This document shows, piece after piece, positions 1-64,000 of a DNA stretch of 64,000 bases; the stretch's first letter is position 1; each line of letters opens with the position of its first letter. A program made the position numbers and the translations under genes. The stretch comes from Tubiluchus corallicola (Eukaryota > Priapulida > Priapulimorpha > Priapulimorphida > Tubiluchidae). The notes under the pieces are model-generated. The model saw only the letters and a list, made by a program, of their open reading frames with translations. It did not search any database and was not told the origin of the DNA. Location of the stretch: positions 694,501-758,500 of the forward strand of contig JAQGDQ010000008.1 of NCBI GenBank assembly GCA_030141605.1, read 5' to 3'.

Positions 1-1124
1 TTAATAAGAAGAATTGCTTCTTAAATTATAACCATGGAATAATTAATTGAATTATTTGACAAAATTGCAGAATCAGTTCGTGTTTATTTTTTGCACTTTT
101 GTGCATTATTTTCTTACCCCTGTGTCTGAGAAAGACAAGCTCCATGACATGTTATAGATGGTTTTAATAATCTTAATGCCTGTTTAGAACTCTTCATTTC
201 CCCATTTATTTTATAGCTGAATTGTTAGGCATACCTTTACCTTGTAACATTTTTCATAATGTATAAGAATGGCACGATTATAAATGCTTTATTTTGCAGG
301 TACCTAATCAAAATTCTTTTTCAGGTGCAGAATTTATACTTACTGCCTAAAGTATTGTGATGTTACGTAAAGCAAAATATCATGCCGTTTGCATGTAGAT
401 AAACACATGTTTGTAAATTATGTATACACGGATATATCTTAAAATTATATTTTATCGCGGGATCGCGTGGGCTTTTTATTGCCCTGAAATAAATCTGTAA
501 AGCAGAAATAGTAAATTAGTAAACGTAAAAATGGGAAAAAGTTGGATAATGTGAACCATCTTCGTTAAAATGGAACCGCGTGTTGAGAAATATTTCCGAT
601 TCGCGTTACAATGGAGTTGTTGGTGTGAGATATGTCTTGCTAATGCATTGTCACACCGTGCATTGTTTAGCATTTTCTTGTGTAATATATTATATACATT
701 GTGCGTATGTTGGCCAGATTTAGCTGCACCACTGGGTGGAATTCACCATACGGGTGTGAAACAGGTAGTTGTTAGTTTAAACTGAATGTTACTGATTCTC
801 TTTCTACTTTTCAATTGTAATTTAACACATGTTTTACATTCAAGGCAAATTTCAACTATTGTACATTTTGATTATGGATGATTAGTGTTAGCACTGTTTT
901 TAACGACATTTCTGTAAATAAGTTCTGTTACTGTTATTATTGTAAAACATTTCTTCTGTTGATGGAAATAAACAAATTATTTTTATGTCATGAACACATG
1001 TAACTTTCAGGATTTAGGATTTTTGGTTATGCTGTAATGGCATGAGTATGTTCATTTTCAAAGTTGAATGATTTGTATGTGTTCTGCTAATTGCCATTGC
1101 TAATTAGGTGTTTGTTGTGTGTAG
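1..1124. other. Noncoding stretch before the first SRRT exon in the window
   Basis: This AT-rich stretch has stops in all frames and no segment resembling the arginine-rich or acidic N-terminal exons of SRRT. It ends in a splice acceptor (tgtgtgtag) at 1124. The next exon opens with one base that completes a split codon, so coding exons must lie further upstream, and this is read as SRRT intron. Short open frames such as 570-785 have no recognisable content. Confidence 0.6.
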
Positions 1125-4100
1125 GTTTAAGGTGAAGTACCACCCCAAGGAAGCAGCTCAACGGAAAGAGGACCTTCTTGCATCAGTGAAGAATCGCCTT
1201 GAATCTTTCATGTATCTTTTCAACAACAGCTGGTGCGACAACCTTCTGCTTGACATCGACAAATCGGAGCAGATAGTTCGGTTTCTGGATGCTGGTATAA
1301 GAGACTTTTATAGTGTTAATTTATGTAGAAAACTTGTGCTGCTTTTAATTTACCAGCTTTTTTTAGTGCATTTGTGCTAGTTTTAAGGCAACATTTGCTA
1401 CACCTACAACAATAGACATGCAAACTATATGATAGACAAATGTGTTACTATGACTACAATAATGACGTGCAAAGCTATTTGACAGTGTTTGCTTGCTGTA
1501 CTCAAATGTAAAGTATTATTGATAGTTTAGTCAATTTATATAATCTTAATTTCAAGATTACTTGTTAAAACAATTAATTAGTGGATCTACAATTAATGAA
1601 TTTATGAAACCGTATTATTTGAAAAGGATTGTAATTTTCTTATCTCCATTTTCTAATAATCATATTTATGGCTTGGAGGTCGCGATACTGTATATTTCAT
1701 CTCGATCGAAACTCTGAAAAATGCTGACCTAGAATTCAATTAACGTCATGGATCCAGATCCCGGCCCGATCTTCGATCTAATCCAAAACCTTGAACACCC
1801 TACTGGTGAGGTTATGCTTGCAGGTCTTGTCCTCAGTACAAACGTCTGAAATAGGCCTAATAATATGTTAGAAATTATGAATTGAGGAGGTATTTCCCGC
1901 AAAGGGTCTTGCCAAGTGGCACTATTACCTCACAGTCGGTGATCGTTCTGACTTTCTAACTCATGGTGGCATTGCGACGTAGGATTTTTCATGGTTTTTG
2001 CTGTAATATCTTGCAGTCGTGATTAAAATGGAAGGTGGAACTGATCTTGATCTCAAGGTGCTAGACAACGAATCGGAAGATGAAGAAGAGGGCGAAGAAG
2101 GAAAGAGCTCGTCTTCTTCCAGCGAAGATGAAGATGAAGAAAAGAAGAAGAATGCCGATGACGCTGCTAAGGTAAGCTTGGTGCAAAATCTCCTGTACAG
2201 TTTGAAATGTTGCTTTTATGGAATTGATGTATTTTGTGCAATTTTGTTCTTTGGGCATTAGTATTATATGTACTCTAATAAATACTCAAACATGTTGATC
2301 AGAAATCTAATTCAAACTAAGAAAATTTTCGTTGAAATAAACTTAAGGTGTAGGTATATCCAATCACTGACAGCAGTGTGTAAAAAAGATGGCAGAGTTG
2401 TTTGCGTAGGTATGAATACTCACAGGTTGTTGAGCAACAGAAAAGCAGCATGTTACCAGTTTGTGACTCAGTGGTTTGTTTAATTTAGTTTATTTAGTAA
2501 TGCAAGTGCTCCCTTTTGCAGTAAATACAGCATCTAAAATTGAAGACAAGAGTGCAGCTTTGTCAGCATATCAGGACTTTTCAACTGTAAATTTGGTAGT
2601 AATAAAGTGTAGCCTACTTAAAATTCCCCCAGAAGCGATTAAGGACCTATTTGATTTTCTTCGAAATTAAACAAATTCAATTTTGATTGAGCTCAAAAAA
2701 TGATAATTTTTTTTACATTTTGTTTTGCATTGGTAATTTATTTATAAAACAAATATTACACAAGTACAGACTACTGCTGGATTGGTGTACTTAAGTCGGA
2801 GATGTGTCTTTTGAGATCGTTTTTGATCTTGAAAACGTTTTAAACTAATTTTTCCATATTCCATGTTCTTGGTCTCTTGGGTAACAATTTTTGCTGATAT
2901 TGATTATTGATCTTGGTGTCGTAATCCAATTTCTTGTTACTTTTTCACTTTAGGCAGACTGTAGTTAATTTCCACTGAGTATTTCATTACATCATTTACG
3001 TCATTTGCCATTGTACCACGTAAAACTAAATACAAAATTTATGTAAAATATGCTTAAAACTAATTTTTAAGAAAAAGTAGTTTTTATCATTGGTTTCAAA
3101 ACACATGATCTTAACATTGCACACCTTGTTATAAAAGTTATTGTTTTTGTAATATTTTTGTCTTAAAATATGATTCTTTGGTCTTAGTCTCGATTACACC
3201 GGTTTGAGGCAAGTGTCTGGTCTGTCTGTTCTCTTCTGTAGTTGTGCTTCACCATGTAGCTAAATGTTGCTCGCCATTGTTATTGCAACCTTTAAATAGG
3301 AGTATTTGTACTGTTCACTTTCAATTGACGTATTATTTGAATGTCCTGCTATGATGCAAATTATCGTTTTTTGAGAATTTATCTGTGAAAATCACATTTT
3401 ACGTCCTCTAAGAAGTTCTGAGCAGCGACACCCTTTCTGACTTTTAGTTACTATTTACTCTGAGAGTTCTTTTCAGTCACAGTTTTAGCAAATGCTTTTG
3501 TTTTCTTCCCCAGGAAATGGAAATGGACATGACATCTAAGGAGCGAGAATTGCAGAAAAAGGCCAAAGAATTTCTGAAAAAGAAACACGAAAACCAGACG
3601 GTGGGATGTGTTCTGCTTCTCAAGCATTGTGCTTATTTTATATGCAATGAGTCATCTGACAAGAAGGCTGCATTTCCCATCTATGGTTGTTTGGCTGAGA
3701 GCATGCAACATCAAAAATTAACTAAATTAGGCAGCCTTGTAATATTTCTTTAATGGAAATTGTTCTCATAAATAGAATTCTTTCCCTTTTAACATGTTAT
3801 GCCCTGGGGTACTGTTTCTGCTCAAACTATGTGTTATTTATTTAAAAGACAATATGGATCAGACTTTTTGTTATCGTTTTAACTGATACTTTTCTAGTAA
3901 CAAAATTTCTATTCTTTCAAATAACTTGTTACTGATGAATCATTACACACAAAAATAGTGAGATTATGTATACCTGTTTAATGTCGCAGGATCTACTTTT
4001 CAGTAACAGTGACAGTAGAAATTTTTGTAACTTTGAATATTTTAGGGATTTGATGAAGACGAGGAAGATAGCGGAGCAGAAGCGGATCGAGAGCCTGCGG

Positions 4101-7100
4101 ATCAAGTGCTTCCTGGTAAGCTTTAAAATTGCTGTCTTTGCTGGTCTCAGTAACATTAAACTTACATTTGCCTGGGTGTAGGCTTTCTAGTTTTTTTTGG
4201 GGTTGTTGTTCTTTCTTTTACTGTCTGATATTTTGTAGACAATAAGTTACATTGAATTTTGTTTAAGTTATCCCTTCAACTTCAGTTTAAAAATTACCTT
4301 AATTACCATTTTGTTTCCTAATTAATTTACAATCAATTTTGAGAATTTGTGGTCCCTTTTTCATGCTTAAGCAATGTATCAATATGAATCTGGAACACTT
4401 AAATAATGCACATACAGATGCTTTATTATAGATGCGTTTTATTCCCTCCCCTGTTTTAACAGCTTTTTATCTAAACTTATGAAATGAAACGGAACTGTTA
4501 AGTATTTATAGACAGATGGATGGTAAAAGTGAAAGTTTTTCAATAGTGATGGAATGATACCAAAATTTTTAACGATTCCGATACCACTAAAAAGCCTCAA
4601 TTCCTATACAATTCTGGATTCCAGCTCCAATTCTTTTCCAAGATACTGTCGGATGTTTAATTTACTGTACAGTTTCATATTTTAGTTTGGGAAAATTAAT
4701 TGTTTACGTTAAACTTAGCAACCTAGTGGTAGGAAAATATCTTTAATTTTTTCCTTGAATTGAGTGAGGTTGAAGATTTTGTAGACAGAATAATTCCATA
4801 GATAAGAAGTCAAAGGAAAGCTAAATACAGTAGGCGTCGCTTAATAGACTCACTCTTGGGACCGGAGTGTTTTGACCCAATCAAACGACTGAACCTATTA
4901 ACCGATGGGTGTTGTGTTACTGGTATAGTATGAGTCACCAGCTTACTATGCACTGCAAAGCTTTTTAATGAATTTTAGAAATGAAGTAATGGCTAAATTC
5001 CTTTGTGCAGTTAAAAATTAGAAAAATATTTTAAAATATTAATTTATGTAAGTGAATTAGCATTAAAACGGTTACTTTTCTAAATCACACAAGTCTAATT
5101 ATTTGCAAAAATTACAAAAATTCTTTCAAAATTGTCTGCTTTATTTTATCGCGACGAAGTTGACTCACATTCTCGTAAAATACGTAGTGCTTGTCGGTGC
5201 TTAAACTGTTGGTGGTGCCCGTGTTTCCCTGCAGCATCTGTAGTTTCGTTTAAGGTTCCGCTTGCTATTGTGCTAAGATATTGTGACGTACTGTACTGTA
5301 CCTGTAGCTGTGTCCCTAGCATAATAGCAGCAACTAACTGATTAAACTTTCTGGCAAAGACAGCCAGACCTTCAAGAGCAAGCGGCCAAGCAAGTGATTA
5401 AATGTTAACTTCCAGGAATTCTTGGGTAACGAGGTTCATTGCAGTGGATGGGTGAGTCAAAGCAAACCATTAGGCTAGCATATTAGCGTATGATAAACGT
5501 TCTTGCTTACAAACAAAACGGTACTTAACATGATTGTTTTTATGTATATTATAAGACAAAAGCAAACTAAGATGATATAAAAATCATAAAAGCTTATTTG
5601 TCACACAAGATTGTCTTATTGAAACATATGAAGCAAAAATATTGAGTCAATTATGCGAAGGTATTTGAGTTTATTACTGACAGTTTTTATGTACATTTGA
5701 ATAGAAGCGGCCCGTACCAGACATTTTTGAGTCACTTAAGCGACTCTATTAACCGTGAGTCTATTAAGCAGTGCCCACTGTATGTAAACAGCTGTTCTAC
5801 ATCTGCGTATACCCAAGGGGAGACTGTGAGAAGCACTAGAAAGCAAGTACTATGAGCAAACTGTTGGCATTTATTCAGTGACGAGAGGTCTTGAGACGAT
5901 TTTCCGTAGAAGAGGTGGTCTTCCGTAGAAGTAGATCATTTTCCTATTACAAGATTGTAACAAGTCAATGCACCAAAGTATCTCCAAAATAAAATACAAC
6001 TCTCCAGGCTATAAATGCTAAACCTGACAACACTGTCAGGTACGCGTTTTGATTACCATATAATTGTTTAAAAATTTTAAAAATTGGATAAATTTTTCTT
6101 CATTCCAATAACGAGTACTTATCCCATCCCTACCGACTAATTTTTCTTTAGTAAATGGTGTCCCAGACGAAGAGACTGTTGAAGATGAAAAACCAAAATC
6201 TGATGAACAGGCTGAAACAAAAGAAAAGGGTAAGCAGTTTATGTGCATTTGTGCTCATTTACATGTTGTTGTTTTTAAAGTTTATAGCACTGTATATTTA
6301 ACTGTTTAACGTTAAGCAAGGCATTTACTGTAACATGGTTGACACAGATGTATAAGAGAATTTTGTAACCAATATCATTCAGTTTTTTTATATTTTTTTG
6401 AAATGTGATTGCTTACAAAACTTGGTTTGATTAGGTCATGTAGTTAGGTTTAAATTGATGCAAATCGCCACAAAAAGTACAAGTGATTCTACGTAAGTTT
6501 TTAGTTGTTAATTCATTTTGTAGGTGGCAGCCTCCAAAAGCCATTTTCGTTACTGAAATTTTGTCAAGTTTCAACTTTAATGATAATAATTTTTAACTTT
6601 TTGTTACAAACTGATTATATATGTTGATTGATCTAGAACATTTTAGACAAATGCAACTTTATCAGTTAGTGATGATAACTTTTCATCAAATCTAGTGTGT
6701 TTGAATAATTTTAGAATTTTTCTTAGATGTTTTTTGTCAACTTTTGGGCTAGCACAAATGGAGCCATGTTAAAGTGAGCAAATATCATGCAGTATGAATG
6801 AATTATGGCGTTCATGAACTGATTCATTTTCTCCAGATGAAGTGCAGAATGGAGAAAATAAAACTGAGGAGGGAGAAAAGACAGAAGACGCCAGTGAACC
6901 CGTTCCCCCAAAGCCTAACAAACCCAGAGCTTTACACAAAACTCTGTCGATTTTTTTGCGAAATCTTGCACCTTCTATTACTAAACAAGAAGTGGAAGCG
7001 GTACGTACTGTTAATAAAACCATAGCATTTTTATGCACACGTAGAATGTATTAAAGGAAAAGTCAGTAAATTTTTAAATACCTATCAACTTTGCTTATGG

Positions 7101-8258
7101 AATAGAAAACTTCTAGTAATTGCAATAGTTGATGAGGAATAGTTGAGTGGCCATGGTCTGTGCTTGCCCACACAAACTAAGCAACACTGAGCCGGCTAGT
7201 AAACTCTGTTCTAAACGGATGGGTGACTGCCAGGAAAACTACTATGAGGCAGTTTTATTCGCTAAACAGAATGAGTGTGCATTAAAATGTGGCTAAAGTA
7301 TCTCTGCCAGTTCAGTATCTTATCGTGGAGATTTATACTTCATAACTAACGAGGCTCCAGTCACACCACAACTATCTGCACTCACTACCTAGCTTGCCAA
7401 CATTTTGTATGTAAAAAAGTTGTCACACCAAAAAAGCGATATAAAATTTCAAGGTAAGCTGCATGTAAAAATTTGTTAATCTTGCTCTAACGTAAACTTA
7501 ACATAAACTTCTTAAAAAATCAAATAACCTTCTTGAAAATTAATGTGAAACTTTAGCCTTCTTTCAAAATGAGATGTGCTCTGTATTGTAAGATGGTCTG
7601 CTTTGACCATCCGCTCTCGAAGGATGAGGGAGGGAGGATCCAGGATTCTAGGAATAGTGGGAGAGTCTGAGAATAATGAAAAGAATTGTAATTATAGGCG
7701 ATTGGGGCTGTCACCTATTGGCACTCAGCTATGACAAAAATATTTTATCCCCTCCCTTACTCCCAGGGAGGAAGGATCCAGAAGTTGAGCAATTGCAACT
7801 ATAGTCCTATTTGATGGTTTATCGGGATTTTTTTTAACAGATGTGCAAGCGTTTTCCTGGGTACCTGCGAGTGGCCCTCTCCGATCCTGCACCTGAGCGC
7901 AAGTTTTTCCGACGTGGTTGGGTGACATTCACTCGAGACGTCAACATTAAGGAGATCTGTTGGAACCTTAATAACATACGTGTGAGTTGTAATTATGTAG
8001 GCTTATCAGTCTGCTGCTAGATACTGAGGAGTCGAGAAGCTTCTTGTTGAAATCTGCAATGGCATGCCAGGTCAGGTTGTCATGTTGCAGTTTTCTTTGC
8101 TTTTGCAGTTTGGCAGTTGTGTAACTGTAAGACTCTGGTCTTCTGAACCCTCTATCAAAGGCATGTTCACTACATACAAGAGTGTTATGTGTAACAAACA
8201 GAGGTATAGTGAAGAACAGAGGTTTATAGTGAAGCAGTTAAATTGTTTTCTGTTAAGA

Positions 8259-8293
<35 letters not shown>

Positions 8294-11200
8294 TTCTTGT
8301 CGACAGGAGTAGTACTTCCAGATTGTACAGAGTAATGATTTACATTATTAAATGTCTTTTGTATATCAGACATTTAGACACTTTAGTTGTGTAGATACTT
8401 TTGCATCATGTAGACTGAATATTCAAGTATAAAATGCTTAGTTAGAGGGCAATGCCTAAGTTATAAACATTAATTTATGGCAATGTGTGAATTTGATTAA
8501 AAATGTATTAGAGTTTGTGCTACTTTTCTGTTTTCAATTATAGCTTCGGGACTGCGAAATGGGTCCAATCGTTAACCGAGACTTGCAGCGACGCATTCGG
8601 CCAGTTAATGGCATAACCGCTCATCGACAGATTGTCAAAAATGACATCAAGTACGCGTCGAAGATCATTTGCGTGTTTGACAACAAAAGAAGCCTGTGGG
8701 CAGATGAAGGCCATGAGAAAAATGAAAAGGAAAAAGAGGTGAAGTTTTGTTATCGTTGCTGTGCGACAAATATTTGAAAATTAATTTTATTGCAATATGG
8801 ATAGTCTTTATTCCTGATTGACTAATTTTCGTACTTGCAAAGTTTTGTATAACACCATTCATGTTTAACCAATGTTCCTTGTTTCCTAGAATGTGTAGCA
8901 TGTATGTTTTTTTAGAATGGGCTTGTGAAAGTATTTAGCAGCATATTAAGTCTTTATCTTCAAATTCTAACAAGTCCTTGGTGAAATTATTGTAACTTAC
9001 AAGATTTGCAGTTGACACATGAAATATGTTCTTAATTTGAAGGATATCAAGTCATTGGATAAGGGTAGCATGAAGCCAGCTGGCATTTCAACCTTCATTT
9101 TGATTAAATTACCATATTCAGTTTAGAACATGTCAAAATTGATAGTACAGGTTACTGAGTACTCTAAATGAAAAGCAGAATTTTTGTAAAAAGATTAGCC
9201 ACCTAATGTGACCAGTAAATCTTTACTTGCTTTCCTGTATTGTTTCTAGCAAGTTAATTACGTTTTTGTACTTATTTTCTGTAGCTGTGTTTTTTCTCAG
9301 ATATTGCAGTGCTGAATTTAAGTCTGATTTTCAGCAAGCCAAGTTTGGAGTGAACTCTCGAAATCCGCTCCTGAGGGACATCACTGATTACTTTATCGAT
9401 GAAATGAGTGCTGAGGAAGAAGAACTTTTGGGAAAGTCGGAAGATGCGGATAAATCAGAGTCTACCATCGAGCGTGATAACAGTTTATGTGCTGTAAGTA
9501 ATAAGATTTAGTTATTAACGGTGAATGAAAAATTGCTTTTAGAGTGTTTGATGGAATGTCGTGAAGGACATAGAGGTAAAAAGTTTTTGCAGGTGAAATA
9601 TTTTGGCACAAAATTTGCACACCGTTGTGTTGTGATGTTCTGAAAGTTAACTACATCTTCATAGATTTTTTTTTAATGATTTATTTAAGAGACTGCAGCA
9701 CATACTAGAAAATGCGGAAATGCCACTGCTTCTGTTATGAAGGCCAGACTGATATAACAATTTATAGAAATTTTTTTATATATTTGGCTTACATATACGT
9801 ACAATGCTGCTCAGAGTTTTTGACAGAATTTCTGCTGACAGAAATCAGAAACTTTCCTTGGTACCTCTTAAATTATAACTCATAATTTATCTAGAAGTTC
9901 TAACTATATGTGTTACTTTTTAATCCTTTTCTTTGTAGGTGCTGGATAAATTAATTCTGTATTTGAGAGTTGTGCATTCTTTGGACTACTATAACACCAG
10001 TGAGTACCCACTAGAAGACGAAATGCCTAATAGATGTGGAATTATGCATGGCAGAGGTCCAACTCCGATCAATCCTGTAACTCAAGACGAAAGTAAGTAT
10101 TATTTCAATGGTTGTGGTCATATTTGCCTTTTGGCGTGCGCTTGTGTCTTTTTAATTCCTTCATGATGACGAATGTGTGTGTAGTTTAGTTTTGACATCC
10201 CATACAGAAATGTCCATAATGGCCTAATTGCATAAAATACTAGTGTAAAACTATACATCTATACATTTTCTGAAAGAGAATTAAATTGTCTTTATAGTAC
10301 TGTAAATAATATGCTTAGATTTTTTATTCAGTGGAGTAATTAACAGAATGATAATGAAAAGTTTGTAATATTTTCACAGTGTTTTTGTTTCAAGGCCTTC
10401 TAGTTTCCAAGTGATAGCTTGAATCTAAAACTGTTCAACATAAAAAGTGTAGAGAATTCTTTTCTGCATAAAATTTTGCAAAAAGTATTCAAATCACTTT
10501 AGCTTTGTAAATTCGACAGTTGTTCAAATGTGTTAAGGCGTTGTAAAATTTGTAAAGGAATGCAGCAGAGCAGCAACACTTACTGCAGGTGAGTTTGCCC
10601 TGCCCTGGGAGCAGCTAGGATCCAACATGCTGTTGAATTGATAGCCAACACCCTCAGTAGAACAAGTAGCTTTGTATATAACAGAGCGCATTACTTGCTG
10701 GTGTATTCAGTATTAAATTTGTTTACTTGTGTACTGAATTTTGCACTGGCAAAAAGTTTGACAGCATTCATATGGCGTGTTGTGTATTGTCGTGAAATCA
10801 TAACAGTTTGAAGCACTAAAGTGATCACCGCACTAAATGTAGTAATTTAGACTTTGTGAAAGTATTTCTCCTTTTAATACAAACCATTATCTAAACTGAA
10901 CTATCCCGTCAAATGAACTAATATCCAAAATAATTTCTCTTTCTCTCATTATAATATTAGAGCTTGAGTTTCAATAGCTGATATGCTGGCTGTTATGCAA
11001 GTGCAAAAAATCAGGTGTATTCAGAGTACTGCTTATTGGTCGTCACTGCTGTTGCATTCTGCAAACACACGCTCAGGTGCAACAAAACCTACCTTTGCGT
11101 GCTAATAATGGCATCTGCTAATGAGCACAGAGCACATCAACGTTTGCTGTGATAGTGAATTGCTTCAAAGCGCAAAGCAAAATGTTTATCTACTTGCTTG

Positions 11201-14200
11201 CAAAAAACTCGTATAAAACTGAAAACAAAGAAAGCAACCAAATTTATTTTGTTTTTATATAAATTATTAATATGTTGGTTGTTGCATTTTCAAATTTCAT
11301 TAAAACTGGGGATAGGAAAGTTTAGTTAATAAGGCTTTGTTTTTACCCGACACACATGATGGGTAAATGTATTTACCTGTCAGGAAAGAGTTAATCTATG
11401 TGCGAAAAATTGTAAAAATGGTTAGATGCTCCTAATATAGTAATAAAAATATTCACTATTAAAAAAGAATGGGGAGATAAACTTTCTTAGGATTGAAATG
11501 GTAAAGACATGGTGAAAAGTCACTCTCATCCAGGATTCAAAGTTAAGAGTTGATTAACAGCGCACATGAGGGCTAGGGTTTGCTGATCTAATTATCAGTA
11601 CGGTGGAACTATGGTCAGAATTGACTACAAAAACTTCGTAAATTGGAATCTGTTCGAAATGTGTAAGATTTTGTTGATGTGTAAATGAGCTAAAGCCAGG
11701 CTTTCACGGGGTTCGCGACTTCCGCGACTATCCGAAGGTTTTCAACAGTCGCCAAACATGCAGCAAAAGTTTGTCACATAGTCGAAAAACAATCACTAGT
11801 GTTTGCTCTAGTCGCAAGAAGGCCGACAGCTGCAGAAAAAATTTTGAAAGTTTAAAGTTTGTCGCCATGGTCGCAAAACTGTTGTAAAGTTGTTGTAGCA
11901 TGAGCCAAGCATTTGCAGATTTGTCTAAAATTATATTCATGATGTTCGTCAGCAATACTAAAGCAGTTTTGCTTGAGAAGCTTAGCATCATTTTATGGTT
12001 TTCTGCAGGTTGCTGATTCATCTCCAAAATAATAGCACATGAGTGTTTCAATAAACGGTTATGTTTATATAATGCATGTTTATTTGTCATTCTCTCATTG
12101 AACGTATAGCCATAAAACAAAATAAAAAACCACATTCTTCTTCAAGTTGCATTACCTTTTTAGACATATGCTTACTACAGCAAGAACTTTAAATACCAAT
12201 AATATTATAATTAATTTATGAGCAATTTTAGTGTAGTGGTAAACTTCTATTATAAACCATTCCTGCAGAACATTCAATATGACATGTGGCATACAGCGGC
12301 CTATAATAGGACCGACTAGTTGGGTTTCAGTATTAGATGGGTCCAAAAATTGTGTTAGCAAGCAAAGTGAGTATGTGACTGCTAGTGTTGACAAAATCTA
12401 GCATTTTATTGCTGGTCAGTAGGTTACATAAACTTTAATTCGATAATGATTTGTTAACAAACCAAAACGTCCTGATTTTATGTAATCATGCATTATGGAC
12501 AGCTGTATTGAAAAGAGAAAACTGAGCCTAATGTCTTCGTTGCTAAATGCAATGAGGTGAACTATATAAGTCTTGATCAAAATTCTGTTTAGGACTTGTT
12601 ACAACTGATAATGTAGTGTAATAATGTAATAAATACAGAATAAAATTAATGCTTAATGTAATAAAAATCAACCGACTGATAATGTAATAAAAAAAAGCAA
12701 TGCATAATGTAAGACAGCAAAATTTAATGCATGTTGTAGCATGGCAGAAACGCGTAATGTAATAGCAAAAATTATAACGGATAATGTATTGACATAATAT
12801 GATAACTAGCTGAGTTAACGTTACTTAGTACCAGTGATGTAGTGTTGTGTGTGGGAATACATGGGAATGGCACATTTATTTTCTCTGTTTGGAAGGTGGG
12901 ATGGTGTTCCCCTCGTTATTCTAAGTCAGTTTTAACTGACATTTCTCATTAGTTTATCTATTGAATTCTATTCCATGCATGGGCCTACAATAATATTCTA
13001 GTGGAAATGTGTTTGAATACAATATATACATGCACACCTATACTAAACGTAGCATTGAGTGAAAGTTTGTCCGTTCAACTATTATATTTTACTATTACCA
13101 TATTTTCCCATGTATAAGAGACCCTTGTGTATAAGAGACCCCTTCAATTTTTAGGCAAAAATTCTGGAAAAAAGTTTTTTGGTAATGAATAACTTTATTC
13201 ATCATAGAAATCATTAAATTCCTCATCACTCTCATCAAAAATATCAACTGGAGTCAGACCTTCAGCAATTCCAGCCAGTTCATCATCAGAGGAGTCACTC
13301 TGCTCAAAAATGGCATTGTCCTCTGTGCCGTCCATGGCATTGGAGATGCCACACTTCTTGAAAGATTTAATAATGACCTCTGGCTTTGCACCATTCCATG
13401 CCTTGAGGACCCAGCTGCAGACTTCAGTCACAATTTATGCATCTTATTGAAAAGACTTACTCCCATGTATAAGAGACCCCCTATTTTTAAAGTGAAAATT
13501 CTGAGCAAAAAAGGGTCTCTTATACGCGGGAAAATACGGTATATAACCAGTAAATGTTCGACTCGGGTTTAGTTGGTGCTCATTAACTCCTGACTTGGGA
13601 CTTTGGGCAGCTGCCTATATTTATTCATTCATTTACAAAACATACAATTTTATAAAAGCGTGAAACCAGTAGGCTTAAAGCTGAGCCTTTAATTATATTC
13701 TTATAAGAACTTACACTTTAATATGTAGATAGCACTGCTAGATCAGAATGGTTGTGAATTTAATTGCAATCACAGTTTACTTACTGTGTAACAGTACTAT
13801 AATTTCACGGAATTCATATTCGAATTTTCTCATCCGCAGATTCGCAACACGAATAGCTGCAGTTTTTTTAGATGACCCTTAAAATTGTATTTAAAAAACA
13901 AAGCCAGATAAGTTAAAAGCAATCATGAAACGGTTCAGGTTTTGGGACTGTCATATCCCCACTGATCAGGCTAGTGAACTTTTCTAACAGTTTCTTTTCG
14001 AAACTAAAATCGAAATATGATCGCTTTTCATGATGAACTATTATCAGTGGTTATCACGAAGTTTTTAAAGAGTTTTTAAAGTTTTCAAAGTCATCAATAG
14101 GATCACCACTAAAAAATTGATACGATAGGGACACACGCGTGCACACACACACACACTTGTTGTTCTGATGTGGTGTGATAAAATCATCTTCTGTAAGATT

Positions 14201-17200
14201 AATAAAAGCTACTAACATATGTTCAATTCATGTATACCTAATGCTTATCACAATTGTTATTTAAAGCATTTAATAAATACTTTTCTCTTTTCTGCGTCAA
14301 CTAATTGACAGGGGGAGCACTTTTACGCACTTTGCAGTTATTCGGTTACATACTTGATACGTCAGTGAATTAGCAGTCATGAATTTAGAAAAACAAGAAC
14401 AATAACATAACAGAATGGAGCAGGTTAGTCGAGTAGGCCTAACTCACTGGGCTGATGGCAGTGCATTGGAGAGGGTTGCTAATGTGCACCTCGTTAATAT
14501 TCCAAAAATAAAAATTATTTTACTGTATGTAAGAAAATTGTACCAGGTAACATTAATTTTGCTATTTGCTATATTACCGGTTAGAATTTTCGTTATTGCA
14601 TTGTGTTTTGTGCTGTTACAATATGCATTAAACTTCAGTTTATGTTATGTGTTTTGGGAGTCTCACATTATGCGTTACTTTATTTATTACCTTATCAGTT
14701 AATTTTATTGCATTATCTTTTTTTATTACATTATGCATTGACTTTTTATTACAATGTGTTAATTTTTTGGGGCTAGACTTTACAATTTCCCACACACAAG
14801 AAATTAGTTCGTAAAACAGATTAGGGTTAAGATTAGGATTGAGAGTTAGTGTTGGGGGTTGGGTTAGGGTTAGGCTATTTAAATTGTGTGGGGAATTGTA
14901 AACTCCTTCCATTTTTTGGGTATTATAACGCCGGGCGTTTATTACATTATCAGTTGTAACAGGGCTTATAAAAATCCACCAAAAGTTTTTAAATATTTTC
15001 AACGTTTTCATAAGTTTACAACCGGTTCAGTCTGATTTGTTTCTGAGGGGCCTTTCCTTGTGAAAGTTTTGGAATACATCATCAACTTAGATGCTGTCGT
15101 GTCTTTTGCCCTAGGGCATATTGCTGTTTTTCCTGTGCGAAATGCGACAAGAGCAATGTATTTTTGGCATTTGCCCAGTTCTAACATTTTTCCTTGAGTA
15201 TCTAGAGTAGGCTAATTTATGTAGCTGTATGCGTGGACCCACAGGCTTATGTTTGCTCTTGGATTGCACTTTCCACATTGTATTTTCCTGACATATTTTA
15301 GTGTAATGTAGGTCATGGGGTGGAAGCTGTGTAAGGAACAAAACAGCAAGCAGTCCCTGGAATTTCAACCTTGGGACGGAATCGGAAACATGTAAAATAT
15401 AGCCTTCCCTACAGTGTTCTCTGTGTTTTCGTAAGATTTATGAGAGCAGAGAAAGTGGCAAAGGGTCTAAAAGCATGGCAGACCTCTTACAGCTTAGCTT
15501 ATTACAGGAAATTGTAACTTATTTACTGAATGTCAACCATGTCAGAAATCTGATGTTTACTTAGTCATTTGTTTCTAGTAGACGCACAAGTGAGAAAAAC
15601 AGACCAAATGAATCCGAATAAGTCCAACATTTTTCAAAAATACGGCAATTTTGCAAGTTTTCTAAGATTTCACACATGGCCCTGTCGTGTGGTCTTTGAA
15701 AAATGGCACTGCTTTGTGGGGAATAAAAATTGCACTGCTTTGGGGGGAATTTAACTCCGGCAAAATGTTTTATTATGGAACATAGTAGAAAGTATTATAA
15801 AGTTTTAATAAATATACTGCAAAACTGAACATAAACTTAACAGTTAGGTATAATTAAACTGATAAATACTGAATCACAGTGGTAGGAGTATATAATCTTG
15901 CATATCTTTAACATAATACACTCCGGCCGTAATTACTTAATAACGCTTTATGCATACAGTAGATTTAAAAAAATAATGAACAAACTATAGGTTATGTAAT
16001 AAACAAGGCAAAAGATACTTTTGTTGGAAAAACTCTAAACATTTTGAGATGGTCTAGATCTCTTTATCAGAATGGCTATTGGCAGATGAAAATTGGAAAA
16101 CTTCTTCAGAAAATTTCAGCAAAACTTTGCATGTTTCATATAGCTATTCGAGATATGATTGAATTTTCTTCAAAAATATACACATTAGTGCAGCTATTAG
16201 CAAAATGAAGTTTGGAAAGCACTTCAAAAAATTTCAGCCAAACTGCAAACCATATCAAACAAAGTTATGTAACTGTTAAAGACAGAATGCTTACATATTG
16301 TGCACGTTAACACGTTAAAATTGAAATAGTAAAATCTTATAGTGGTAAAATGAAAGGTGTTTCTTAATATTATTTTGCAGAATCAGAATATTATTAAAGT
16401 AAGAATAACGTGTATTTATATCCTCTAAATTAAGATTATAAATAATGAACTGTATTGTAAACTTGTTTTGGCATGCTTTGTAATTTTCTTAACTCCATTA
16501 TTGTGCTACCCTTCAAAAACTTTTTTCAAAATTCATATACTACACAACCTGCAACATTTTCAAAAACTGTGACGACATACTGTTGAATCATGTTTCATTC
16601 TCTGAATTATTTTTTTCAAATGCAAGTTTGATCAGTAATTATAAACATAATTTTATTTCGAATATACTTTACATAAGTAATTGATAATATAAAGGGTTGG
16701 CAGTCAAGATTATTCAAACGATTAGCAGTAAAAACAACCTGACGATACTAAAAGGATTAATGGGCCTAGTATTTTTGATAAAATATATAAGCATTACAAT
16801 TTCTTTCAAATTAACATGTTACAATGTAATTCAGAATTGATTGCAATTGTGCTGTTTAAAAAATTAAAATCATTACATTCTAAGCATTCGACGAAGTCTC
16901 TAGTCATATTAACCATTACCTGTTAGTTTCTTATCAAAGCTTTTTCCTCACTGATCTCCTTGCAAAAATAGTATATTCATCTTCTATCTGATTACTACTG
17001 CAGTTCAATGTGCAACATATATGTCATAAATTAAAACCCATTGCTGATTTAACAGTAAAGAGAGCTAGGTGTGCCACAAATTTAACAATAGTGTTACCAT
17101 TTTGTTTACAATTAAATTAGTATTTAGTAAAACGCTTGACACATGTTGACTTGGATGTATAATATTGGCAGTATAAGGTAATATATGTGTGTGCTCTATA

Positions 17201-20200
17201 TGGGAGGCACCATAACTTACGCACGGTAATATTCCTGGAGATATCGATAAATTTTAAATTACAATTATCTAGACGCCATACTTGGCTTCCAGAGAAACTG
17301 TGACCAAGTCAATGAAAATTTTTGTTTTGATTTGGCTCTTTACAAAATCAAAGTTATAAATGATGCTGTTTGCACGATAAACAAAATCTGCTCTTTTACG
17401 TAAAATGTCAGTTTCATCAGAGAAATCAAAGGACAAAGTATAACCAAGATGGATGACCGTATCACACCAGGTGAGAGGGGTGCAGCAAAGCATTATGCAT
17501 GGATATGGCAAATTTTTTTTCTTTAAATGGTGTAAATCTAATGCATTTACTTTTAATTTTATTGCCCTGTATTAATATATATGTTTTAATATAAAATTTA
17601 TGTCGTACTCATTGGCATATTCTTCACAGATCAGTAGCAACTTGTTCGATATGTATACATGCTTAACAATGCGCATATAGTAATGGAGGGAAAATTCCTT
17701 TTTAACAACAATCTAAACAATTTGATAAAGTTGAGTTTGTCAAAAGCCTTAGACGCATCTGGGAATGCAGTATAAACAGGGGTGCTATTATGCATTTAAT
17801 ATGATTTCTTTCTTTTACACTTTCTAATGCACTTCCTTTTACGACTGTAATAACTGATTGAATCTATTACATTCTACAAGATGTTACAGTCTTGAGTTAA
17901 TGACTCGCTTGCTTTTCCTGGAAAACATCCAAGGCATTCTAAGTTACACATACCAAGCCTGCTAGTCATTTGCAAAGTTTATTTGTGAAAGGACAAGTTT
18001 CGTAAATTCCAAGAATGAAATTTATTATGTTAGTATGTAATATTAAACCATGCTGTAACGGAAACCATTCACCGTCACAGTCAAACACTAAATTATTTTA
18101 AAAATTTGAACCATATAAATAAAGCTTGAAAATGTTTAATAAGTGCAAATTTGTGTGTGCCTAAATTGAATCCTGTTACTACGCGAAATTACATACTTGT
18201 TTGTAATGCTTTAGACTGAAAATATGCAGACAAAATACGTGTAAATACAGAAGTTGTGCAACAATAATGAAACAAAAAAATGTATGTAGCTGTTTTTGTT
18301 AAATAACAAAGCCATTGTTAAATAGCAAGAAACATATTCAACCAAACATGCACAAAAGGTCAAAAAGTGTAAAGTGAAAATGTGAGGCAAAAATGTAATT
18401 ATGCTGTCTATATCCCCTTCTGTATGAGGAGATTGCCGTGAGGTAGTTAACAATGTGTTCTTATACTCAGTGGTTACATTATCTTAAAGACAAAACATGC
18501 TACATTTAAAAAATATAGTAGTCAAATGTTTTTTTTCCTCACTCAATGGCTTGATCTCTTGGAAACAGTTTAATGTGAATCTTTCCACCTCGTAAGAAAC
18601 CATATTGATCTTCGAGCAGTGACTCCCACCTAACCAGATTTACCTCCCACCATGAAGAGTTTGTGTCACACAGTTTTGTAATAGTGTTCTTTGGATTATT
18701 GTTCATGAGCACGATGGTACTGTAAATGTCACCCATTTCGATGCCTACATTCATGCAGCAACCTCTACCGGATTTTTTGTTGACATTGTTCCCGCACTTG
18801 TCCGGAACACATCGTCGGAGTAAGATTCGCCGAGTTTTGTCTTCTGTATGGATTAGTGACCATGATCCACCTGGTGTCAGGGCTCTGATTTTCTCTACCG
18901 AGACAGAAAACACCAAGTTTACATCTTTTTTCACCATTTGAAGGTTTTCATCCTTTTTCATCAGGTGTAGGTTTTCATTTCTTATTGCCACATGTGTACA
19001 ACTTCCATTTACCACAGCCATTTTTTGCAACGAAAAGGCTATCCTCACTACACTGCACTTTCGGACTCTAGATTTGTGAAATTGTTTAATTACACTTAAA
19101 CAGTTTTTTGATTCTGTTATTACAACAAAATTCCTATTTTTGATATTCTGACCACAATAAAATTGTTGTGATTTACAATAAGATCGTTTTTAGTACATAT
19201 ACACCCAGCACTTTCAACTAAGTGACTGGTTTGTAAATATGGGCATGTACTGGGTCTATTTATTCAACTTTTGTTACACTATAAGATAACCGACATCCGA
19301 CAGTGTCTGTGTTCCAGTAAATTTGCACGATCTGAACAAATAAACAGCTTGTTTGTTCTGATGACGAACTTAAGCACAATTATTGGCCTTTTATCACCAA
19401 ATGCCTATACCAGTAGCCTTCGTTGCTATGGTTTTAAGCCCTGATTGCAATAACTGCAGTCGCCTACACTCTCGCGCACACACGATAAACTAAGTTTTTT
19501 CCTGTTGCTTCAGGCTAGTCACTAGTGTATATTGCTCAAGGTGTATACAGTTGGCGCATGGCCAGTATTTTTTCGGCGTTTCTTGAATTTTCTGCAATTA
19601 AGTTTAAACAGTAAAATTAGAAAAGATAGAGCCAATTACTCTGAGAAAATACTCAGCATACACCAATAGTCACTAGATATTCAAAAATGTAGTGTGTAAA
19701 TGTTGCTGCTGAAATAATAATTATTTCGCTGCTTACAGCATTATAAAATTATCGAGAATGAGTATGAGATTAAGTCTGTTATTATTAACATTAAATAATA
19801 ATGCAGTATTGCCAAACTAGAGAAATTCTCTGTTTTTCAGTTACTGAATTCATAGACAGTTTTGCTGCCAAAATCGAACCATTCCTTGAATCAGAAGAAG
19901 AACTAACTGACGATGAGTCGTTGTCACTTGGCAAGAAAGATCCAGAAATGTATCCTTTCTTAAAAAATATGCAACATACCCCGTTACGGATTCGCTAGCT
20001 TGTTTGATAGTTTACCACTGCGTAATCTCTGTCGTATGTAGTCTGTAGAAATTCGCGCGCTGTAGCGTCCACTGAACATTAACTATGCTTCTTGGACGGT
20101 TGCCAGAAATTTGCTTTTGCATGAGACGCGCACGTGAACACGTTTCGTTGCTTCTAGAATTTTCGCTAGTGAAATGAGGGGGCAACGACTTTAATTTCGC

Positions 20201-23200
20201 GCGAGAATTTATAGCGCGTTTAATCGGATGTGAAATTTCAGATAAACAATCCACTCGCTTTCTGGCTGCCGCTGACTTTTTCTGCAACACTTGTTGAATT
20301 TAATGCTTGGAATATAGATGTAGAATTGGTCTAGCGCCCAATAGAAAGGTTACTATTAATTATTTTCAATAAAGGCGAATGCGCATGTCTGTGACGTTCT
20401 ATTTCACTGGCACAGACTAGATGTTTCCAGTTTGAGTCGCTTAGACAACGTATTGATCCAGTTACTACACGTGTGGCATTTGCAACTGCCAAGTCATTGT
20501 TCTGGCACCTTGCCAGGTTCAGGAGCGTTTGTACGGATGTTCGGAACGCGTTAATCGTTACGCAGGTCTAATAAACGGGTACACAGAAAACAGTGTAAAA
20601 AATTTTTTACGTAATATATTTCGGATAGCGCCGCTTTGGCGTAAGCACCAGAACTATGTGGTGAACCACATCTCTTATCTCTTCGTCCAGAAAAGAGACT
20701 AATTTAAAGGACAAGAAAAGGGGCACTTGAAGTAGGTTTCAGAAAAATCGCCTTAAAAATTATATTACTTTATAGGAATTTTATGCGTATATCGTACTCG
20801 CACTGAAAGGAATTTTAGTTTGTTTTCATTTTAAATCTCCCGCAATACTGTTGCGAAGTCGCCATTACATTACATATACCAAACGTAAATCAGGGGAAGA
20901 AAAGGCAATGTTAAACTATATCTCAAAAGACTTTCCGTGCAAATCTATATTACTTGGATTTCCGCTTACCTGCTAGAAAGACTTATGTAACTAGAAAAGA
21001 AAATTATTAATTATTTAAAATATTTTCACCAATTGGTAAAATGTCGCTGACTCACCCCCTCCAGGGTGCATCACTCACTAACCAAAAAACGTAATTTTAA
21101 TCTTATTGACAAGATACAGTAATTTTAAATTTTATTTACTTGTGCGCTACGAATGCTCTGATTATTTTTTCAAACTTTACAAAATGTTATCTAAACTTGT
21201 TTCAAATGACCTGTCGTGAAAATGGCTGCGTCTAACGGTCATCGTGGGAGTTTAAATTTTTATGTTTTATACAGCATTACTGCCTATTGAAGTCCTGTAT
21301 GTAAAAAGGTAGTATGTAAGCGATATAAAATTTCAAAACGAATTTTTCAAGCTTTATGTTTATGAAGGGTTTTCGTGTGCTTTAAGTCCATTATAGACAT
21401 AAGCTTTCTCTGTAACGGCAGACAATGCTATAATTTCTGCTTTTTTAATAAATGCTATTGAAAAGTGTTTGTATGACAAATATAAAGCATAATGCCAAAG
21501 CAGCACTGCACAATGTTGTTGCAGTTGTAAAAAAACTAAGTTACCTTGCTGGAAATTGGCAGCATACTATGCATGATCTTAAAGATATAATCTCCATGTT
21601 TCGTAATAAAAGTTTAATTTGAAATCAGTTAGGTCTTTCAATTATACATTGAATTAACACATTGGGTAATTGTACTAGATTAACTCTGTTTTGTAATGGA
21701 CGTGATTTAACAACTGCAAGTTTAGGGCTTGTACTGGAACATTGTGGCTTGAAAATGCACATGTTTGTCAAAACCCTGGCAGTTCAATGAGAAAAGAGGA
21801 ACCTATGATACGTAGCAAAACTTTTACTAATCTTGCATGCGCCATTAATGCTGTTTTTGTTATTAACTAAAAAATTTTAATAGTTAAACCAGCAGCTAAC
21901 GTAGCACTCACACTAGCAGACAATGTCAAGACAAGGTACAAATGTAATTTTCTAAACCATTATGTAAACCATTACAACATTTTTGATATTTGTGAATAGT
22001 TGCTTCACTGTTGAAAACTCTTTGAATTAATTTTACAAATTTTATGTTTACGGTTGGTCAAGTCACGTCCAATTAAAATATTATAGCATCCCTTACATTC
22101 ACCCATTACTGACACTATTTTAAATTATTTGTAACAAACTTTAAACAATGACATTGTGCCTTAACGACAGCTACTTTAGTGAAGTCGAAAAGTTCATACA
22201 AGCTAACACACAGGAACTTGGAAAAGACAAATGGCTGTGTCCACTTTCTGGCAAGAAATTCAAAGGACCAGAATTCATTCGCAAGCATCTTCTAAATAAA
22301 CATTCTGAGAAGCTGGATGAGGTCAGAGCAGAGGTGAGAAATAGAGTTCTTTTTTCAATATTTTTAGAAACCGACTGGTGAGGGAATAAGATTTTGAGCT
22401 TTCAATTTTGTGTCGAAATCGAAAAGTGGGGCGCATTGTGTACAAGCATTTGTACATAGCAGATCGGTCAGGGTACTGATGTACAGGCTAGTGTAGGGCA
22501 GGGTGGTGGCATAGTATGTGTCGCACTGGATGTGCGCACGGAGCGTCAAGATTCACAGAAAAGAGGTGACGAAGGGTTATGGTGTGAGGGATATTGAGGA
22601 TAAGTTGAGTGTACAGACAATTACAATAGTAGCATTTTGGAGGAGATAACAGAATTTAAGACAGTAGGGCATAGACTCAGGGAGAGAGTGGGCAGGCATA
22701 TTAGCACTTATGGTGACCCATTAAATCAAAATGTGTTTTTACTTTTACATAAATCTTTTAAATTTGCAATATTGCACTAAACATATATCAGACAGTCTAT
22801 GATTAAAACTGGATAAGATAGCTGCTTTAACAACATATTGATCTAAGTTACTCCATATGTTGATCTCTCTGTTACTAGGAATATTTATTAACTTTTAGTC
22901 TACTAAAATTTGTGTACAACTTGTAATTATGACTGTAAGTAGGTCGGGCACAGTACCGAAAAAACTTATGGAAAGTTAAATCTACTAATCGATGACCAAT
23001 TTTGTACATCATTTTTAGGTTATATTTCATGTGTCTTGCTTTTAATGCTTCTAATTCACGTTTGTGTAATCGACAATATGAATTATTCCCGAGGTTGGAA
23101 TGTTCAAAAAGCTTTTTTTAAAATATCACTGATTGTTTTTCAACATTATCGATGTCTGCTATTTTATAAGGTAACCACATTTAGCAGAAAATGTCGCAGG

Positions 23201-25957
23201 AGGAAATGGGAATATGGAAATAGTCCTCATGATGAAGAGTTATCAACAGTCGAACACTATTATGAATGTTGGCATAAGACGAACTTGACGGTTTTCTATT
23301 ACAATGTTCAAATTTTGCTAAATTACATGATTTAAATTTTGAAAAAACTTTTTTTCACTAAGGTTGAATATTTTAACAATTACCTGATGGATCTCAAGAG
23401 ACCAACATCGGCATCCGAAGCACCAAAACCATCGCAGTCAATGACAAGTTACAGTGGTGGTGGTCCTCATCAAGGTGGCCCTACCGGCGGTGGCTACCAG
23501 CCACGCCCACCAATGCCTCCCTCATATAGTACGTAATGCTTTTTTATACTTATTTAATGACTTATGCGATGTTAATAGCCTCTTGACCTTTGAGTCAGAC
23601 TAACTGAATTAATAAGAATTTTCTTTTTTTGAATTTGAGACTCATGTAAACGAGAGTGCTGTTTGTATAACTTCGCTTTGTAAAAATTTTTAAAAATATC
23701 TCGAGAGTGTGTTACCTATTTTCCGTCTTCCTCTTTAAGATATACTTGTGTACTTGGTTTCGCATTAACAACAAACAAAACAAAAAGGTTTTCCAGCAAC
23801 AGCAATAATGCATTGTTTTTTTTGCGAGGACCTTTGTATAATATTCAGTATTCTGATTTGTTCAGCTGTCAGTCCAGCTTCTCCTGTCTACGTGTGTCAC
23901 AGTAGACATTCCACGTAAACCAAAAAACCTTCTAAAACTTTCAAAAATTTTAAATAAAAACAACAGCAAGAATTTTCTTATATTCAACGTTGCAAGTGAA
24001 TTGGGTATATGACCTTGAGAAGCTTGTCAGTGCTTGATTACTGTCAGACATTCCCGTCAAATGTAACGTTATTTCTAATGTCGGCTAAATGAGGTATTTA
24101 CCTTGAATCCTGTTGGCTCAATGAACTCCCCTTGGGGTATGCAGTGCCTAAAGATGAGCTCTAAAATTAATTGACTCTTCCCATTATGCACAAAAAATCA
24201 GTTTAGTGAACTCTCCTAGGGATGTTTCAATAGCTTTTCTCCCTTAAGTGCCTGACACTTATTGATGTCCACCAGCTCTTTCTAATAAGTGTTAAAATTA
24301 TTAGTGAAATGTGCTGCTGGGGCTAAAATTTTGTCAAGTTGTTTTGTTGCCTCTGCCTCATCAACTTTGCGAAGTGTTCCGTCTCATATGCAAACGTTTC
24401 CAGTTCAAGATGTTTACACTAAACAAGTTTCTGGGTTCACGTGATAATCTTTGTCAATTATTCAGTATTAATTTTTCTAATGTCTAGCCTTTCATCAAAT
24501 GTTCTTTGATTGGTTTTTTTTAATCACCTGTGCGTTCTCATCATCACTGGTACTGATTCAAAGGTTCAACCAGTTTCACAAATTTTCTTCTAGTCATTGA
24601 AATTTTTAGCAGTAGTAGCAGTACTGACTGTATGTAAGTTCTGCAAAACCTGGACCTTCTGTTGTTCTCAGTGCTCCTTTCTGCATGGAGTAAGTGATAA
24701 TTTAGAAAAAAGTGATTATTACAGCATTAGCTTTTCATGCATTAACTAGTGTTTCATTACTAGCAAAGCTATGCCGTACCAATATGCAGCACAGGATTAC
24801 ATCTTTTTTATTTTTACAGACCATTACGGGGGCGGTGGTGGATATCAAAGCAGAGGCGGGTATGGAGGAGGACCATATGGAGGCAGAGAGAATTATTCAA
24901 GTTATCGTGGTGGAATGCGAGGAAGAGGAGGGTAAATGTTACTTTTTTCCTAAATGTAGTACAAATTTTCCTAAATAAGTCAATAGACTGCTGGTTGGCA
25001 GCCACAAATAGGAGAGGTGGAGAATTGAGAAATGATGGTTAACAGATAACAGCTGGGCAAAGGTTATGAAACTAGGAAGAATTAATGTCTGCACGAAGCA
25101 TTTTGTGTGGTCAGTTTATAATATTTATAAGATACTTATGGATACAAATTGTATTGGGCTAATATATGCATTAGCTCACATTATTTGTATAGCAAGTGCA
25201 CTTAAGTAAAGAGCCTCTACTGGGGGAGTTCAGTAACAGGTTAAGTAGAAATTGTAACCGAATGTGCATTTTAGGACTAGTGGCCACCGTGATAATGTAC
25301 AATACTTTTATTTAAGAATGTAATTACTTGGTACATTTATAATGTTCATAATTTATCAGGGTAAAATTACGAGTTGCATTAGTGCAAATATAGTCTATGG
25401 CTGATTTTCGTTATTTCTTACTCACGTCACACTGCCATAATTATGTTTGTGTAATGTACTTGTTTGTAACATTGCGGAGAATTGAACTGTGTCTAGGTGG
25501 CTATGCTTAGTATTATTGAAAAGCTATATCCACATTCAAACATTTTGTAGGTATAATAAACACGTTTTTGAGAGATTGGAAATGTTGAACCAGGACTTTT
25601 TACAAAAACAACAAACCAATCTGTGATTCTCATGATATTTCACAGAATGTGTATGTAGGCCAGCATAGGAACGCAAGTCATTGTTTTAATATTGTATATA
25701 TATTTGCATGTAGATGTAGATCTTTTCATGCTAGAGCTCAGGGCTTATTTGGTTATTAAAACGCTTTGCGCTCGCAACAGCGGGGTAATTCCTGTCCTGT
25801 GGTACTTGCATGCTTAACTACGCAAGGTGTGCTCCTTTTAAACTTCCCAAGTACAATCCAAAATGTGTTTTCCTGCAGGTATGGCGATCGACGGGACCCT
25901 CGCGGGATAATACACTACGAGGATTTGGATCGGCCCAGTGAATATGACATCTTCTAA
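1125..25957 (+). CDS. SRRT: SRRT / ARS2 (serrate RNA effector), 5'-truncated by the window edge, 15 exons
   Basis: ARS2 binds the nuclear cap-binding complex and directs capped RNAs towards microRNA processing, histone mRNA maturation, export or decay. Exons: 1125-1294, 2017-2171, 3514-3600, 4046-4115, 6152-6229, 6837-7000, 7841-7981, 8544-8738, 9335-9493, 9939-10092, 19841-19949, 22180-22333, 23363-23528, 24820-24931, 25879-25957. All use GT-AG and all phases join, giving one base plus 664 codons including TAA. In order: helical N-domain end ([35 protein letters not shown]), an acidic Ser/Glu linker, an RRM-like fold ([20 protein letters not shown] to [20 protein letters not shown]), conserved helices ([40 protein letters not shown]), a degenerate zinc finger ([20 protein letters not shown]), a Gly-rich stretch, and the acidic tail [13 protein letters not shown] that in relatives contacts the cap-binding complex. 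Residue-level agreement with animal ARS2 is strong. The 9.7-kb intron 10093-19840 is packed with repeats. Confidence 0.96.
4828..5780. mobile_element. TA-flanked nonautonomous DNA transposon, family A copy 1
   Basis: The ends are inverted copies of each other: the left starts cagtaggcgtcgcttaatag, and the right, read in reverse complement, starts cagtgggcactgcttaatag. The similarity runs on as agactcac. TA flanks both sides (4826-4827, 5781-5782), as in the Tc1/mariner/pogo group. No transposase frame is visible. It lies in an SRRT intron. A second copy in the opposite orientation is at 49985-50687. Confidence 0.85.
7150..7250 (+). repeat. 5S rRNA-like segment, probable remnant of a 5S-derived SINE
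   Basis: The order of blocks follows 5S rRNA: ggccatggtctg, then aaactaagcaacactgagcc, then ggctagta, then cggatgggtgactgccagga. These match the 5S internal control region and 3' part (GCTAAGCAGGGTCGGGCC, GGTTAGTA, GGATGGGAGACCGCCTGGGA) with scattered changes. The changes and the intronic setting argue against a working 5S gene. A SINE whose head derives from 5S RNA is the likeliest reading; the 3' tail was not delimited. Confidence 0.6.
8261..8291. repeat. (TA)n microsatellite
   Basis: About 15 TA units in an SRRT intron, between the exons ending at 7981 and starting at 8544. Confidence 0.95.
13098..13539 (-). mobile_element. Pogo/Tigger-like element, internally deleted
   Basis: Inverted ends are ccatattttcccatgtataa on the left and ccgtattttcccgcgtataa on the right (read in reverse complement), each followed by gagaccc. 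Both sides are flanked by TA (13096-13097, 13540-13541). Extra internal copies of the end motif lie at about 13124-13143 and 13459-13482. The interior codes on the minus strand for the last part of a transposase (see the next entry), so this is a deletion derivative of an autonomous element. Confidence 0.88.
13195..13431 (-). pseudogene. C-terminal fragment of a pogo/Tigger (DDE superfamily) transposase
   Basis: This 78-codon frame contains [20 protein letters not shown] followed by a serine/aspartate-rich acidic tail ending EEFNDFYDE. The pairing of a '[15 protein letters not shown]' motif with an acidic C-terminus is characteristic of Tigger/pogo and jerky-type transposases. The DNA-binding and DDE catalytic parts are absent, so it cannot act as a transposase. 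Confidence 0.85.
14130..14157. repeat. (CA)n microsatellite
   Basis: An acacac run with one interruption (acacacgcgtgcacacac), inside the composite transposon-like element. Confidence 0.9.
14821..14876. repeat. Degenerate telomere-like (TTAGGG) tract
   Basis: It contains ttagggttaagattaggatt and, further on, gggttgggttagggttaggc. These are variants of the animal telomere repeat TTAGGG. It is short, degenerate and interstitial, so it is a relic or chance tract and not a chromosome end. Confidence 0.5.
17269..17790 (-). pseudogene. Decayed non-LTR retrotransposon reverse transcriptase
   Basis: Minus-strand reading from about 17790 gives [20 protein letters not shown], which carries the reverse transcriptase motif A with its Asp (usual form F-D-SKAFD). 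Further down come [11 protein letters not shown] and, from 17511, a stretch with [20 protein letters not shown] followed by [16 protein letters not shown]. These match the end of the RT region in LINE-type elements. The part between motif A and [11 protein letters not shown], including the YADD box, is missing, and several stops interrupt it. It is a dead insertion in an SRRT intron. Confidence 0.8.
18539..19048 (-). CDS. Unrecognised single-exon open frame, 169 codons
   Basis: I do not recognise this protein. The second Met (codon 10, base 19021) has a better start context (aaaaATGG) and would give 160 residues. The frame opens with a short internal echo ([20 protein letters not shown]), then an apparently beta-rich region with [20 protein letters not shown], seven cysteines overall and a tryptophan pair ([12 protein letters not shown]), ending FPRDQAIE. 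There is no signal peptide or membrane segment. Its base composition is less AT-rich than the surrounding intron, which favours real or recently real coding sequence. It lies antisense in the large SRRT intron and could be a nested gene, a retrocopy or part of an unknown mobile element. Confidence 0.4.
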   Translation of the reverse strand: MRIAFSLQKMAVVNGSCTHVAIRNENLHLMKKDENLQMVKKDVNLVFSVSVEKIRALTPGGSWSLIHTEDKTRRILLRRCVPDKCGNNVNKKSGRGCCMNVGIEMGDIYSTIVLMNNNPKNTITKLCDTNSSWWEVNLVRWESLLEDQYGFLRGGKIHIKLFPRDQAIE

Positions 25958-27464
25958 AAACATGTTTTCTCCTGTTTCAGTGGAATGTTCTACTAGCTTG
26001 CAGCTTGCAGTGATGAATGGTCCACGCTTGTAGACAACGCTTAATATGTAAGATTGTTTTTTGTTAAATTTTTAAGCTGATAGTGTACTGTAATGACATC
26101 ATAATCTACTTAAGTATCTATATTTTCTTGAATGCATTTCGCTTCCTGATATTTCTCAAATGTTTTCTTAAACATTTTATTTCTTTTACTGACATGTGAG
26201 AATTGTAAGATTTTGTGAATATATTGTGAAATTCATACTGGTCGTTAAGCTCAGCAAGCAGTTACATGCACTGGTAAATTACCATTTTTTATTAACTTGT
26301 GCTTTTAATTGTTTGTCCACATGTACATGGCGTGAAACAATTCTGCGACACCTTGGAAGTCTGTCAAAAAATTTTACTTCTCAACTCTTAAGCATTTTAG
26401 AAATAGAACAGGTATGAGCAGAAGTTTCTTTTAAATTTTTAATCAGATTGTTTAAAAAGGATTAGTACATAAACTTTTCAGTGTTGTCTGTGTGTAGTCA
26501 TTTTTGAAGATTCGTTTTGAGCAGCTTGTACCGGCGAAATTAGCTCGTTGTTAAATTAATGTGAATTGCAAATGTAAAAGTTGATATACCACAATTCAGA
26601 CGTAATAAATACAAATTTACCAAATTAAACAATGTTGTTCGCTCGCATTTAAACTTTTGCTGTAAGCACAGTTGTCAAGACTTGGTACTACCAAAGTATA
26701 TAGATCACAGGAAGTAAAGAAACTACTGTTTAGCTGTTGGCGCAGTTAGTATCGTCCTTCTGGCAAAGCAGTACAAATGCAAAAGATGAAGTTATATGAA
26801 ACAGTTATTAATTTGTTATTAATTTATTAATTTTAAATTATAGGCAGCTCTAAGTACATTTGCGAGTTTTTGCATTATTTCACCATTATTTGCACCAGCA
26901 TCCAATGACAGAGGTATTCTGGAATAATTTTTTTGTGGCACTGTGTTGCAAAAACAAAATACATGACAATAGACGAGTTTCTTCACTTCCCCGTCAATAT
27001 ATACATTTTAGTATCAGTCCTCTGAGAAGTTGTGCTGAAATTTCAACTTATTCCTATGCTACTTTGTACCAACGTGAATTCTTCCTTGAATCGAGAGTCG
27101 AAGAATTGAATGCTACAAAACCATTTACAGCACATAATAATGAACAGCAATACTGCATTTCTGTAACTCTGTTGCAAGTTTTAAAATCTAATTCACTTTT
27201 ATTTAAATTACGTAGTTATTTTCATAAGCTTGATGCTTATGTAATGAGACAAATTTTACGCTTAAATAATGAGACAAATTGTAACCTTTGAAAAACTATA
27301 AACCAATGTAAAAATCCCCTTTAAAAGCTCAGAATTTTTACATCTAAGATACCTTTAATGAAATAAATACCTTTAACAAATTAACTTAAGTACTTGTAAA
27401 AAAAGGCTATTCTTTTTCAACTTTCTCTGCTTAGTACTGCAACATCATCCTTTACCATTCTTTT
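25958..27464. other. Tail-to-tail spacer between SRRT and HSF2BP
   Basis: This holds the SRRT 3' UTR, with a candidate poly(A) signal AATAAA at 26604-26609, and the HSF2BP 3' UTR on the other strand (ATTAAA-type signal at about 27354-27359). The open frame at 26860-27291 has no recognisable domain and is AT-rich, so I do not call it a gene. Confidence 0.6.
26604..26609 (+). terminator. Candidate SRRT polyadenylation signal
   Basis: AATAAA occurs about 650 bases after the SRRT stop codon, with GT-rich sequence (aatgttgttcgctcg) some 25 bases downstream. Assigned from position only. Confidence 0.4.
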
Positions 27465-27496
27465 TTAACTTTCTCTGCACAGTACTGCAACATCAT
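27411..27496. repeat. Tandem duplication of the HSF2BP coding end
   Basis: About 38 bases (27411-27448) repeat at 27459-27496 with a few differences, period 48. The right copy is the last codons of HSF2BP exon 10 and the stop; the left copy lies in the 3' UTR. Confidence 0.8.
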
Positions 27497-30400
27497 TTAT
27501 AAGCTCTGTGATTCCAGATTTGAGTTCAGCATCCGATGAATCTTCATGAAGTCTTTGTAGAGTTTGCTTTGGTAACTGTAAGTGACGTACAGTCTGAATA
27601 GTAAGGACAGTGAAAACATATTTCGAATTATGTACAAGACACTGGCTTCTAATCATAGACTACAATGATTTCAGATTTGCTATTAAAATTTTCTACTATT
27701 ATGACAGCAAAATCGCCAATAATTCTGTTAGAATGAAGCCTATAAAATTTACCGTTTCTAGTAATTCATGGACCAGGCTTGGATTGCTAGTCTCATAGTT
27801 TAGAGATTGTATAAGTCGCAGTGCATGCAACTGATTCTTCACATTGAAATCGTCTGAAATGCACGTGTTAGAAATATTTATTACTATTCATATAGCATGC
27901 ACTTTAGTTATGTACGGTGTGAGGACACAGCCGATTGGACAATGTGTGTGGAATGTGCATAGCAACCCAAACAAAGCAATGCTGAGCTTTGTTAATAAAT
28001 TCCAGATGCTTGCTGACAATGTTTCTTGAAGGTTTTATCAGCTGTACTGCACCTGGCTATTTACCTTGCTGATGGAGGCTGTATTTAGACATCCAAACAT
28101 TTCTAACACACTTCTGCTGGTTCAGTGTTTCATCTTAGAGAAGTATCCTTGATAATGAGATAAGTTCTGATCCCGTTACAACCATCCACATTAAGAAGGT
28201 GTTGCCCTTAAGTGCTGTCTCTGTCGATGATGGCTTACAGAGTAACAACTGTTTCAAAAATGAATCAACTTGTTTACTATACAGTTATATTTTCTATTAC
28301 TATAGTCCTCTTTACTGAATTCATGGGATTTGTTGTGTGTTACCATGGTCATGTTAATGGCACAGTTACCTATAAGTAATTATTGCTTACCTGTAAGAAT
28401 AAGCGAAAGACGAGAAATAATGCTTTGCTTTTCGCTCAATTACCTATAAGTAATTATTGCTTACCTGTAAGAATAAGCGAAAGACGAGAAATAATGCTTT
28501 GCTTTTCGCTCAGGTATTTTAGTCCCTTTTGGTTAATGCTGACATTATACAGAGCCATAAGCAACAGCCTAGATAGAAAAAAAGCAGCAATTGCATTTCA
28601 ACTGGTAAAGATTAGTCTAGTTGCAAATAAGCCAAACAACTGATGGTTATAATGAATTAAATAATCAGGCATTCTGACTCATTTGTTATTTCCAGGAAAA
28701 ACGTTGCTAACCTAGCTACAAAATATCCACTCTATTAAAAAACAATTAAAACATGCTATAAAGTGCTGCAAAAGCGTTAATTGCTTAAACCTTTGAGCCA
28801 AGCTAACCTAAAATATAAGTATAGCATATCATAAACAGGCGTATCAAGACTTTAGGACCTCTTTGGCTTATAGTTCTGACCTGTCCATCTCTATTGTGAG
28901 TGTGATGTAATGAGCAGATTAAACAATTACTTGTGGTATATTCAAGCAGGGTGTGCAATAATTTGCTGTGTAATATCTTGCACGCGTTCGTTGTGTGGCA
29001 CTTATATAAAAGCTGCGCTCAGCAAACTGCCTGTGGTGTGCTACAAAGTATGCCCTTTACGTGAATATGAAAGTATACACATTTTCCGATGAGAATAAGA
29101 ATTTTTTCTAAAATGTGATGCCCTCAATTTTGACACCCTAGGCTATAGCCTAGTTAGCCTATTAGTTAATACGCCCCTTTTCATAAAACAGAAAAGGTCC
29201 TTATAACACCCTTCTCACAAGCATCTAATCATGAAAGCAAAAGTGCATGTAACTACAGACATTATGTTGACTAATGATCATGTGCATACTATCCCTGGTG
29301 CCCCAGCTGTTTATATCATTGATGCGGTATGTGCATACAAAGATGCGAACATGCCTGGCTTACAACTTATTTCAAAGGATTATCTTAGATACAGAGCTAA
29401 ATTCCACTCCTGCTACAAACATCGACATTAAGTAGGCTGCCAATGAGTATTGGATCGCAGATGCAAAATCTCGAGCTGTATAAAAAATGTATGTCAGTTA
29501 CAAGTTTTGGGAGAAAAAACGTACTTTAGTAGAGAGGTCTAATGACCCCAGTCAATCTGATAAGTTTTCTCTGCAGTCCCTTTCTTTAACCAGTGATTGA
29601 TATGATTAACAGTTACCAACTCTATTGTGCTTTATATCTGTCCACACCACTACTGTTTTGTTTTTCAAGAGCAACACGCAACTTAGCTTTGCCAAATGCA
29701 AATATTATACATTAACTATTAACTGTGAATATTACTTACTGCCGTAATCGAGAAAATTGCATGGGAGCTAGCTTCGTCAAGCAGGTCTCAGTAAACATAT
29801 CGATTACTCTTACACCATTTGGATTTTCGATCAGAAAATGACGCCCAGATGGAGCAGCAGCTATGTTGGTTATTACTCCACAGAGTGCTAAGACAAATGT
29901 GGACTCATCACTTTGTTCTTGAGAATTACCAGTTGCAATATTTTCACCATCGGCATAAGTTTCTACGTAACTTTCTAAGGTTCCCAGGACAAGTTCTAGG
30001 AACTCTGAAATCTATATGGAAACTTTCATGCCCTAAGTATATTATACCGTTTTTAAAAAATGATTGGAATAGCAGATGAATGCTGAAAAAGTGTGTGTAT
30101 GCTTAGCCAGCAGTTATGTATTACTAGGCCTGGTGACTGCCAGGAAACCAGGTTCTAAAAGTGTGCTGCATTCTAGCCTGCACTTTCTTAAAAATGTATT
30201 GTATAGGATAACAAGCTTTAACGTGCGACTGGGGAATAATTTGCAGTATACTAAAAATGCTAATTATTGAATTTGAGAAAGAAATTTGTCCATCAATTTC
30301 CAGTCTTCCTACAAAGAAGTTCAGCACTGCTACTGCTGCTACTACTAAAAAAAGTTTGAAAGGACAGACCATCTCAATGTTCAAAAAAAAAAGAATATTG

Positions 30401-33400
30401 CACTAAGCTCCTCGTTCAAAAGAAATTTTAGAATGTTGAGGCAACCTGACCAGTAGAATTTTTCCTAAATTTCTGTCACCTTGCTTAGACATTCACGTAA
30501 CAGTTAAATAAAAATCCATCCTTATTACACTAATGCCAAAAGGTACTTTTCAATTTGCATTACATTACAGTAAATACTACTAAAACCTTTTGTAAGCATA
30601 CAGCTTTTCAGCATTAGCATAAGTACATGTGGACACAGGCAAATACAGTTGAATCCTGACATTTTTCTTGTGCATATTGGATACAACTAATTTGCACTGA
30701 AAAAAATGCTTAATTTCATTTAAGTGGGATACAGTTTACTGCCCAAAGTATATCGTGTCAGATAAGTGCATTTTTAGATTTCTTTACATACCAGGAATGA
30801 AAACGAACAAATTTGTTTGAAAATTATAACAGTAAGATCTCTTGGACTAGCTGAAAGTTAGAAGACAATTCAAGACATCTCTATAAAAGGTGACACATGA
30901 AACAAATCACATTTTACTTTTGTAACTATTGGTCATGAAGCTGCAACATATGAATGTTTAAAAAGCTAAGCTCAAAAAGCTTATAAACGTTATAAGATCT
31001 TTTCATTGCAACAACGAAAGTCAACATGCAAAGACGAATTCTGCTGTTTCTTTTGAAGGATTAAGTCTTTCATGCTATTCTATGTTGTGCACCTTTTCGA
31101 ATTACAGTCAACCTCGGGTATAAGGTACTCGCTTATAAGGGACCACCAACACCGGTCCCGATTTTTCGTAACGTTTTTCCTTATATAAATCTTCGTGTAT
31201 AAGGTACTTTCAGTTATAAGGGACGATATCTTCAGGTCCCTGCATAATAGAAACCCAGGTAAATTTCCTAGCATATAAGGGACCCTATGATCAAAGTGAT
31301 TTAACGTTAATTTTTCGCAAACTCGACTTCGAACAGCTCCGTTTCTGTGGTCACATACATCTCGCATCACTGAAGGAGCTTCCTACATGCTGTTTGCACT
31401 GAATGTGTAGCAATAATCCATAAAAATACGGGTAAAAGTACGGGTCTAATTACAACCTCAGTTTGACTCAACTTCCTGCTATAAGGGACGGTTTTTTCTG
31501 GTTCGAAGGTGTCCCTTATATCCGAGGTTGACTGTACTATGGAATTGTAACGCCTTTTGCCACACAGTTCTATAGTAAACAGTCTGTTTTGCATGTTCAA
31601 TAGTTATTAAATTTTACAATGATTCATGAATTAAGCCCTTGAATATACATCTAGACATAGAAAATAGTCGTTTATCCGAGTAAATCTAAACTTCCTCATT
31701 CTGACATTATTCCTTGTTCCTAACAGTAAACAGCTAAGCCAACAAGACAATAAAGATGCCGGTATTTATTGGTGAGATGTTTCGGGTCAATCTACAATCC
31801 ATTGTCAATCAATAAATGCAGAATTGTAAAGGACATAAAGTTCTTTCTATGTTGTTTACACAGCCCCCAAATACTGGCCTCTTTATTGTATCGTTGGCTT
31901 TGTTGTTTATCATTCAAATAAGATTTCCGCCAAGTAAGAGCCTGATAATAGCCCAGTACCCTGAATTGAAAACACTTTCGATTACAAGTCCCCAAAATAT
32001 TCATTTGTAAATAAAAACATGCAAAGGCCCACAGCGTTATTGTTTATCTTTGCTGCAACAATTTCACAATCTCCCCTTGCCACCTTCATTGCAGACATTT
32101 CAGCAAATGCTTTTCCCCACAGTGGCAGCTCTTCGCTAAAATTACTGAGGGTAATATAATTATTATATTTATAAAAATTTTTGGCCATTGTTTAATACTG
32201 TGTAAAACGAAACAAACATAAGTAATTTTAATGTTTTAATTTGTAATTGTAATTTTGAACAAACAAACATACAAAAATTTATACATAAACTTGATAAAAT
32301 CCGAAATAAAAAATATTGTTCGCTTACGAATAGCCTAAATTGTCGCAGTTCAAGAACATGCCGGTACATGGCTTTTAAGCACGTGACAACTGACAACACA
32401 CACTGTGTGAGCAACAGTACCCTTTCTACCCAAAGTGCAGCATCTTATCTCAGCATCATCTATGGCTGAATGTGCACAGCAGCCAAACGCCACATTGTTT
32501 GAGCTGTGGGCACACTGTGCTGGGCTGTGAAGTAAGCAGTACTACCCTCATGTGTATAAGTATAAAGAAAGAACTAAAGAAAAAAGACTTATTGTAATGA
32601 ATATTATTGATAATACTGAGTGAAAATACTGGGTGCTGCAGTTCCACAGTACCTATGCATAAGCCGTCACTGTTTCCCCAACACCTTCATTACAAGCATT
32701 GCACAGCTGTTCTCCTTGCTACTTTCGTGGCAGGGATTTCACAACAGTCTCTCCTCACCACTACATTGCAGGCATTCAGCAATAACCTCCCTTCACCATC
32801 TTCGTTTCAGGTAGTACATAACTGTTTCTCCTCACCACGTTCGTTGCATGCATTTTACAAATACCTTACATTACTACATTTGTTGCTCCTCACCCCTACT
32901 TCGCAAGCATTTCATGACTGTTTCTCCTCCTCTTTTTTGTTTGAGCCAAGTAGGCAAAACGTGACGTTTATCATTTACCCTGTTGCTTTGTAGTATGGAA
33001 CTGATGGCATCTCTGGACTGTGAAACCCCCCATAATAATGTACTGATTGCCGTGCCAAGGTTCACACAGTAATCTGACTGCTGATTCATCTGGTTATTCA
33101 GTTCTTGCAGCTCAAATTTTAGCACAAACTTTTCCTGTAAAAATAATAGAAGCAAATAAAAAGAAAGAAGAAAAGCTTATTAAAATTCCTGCATAAGTCA
33201 GACTCAGATAATGAAAGCCGCTAACCTTCATGTATGTAAAAGTATTAAAGGTATTTAAGATACAGTAGCTTTTGTTTGGTAGTACAATAATCATTTATTA
33301 GATAGGGACACTAAATACAAATGTTGTTAACTGTGCTAATAATTGAATATTTTGAATATTACACACTGTGTGAAGTGACACCTATTTTTGACATCTAAAT

Positions 33401-35161
33401 TGATTAGGAACAGGTGACATTATAAGACAATGCTTTTTAAAATCTAAAAGTAATTGAGTTCTAAATAAAAAAATACTAAGAAGCATATAGTAGCACTATG
33501 CGATTTGAAAGAAAATGATTACATCTGTAGCTGCTTCTAGTTGCTGCTTGACAGCCTCATACTTGTTTTTCCAATGCTCACAATTAGAGTGTGCCACTTC
33601 TAATTCTGTTTGGCAGTGGTTCTTATCTGTGGTAAAGAGCAAAAAGTTAAAACACAGTAACAAAAAAGTGTAAAAGTAAATTACAGAATGAAGGCTGCCA
33701 TAAATGAACATTGCAAGCTTTTGCCTCTAGAGCAGTACTTCAACAAAAGCGAATTTAAACATGGTCTTACCCTTCTGCGTCGCAATAACAGTTTGCACCA
33801 AACTTTGAAGATCTTTTTGTATTATTAGAGGCAGTAATCTAGTCAACTGGTTGATCTGTTTTCGAAGTTCTTCGATAACAGACTGTTCTACTATGACGTA
33901 ACCAGGCTGTAAAAACAATAAAAATGTATAAATTAGCTCTATTTGGGAAATTGTATACCTTACCACATATCACTGTAAAAGGAGCTATAATAAATGCTCA
34001 CTACATTCGTACTATGACTAGATCAGAAGAAAACTTTAAAATGTATTAATTTATAGTGTCAGAAATCTAAATCTGAATGTTGCGTGTGGGCAAGAGAGAC
34101 TGCTAACCTGCTTATCTATCACTACTCCGAAACTGTCACCCATGTGTCATAAAACACGGCACATATTGTCTGACTCACTTTTTGTGCGAATGTAGCAATC
34201 TCTCTCAGCATATGTGCAACATTTAAATATATTCGAAAACCAAAGAACCAAACCATTAAATTAAACAGTTGCGGATCTGGCAAAAAACTACATGTTATTT
34301 TAGTTGGGTACTTTTTATTGCTGTTTTGAAACATTATTTGTACCCTGGTAGTTAAGACGGGCTACACCTGACCCTCTATTTCCACAAATATAATAGCATA
34401 TGTATGCCTGTATTGTTCAACTAATTGCCTTAATAATTGCAAAATCCTCACCCTGATAAGACATTTGTTGTGTTTCACTAACTCTGTCTGCACTTGCTGC
34501 CATTCCTTCTTCATCTGTTCTATGTTGTCTTTTGTTTGCTTGTAAAGCTTTTCCTGGACAAAATCGTACACAGCCGATTAGACCAAACTGTGTAATTAAA
34601 TTGTTATTACACGCAAATTTTTGGTTATTAATTACTTAATTTTTAATTACACAATCTTTATTGGCACGGCAGCCAAAATGTTTTTTATAGAAACAGTTGC
34701 TTTCTAGTTTGTGAAAAATTTAAACAAAACTCATATAGGAACAGACGCATGTGTGACATATAAAATTTTTGCTTGCAAAATTTCTAATAAAACTAATAGT
34801 AATAGTAATATAGATATTTCTGTAATCACATATAACTTTCATATCACCTTGAAAGTAATACGTATGCAACCAGAGGTGTGAAAACAGATTCAAAGTTGAT
34901 TAGTCCATACATAGCCTCTATAAACGCTCCTGAATATTGTTGGTGAACATTAGCTGCTCTAGCTCTATCTCTCGATCTTTCCAAATTTTTATCATTTATT
35001 AACAATTTGTAATTTACAGGTGTTGTATGAGACAAATAAGAATAAATTAAATTTAACGCTTCAGAAACGCTATTTTATCCTACCGTTTCTGCAACCAGGG
35101 CCTGGCTATCAAATTTGTATGCATCATCATTGAGCAAATCTTCACTGCACAGACCTTCCAT
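27465..35161 (-). CDS. HSF2BP: HSF2BP / MEILB2 (meiotic localizer of BRCA2), complete, 10 exons
   Basis: In vertebrates HSF2BP brings BRCA2, and with it RAD51 and DMC1, to meiotic double-strand breaks. Exons (minus strand, in order): 35161-35084, 34553-34452, 33906-33771, 33626-33523, 33134-32979, 30002-29740, 28568-28465, 28133-28065, 27853-27753, 27593-27465. All have GT-AG borders and compatible phases; the sum is 1242 bases, or 413 residues plus TAA. The N-terminal coiled coil contains VIEELRKQINQLTRLLPLII and SNCEHWKNKYEAVKQQLEAA. The signature SDYCVNLGTAISTLLWGVSQ matches the vertebrate EYCTEMGAAACTLLWGVSSS. An armadillo-like half follows: TFVLALCGVITNIAAAPSGR, LLLMALYNVSINQKGLKYLS, then LHALRLIQSLNYE. 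The human protein is 334 residues, so this one is longer, mainly at the N-terminus. Exon 6 needs an agag acceptor and is the least certain border. Confidence 0.92.
28366..28513. repeat. 74-bp perfect tandem duplication across the HSF2BP exon 7 donor
   Basis: Bases 28366-28439 and 28440-28512 are identical copies, starting ttacctataagtaattattg. Each copy holds, on the minus strand, the last 47 or so bases of exon 7, the donor (ACAG/GTAAGC) and the first intron bases. The transcript therefore has two identical 5' splice sites, at 28465 and 28391. Only the first keeps the frame; using the second brings in a TAA four codons on. Confidence 0.95.
31105..31534. mobile_element. TA-flanked MITE with long inverted ends (pogo/mariner-like)
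   Basis: The left end cagtcaacctcgggtataag and the right end (reverse complement cagtcaacctcggatataag) are near-perfect inverses, flanked by TA at 31103-31104 and 31535-31536. The interior repeats a cttataagggac motif several times. No coding capacity. It lies in HSF2BP intron 5 (30003-32978). Confidence 0.88.
32060..32940. repeat. Degenerate ~38-bp minisatellite, two blocks
   Basis: Units like ctcctcaccac-ttcgttgcaggcatttcacaa recur about six to seven times at 32650-32940, and one clear unit stands apart at 32067-32106. Units vary at many positions. The larger block begins just inside HSF2BP intron 5, about 40 bases past the exon 5 donor, and accounts for the protein-like frames seen there. 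Confidence 0.75.
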
Positions 35162-36461
35162 GTGAACTAGTAAAATAACACCATGTGCTGAGGTTACAAT
35201 TTGTTCCCAGAATGACAGTTGTTAATGAAATCTAGCCTTGTGAAACCGCAACACAATAAATAAACAATGAAATTTAGAAATTAGAGTATGTATCAGTAAT
35301 TCTATTTAGCAGCTGACGAAGTAGTCGTCGGGCGGTTGGAGCAATAGAAGCATCCTTGAGAAAAACCTGTCTTTTTCATCCATTATCCACGGAAAGCTTT
35401 AGCGCACAATTGATTTTCTTCATCACTCTGCGGAGTCTGTGCTCAATCGCCGCTCTTATTGAGAAGACAATGTAATATCCACTAGATTAGATTAGATTAT
35501 CTCTTACATGCAAAATAAAGACCAGTAAATGTAGTGCACTTACATCAAGTGCAACTTGAAGAAATAATGGCGATAAAACCATCATCACTATCAAAATGCA
35601 TACCCGTCATGTACCCAAATGTAGACATTGGGAAATAAGAATTTAAAACAAAAGAATCCATGTACATAAAACTATGTTGGTTAGGTTACTGAAACAGCCT
35701 ATCTTGCACATAGTGGATAATACGTTCTCAGCCAATTCTACTGAAGAATTACACGTCCAATCCAGAAATTTGCACAATTTTTGAAAAATAAACTTCTTTT
35801 GTACTAACAGAAAACCACTACAGACCTGTCAGCCAGATAAATAATGTTTAAAAAGACTTTAGACCAAATTGGGTGTAGATAACTAATATATGATGGCGGG
35901 AACAATTTAAAATAACAGAAGTATTTTTACAGAAGTGGCTTTAACAATATTGGAAAAAATGGTATGCTGTTAAATGCTTAACTCCTGATACATAATTAGC
36001 CACAAAATTGTCTATTACTGCAGTCGCATAATGATATATGGGTTAGTGTATACCTTAGCTTATTGTTAACTTACCCACTGACTGATTGCAAAATTGTCAT
36101 TCTTATTATTGTGGATGTTAATGCAAATTATTGGTGAAAGCCATATCTTATACAGATATGCTATGAAGCAGGAAAAAGTGACGTAGCAGTACCTTGGAGG
36201 ATTTATTAGAAGTTGTTGTTGTGGTTATTAGTGCATGTATTGTATGCCATGTAAGACCAAATTTAAATGGTGAAGATTGCACTGTAAATATAAAATATTT
36301 TAATAATGGCTGCATTTTAACTGTGTAATAATGACCCAGATTTGCAGTGTCTTTAATAATTCAACTCAGCCTGCAGCCTCCCTGAAGTCAGTTCTGCTTC
36401 AGCAGTTCGCACTCCCCAAAAGCATCTCCATCTTCCCAGCAACAATTAAGCTTTAAATCCG

Positions 36462-36469
36462 TGACGTCA
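36462..36469. promoter_or_regulatory. Perfect CRE-like palindrome TGACGTCA
   Basis: The consensus CREB/ATF site lies between divergent genes, 1.3 kb upstream of the HSF2BP start and 1.8 kb upstream of the GLYR1 start. A single 8-mer of this kind can occur by chance, so this is only a candidate. Confidence 0.25.
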
Positions 36470-37796
36470 GACTCGAGGTGTACAACTGTCTTACTATTAT
36501 CTTCATTGTAACACCCATCTCGTCCGGGAGCTGATGTACTCATCTGTTATGCCATGAGGGCCCAGATCGCCATCATGAACTGCACCCAGGTTGGGCATAG
36601 TTGATTATTATCAAAACAACAGGCATTACATCCATTATAATAATTTACAGTAATTTAACATTGATTATCCAAATAGTACTGTATCCAAAAATGTTTTACT
36701 CCTGATGCTGCACTGTGATTTTATACATAGATTGCAAAATCGTATTATCAATCTGGTTTCTCTTTATGTGCATGTAATCAAATCTGAAATCCTTTGCTAA
36801 TTAGCTAACTGTAACAAGGTCAGCTGCTACATTAAGTCTTTTTATCACTACCTATACATATGGGAGAAGATACTCCCGAGATTTGCATGTTATCGGTTGG
36901 TAAAATTAGTGCCATTAGTTTGGTACTACTGGGCCTTTTGCATGGGCTGGCACATTTTCATTTTAAATTAACACGGACATTCCTTATTTGATGCAGAATT
37001 TCTATGCATAAATCAAACCTTTCTCTCGGCTTTATTCAGTTGTTTAATTTATGAAATTCTCTACCAGAAATTTCTTTCACAAGTAAATTCAAAGCGCTAA
37101 TTACAATACCACACACTTTTAGTCTGACGCTCTCACTAGTAAATTAGCTGCAATTAAGCCTATTTTTTGGATGTGTGCTCATCCTGAATTATTTCTCTTT
37201 CTATCTTATCATGTGTGTGTACTGTGTAGTATTAATTTGCACCGGACGATTTGTGTTAAAAACAAGTTTCAAAACCTTTCAGTCCCATCAGGTATAACCT
37301 TTAGGCGAAAAGTGAAAAAATAAGAATCACAAGATTTATCTGAAGATCGTGAACAGCACCAGAAGAAAAATTTTTCACTCCCATATCTTGTAATTTTTCA
37401 TTGTGAAGTTTTTTATTCATTACTCAAAATTCAGAATGAATTAAAGACTCAGCTATGTATAGTTCTTGTAGACTCAGATTCATATTAAATTTAGATTGAG
37501 AAAATTCTACATTTTAATAGAAATAATACTTCAAATTAAAATTTACTGCTGTGTTCACACATGAACTGTAGAGCGTGTGTAGTTCATTAGAAACTAGCAC
37601 ATCTGAACTGAGAGATACAATGCTAGTGCCTATCTATCTAGACAATGACCAAATGCATATAACAATAAAGAACTAGTGGCATGAACATGAAACTGTGTTT
37701 GTGTGGTAATAGTTCTTTCACGTAAGTAATTTCTGAAAAAAATTCTGTTCCTTTGAATAGTTTAAAGAGTAGATTTTTTTACCTACAGTTTAAGAT

Positions 37797-38129
37797 TAGG
37801 GGTGAGCATCGAACATTCGAATTCCATTCGAACCTAAAACTATAGATTTCAATAATTCAGCACTTCAATCACATGTTCTTTATCATTAAAACGCTTGAAA
37901 CATCATGCATTAGCAAAATGCAGCTGTGATTTCTGTGCAAACTTTTAAACAAATTATTAATGGTTTTACTGCAGAACAAAATCGAGTAATATGCATGATC
38001 TTTGTCAGACTAATTTTAACTGGTGGTTCGAAAATCTTTCAATCTCTGAATTTCGGTTCGATTCGAATTCAAACATCTGAAATTCGATTCAATTCGAATT
38101 CGCTTTCTTGTAGAGATTGCCCACCCCTA
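37797..38129. mobile_element. hAT-type MITE with perfect 8-bp target duplication
   Basis: The inverted ends are taggggtgagca and, on the right in reverse complement, taggggtgggca. The 8-bp target duplication tttaagat is identical at 37789-37796 and 38130-38137. The interior is rich in attcgaattc-type repeats. The perfect duplication suggests a fairly recent insertion. It sits about 160 bases upstream of the GLYR1 ATG. Confidence 0.93.
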
Positions 38130-38298
38130 TTTAAGATTGGCTCCGGTTTTGCTTTAATTATGAAAGATAACAAATTAAATTAAAATAGTTAATTTTCAGT
38201 ATTGCATCGTCTGCCCAGTGATGGGCTATGACGAGTGCACGTATTTTCTTGACCGATGCGTTAATTTTCTGGGAAGTCGTTCACTTCAAAATCAAATC

Positions 38299-41200
38299 AT
38301 GGCGTCGGCTCTGTTTAGTATCGGTGATGTAGTCTGGTAAGCTATTAAGCTTTTTATTTAAAAAAAAAGTTTTGTTGATACCTGTTTTAATATATTTTTT
38401 GAATACATCATTTTTTTTTCTGTGTTACAGGGCTAAAATGAAAGGTTTCCCAGCCTGGCCTGGAAAGGTAATTGGATATGCTCTCTAAAGCGCATGGTAG
38501 CTTTGTGGTTTGTGAACTATGTGTATTGTATCGCGGTTTGCCGGTTTTCGTGCACATTGTGACAGAGAAGCAGATTTCTCCATTCTAATTGTTTAAAACT
38601 TTAATCACCGAAACTGCATCATATTATTGTAAGATTAGATGATGTAGATTTGAGTGGGCTATAATTTATTTGAAATTATTGGCATTTGCAAAAGTGCTTT
38701 TACATTTTAGAACTAGTAAACCTATTGCAGGTTAAGATTCTTTTATTTCTATTCACATTCTATTTATAGTAAAATACTCTGTTAACAGCAACAAAGTTTT
38801 TAGCTACATTTTCAACTTTTCACTCGTCTTATCCAACAGAGAAGCTCACACATGTCTGTGAACTACAGCACCTGAGCCAGTTTTTTGATGTTGAAATGGA
38901 TGGTCAGTTGTTTTCGTATGTTACTTCAAATATCAGCTCAAAATTTTAGAATGAGAGAATTTTTCCTTTATGCATACATGAAATTTATTGCTCTGTAAGT
39001 TTTATTGTATGTATTTCAAAAATGCATCTACTTAGAAGCTAGTTTTGCTCCAAATACACATTCTTGTCAAATAGCGAATACCGGACATCATTAAATATTT
39101 TTTCAGATTGACTTCCGGTTTTGGCTTATAACCAGATAAGTTAGCTTAATCGAATATTCAGATCAGTTTGGATAATGAATTATGGAGCGCTTTGCAAACC
39201 TTGCAAAAGCATTTTCATTTAGTCTCTCCTCTTAAATGACCCTAGCTTACACACTTTAGGAGCTATTAAGCAAAATCTGAAGGTTGAATAAATAATTAAC
39301 TCAATGAGAAACAAAGAGATTTTGCTATACTTAAATTAAAGGTGGGTAAACTAACTATATACAACTTTGGTATTGGGCAATGGGCATTTTTATTCATAAA
39401 TTTATGTATTTATAATTCAGTTCATCGTGTTTGGCAGTTACAGGAAATCTTTAGCTACACTTTGAATAATCATTTGTTTAGCACCACTGTGTGAAGTAAC
39501 ATGGTGTTACCGCACACAAATGGAAAGGAAATACGGGTAAAATTTTCATCAAATCAAAACGTAGCCTAAAACAAGATGTCGTTTTTTTGATAATACTTCA
39601 TTTATTTATTTTCGTCTTTTAAATTCTTCAAAAAATCATTTTTAGTAACATATATTATTAACATGGTGGGTGAAATACACAAGCAGAAGCTTTTTGTGAT
39701 TAGACATTTAGATGGATCTTAAACAACCAGATTAATTTAAACTATGCTGTAAACATTACAGTTTGGGGTAACCGGGACATCGCTAACTGCGTACAACGAC
39801 TCAGAGAAAATACCAGTAAACATGACAAAGTTAATTTATCAGTACAGGAACCAGACGATTTCTGCCTGTCCTCGGATAGGTTTACCAGACTTTCTGGGAG
39901 GGCTGACCTAGTGCTAAAATTGCACATTGATTCATGTGCTAGTTTTGCAAACATTAGAAGTTTAAAGTGCTTAAGATTTAAGTTTCTCTCTTTGTTTCCA
40001 TTGAGATATAGCAAAGATTTACAGTTGCCAGATGAGTTGAAGCTCATGGTTTTTACGACACTCTTCTTTCACCCCTAGTCAGTTCTCAAGGTGCACAGTG
40101 CTTCCACCCTGTTTTTCATGTTATGGAGTAATCTGTATGGTGTTTTTGGGAGAGCTGACTGAGTGCTAAAATTGCACATTGTTGATTTGTGTGCTAGTTT
40201 TACAAACATTAGAAATTTTAAAGTGCTTAAGATTCAAGTTTCTGTCTTTGTTTCCATTGAAATATAGCAAAGGTTTACAGTTGCCATATGAGTTGGAGCT
40301 CACGGCTTCTACGACACTCTGTTTGACCCCCTAGTCAGTTCTCAAGGTGCACAGTACTTCCAACCTGTTTTTCGTGTTGTGGAGTAATCTGTATTGGTCT
40401 CTAGTCACATAATACATTTAACACAAGGGTGTGCAAATTATTTGACTAGCCGGGCCACATTAAACTTTCCCGCAATTTCTGCAGGCCGCATACAGTTTGG
40501 TCAACGAGCCAAGAACAGTAAAACCCAATAACGATTTTTTTGCATTCGATCTTTGCACATCATTACTACTACACTCAAGAAAACTATTTTAGAAGTTAAT
40601 AAAATTTACATTAAAAACTATAGATTTCAATTTTCATGTCAGATAGTGGTAATTTTATTACAATGCTTATTAGTACAGTGTATCACACAGTCTGTGCAGT
40701 ACAGTGCATATTAATCTGTCTTGAAACACTCAATGTTCTTCTTCAATCTTCCTCTTTTTCTTATCCATGTTTCTGATCTATAAGAACACTAGACCTGATG
40801 AAACAGCCACTGATCGAGGCATGTACTACTGAGCCTAAGCTGAAACTAAAATCTGGGAATCCCGCTATATCAGGGGTGACCACACTTTTTCAGCTTGCTG
40901 ACTACTCACAAATTGGTCTGCCCAGTCGTCTTCTTGGCATAGTAGGTAGATCATTTTGACTTGGTTATTTTATAATTTTATTTATAATTTATTTTGTAAA
41001 ATACCCAAGTCAAAATGTTCTATGTGCTATGACCAAGAAGACGACTGGACAGATCAACAGGCCCGATAATAGAAGCCTAGAGATTGGCTAATTGGTCTTC
41101 CTACCAGCCAATCAGATTGCTTCTCGCATTTCTTGCACATCTGAGTGTTTGAATGGCGGCTTCCGTGGTAGTTTGCTGTGTTCTGTGATTACATAGCTTT

Positions 41201-44200
41201 TTTGTGTTCTAAGTGAGCAACGTTAAATTTTGTCATGTCCGACAGTGACATTAAATGACAACGGTCTTGTTGCCATCCGATCTAGAGGCAGAAACTACCT
41301 GCGCTATCTTTGCCATATTGGCGCGGACTTCAGCTGGATCGCGTGGGCCGCACTTTCATTATGTTGACAAACCTCTTTGCGGGCCGCACAAGATCTGTCG
41401 GCGGGCCGCAGTTTGCACACCCCTGATTTAATATATCTATATGGAGTTCAAATTAGATGCACATCATTTACTTACAAATTTACTCATAACTACAATACAA
41501 TTCTAAAATTCATTTAAGCTTATTATCATATCTTGTATAGATCGTGAGTGCACTACAATGGCAATATTGGTTCATTTTTAATATGAGGCTTAAATATCTT
41601 CACTTTAGATTGTAAATCCTACAAAAGATGTGAAGAGGCCAGCAGGCAAAAAACCTATGTGGTGTGTGTACTTCTTTGGGACAGATAATTAGTAAGTGCT
41701 GTCACTTTGTTAGCAGTAGTATGCAATAGTATCATGTGTAATTAAGCACCTTCTTGTTTGTTTTATTTTTTACTAAAAAGTACAAAAGGAATTTTCGGTG
41801 CTCATTTTTATAACAAAATTTTAAGTTAAAATGGAAGGATTCGAATCAACTGATCTCGTAGTATTAGCAGTTATTTGCTTGGTAATCAAATAACTAACAA
41901 ATTTACCTATAAACTTACATAGTCTGTATGCTGGTAATAACTGTATCAATGTGTACATGTGAAACATTTTAGTTATTTACACTTTCACACCTTTCGCTTA
42001 CTATTCAGAGTTAATTATAAATCCTCATGAACTGTTTCGTTTCAGATTCTTTTCAGTTGTAATAATAAAGGAAAAAAGAAAAGGTGTTAATCTTAATTTG
42101 TGCCTTATCTTTTTGTGTATGCAATACAAATCATAATCTGATTTTTAACGATAAATAATAAGTTTAATGATGATAATAACAATAATAATACATATACAAT
42201 TCATATTAGAATAGACTGTTAGTAATAATGGAAATGATTTAGGCATGCAACTTTTTGTTCAACTGCGATTCTTTTTAGTGCGTAGTTATTTTCATTTTTT
42301 CAAATCACTGCTTTCTTTTCGGACATCATGAGTGATAAACTTACAACTTCTAAGTGCGGAGAAGCTATTTTTGTCTAAAAAGGAGTTATTCGCATAAGTT
42401 TATCTATTTTGGATGTTACTTTTAAAAAAGAATATGTGCTGTTTCCAAAGATTTCAATTTTTAAAAGTGTTCATTTTTTTTGCACAATTACACTTGTAAG
42501 CAAATCTGACAAATTTAAGCAAAATCATTACGAAAAACAAACACTCTGAGTTGTACCAAGTGCAACTCACACATTGGTCTCAAAGCACAAAGTAAACTAT
42601 TTGGCAATGTTTCTCACGTGGTCAGAAACTGAAGATTTTGCGAACAATAGTTGTAAAATTCAGCCTTAAAAATGAAGAGACGATAGCTTTTTTTTGAAAG
42701 TGCTTATTTTCTTTTATTGAGTTGCTTAAAAACATGGAAAGTGCATTTCACAAAGAAACATCAGCATTTAACTCTTCTGCTCATCACCCACGGGTCCGGG
42801 TCAAAGGTCAATAATCTTGGCAAAATTTTTATCATTCAGTTTGCCTCTTTGAGACTTTTCATTTGATATACAGCAACCTACTTTCGGCAGATCCTGGAAG
42901 GCATTTGTCTCCTCGACCCCCATGTTGCCCCTAAGTGAGTCGCGGATGAACTATTCTTATTGTAACCTATGCCATTCGATCCGCCTCTTCGATACCTTTC
43001 ATTTGATGTGCTACAGGGTATCATTGCTCAACACTCGGTGCACTTCTGTTCTGGACCCCCATTTATCGGGTTTTACCCCCTAGCAGGGTCGCGAGTTAGC
43101 TATTCTCATTTAAACATATGACATTCGATTCACCTCATCAAGACCTTTCATTTGATGTGCTACAAGGTACCTTTGCTCAGCACTCGGTGCACTTCAGTTC
43201 CCGACCCCCATTTTTTGTTTTTTGCCCCTAAGTGGGTCGCGGATTAGCTGTTCTCATTGTAACCTATGCCATTTCGATCCTCCTCGTCGAGACCTTTCGT
43301 TTGATATGCTACAAGGTGCCATTGCTCAACACTCTGTGCACTTCTGTTCCTGACCCCCATTTTTTAGTTTTTGCCCCCCTAGCAGGGTCGTGAGTTAGCT
43401 ATTCTTACTGTAACTTATGCCATTCGATCCATCTCACCGAGACCTTTCATTTGATATGCTACACGGTAATATTCCAAGACACTTGATGCATTTCTGTTCC
43501 CAACCCCCATTTTTCGGTTTTTGCCTCCTAGCAGAAAATTTTCCCCCTCCAAATGACCAATATTCTGCCATGCCCAACAACTTGGCCCCACCTAACCACA
43601 TGCCAAATATTAGCGCCCTAGCTCAAAAACCATGGGAGCAGATGGATCCTAAAGAAAAATAAATGAAGACCCGACCGCTCTGTGACCTTTGACCCAGCAA
43701 TTCGGGTCACATGTATACATAGGTAACTTTGACCAGAGAGTGTATCCTGTGTGTTTTGTGTTCCTAGCTCTCAGCATGTAAAAGGTCACAAATTGGGGGA
43801 CCCCAAATTTTGCATTTTGGTCCCTCACTCGGGAGTTTAAAGCCTGTCAGCTTTTTAAAACCTCAGGTGCACACCTGGCCTACAGTACCCAAATACTTGT
43901 GAAAAAAATTGAGAAAAACCGAAAGCCTTAGGAGGAGATGCTACCTAATCAAAAAAGTGACCGACGCCCACTGCCCTTAACCAGTGGTCAGCGGCTGCCA
44001 CACTGTTGTATGTCCCCCTCCCAGGACTATGTGAGAGTACCAGGACAGCCATGTGAGTTTGGTGATCCTAACTTGCAAGGCTTACGAGTTATTAAGTATT
44101 AAAGTGGCGAAGAATTAGTAATAGTAAAAATTTTGCACTCGATGAAAAATATTAAGCTTTTGCTATAGCCAAATCTTAAAAATGCATGATGCAAAAATTT

Positions 44201-47200
44201 CATAAGAAAGAATGAAAATGTGCGAAGAAGGATTTTGTGATGAAAATGAAAGTAATGGAAATGAAGAAAATTAAATAATTATAAATATAAACCTAACAAA
44301 TGTAAATATTTTAAATACAAATGTGCATATGAAGAGCATTATTAATAAACTTGTACATAAACTATGTCGTAAAGTTTTTTTATTTTTTTGTTATGACACT
44401 GCGTGCAATACTTGTTTACCTGGCTACATTGCTAACATTTAAATATTCGTTTATTTTAGTGCCTGGATCCTGGAGGAAAACATAAAGAATTACTTGCAAC
44501 ATAAAGATCAGCACTTTAAGAAAGGAGGTCGGGGAGGACCATTTAAGGAAGCCTGCGAGGCGGCAGAAGAATTTTTGAAACTCACACCAAAGGTGGGAAC
44601 CTTTCTTTTCATCAGGAACAGTGCGTCTGTTCGTCTTTCAGTGCGTCTTAGCACTTGTTGATAAGGTTGTGTGTGAACTATAAAACATTGGCTGGCTTTA
44701 AACAAAGGTACCGGGTACATTGAGTAATTGACGTATTTAGTATGACCAAACTGAAATGTAAATCTTTCATGATAATACATTTGTCTACGTATGATGATAT
44801 ATAGGTACTTCACAGAACATTCACTGGCCTATAGATAAATTAATTTTATCACAGTTTTTTTATAAAACCTTTTATTGTACTTACATTATGTTACTTGGTA
44901 TTATTTCAGAAATTACTTTGTATTAAAATAAAAATAAGACATTGTCGATAAAATCCAGCACTATACTGCCTGGTCAATAGAATTATTTATTAAACTGAAA
45001 CATCCTTGTTTGAAATAAAAATAAGAGAGCCTAGAGAATATAACGTCTAAAATTAATAAGCACATTTTTGATATACAAGAACTATTCCCACGTTTACTTG
45101 TAATATTTTATATAACACTGTATTCTCCAGACAATATAGAAGTAAAAACTAGAAGTAAAGACAAGTGAGGTATTAATGATTAAGGTTAACTGAAAAAGCT
45201 GTAGGTAATTTAATTGTAAATTCTAGTAAGCTATAAAAGCAAAATTGCAAACCATTTTTTTTAAAAGTAACTAGTGGTCAGAACATGTGGGCTTGGTAAA
45301 GCCTGTCATTTGTTGTTGCAGGCCGATTCCAAGGCCGGTGGTCTGCCCAGTATAGACGAAGAACTGAATATGATATTAGAAAAGGCAAGGAAGGGTGCTT
45401 CACAAAAAAGCCCATCTAAACATTTGGTAATGGTAGCTGTATTCACGCATTATTAAGAACTAGAACCAAGAAATCTGTCTAATGTTAGCAGTTTAAAAGA
45501 AAAAATGAAAAGAACGTGCTGGCAAAGTAATTAGATTGTGTGCGGTTTTGTCCATATTGCCTCATTGTAATATGAGCAAACTTGTTTGTGCTTTTGCTGT
45601 TGAGGGTACTAATAATTGCTCTAGTCAGTCTAGTGGGATGATGGTGAACAATGCTAATACGGTGATGGTATTTGTAGACAAGTAGCCTTTTAAATATATT
45701 GACAGAATACGTAGGGGAGAGTGCCCTATAGCGCAGCCCCTAAGGTTTGAAGTGTTTTTAAAACCAGTCAGTTGCACAAATGTTTATTAGCAGCTTATCA
45801 TTTGATGAAACAGACTCTAATGTTTGTTTGATGTCAATTTCAGGCAATTTTAATCTTAATATTTTAAATTTTTTGATCAAAAGTAATTTGGTCAAAAGTG
45901 GGCACTTTGGGGAACATTGTTCCTATAACGCACACCCTGTGTTCCCAAAACGCCTATAGTTGTGTGTCTTAATGTTACGTATTGCCATAACGCCCACTGC
46001 AACAGGTAAAATGTTCCTATAATGCCAATTGCTGTGAACGACAGATTTAACGTAGTCAATACCAGCAATGTCACCCAATATGCAATTTTGTGATCTGTAA
46101 TTTAACAATTTAATATTGATTTTATTTGGCACATTACCCGTTACCTGCAGTTAGAGTTTAATTTTCAGAAGTTAGTTATCACGATTAAACAGTGAATTAG
46201 AAACTTTAAATGCTACAAGTACTTCCTAATTTTGCAATTTTGTGTTGTTAATTCTTCGCAATAAATTGTTATTATTATTATTCGAGAAACACAGAAAATT
46301 AAAATTTTTAATTTTTGGAAAATGTAGACGGATCATGCAACAAAAAACTACTTGTTAACAATTGACGTGTATTTAACAGGTGACGTGACATGATATCGAA
46401 TTATTAATTAACACCAACATAAAGGCGTTATAATTATTTACTTAATTAATTCCAACCATATTTAAAGTTGGTACAAAAACACAGAACAAACATTGCATCT
46501 AAATTGGATGTAAAATGCCAAATTTATAAACAAATTATGTTATTTTGTTTTATGAACAAATAAAGAATTATGTTATTTTGGAACAATTCATACTGTGTCT
46601 GAATCACATAATCACACACATCACGTCCATTTCAACATGCTTCGTGGAACCATTGGGTATACACTCTGCACTGAAACCAGTCCTTCTCTGGAGTATCAAC
46701 GTAATGGGTCTCAAGTAAGTAAGAAGCCAACTCTACTAATACATCACAATGTTTTGATGCTTTGATGCAATGCAAAACTATAAATTTAGAGCCTTATAAC
46801 CTCCTAAGTTTCACTTCAAAGAGACTGGAAGATATGGTAATTCGACAATGATTGTTGTTTTTTCTGTTATATCAATTTCTCTGTCTAGATGAAATATGAA
46901 GTATCAAAACCTAGACAGTTCGAATATCAGTGACGAATTGCGTATAATTAGTGTGATAATTAACTGTGCATGAAGCGCCCACTTTTGGGAACATCGGGGG
47001 TGGGCTCTTTGAGCACATTGCTATTTTCTAGTAAAAGATGATTTCTAAACGAAACATGTAACAAAAATAATTAAGTTAATGAATTACTGGTAGTAAATTA
47101 ATCACTCTTTCCAACAATCTAAAAACCGTACACAAACGTTCATCAGTTATCAGACTTTTTAGTACACCCAAAAATTAGATCAAGAAGATGCTAAATATGT

Positions 47201-50200
47201 TAGAGTCTGGTGCTCCCTCTCTTCGCCTGCACACCTCTTTTGCACTGTTCACAATCAGAAAATGCATGTGGAATAAAACAATATTAACTTGGGTACATGT
47301 CAGTTTGTAATTTTCCTAAAATTGGCAGGTGGGCACAGTGGGCGTTATAGGGCACTCTCGCCTATTATTTATAATAATACCGATAGAGAACTCCTAGTTG
47401 CTGTAGTGCAAGCCAAATGTATATTAACTACAATGTACGTAGCTCTTCCTACACACGTAGAAAAAAAACTGTATTCACCCTCAGAAATAAACTGTTTTCC
47501 AGCCAGAATATTGTTATTAATAACTTGCTGTACAATACTGATACAATTTTTAGATCGAACATTTGTATGTTGTGGCAAAGAATCTTGCATACTCATTCTG
47601 ACTAAAATTGTAAACAAGCTTACTATGTTTCCTGTAAATTAACTCTATGCGTTATTGCTTGTGTCTTATTTTTATTCTTGTTTTATGGGCTTAAATGTCT
47701 GAAATAAAATAAATAATAATAATTAGATAGTTTCAATTAGCACACAACTTTAATGTCTATTATGATATTAAATGAAATGCACTGCATTTGTGTCTGAGAA
47801 GCTGTTTAACATGCTTATGTTTACTAAACAAGTTAGAAGCTGACATATTTAGACATCCTATGCAGAAGTGGAAGTCAACTGTCTTGGTTGTTCAAGAACA
47901 TTTTTCTTATTTCGGCAATGTTCTGAGTTCTAAAGTGCAGAGCAGGCACTAAATTCGATTTCAGAAACATCTGTTTGCTGTTGTAACTGTTGTCAAGGGA
48001 AGGGGAATTTTGTTAACAATTCACTGTAGCACAATAGTGAACATCCGTATTTTTTGGTTATGGAAACAAGTAAAAGTGATTCAAGAGTAATTGCAAAATC
48101 GTCACAAGCATTTTTTAAATAAATTTTAGAGTTTTAACACCTTTGTTCATTTCTCCAGTTTGATGGTATTAATTCTTTAATTCTGGCAATTTGCATTTAA
48201 AATTGCATGTGTGCTGTACTGCAATTTTTTAACCTTTGATTCCATGTTATGCATTATGGACGTAAATTAGGGGGTCTCATCTGAAATCTACAATTTTGTT
48301 GTATGATCACATTTGGAATTTACTATAATTTTCAAATGAAAAGAATTCGATATTACTCTTGCAGTTGACAAACTGGCCTGCATTCAGTTTTGGTATCAGA
48401 GAGTAATTATTTATTTGGATTTTTGTTTTTATTGATAGACTTTTATTGTATGATGCTTTTTAATTGATTGGAAATTTTATTTTGGACACTGGGCAACTTA
48501 GCGAATAACCTACTGACCTCTCTGCTGAAAAGAAAAATCTGTAACAACTTTTTAATTACGATTCATTTCAGTCACTGTCTTTTCTTGCAGACAGAAGAAT
48601 CTGAGCAGAAAGTGCTGTCTAAACCCATGGTTCCTTCACCTGTTAAGAAAAGGGTGAGACAAATGAATGATTTTCTATTTTGTACTTTCTACTAGTTTTG
48701 TATTTTACATTTATTTAGCACTGTAGCAATGACTCAGTCAGTTACTTGGTTATACGAAAGTTCTTAAAACTGGTTCCTGCTGTTGTTTCCATGCCTGGTA
48801 CTCAGAACTATCAGTGCAAAAGTCATTTAATGGTTCACCAGGACTAGAAAACGATGCCATAGGTGCAGGATGTGACAGTAGTTGGACTGTACTGCTGCAC
48901 TGTTGAATCGTTCTAAGTCATTTGCATGGGTTGCCTTTGCCAAATTCCTAGGTCATTTGCAAGAGTTGTCTTTGCCAAATTGATTTCATCGAATTAGTTC
49001 GAGTGCCCATAGATTGTTATGGAAACATGTTCATATCAGTCTAGATGACTGTTCAAATAACTTGGCAACAAAAATACTGCTAATTGCCTTTATGTCTCCT
49101 AAAGAGTGTTACAGTCTATTTTACACCAAGAAAGAAACCCATAATGCAATTTGAAATGTTTTTGTTTGTTCTGGAAACGAATGAAACACAACCAAAACGG
49201 AGACTGCTTGTTTTTTAATAAAATATTATAGTGATCATGAAGAAGTAAGAGTTACTTGTCTACTAGAGTATTTCATATCTCTCCGTTAAGAGAGGTATAC
49301 ATAGCATTTGGAGACATAAAAACAGGGGTGGGGAGATACGATCATATAGACATAGACATTTTTCTAATAGCACACTTTCACATTTCATTCAATCATTACA
49401 TTAGCATTTGTAGGTTTTCATCATAAATATCTACCATTTAGCTGTCAAATAATAGCGCATTTTACACATGAGACATACAAATTAATACTACTTGTTTTGA
49501 TTATGGTAATAGCTTAATTGGATTGCTTTTTTATTTCAGCCTGATGTGCATCAGCTTGGAGACATAAAAGAGGGATTAAAACGTTCCAGTGTTCGACAGA
49601 TGTCAGGTAGTTCTGACGAGACACCTGTTGTTAAAAAGGTAAACATTTCTTACCTTTGCTTGACTATCTTTAAAAGTTACACTGAATTGAGTGAAAGTCA
49701 CAAATCCGACAATCCTAACAAGCACCAATAGCTTTAAAAATATTCCTTAGTAAGCACATCTTTGTTATTATTGTTATTAGGATAGTGATTTGTACTTTTC
49801 TGGTTTTTTGACTTCTCCTTATAGTATGTAATTGAATTAACAGACCTTATTCAATTTCTCAACAGACATCCAATCGCTAAAGTTGCAGGATTTTGTAAGC
49901 AAGTGCAACATTTACATTTTGAAGCTTTATTCATATGCTGCTCAAAACATGAAACTCTAAACACAATAATAAAGATTACATATTCAGTAGGCCCCGTTTA
50001 TTAGACTCATGGTTAATAGAATCAGTCGCTTAATTGGCTCAAGAACATCTGATATGGGTTGCTTCTATTCAAATGTATATAAAAACTGTCGGCAATTGGC
50101 TCAAATAATATGTGTAATTGACTTGATATTTTTGCTTCACGTACGACTCTTGTGTGTGACCAAAAAGCTTTTATTACATCTATGCCACCTCTTCTTTGTT

Positions 50201-51886
50201 TTTATACACTATAATTTATTTAGAGGCATATGTTTATTATGTACTAATAACCTATCGCAACATTTTTGCTTTGAATTTGTCAAGCACTCGTCCGCTGCGG
50301 CTAACCTTGTTGCCCAAAAATTTATGAAAGCTAAACTTTTAATCACATGCCTAACAGTTTCCTTTTGTAGCTTTTCACAGAACATTTAATTGGCTAACTG
50401 TTGCTCTTATGCCACCGATGCAGCGACTGTAATCTGTTAATATTCCTTGCAACTTTACAAGTGCAGGCATCATAGAGGCAACTGAGAGGGTAGAATTAAT
50501 TTTAAAAAAATTAGCATAAGTTTAAAGACCTAATGTTTGGAGCTGTCATAGCCTTTGCAGTGTATATTAAGCTGAAGAGTGATGATGACTCACACTAGTA
50601 ATACTACACATGTCGGCTAATAGATTCAGATGGTTAATAAGTCAAAACATTCCGTTCCAAAGTGAGCGTATTAAATGGCTCTTACTGTTGTAGCTGACAT
50701 AAAGCTTCAAAAAGTTTTTGATAATATGCATAAATTTGCTTATTTTTTTCTTGTAATGCTATGATTTCAATGAAGTTAATTTTCGATGATCTGTAATTAT
50801 CAGAAAATGTACAATTTGTTAAAGGTAAAACGGGATGATGACAGTGTAGTCACCAAAACTGTACAGAAGTCTCCAGCAAAACTTCATGCGTCTCACATGA
50901 ATGATCGAGACAACCAAATGACTCAAATAAAACACAGAGTAGAGGTCGGTGTTTTGTTTCTAATTGTTTTTCTTTTTATTGCTTTGGAAGTTTAATCTAG
51001 AATTCAGAGCATTTGTTCTTTTTTATATCGATACAGACATTTGCATTGTATCACATAGGTCTTTGAGTTTTATGGAAGCTAAATTTGCAACATAATTACC
51101 ATATATATTAAAGGGGGAAGGTTATTCAGTGTTTTTGTTTGTTGTTTGGTCTGCATAGTGATACAGGGTATTTCATTGTTCCCCATCTTGTCACAGAAGC
51201 TTTGGCTAAAGCTAAAACAGTGCTACTTGACATGTGCTACGGCAGTGCTTAGATCTTCAGACTTTTTCTCTATGTGATTTGTGAAACCGGGATCCAACAC
51301 TTAATGAGCTACACCTAGATTTTTGGTGGCAATACTGGAATCTAGCTGTTAAGAATAATCCTTTAAGATTAGTTGCTAAATCGGCAGACATTGCCACATT
51401 CATAGATATATATTACAGAACATGTTTTATTACTCATGCAAGAGGCTTATCGAAGATTTCTATTAATCCTGTCCCCCCCCCTCTCTCTCTCTCGCTCTCT
51501 CGTGATCATTTTCTTCATTTCATGAAATCTGTCTATCTTTTTTCTTCTTTTTCTTTATTATTTCATCTTACTTACGGCAGATTTACAAACATTGTATATT
51601 GTTTGTAAATCTGCCGTAATCTGACATAAGCTACGCGTAACCCCTCATACTTATATAGGTAAATCCTGAGCACTGCCCATATTTGCTTTTTGTTTAGCAG
51701 TCAAGTCCTGATAGAATAACGCCACCACCCACAGACATGCCGATATACTCTCGGAATGAAACGTTTGCCAGCACGAAACCATTGCGATTTGGTTTCCTTG
51801 GCCAAGGCATCATGGGCAGTAGTATGGTACAGAACCTCATTAAATCTGGACACAAAGTTGTAGTGTGGAATCGGACGTCAAGTAAG
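38299..51886 (+). CDS. GLYR1: GLYR1 / NPAC (PWWP and 6-phosphogluconate dehydrogenase-like protein), 5' nine exons
   Basis: GLYR1 is a nucleosome-binding reader of H3K36me3 and a cofactor of the demethylase KDM1B. Exons: 38299-38336, 38431-38467, 41609-41691, 44460-44592, 45322-45426, 48591-48653, 49540-49638, 50804-50944, 51701-51886. All phases agree, giving 295 codons so far. Start ATG (38299) is followed by a PWWP domain: [20 protein letters not shown] (PAWP core), [33 protein letters not shown] charged Ser/Lys linker follows, then the Rossmann start [20 protein letters not shown] with its GxGxxG and [11 protein letters not shown]. Human GLYR1 continues for about 260 residues beyond this point. 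No continuation exon was recognised to 64000, so the next intron exceeds 12 kb or the gene is broken. Exon 8 has uncertain edges: start 50804 or 50825, end 50938 or 50944. The RGRPP AT-hook of vertebrate copies is not seen. Confidence 0.93.
39744..40065 (+). pseudogene. Unassigned open stretch, possible decayed exon, partly duplicated
   Basis: From a possible acceptor (taaacattacag) one plus-strand frame stays open for about 107 codons with protein-like composition ([38 protein letters not shown]). Its second half recurs downstream in a copy with stops. I cannot assign a family. It lies in GLYR1 intron 2 and does not fit the GLYR1 reading frame. Confidence 0.25.
39895..40395. repeat. Two-copy tandem duplication, period about 253 bp
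   Basis: The segment starting gggagggctgacctagtgct (39895) recurs as gggagagctgactgagtgct (about 40149). Similarity continues through gtgcacagt-cttcca-cctg to 'ggagtaatctgtat' at the end of each copy. The copies differ at several percent of positions and by small gaps. Confidence 0.85.
40424..41425. mobile_element. hAT-type nonautonomous element with 8-bp target duplication
   Basis: The left end is caagggtgtgcaaa and the right end, in reverse complement, is caggggtgtgcaaactgcgg. Flanks are atttaaca (40416-40423) and atttaata (41426-41433), a 7-of-8 target duplication. Both termini carry gcc(g)ggcc-rich stretches typical of this hAT group. An internal hairpin lies at 40915-41056. It sits in GLYR1 intron 2. 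Confidence 0.88.
40915..41056. repeat. Long imperfect hairpin inside the hAT-type element
   Basis: The left arm contains cccagtcgtcttcttggcat and cattttgacttggttatttt. The right arm contains their inverses (aaaatacccaagtcaaaatg; gaccaagaagacgactgg). Arms are about 57 bases around an AT-rich loop of about 25 bases. Confidence 0.85.
42830..43535. repeat. Tandem satellite, period about 150 bp, 4-5 copies
   Basis: The block cattcgat-c-cctc-tcgagacctttcatttgatatgctac starts at 42833, 42973, 43122, 43270 and 43421, spaced 140-151 bases apart. Each unit also carries cactcggtgcacttctgttc, gacccccatttttcggtttt and agcagggtcgcgagttagct. It lies in GLYR1 intron 3 (41692-44459). Confidence 0.93.
45714..47362. 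mobile_element. TA-flanked 1.65-kb nonautonomous DNA transposon
   Basis: The left end ggggagagtgccctatagcg and the right end (reverse complement ggcgagagtgccctataacg) are inverse copies, with TA on each side (45712-45713, 47363-47364). Internal motifs such as cctataacgc, cataacgcccac and gtgggcgttatag recur near both ends. No transposase was found. It occupies GLYR1 intron 5 (45427-48590). Confidence 0.85.
49985..50687. mobile_element. Nonautonomous DNA transposon, family A copy 2 (inverted relative to copy 1)
   Basis: Starts cagtaggccccgtttattag and ends, in reverse complement, cagtaagagccatttaatac. Its left half aligns with the reverse complement of the right end of 4828-5780 (shared ttctattcaaatgta-ataaaaactgtc), so the two are copies of one family. 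Here the flanking bases are TT and not TA. The 126-codon open frame at 50009-50389 is inside it and is not a gene. Confidence 0.75.
51414..51502. repeat. Dispersed repeat ending in a CT tract, copy 1
   Basis: The sequence acagaacatgttttattact, then catgcaagaggcttatcgaa, closes with a cccccctctctctct tract. It matches 60881-61083 at the other end of the region. Confidence 0.75.
51572..51619. repeat. Perfect 20-bp hairpin with 8-base loop
   Basis: ttacggcagatttacaaaca at 51572-51591 is exactly inverted at 51600-51619, with loop ttgtatat between. It lies 80 bases upstream of the exon at 51701 in GLYR1. Confidence 0.95.
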
Positions 51887-52991
51887 GTAAGCACAAATTA
51901 TATGTTCTACACAGTTTTTTAGTTATTGGAGTTATGCCCCTGCTCAATGGGTTTTTGTCATTCAATAAAATGAATTAATTTCGAGACTGTTCGTTAATAA
52001 TAGAGTAAATGTTCAGTTAACAGTCTGCTTGGATCTTGCAGTTTCCAGTTCGGAGACAGATCAAGGGTTGGTCATGACATTTATCTGATTCTGTAGGCAT
52101 ATCTTAGAAAGAAATACAAATCTTCTCATTTATCTGGTCTAGTTTTTGGTCGTTGTGTTCAGTTTATATGTATTTTCCCATTCTGAAGCTAAATGTGGCT
52201 TTAGTGTGTGGAGGAAGCAAATTTTTATTTACTAAGGTCCTGGGCCTGTGTTATTTTTAAGAAAACAATTGTAATTTAATGTGGAACATTAATTACTTAA
52301 TTAAATTTATTTCAGTGGCAATTAACCACAACAGTAACATAATCACTACAATACAAATTTTCAAATTGCTCTGTATTTGATTGGAAGTATCAAGCATCAC
52401 GATATTAAGCAAGTAACAACATCGACTAATAGTGTTAAAGTTGAAACAAAACTGTTTATAAAGAAATAGTGCACAACACATTGGAACTATATGCAACAAT
52501 AATCTGTCAAGTTAATAAATACCTACTAACAAGCCTATTTAAATAAGACTCAATTAAGTACATTAAGAAAGTAGTCGCACTGTGTTAAAGCTATCTCAAT
52601 TACCTTTAGTTCTAGTTAAAACATGTAAGATGCATTCAAGTTGAAACAAATTATTTACAAATGGAAATGATGCAAAGCATACAGAAATTAACAATAAACA
52701 AATAAATATGCTAATTAATGGGGAAAGAGTTATTTAAATACAACTTAAGAAGCTTTATAATTTGAAAATGGTTGAGTAGTTTATGTATAGATTTGCATTT
52801 TGTCTATTTGAGAATTCCAAGGACAGCTAAACATATAAAAATTGCAGAGCAATCCACAATTTTTACATAGCAAATATCAATGCTAAAAATCGCATTAAAT
52901 AGAATTCTGTAATTTACTACACAAAAAAATAGGTTGCCTGCGCAGTTTTAGTATCATCCATGATATTTAAAATAAAAATAATTATGTAATT

Positions 52992-53470
52992 CAGTGGTTC
53001 TCAAACTGGGGGAATTCCCCCAAAGGGAGAGTTTTAGCTCTTCAAGGGTAGAATTTTTATGGGACTACAGGCCGGCTGCCTGGTAGACTCAAGCAGTTGG
53101 AATATTGATCTTATTACGTACAATATGATACTTATTACATATGAACTACAATTCTAGAAACTGTGCATAAAGTCGTAAACTGTGAGACATCACACAATTG
53201 AATTTCAGTTCTTAATTTAAAACAACTTTTAAATTCATCATCATTTTCTACTTATTCCTATTAAGTTTGAACAAGTGCACTATAAAAATAATCCAAGTAA
53301 ATCTAGAATGTGTAGAATCGGAAAATCTTGGAAAGGCGGAATGATAATCTAACATATTATCAAAAGAGTGCATGAAGCAAATCAGACAATCTTGGAAAGA
53401 GTTCCGAGAGGAATGATAATCGGACACATGGTGAAAAGGATACGTGCAGCAAAAGGGTTGAGAACCACTG
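52992..53470. mobile_element. hAT-type MITE with 8-bp target duplication
   Basis: The ends are cagtggttctcaaactgg and, on the right in reverse complement, cagtggttctcaaccctt. The cagtggttctcaa start is typical of hAT elements. The flanks atgtaatt (52984-52991) and atgtaact (53471-53478) agree in 7 of 8 bases. No coding capacity. Confidence 0.92.
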
Positions 53471-53848
53471 ATGTAACTGAAATTGAATTACTGCTTTCAT
53501 GATAGAACTGTCACAAAAGTAAATACAGACTTAGCATTTACTTGTAAAAATACTATCAAGTTAATTAACTTGGTACACATTTGCAACAACAAAAACATAA
53601 ACAAAAAATATATAATACAGTAAAGACGACTTATAGGACTAAGGTAAAAAATGATTTCAGCATGCGTTTCAAGGCAGAGAGAATATTTATGGAGAAAAAT
53701 TGACCAAACAGTTACTGCGTTTTGTAATATTCACAGTATCTAATAAAATTGAAACGTGTGTCTAGTAATAGTTTTCAAATTTCATTTTCAAAAAGTAACA
53801 CGCTAAACATCATCTACTACCATTCTCTGCGGTAATTTTGGCAGCTAT

Positions 53849-53854
53849 TTTATT
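53849..53854 (-). terminator. Candidate polyadenylation signal of the LRR-Ig gene
   Basis: AATAAA on the minus strand, about 225 bases past the stop codon of the LRR-Ig gene. Confidence 0.4.
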
Positions 53855-54078
53855 CAATTTGAAAATCTTATAGAGGTCACAGGTGAGAAAAATCCTCTTT
53901 CACTCACCAAAAATGATGTAAATTTCACAGTGTAACTGAGAAACTCCGAAATACACTTAGCACCTAATACTTGATGGCTATGACAAACTAAAACATTTCA
54001 TTACTGTTAATAAGGAATCAGTAAGAATCATAAAGTGAAAGACTTGCTTTGCATTCCTTGACAAAACTTGTTCAAATG

Positions 54079-57063
54079 TCAAACGTTTGATTCACTTGCA
54101 GTTTCTCTCAGTTGAATAGAATCGGCACTGCATTTAGCCTCGCTTAAACTAGTTTGCTGCTTTGCAGGTGAATTCTCTAACATAAAGCCCTCAGTCTTAT
54201 GCTCTGATCGCTTTTTATCACAAGTCGACAAATTACTACAACTAATTTTCTGCACACTTTCAACAGTTTTTGAACCAGCAAAACTTGTCATTGGTTCACC
54301 TAATAATGCACTTGATTGATCTTCATCGTTACTTGTTTTGTAGATATTTGGAAATGACCGAGCTTTGTATTTGTTGCCACTCTGATCACTTTCAAAGTCA
54401 AAATTCACTTCATTATCGTGTAACTCTGATTGCCTATGTAAGGAACAAGTACTTGGAAATAACACTTTGTTATACTGAGAGCCTGCCTCAGAAATGTTTT
54501 CCAATGAACAACGTGAATTTATGTCTTTCACGGTATGATATTCTGAACTACAAGTGTCGTCATCATCTGAATAATAATGATAGTGAGGACTGTCACTTAC
54601 TGTTTCTTCAGGAGACTCTGGTATCACATCACTGGCAATATCTGGAATTGGCACAGTAGCTATGTTGTCAAACAGAAATGAATCTATTGTAACTTCCGAG
54701 TCAAAGAGAATTGATCCTGTTTTGTTACCCTGCAGGGTTTTGCAGTTGTCTATGTTTAGACTTTCCACAATTTTTCCTAATGTCTTTTGTTGAATTTTAT
54801 ACTGCTTGTATATTTTTTCCATTTGTGTTGAGCTATAATCTCGCAAACGTTGCATCTGCATATTATACGAATCTCGTAAACGCTCTAACTGCCCAGATGC
54901 ATAATCCTTTACCCGGTTCACCTGGATGTTGTAATTTTCTCTGATTCTTTCTAATGTTGTCGCAGGGGTACTTGGTTCGGTTTCACTGATGTCATCTATT
55001 TCACTAACGGTTTCAGGAGTGTCACTATTTACACTGGGAACACCAGACTTGAAATGTCGGAATCTATCAAGTTGGTTAGCATAACTTTCCCGAATCCGTT
55101 CCATCTGCAATCTGTAATTGTCCCTAACGCGGGCTAATTGTTGTGAATAGTGGTCACGCAGGCGTTCCATCTGCTGCTGCTTATACGTTTCCATATTTTC
55201 TATTAATCGTTTTGCTTGTTGCCGTTTCGTAAGACGATCCTGACCACATGTGCAATTCTCTGCAGCCTTTTTGCGACTATAGGTTACAACAAGAGCAAAA
55301 ATGAAAAATGCAAAAGAGGTGCAAAAACCTATAAGCGTACTTTCTCTTTTTAAATCCATTAATATCTCATAGTTCAGTGCTAATCTCATTAGAGCCGTTG
55401 TATTGCCAACTCTGTTATAAGCTGCACAAGTATAATGTCCACCATCCTTCCGTAACACATAACTGATATACAAATTGCCATTGCTAAGCACTTTAACTCT
55501 CTCTGGATCACCTATTAGCACATTCTCATCAATCTTCTCTAGTTGATCATCCAAATTTGATGTAACAGATGCAGTTACATTAATTTTTACAGAGTTCGCT
55601 TCTCCTGAAATTTTGTCATCATCACTTGCACTGCTATTCAGATGAAGTTCATCATGAAGTGGTGTAGCCCACACTAAATCAGGCCTTGGATAGCCACTTG
55701 CTACACACTTTAACAGTGCTGCTGATCCAACTTTTGCTCTATTAATTTCATTAAAATCATCAATTTGAATGTAATCACAGTAGATTTCTTGCAATGACTT
55801 CATAAGTAAACGTCCAGCGTTTGTGGTGGGTTGACTGCACCTGGTAACATTTTGATCAGTAACTGTATGACCAGCTTGTGTTCCCCATTGATAAATCCAC
55901 TTTATATCGCAACTGCATTTCCAACTAGTTCCTGACAACTTGAGCTCAGATAAATTGTTTAGAAATGTAATGTCTGGTAGGGTATGTAAATGATCATTCT
56001 TGCTGATATCTATACTACGCACAGATGTTAGCCACTGAAAAGCATTATGATCAATTTCCGTTAATTGGCGATTTTCTGCCAGTTCTAGTTGTTTCAGATT
56101 TGTGAGGCCTTTCAGTGTGATACTGGTTACTTTTTCCAAAGCCCACATACGTCTTAAGACAAGTTTGTTCAAGTGAGATAAATGAGAAAATAAAGAGCTG
56201 GATAGTTGCAGCATGTTGTCAGCAAGGAATAAATCTTGTAAGCTAAGCAGTGGTTTAAACACCAAATTGTCAAGCCACGACAAGCCATTTTGTGTAAGAT
56301 CAAGATATTTTAGATACCTGAGCCCAGTGAATGCATCAGTATCTATCCTGCTTATTTTGTTTCTTGAAAGGTTCAGCTTTACTAGATGCAACTGTTGTTC
56401 AAAAATAAAGTTATTCAGGTGATTAATCTGATTCTGAGATAAGTCCAAAGTCTCTAACCACCATAAGTCTTTCATTACATCACCATCTAGACGTGATATT
56501 AAATTGTTTCTGACGTTTAAATATTTAAGGGTGGACGTTTTGTTAAATTTTTTATATTGCATATCTGTGATACGGTTATGACTAAGATCTAAGACTTCGC
56601 CGTTGTACCACAGTCCATGCGGGAATGTACTGATCTGGTTACGGCTGAGATTCACGTGCAAAATGGCAACATTAAAAACAAACCTAACTGATGAAAGATT
56701 GTTATCACTAAGGTCTAAATATTTTAGCTTCATTAATGGTTGGAAAGAGAATTTCTCAATTTTTTGAATTTTGCAGTTCACAATAGACAATTCTTCTACA
56801 TTAATGAAATTTCTTAATGAAGTACTATGCAATTCAGGCAAGTAACTGTCAGCAATGTTCACAATTCTGTACTGGCTACTATTTGGCACGTGCGGAAAAT
56901 GGTTGGCTTTTTCGCATCTTAACACATCTTCCTTGCATATGCACATCTGTGGACAGGACATTTTCTGTTGAAATGAACTGCCTTTGACAACTGTTGTTAA
57001 AACCATAAGCAGGAGTAACATTGCCACTAATGTCATCATATTTGTACACACTTCAAAAGTCAT
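54079..57063 (-). CDS. LRR-Ig single-pass membrane protein with hendecad cytoplasmic repeats, 994 residues, single coding exon
   Basis: Probably a cell-surface adhesion or receptor protein; the exact orthologue is not recognised. In order: signal peptide (about 1-29, LVAMLLLLMVLTTVVKG), LRR N-cap (37-58, CPQMCICKEDVLRC), about 12 leucine-rich repeats (64-370, e.g. LKYLDLSDNNLSSV), LRR C-cap (about 380-430, WKCSCDIKW), one Ig domain (about 431-562; Cys453, Trp465, Cys546 in HYTCAAYN) with a long insert near 476-530, a membrane segment (about 576-597, IGFCTSFAFFIFALVVTY), then a ~397-residue cytoplasmic tail. The tail has two blocks of 11-residue repeats (about 631-668 and 703-768; MERLRDHYSQQ, LERIRENYNIQ) and an acidic Ser-rich end. 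The extracellular plan is that of LRR-Ig families such as kekkon, LINGO and AMIGO. A good acceptor (ttctgtttttcag) lies 22 bases before the ATG, so a 5' UTR exon is likely. No TIR domain. Confidence 0.93.
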   Translation of the reverse strand: MTFEVCTNMMTLVAMLLLLMVLTTVVKGSSFQQKMSCPQMCICKEDVLRCEKANHFPHVPNSSQYRIVNIADSYLPELHSTSLRNFINVEELSIVNCKIQKIEKFSFQPLMKLKYLDLSDNNLSSVRFVFNVAILHVNLSRNQISTFPHGLWYNGEVLDLSHNRITDMQYKKFNKTSTLKYLNVRNNLISRLDGDVMKDLWWLETLDLSQNQINHLNNFIFEQQLHLVKLNLSRNKISRIDTDAFTGLRYLKYLDLTQNGLSWLDNLVFKPLLSLQDLFLADNMLQLSSSLFSHLSHLNKLVLRRMWALEKVTSITLKGLTNLKQLELAENRQLTEIDHNAFQWLTSVRSIDISKNDHLHTLPDITFLNNLSELKLSGTSWKCSCDIKWIYQWGTQAGHTVTDQNVTRCSQPTTNAGRLLMKSLQEIYCDYIQIDDFNEINRAKVGSAALLKCVASGYPRPDLVWATPLHDELHLNSSASDDDKISGEANSVKINVTASVTSNLDDQLEKIDENVLIGDPERVKVLSNGNLYISYVLRKDGGHYTCAAYNRVGNTTALMRLALNYEILMDLKRESTLIGFCTSFAFFIFALVVTYSRKKAAENCTCGQDRLTKRQQAKRLIENMETYKQQQMERLRDHYSQQLARVRDNYRLQMERIRESYANQLDRFRHFKSGVPSVNSDTPETVSEIDDISETEPSTPATTLERIRENYNIQVNRVKDYASGQLERLRDSYNMQMQRLRDYSSTQMEKIYKQYKIQQKTLGKIVESLNIDNCKTLQGNKTGSILFDSEVTIDSFLFDNIATVPIPDIASDVIPESPEETVSDSPHYHYYSDDDDTCSSEYHTVKDINSRCSLENISEAGSQYNKVLFPSTCSLHRQSELHDNEVNFDFESDQSGNKYKARSFPNIYKTSNDEDQSSALLGEPMTSFAGSKTVESVQKISCSNLSTCDKKRSEHKTEGFMLENSPAKQQTSLSEAKCSADSIQLRETASESNV

Positions 57064-59636
57064 TCTTCATTACTGGTATCCATACTGAAAAACAGAATTT
57101 CACTTTCATGTTTCATGGGTTTATTTTGCATATAAATAATAATATAAAAATATAATAGTTGACTAAATTAAATTACGGTAGTGCAATGATTACAGTAATA
57201 AACAAACAGAAAATTCAGAACGTGTCGATTCAAGTAAGAGCTGAATAATATAAACTCAAAATATTTGGTAAAACCTATATTATCTGTTTCCCTTACTCCA
57301 CTTGTCCCATGGTAAAAAAATTTCTTACTTTAAAGTGGTAATATGACCATAGATTCTTTTTCTATATATATTCAGAAATAAGCAATATATTCTTAAAACA
57401 TGGATGGTAATATTCAGCCAGCTTGTCATCCGAGCACCAGGGCTTCTGCTGGCCTCAGCATTTTGCTTGATATCCCCCAGTCATTAAAAGCAAATTTGTA
57501 TCGATTGCAGCTTAGATTTCTTTTGTCTTTTTGCAAAATATCTTTCTGGTATATTTTTGATTTGAAAAATTTCTATTCCTTTCACTTAACATTGAATACT
57601 GCTGTACCTATTGCATTTTCATTCATTCCTCTTCTAGATATCACTACCCAGCAACAACTAGAAAATGGCGAATCTCGCACTGTAAGTGCGTTAAGTAAAT
57701 AGTTTATTTTAAGATGGAATAACAATAAAACACGAGGCTCCTTCTGGCCATAAAATGAAACAAAATATGGTAAGGAAAGCACAGTACGATGAAATTTAAA
57801 ATCATGGGACTTAAAACGAACTACTTAGCAATATGTAAGCTTGTTTTAATTGTACAAAATAATGTAATGTGGATTGTACAGTAAAATAATGTAATAAATT
57901 TTGCACAAAGAAATAACGTGTGTGTATATAAGGAACTATAATTTTTCTCGCCAAGATTGTTCATAATCGCAGTAATATAAGAAATGTCCATAGCGCGTTC
58001 ATTCACTCGTCTTTTGGCTATCAGGCCAAGTTATAAACTGCAACAAAGAAGTTGAAAAATGTACGCGAAATCACAAAATAACTCTTGAACTGATTGAAAC
58101 AAATCAGCCATTTTCGTACCCACAATGCTTCTGGTTTTTGAGGCACGTGCGGGAGAATGGGAACTACGCTTGCGCGTCGTCTGGCACTGGCTGGCAGCTT
58201 TCAGTAGGAATAATCAAACTGTGTTTGTAGCAATTTAATTCAAATTCATATTGGTTACTGCAAACAGTGAAACATGAGAGTGGCTAAGCAGGGGGAAGTT
58301 TTTGAATTTACTTTTCACAAGCAATCGTAACACTATTGGCTATAGGTAATATTGTAAGTTTTTCCTATTTTACATAAAAAGTGATAGCACATAAGCGGCC
58401 AAAAGTGGAATGACAATACAATTAATGGCTGACTGGCTGTCTTCAGTGTCCCTGTTAATGATTAAAGCTTGGAGTTAATTTCGTACGTATGCACAATGTC
58501 ATCGTCAACCAGTGTCATTCAAATGGGAATTACTTATGTAGGAAGAGCACTAGAATAATGTATTGACCTCATTCATTGATCATCCTGCTTGAGTCAATAC
58601 TGCCATTGACAAGAGGACGGCTTGATGCGTTTCTTAAGATGCATCACGCTGTCAGTGGCACGAGTTCCATCATTCTGAATATTCGCCGGGTATTTTTTGC
58701 AGAACCAACAAATTGACAGTCACTTCCGGTAAAACCGAAAAGATTTATAAATCGTCTAAGGGTCTGATGCTATACTCTTTGGTTTACGTTTTCACTTTCT
58801 TATTTTTTCTTTGATAAACACTTGTTCATACTTTCAGGTTCTCTGCTATTAATTGAAAGCTGAGCAGTTAATATCAAACGCGCTTTGAATTTAAAACAAG
58901 TTTTACAACATTTTATGTCTTGTCCTGGCTTTTGTTCTCAGTAGTGAAGTAGCTAAGTAGCAATAATTTAACACAACAAGAAAAAGTTATGCCCCAGGCC
59001 AGTGACAAAAATATGCGGTGATGTGAAAGTAATGTTTTGCTTTGCATAGTAAATGTCTGATTACCGAGAATTTTGTCTTGATGATTTATCCCTGTAGAAG
59101 TTGAACCAGTAAGTTACTTTTAAAAAATTGTTGTTTTTGTCTACATTAAGTTATTGAGCTGATTAACGAAAAAACGTTTTAAATTAGCCTAAAGGTGTGT
59201 AGTTAATCCATCTCACAAGTTTACAATTCAGTTGCACATCTGACTGTGACAATTATACGAATTTGGAATGTATTGTTGACGATGATCTTTTCTACCATTG
59301 AAACTCTGCTTTTTAAACTGCATGCCTGTTCTGTGTGAGTTGGTGCCGCCTTACTGATTCTTACGTTAGAACTGAAAAAAAAACTTGTTTACCATTTTAA
59401 ATGTAGCTGTACAACTTTAGATAAACGAAGTGAAAAATGAGATTGCATTATTCACTGTTCAGAACTGTTTCTCTAGTTTTTTTTTGAATTTTTTGTAATT
59501 TGCATCGTTTCATAACATTCTGGTTTAAATTATGCCGATGATTTTTATAAATATTTACTGTATTTTTATCATTAAACATGCCACTGCTATACCCAAGCCA
59601 AACTAGAGTATGTAAATGCACACATGTATGCAGAGT

Positions 59637-60484
59637 AAAGATGATCATGTCTGCCTGGCAACTGAACGTGTCAACATGTAATATTGACTTGAATATACTT
59701 ACTAGGGTAATGGTTATAAAATGTCTATATCATAGGTTAAACGATATTAACACACATTCTATTTACCATTTTTTGAATTGCCATTTTCTTCTTTAATTAC
59801 TTTATGAACATTCTTTTGCTACTTTAATAACTTATGTTTAACCATTTTTCTACTTTTATCCCTTACGAACAATCATTAATTTTGCTATATTAATCACTTT
59901 TCTAAAACCATTTGTTACTTATGAATAACAATTTGTTACTTTAATTGCTTATGAGTTATGAGTAACCATCTGCTACTCTGCTACTTTAATAACTGCACCA
60001 CAGGGAAAGTTGGAACACGGGATAAAGATGATCATATCTGCCTGGCAACTGAACGTTTCAACATGTAATATTGATTTGAATACACCTTACTAGGGTAATG
60101 GTTATGAAATGTCTGTATCATAAATTAAACCATATTAACACAGATCCTATTTACCATTTTCTTATTTAATTACTTTATGGACATTCTTTTGCTAATATTG
60201 ACTTTAACACACCTTAGTAGGGTAATGGTTATGAAATGTCTATATCACAAGTTAAACTATATTAACACACATTTTATTTACAATTTTCTTCTTTAATTAC
60301 TTTATGAACATTCTTTTGCTACTTTAACAACTTGTGTTTAACCATTTACTACTTTTGTCCCTTACGAATAATCATTAGTGTTGCTATGTTAATCAGTTAT
60401 TTGTTTCTTTGATCGCTTATGAGTTATGAGTAACCATCTCCTACTTTGCTACTTTAATAACTGCACTACAGGGAAAGTTGGAAT
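59637..60484. repeat. Direct tandem repeats of about 387 bp with an internal partial copy
   Basis: The block aaagatgatcatgtctgcct (59637) recurs at 60024. A third partial copy begins near 60195 (taatattgactttaacacac). Shared landmarks are ctagggtaatggttat, ctttatgaacattcttttgc, gagttatgagtaaccatct and cagggaaagttgga, the last at 60001 and again near 60471. Confidence 0.9.
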
Positions 60485-60880
60485 ACACTGAATGCCAGTA
60501 AGCTGCTTGATGCCCTTGGCTCACAACTCGCATTAGGTTTTCCATTCTAATTCTCATGTAATGAGCGAAGGAATAAATAGCAACTGAAAACTCCAATGGG
60601 TCCCATGAAGACCGTGTGCAGGCCGTTATAAAGAACGTGAGCTGTATGGCAACGAGCTACATAAAAGCAAAATCCATATATTGCCTCGTTTTCCGCGTAA
60701 TTTGATTAGGGGCCTTGGGCTTCCTTACTTGAGAGATGTCTTTTGCTCTGTTGCTTAATCATACAGCATTAAGGCAAATTGCTCTTTCCCTCTTCCCGAT
60801 GAAATGGTTTGAAGTCGCATTTCGCTGTAAATCACCGCTCTGCTAATATTGGGATTATGTGACGCTGAGCATGAAATGCT

Positions 60881-61020
60881 TACAGAACGTGTTTTATTAC
60901 TCGCGCAAGAGGTTTATGCGTTTATTGAAGATTTTTATTAAATCAATAAATTTTTAAATCTCTCCTGTCCCCTGTCTCTCTCTTTCGCTGCTGTCCCTCT
61001 CTCCCCTCCCTCTCCCCCTC

Positions 61021-61053
<33 letters not shown>

Positions 61054-61083
61054 CCTCTCTCCATCCCTCCCTCCCTCCCTCCC
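60881..61083. repeat. Dispersed repeat plus CT/CCCT microsatellite, copy 2
   Basis: tacagaacgtgttttattac, then cgcgcaagaggtttatgc, matches the unit at 51414 and runs into a long CT and CCCT tract (60960-61083, with a pure CT run at about 61020-61046). Confidence 0.85.
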
Positions 61084-62073
61084 AAACGTAATACACGGCA
61101 GCATTATTATGATGCGGCGAAACGTAAACTTATTTAAATGTATGTTATCATATATATACATATGTAGTCATATACAGTACTTTTTTGTACGTGAAATGCA
61201 TTTTGCAGAAGTTTTCGGACTTTACTTTTCGAAACGAGCAGTAATTTTAGTTTATAATTATATCATATGCAAGTTTGCTAAAAGTATTTGACTGTTACCG
61301 AAGTACATGTAAATGTATATTGTGTATTAATATTAACTTGAGTCAAAAATAAAATGCTTTAGGCCCCACGCGGCATGTAATTTTCAGTTGTGCAACTAAA
61401 ATTTGCAAAATTTATAAATAACTGAAGCCCACGAGAGACATGTGCAACACAAAGCTGCAATTTTGACTCAAACTGTTAGTTCCGCAACTGTTTTATAATG
61501 AACTGTTTTCAGTGAGAGGAGTGCGCAAGCACAGAATTTTTAATAGTGCAACACAATAGTTAAGCGCAAGAAGAGGTTATATGAAAGGCACCATTAAACT
61601 TACGAAAAAAGAAAAACAAGTTAAGTAAAATGAAGCACTCTCACTGTCTTCGCTACCATCTTTTAAGAGATGCGGCGACAAATTCAGAAACTTAAGATCA
61701 AAATATTCAGTCTTTGAGTCAACAGGGCATGCGACCACATCTCAACACAAGCAGCACAGTGACAGACACCGCTTATGGTCCTGTCGGTCGCTCTGACTCC
61801 GCCCTGTGTGTCATTTGCACTTGCATTAGAAAGGTTCACGCCTTGCCCAGGAAATATACCAACTGTAAATTGCATAAAATTCGCACTACTAAATAATTTA
61901 ACGTTTCCATATGAAATGATATCACTAAAAGCAACATTTGTGTTTGAATTTCGAATTTTTTAAACTGCATAGATGTTTCCGTGCGTTCGCTTTCTATGCA
62001 GTTTTTGTTTTTAAGGATAAGATGACGTGACTATATTATACAGCTGGCAGCCTGCTACACAAGTGAGCTTATT

Positions 62074-62146
62074 ACAAATTTTGCTTAGATTATGTTGTAA
62101 AACATACCTAGGTAATCTAAACAAAATTTGTAAGGTATGTTTTACA
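62074..62146. repeat. Interleaved inverted repeats (A-B-A'-B')
   Basis: A (62074-62092, acaaattttgcttagatta) is inverted at 62113-62131 with one mismatch. B (62096-62109, tgtaaaacatacct) is inverted exactly at 62133-62146. The two pairs cross instead of nesting. Confidence 0.85.
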
Positions 62147-64000
62147 TAATGCAGTAAGATAAACCTCTCCGAGATAATGTTTTTTCTCCACTTGATATCG
62201 AGATAAATAATGTACAGCCCTATAATTAACAGCAGTTAATTAAAACTATTAGACGCATCCGATAATGCTAGGAGTTAATGAGGTGATCGCGGAAGTATTC
62301 ATAAAGCTTACAAAATTGCCCTTCCAGCAATCGTTGTGTAGTTGCAGGAATTAATAAATGCATAAAATATGCAACCTCTTAAAGTTCCACAGTGCCAGTC
62401 GCACAATTTAAAATTGCATGTCTGTACGCCTGATTTTGATACACCAGTAAAACTGCATGTCTGCACCGGGTCTTACTGTAAATAAAAAGTTAAGCCCCGC
62501 CATACGTACAACGTGTACTGAGCAGTGCAAGTTGCATATCTGGCATTAGTGGTTTCATTGCAGTATGCAAACACATGCAATACCTATTTTTTATATTTGC
62601 ATCTTTTAAAAAAGGAATTGATACAGTTGAAAGTGGCAAAACCATCTTGACCTGCATTGGTATTTGTACAAAAGTCTTAAATATACACTTGCATTTGCAA
62701 TGGACATCAGCTGAGGGAACATGGGAAATTTTGATCATTGACAAATTTCTATAGGAATTTCGCAGTTGGGAATGATCTTCCATTTTAAATCAGAATTACA
62801 TCGCTGATTGGGAAGATATCTTATGAGTATTTGTTTGGATTCTTGAAATTAAATCAATTTGTAATTTTTCTGCTCAATTTTACTTGCAAACAAATTGCCA
62901 ACGTTCTTTTCTTGGGATTAAGATGTCTTCCTCTTATAACAGCAGGATTCAGTCTTATTACATGGTAATACAGCTTCATTTGCTTCCCAATACCCCAAAC
63001 TGTAGATGTAATAAGGATGATTGATTAGTAGCAGCGCTCAGAGCTGCTTAACAAACCCTAGTTAAGAGCACACCCGCTAGGCTTAAATGTGCTTATAACA
63101 AACTTGCTGCTTTTACAGACTAAATTATAAAGAATAATCACCTTCCAATTAGCAAAATTCCTTTAATTTTAAAAAATGATAGCTTGCAAAACTCTGCATG
63201 ATGTAAATGCCAAATGCATTTTCCAGTACGCGTGTGTTCATTCACTGCCTTGTTAATCGTGTGCTGTGAACATTGATTAATGCAATTGAATCGTTAGCTG
63301 TTGCAATATACATTATACAGGTGTGCAGGCAGGTATACAATAGGTAATATTGTATTTTGTGGAACAAGCAAATACTGAAACAGCCGTCGCATTAAGCAGT
63401 GTTTATTTTTGTTGTTTGTTCAAGCTTTGAGAAAACTCATCAGTATCAGTATGTGTCGTTTATCAATTGCATTTCTGCATGTAATTGTATGATAAATTGT
63501 TTGAAACATTAAGACTAGCATTGATACTGCATGTATTTGAACTTTGAATGTTTGTAAATAAACATATTTACATCGCTGTAATCAGTCACTTGTTGTGATT
63601 ATGATTAGTTTCTATGCAGAAAATTATTGGAAACTATTAAAATCCGTATAACTGTAGGAACAAATTTGATTTTTATTAGAAAAAAATCAAGCAGTATTTG
63701 CCTTTACTCTTTTTAGAAGTTTGGCACACTGTCACGCACTACCCTGTACTCTTGAACACACATTAATTGTAAATATTTTTTCTAAAAAGGAAAAAAACTG
63801 AGGCGGCATGGCAGGTGAAACCAAACGTAGCTTTTCCATGGAGCTCTCCGTCCATTTACTAACCGGTTTCAGGTTGCTGTTTAATTATATAAAGTTAGGC
63901 CTGTAAGCTAACCACTCAGGTATTCTTGGTATAAGAATTTTACATTGTTGTCTAAAATCAGTAATAAACACCATGGCTAACTCTTGCTCAAAACTAGTCA

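Follow-up and report, generated by a model that had tools for sequence, protein, structure and literature searches.

LRR-Ig (LIG) ectodomains are found in several described groups of proteins. In LRIG1-3, Lambik, and SMA-10, such an ectodomain is combined with a single membrane span, as in the protein described here, but the LRIG proteins carry three Ig domains and a larger number of LRRs. In ADGRA (CG15744, Gpr124/125), the LRR-Ig part is followed by HRM, GPS, and a seven-span GPCR part. The Drosophila Kekkons (Kek1-6) are likewise LRR-Ig proteins. By their descriptions, fly CG16974 and C. elegans IGLR-2 (ZC262.3), the partner of the adiponectin-receptor homologue PAQR-2, also resemble the present protein in being single-span LRR-Ig proteins, IGLR-2 with one Ig domain.

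In the accessible passages on the Kekkons (PMC5591008), Kek-1, -2, -5, and -6 are reported to have a PDZ domain, elsewhere called a PDZ motif, apart from which the cytoplasmic tails show no remarkable conservation; an 11-mer array, such as the one found here, is not mentioned in these passages. IGLR-2 comprises 773 amino acids, and the accessible parts of the reports on it place the allele G498D in the span and describe a nonsense allele at Q594, thus approx. 100 residues into the tail, that was isolated as a likely loss of function. Elsewhere, stop codons 543 and 605 are given as lying in the transmembrane region (accessible part of PMC7734252), a span numbering that differs from that of the G498D report. 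A cytoplasmic action of IGLR-2 on PAQR-2 is proposed only speculatively in the part of Busayavalasa et al. (PMC7428288) that is accessible. Passages available on CG16974 and IGLR-2 mention neither 11-residue repeats nor coiled coils, whereas the 394-residue tail described here has such repeats and would form coiled coils.

Outside the LRR-Ig proteins, the C-terminal coiled coil of PLC-beta4 (6ird) consists of two long paired helices with a PDZ ligand after them, an arrangement that is also predicted for the present tail, although PLC-beta4 is a soluble enzyme. At 11% identity no sequence kinship is claimed, and the Z of 9.1 is in the range of common helical arrangements. 11-mer amphipathic helices at membranes are known from CCT-alpha and alpha-synuclein. 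Cavin1 is a soluble caveolar coat protein without an ectodomain, unlike the present protein. Its HR2 undecad repeat (UC1) is an 11-residue repeat that acts at membranes and, according to the accessible passages, promotes phosphatidylserine binding (PMC12079668).

The gene and its ectodomain

The window is a stretch of 64,000 nucleotides from Tubiluchus corallicola, in which positions 54079-57063 on the minus strand form a single intact frame of 994 amino acids, from ATG to TGA with the stop included. By its predicted domains, the product is an LRR-Ig type I membrane receptor or adhesion protein, organized as follows (domain boundaries in residues are approximate):

57085-57090, minus strand: splice-acceptor-like tttcag just upstream of a candidate uORF (both read from the sequence alone)
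57060-57083, minus strand: candidate 7-codon upstream ORF, the stop of which overlaps the main ATG
54079-57063, minus strand: whole coding sequence, an uninterrupted frame (994 aa)
56980-57063, minus strand: signal peptide, residues 1-28 (hydrophobic 19-mers begin at residues 1-13)
55768-56955, minus strand: LRR domain with Cys-rich caps, residues 37-432 (Pfam LRR_8, E 2.6e-36, and motif scan)
55378-55755, minus strand: single Ig domain, residues 437-562 (Pfam I-set, E 6e-8; Ig_3, E 1.3e-7)
55276-55338, minus strand: membrane span, residues 576-596, then basic SRKK (Kyte-Doolittle windows above 1.6 begin at 574-578)

The LRR_8, I-set, and Ig_3 matches all exceed the Pfam curated cut-offs. About 10-12 LRRs are present; a loose LRR pattern gives 12 raw matches, two of which (at 123 and 362) are seemingly out of register. 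Just two hydrophobic stretches above 1.6 occur across the 994 residues, and this hydropathy profile fits a signal peptide and a single span, after which the cytoplasmic tail begins. When the whole protein was compared with solved structures, the best 60 of 227 rows were LRR proteins or LRR designs by name. One of these 60 was named only 'TIR domain-containing protein'.

When the region from LRRCT through Ig to the span was used as a query against the same genome, three matches at E of at most 0.01 were found, one of which was the gene itself; the two paralogue frames are an LRR-Ig protein with a sub-threshold FN3 (L006) and an adhesion-GPCR-like protein with LRR, Ig, and GPS over the cut-off and HRM just under it (L007). 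In the 343.5-Mb assembly, the gene itself was the only full match to the tail query, and among seven matches at E of at most 10 the other six had E of at least 0.896, a search limited by gaps and withheld stretches of the assembly. Exact matches to the telomere repeat TTAGG numbered 95 forward and 223 reverse, vs 50 and 100 for a control with the repeat read backward; long runs are present, but as a pointer to an arthropod origin this is weak. Relatives were confirmed for none of 46 and none of 31 pattern matches in GTDB genome contigs and for none of three pattern matches in viral contigs, and none were found in plasmids, which is expected because the gene is an animal one.

The 11-residue array in the cytoplasmic tail

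The tail contains eight good 11-mers in two blocks, between which lies an acidic linker:

55051-55248, minus strand: helix 1 as predicted (residues 606-671); its 11-mers start at 621 (weak), 632, 643, 654, and 665 (degenerate)
55072-55170, minus strand: first block, residues 632-664, with three good 11-mers (periodicity, register)
54967-55050, minus strand: acidic linker rich in Ser/Thr (residues 672-699), net charge -6 (modeled with low confidence and without helix)
54754-54966, minus strand: predicted helix 2, residues 700-770 (AlphaFold2, single sequence)
54790-54954, minus strand: second block of five 11-mers, residues 704-758 (periodicity, register)
54082-54753, minus strand: distal part of the tail (residues 771-994), acidic with a net charge of -19 (composition; folded only to residue 801, mostly low-confidence)
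54082-54093, minus strand: ESNV at the C-terminus, which fits S/T-x-V of class I PDZ ligands and has E at -3 (sequence pattern)

The first-pass annotation had listed a series of 11-mers with a period of 11, and every one of them is present and in register, starting at residues 632, 643, 654, and 665 and then at 704, 715, 726, 737, and 748. A weaker 11-mer (621-631) stands ahead of the first block, and LDRF opens a degenerate repeat at 665-675. The claimed period is borne out by autocorrelation across residues 610-767: identity reaches 30 at lag 11 vs 9.6 expected (z 6.9) and 27 at lag 22 vs 8.9 expected (z 6.6), values that none of 2000 shuffles attain, while all remaining lags from 2 to 21 have z below 2, lag 7 being under expectation (7 vs 9.8). 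Hydropathy autocorrelation is also maximal at lag 11 (z 5.0), with lags 3 (z 3.6) and 14 (z 2.9) raised too. In the eight core repeats, position 11 is always Q, position 3 is always R or K, position 5 is R or K in seven, and position 8 is Y in six and a small residue, A or S, in the other two, where the core is thereby weaker.

The course of the hydrophobic stripe is that of an 11/3 helix rather than a heptad. Hendecad positions a, d, and h are hydrophobic in 13/14 and 16/18 places (reached by 0 of 2000 shuffles for either), whereas heptad positions a and d are hydrophobic in only 7/15 and 8/19; a heptad coiled coil was rejected, since this occupancy is no better than in shuffles. Among angles from 80 to 120 degrees, the hydrophobic moment is best at 98.0 and 98.5 degrees vs 98.18 for 11/3. 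The moment peak of the first block (0.342) lies inside the shuffle range (mean 0.207, SD 0.056, maximum 0.408 of 500), and that of the second (0.354) is just over the shuffle maximum of 0.352. In the hydropathy periodogram of each block, the strongest component is at 2.75 residues (11/4) and exceeds the helical one near 3.7. The stripe is narrow, and about one third of residues are charged.

Single-sequence AlphaFold2 predicts two helices, 606-671 and 700-770, joined by the low-confidence linker, and the disordered blocks that the earlier annotation had named as the outcome speaking against it are absent from the models. For the trimmed tail (606-772), mean pLDDT is 82.5 and pTM 0.63, with 96/167 residues at pLDDT of at least 90; for a longer piece, pTM is 0.53, with 73/210 residues at that level. 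Single-sequence models readily yield helices for such repeats, and these are models of single chains. The best Pfam match of the region, FBF1 (E 1.6e-6), was rejected as a family assignment at 27.4 bits vs a cut-off of 45, and it tells us only 'coiled-coil-like'. Against solved structures, the tail sequence gave four matches at E of at most 10, the best (MafB) at E 0.03.

The repeats are old. Although the eight core repeats share an amino-acid identity of 0.40, their third-position identity is 0.29, where random codons would give 0.28. Of 118 pairs of identical residues (Met and Trp excluded), 40 use the same codon vs 49 expected. Synonymous sites are thus saturated, and therefore the protein pattern has been kept by selection. 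Recent tandem duplication of DNA as the source of the repeats was rejected, as third codon positions agree no more often than random codons would. In the DNA of the linker, on the other hand, 30 bases are imperfectly duplicated in tandem at 54978-55035, which suggests that the linker was inserted later into a single array.

Possible modes of action of the tail

The best explanation of these features, which we hold with slightly better than even confidence, is that hendecad coiled coils cluster the receptor and a PDZ interaction anchors it. The LRR-Ig ectodomain would engage a partner outside the cell, and the two helices of approx. 65-70 residues would pair through their a/d/h stripes as a nearly straight coiled coil, either from one receptor to the next or folded back as a hairpin in a single receptor. 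The acidic, phosphorylatable-looking linker would part the helices. Class I PDZ ligands follow the pattern S/T-x-hydrophobic at the C-terminus, with which the protein end ESNV agrees; this putative ligand would tie the receptor cluster to a PDZ scaffold, e.g., a Dlg-type protein. ESNV had been overlooked in the first-pass annotation. We infer self-association, PDZ binding, and clustering. Several observations speak against this reading: the moment peak of the first block within the shuffle range, the dominant 2.75-residue component, the small residues at position 8, and the windows that reach the amphipathic-helix index thresholds for lipid binding. The earlier coiled-coil reading gains from predicted helicity and from the 11/3 geometry, while its proposal that the tail oligomerizes the receptor or acts as a rod-like scaffold is plausible only. 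If the favored reading is correct, an old, selected 11-residue helical array together with a PDZ ligand would provide a concrete means of receptor clustering.

The main rival, which we consider unlikely, is an amphipathic 11/3 helix made of the 11-mers and lying against the plasma membrane from inside, with which the tail would sense or shape the membrane. The 11-residue periodicity with its 98-degree geometry would suit this as well, the first good 11-mer begins approx. 35 residues past the span, residues 601-671 and 700-770 each have a net charge of +5, and cavin1 offers a precedent. Amphipathic-helix index thresholds for lipid binding are 0.68 and 1.34; among 27 windows, each 18 residues long, 17 score at least 0.68, three of these at least 1.34. 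There is also a weak Pfam apolipoprotein match, at E 0.12 far under the cut-off. However, lipid-binding 11-mer helices have a wide non-polar face, cationic flanks, and lipid-induced helicity, and the face here, formed just by positions 4, 8, and 1, the outer two of which are about 65 degrees apart, falls short of such helices in both width and hydrophobicity. It is flanked by Q at 11 (in all eight repeats) and by R/K at 5, and mean hydrophobicity is only -0.04 to 0.28 per 18-mer.

Somewhat less probable again is that each chain forms its own antiparallel hairpin, which would be an arm approx. 100 angstroms long for binding another protein, with no self-association through the helices. The pTM values of both models are in its favor, and, among the matches listed, the single-chain tail model aligns mostly with long antiparallel helical hairpins, such as PI3K p85 iSH2, IpaB, and the Smc arm; PLC-beta4 CC-PBM was matched with an rmsd of 3.3 over 141 residues and LapD2 with a Z of 9.7 and an rmsd of 3.2 over 110. 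Nevertheless, the best Z among the best 50 of 263 aligned chains is 10.0, and the tool itself cautions that helical models with a Z of less than about 13 may share just a common arrangement; moreover, none of 254 Foldseek matches to the longer model reach E 0.001. Because the linker was probably inserted later into a single array, the tail may not have started out as a hairpin.

It is improbable that the tail is a phosphotyrosine docking array, e.g., for STAT SH2 domains, in which the 11-mers would serve as spacing. YxxQ is a STAT3 docking motif, and the tail has seven vs a mean of 1.15 in shuffles (seven reached in 0 of 5000). However, the tyrosine at position 8 belongs to the hydrophobic stripe, and the two core repeats that lack it have Q at 11 all the same, so the YxxQ count follows from the helical register, and the region is predicted to be helical, while SH2 ligands are normally extended. 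A neutral or decaying low-complexity repeat without its own function is very improbable, for although no relatives beyond its own genome were found, the collections searched comprised viruses, plasmids, and genomes of prokaryotes, the reading frame is unbroken, and synonymous sites have been randomized while R3, Q11, and the core were kept, which a drifting repeat would not do.

Family placement and a possible link to PAQR proteins

Membership in LRIG/Lambik was rejected, as the Pfam scan finds one Ig region and not three, and ADGRA was rejected because HRM and GPS are absent from the Pfam results, the span is single, and the protein stops at 994 aa. By elimination from nine fly LIGs, the gene would best be placed with fly CG16974 and worm IGLR-2; a kekkon identity is possible. 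Some insect proteins presumably carry a similar 11-residue array. One frame of a published CG16974 primer resembles the juxtamembrane segment of the window protein; a second frame is equally open, and the primer was left unused as evidence.

No description of such a tail was found in open-access papers, in agreement with the first reading, which knew of no well-described LRR-Ig receptor with it, and text fragments of such an insect array occurred in none of the papers in the open-access text search. This would be an undescribed type of tail on a known type of receptor. If the placement with IGLR-2 holds, the tail is a candidate for the part through which IGLR-2 would act on PAQR-2 in the cytoplasm. 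If the gene is an IGLR-2 orthologue, its 11-mer helices might, though this is doubtful, read the inner leaflet or dock on the cytoplasmic regulatory domain of a PAQR protein; were this true, the tail would sense or transmit the signal in the membrane-fluidity response, a role that worm genetics indicates without locating. Ten PAQR-family (PF03006) matches, which carry no information on partnership with the LRR-Ig protein, were detected in the same genome, all over the cut-off and some with internal stops.

Receptor gene and domain layout

The minus strand at 54079-57063 of the window is a single uninterrupted frame of 994 codons, which encodes a protein with the following parts:

N-terminus: signal peptide
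Extracellular part: leucine-rich repeats, LRRs (Pfam LRR_8, E 2.6e-36)
One immunoglobulin (Ig) domain (Pfam I-set, E 6e-8)
Residues ~576-596: one membrane span
From residue 601: tail of 394 residues

A splice-acceptor-like sequence is present 5' of this frame, and a candidate upstream ORF (57060-57083, minus strand) overlaps the receptor start codon. It comprises 7 codons. A putative conserved upstream ORF of 21 residues is reported for the Drosophila LRR-Ig gene CG16974 (excerpt of PMC2276209).

Hendecad repeats of the tail

The tail is a real, well-formed hendecad array on an ordinary receptor type. All 11-mers named in the first-pass annotation were found, in register, at residues 632, 643, 654, 665, 704, 715, 726, 737, and 748. 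The period of 11 proposed there is borne out by lag-11 identity over residues 610-767 (30 vs 9.6 expected, matched by none of 2000 shuffles); over the same residues, lag-22 identity is also high (27 vs 8.9 expected; 0/2000 shuffles as high), and at the remaining lags from 2 to 21 z stays below 2, with lag 7 unraised. Hydropathy autocorrelation is maximal at lag 11 (z 5.0), with further elevation at lag 3 (z 3.6) and lag 14 (z 2.9). Positions 1, 4, and 8 of the 11-mer (hendecad a, d, and h) hold hydrophobic residues in 13 of 14 cases in helix 1 and in 16 of 18 in helix 2 (0/2000 shuffles each). In a heptad reading, a/d are hydrophobic in 7/15 and 8/19, which does not exceed shuffles; thus, the 11-residue pattern holds rather than the usual 7-residue one. 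Scanned from 80 to 120 degrees, the hydrophobic moment peaks at 98.0 degrees in the first block and 98.5 in the second (11/3 gives 98.18). The height of the peak is less striking than its angle: 0.342 in the first block (500 shuffles: mean 0.207, SD 0.056, maximum 0.408) and 0.354 in the second (500 shuffles: mean 0.205, SD 0.052, maximum 0.352). In the hydropathy periodogram, both blocks have their top component at 2.75 residues (11/4), and components of ~3.7 are present but weaker.

Conservation was assessed by comparing repeats within this one gene. Between core repeats (n = 8), amino-acid identity averages 0.40, and identity at codon positions 1, 2, and 3 is 0.47, 0.70, and 0.29, respectively (degenerate repeats at 621, 665, and 759 excluded from the codon comparison); random third positions of the receptor gene give 0.28. 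With Met and Trp excluded, 118 residue pairs are identical; 40 of them share a codon, vs 49 expected from the gene's codon usage. With third positions at the random level and codon sharing below expectation, the repeats did not arise by recent DNA duplication: silent sites have turned over completely while the protein pattern persisted.

Predicted structure and readings of function

Disorder of the repeat blocks had been named as one outcome that would count against the coiled coil; AlphaFold2 instead predicts two helices. Residues 592-801 alone give helices 606-671 and 700-770, with pLDDT of at least 90 in 73 of 210 residues and the linker at low confidence; in the trimmed segment 606-772, the helices span 608-671 and 700-768 (pLDDT at least 90 in 96/167, mean 82.5, pTM 0.63). 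These models are single chains, and self-association remains putative. Foldseek with the longer model returned no significant match among 254 (E 0.001). With the trimmed model, most of the best 50 of 263 chains aligned by VIA-align are PI3K p85 chains and other antiparallel helical hairpins; the best Z is 10.0, a level that, according to the tool, may reflect common arrangement only for helical models. The linker is acidic (net charge -6) and holds an imperfect 30-base tandem duplication, a hint that this segment is an insertion into a formerly longer array.

The protein ends in ESNV, which the first-pass annotation did not mention. These residues fit the class I PDZ-ligand pattern recognised by PDZ domains such as those of Dlg/PSD-95, and form a candidate ligand. 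Most likely, the tail would cluster the receptor through its coiled coil, and a PDZ scaffold would anchor its C-terminus. The main rival is that the 11-mers form a lipid-binding helix: the amphipathic-helix index (thresholds 0.68 and 1.34) is at least 0.68 in 17 of 27 windows, at least 1.34 in 3 of these; however, the non-polar face is narrow (positions 4, 8, and 1) and bordered by a fixed Q11 and a mostly basic position 5, and mean hydrophobicity is only -0.04 to 0.28. The case for SH2 docking at the seven YxxQ motifs of the tail (0/5000 shuffles as many) is weak because these copies result from the hendecad register.

Relatives of the receptor and other features of the window

Within the limits of the assembly, the tail sequence occurs once. 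Queried with the LRRCT-Ig-span region, the same genome yielded two further matches at E up to 0.01, both LRR-Ig frames. One (L006; 703-2979, minus strand) has a sub-threshold FN3 match, and its tail carries an aspartate run. The other (L007) has a GPS motif over cut-off and an HRM domain slightly under, a domain set like that of adhesion GPCRs of the ADGRA type, of which CG15744 is the fly member. The window protein differs from ADGRA in being single-span and lacking GPS and HRM, and from LRIG/Lambik in having one Ig domain. Among the nine fly LRR-Ig proteins (Kek1-6, Lambik, CG15744, and CG16974; excerpt of PMC5591008), elimination therefore leaves the kekkon or CG16974 type. In line with the earlier annotation, none of the open-access papers listed by text searches for hendecad or 11-residue tails describes one on an LRR-Ig receptor, judged from titles and abstract starts. 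Insect proteins of this kind may carry a comparable 11-mer array; fragments of that array turned up in no paper in a text search.

In the cited papers, CG16974 and worm ZC262.3 are reported to be apparently one-to-one orthologues (PMC2235866); the latter is IGLR-2, which partners the adiponectin-receptor homologue PAQR-2 (PMC4833288; correction PMC4892886). An IGLR-2 allele with a stop at codon 594 of 773 was recovered as a probable loss of function (PMC4833288; correction PMC4892886); as G498 lies in the span, codon 594 would fall within the tail. However, another paper assigns stop codons 543 and 605 to the transmembrane region (PMC7734252), and the codon-594 phenotype might instead stem from message decay. 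In one model, IGLR-2 and PAQR-2 contact via their spans and, speculatively according to its authors, the tail of IGLR-2 acts on the cytoplasmic domain of PAQR-2 (PMC7428288). CG16974 mRNA is reported in fly embryonic muscle precursors (PMC5591008), the gene appears in a table from an RNAi screen for neural outgrowth (PMC2435276), and its protein, of more than 1000 residues, has an RNA-editing site within the LRR domain (PMC11188811).

Elsewhere, the window holds:

1108-1377, plus strand: SERRATE/ARS2 exon (Pfam SERRATE_Ars2_N, E 6e-10)
3348-3425, plus strand: SNORD61 snoRNA match (46.1 bits, cut-off 43)
22145-22378, plus strand: SERRATE/ARS2 exon (Pfam ARS2, E 8.8e-30)
29739-30011 and 33730-33969, minus strand: protein-like open stretches
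42925-43534: tandem array with some open reading on the plus strand, 149-base unit x 3.9 copies or alternatively a 299-base unit

A Pfam scan of 10 open stretches assigned a family in two, both ARS2 exons. Located between these exons, the SNORD61 match is probably intronic in the ARS2 gene. The two minus-strand stretches, in which no Pfam families were found, may by eye resemble an armadillo-type protein such as HSF2BP.
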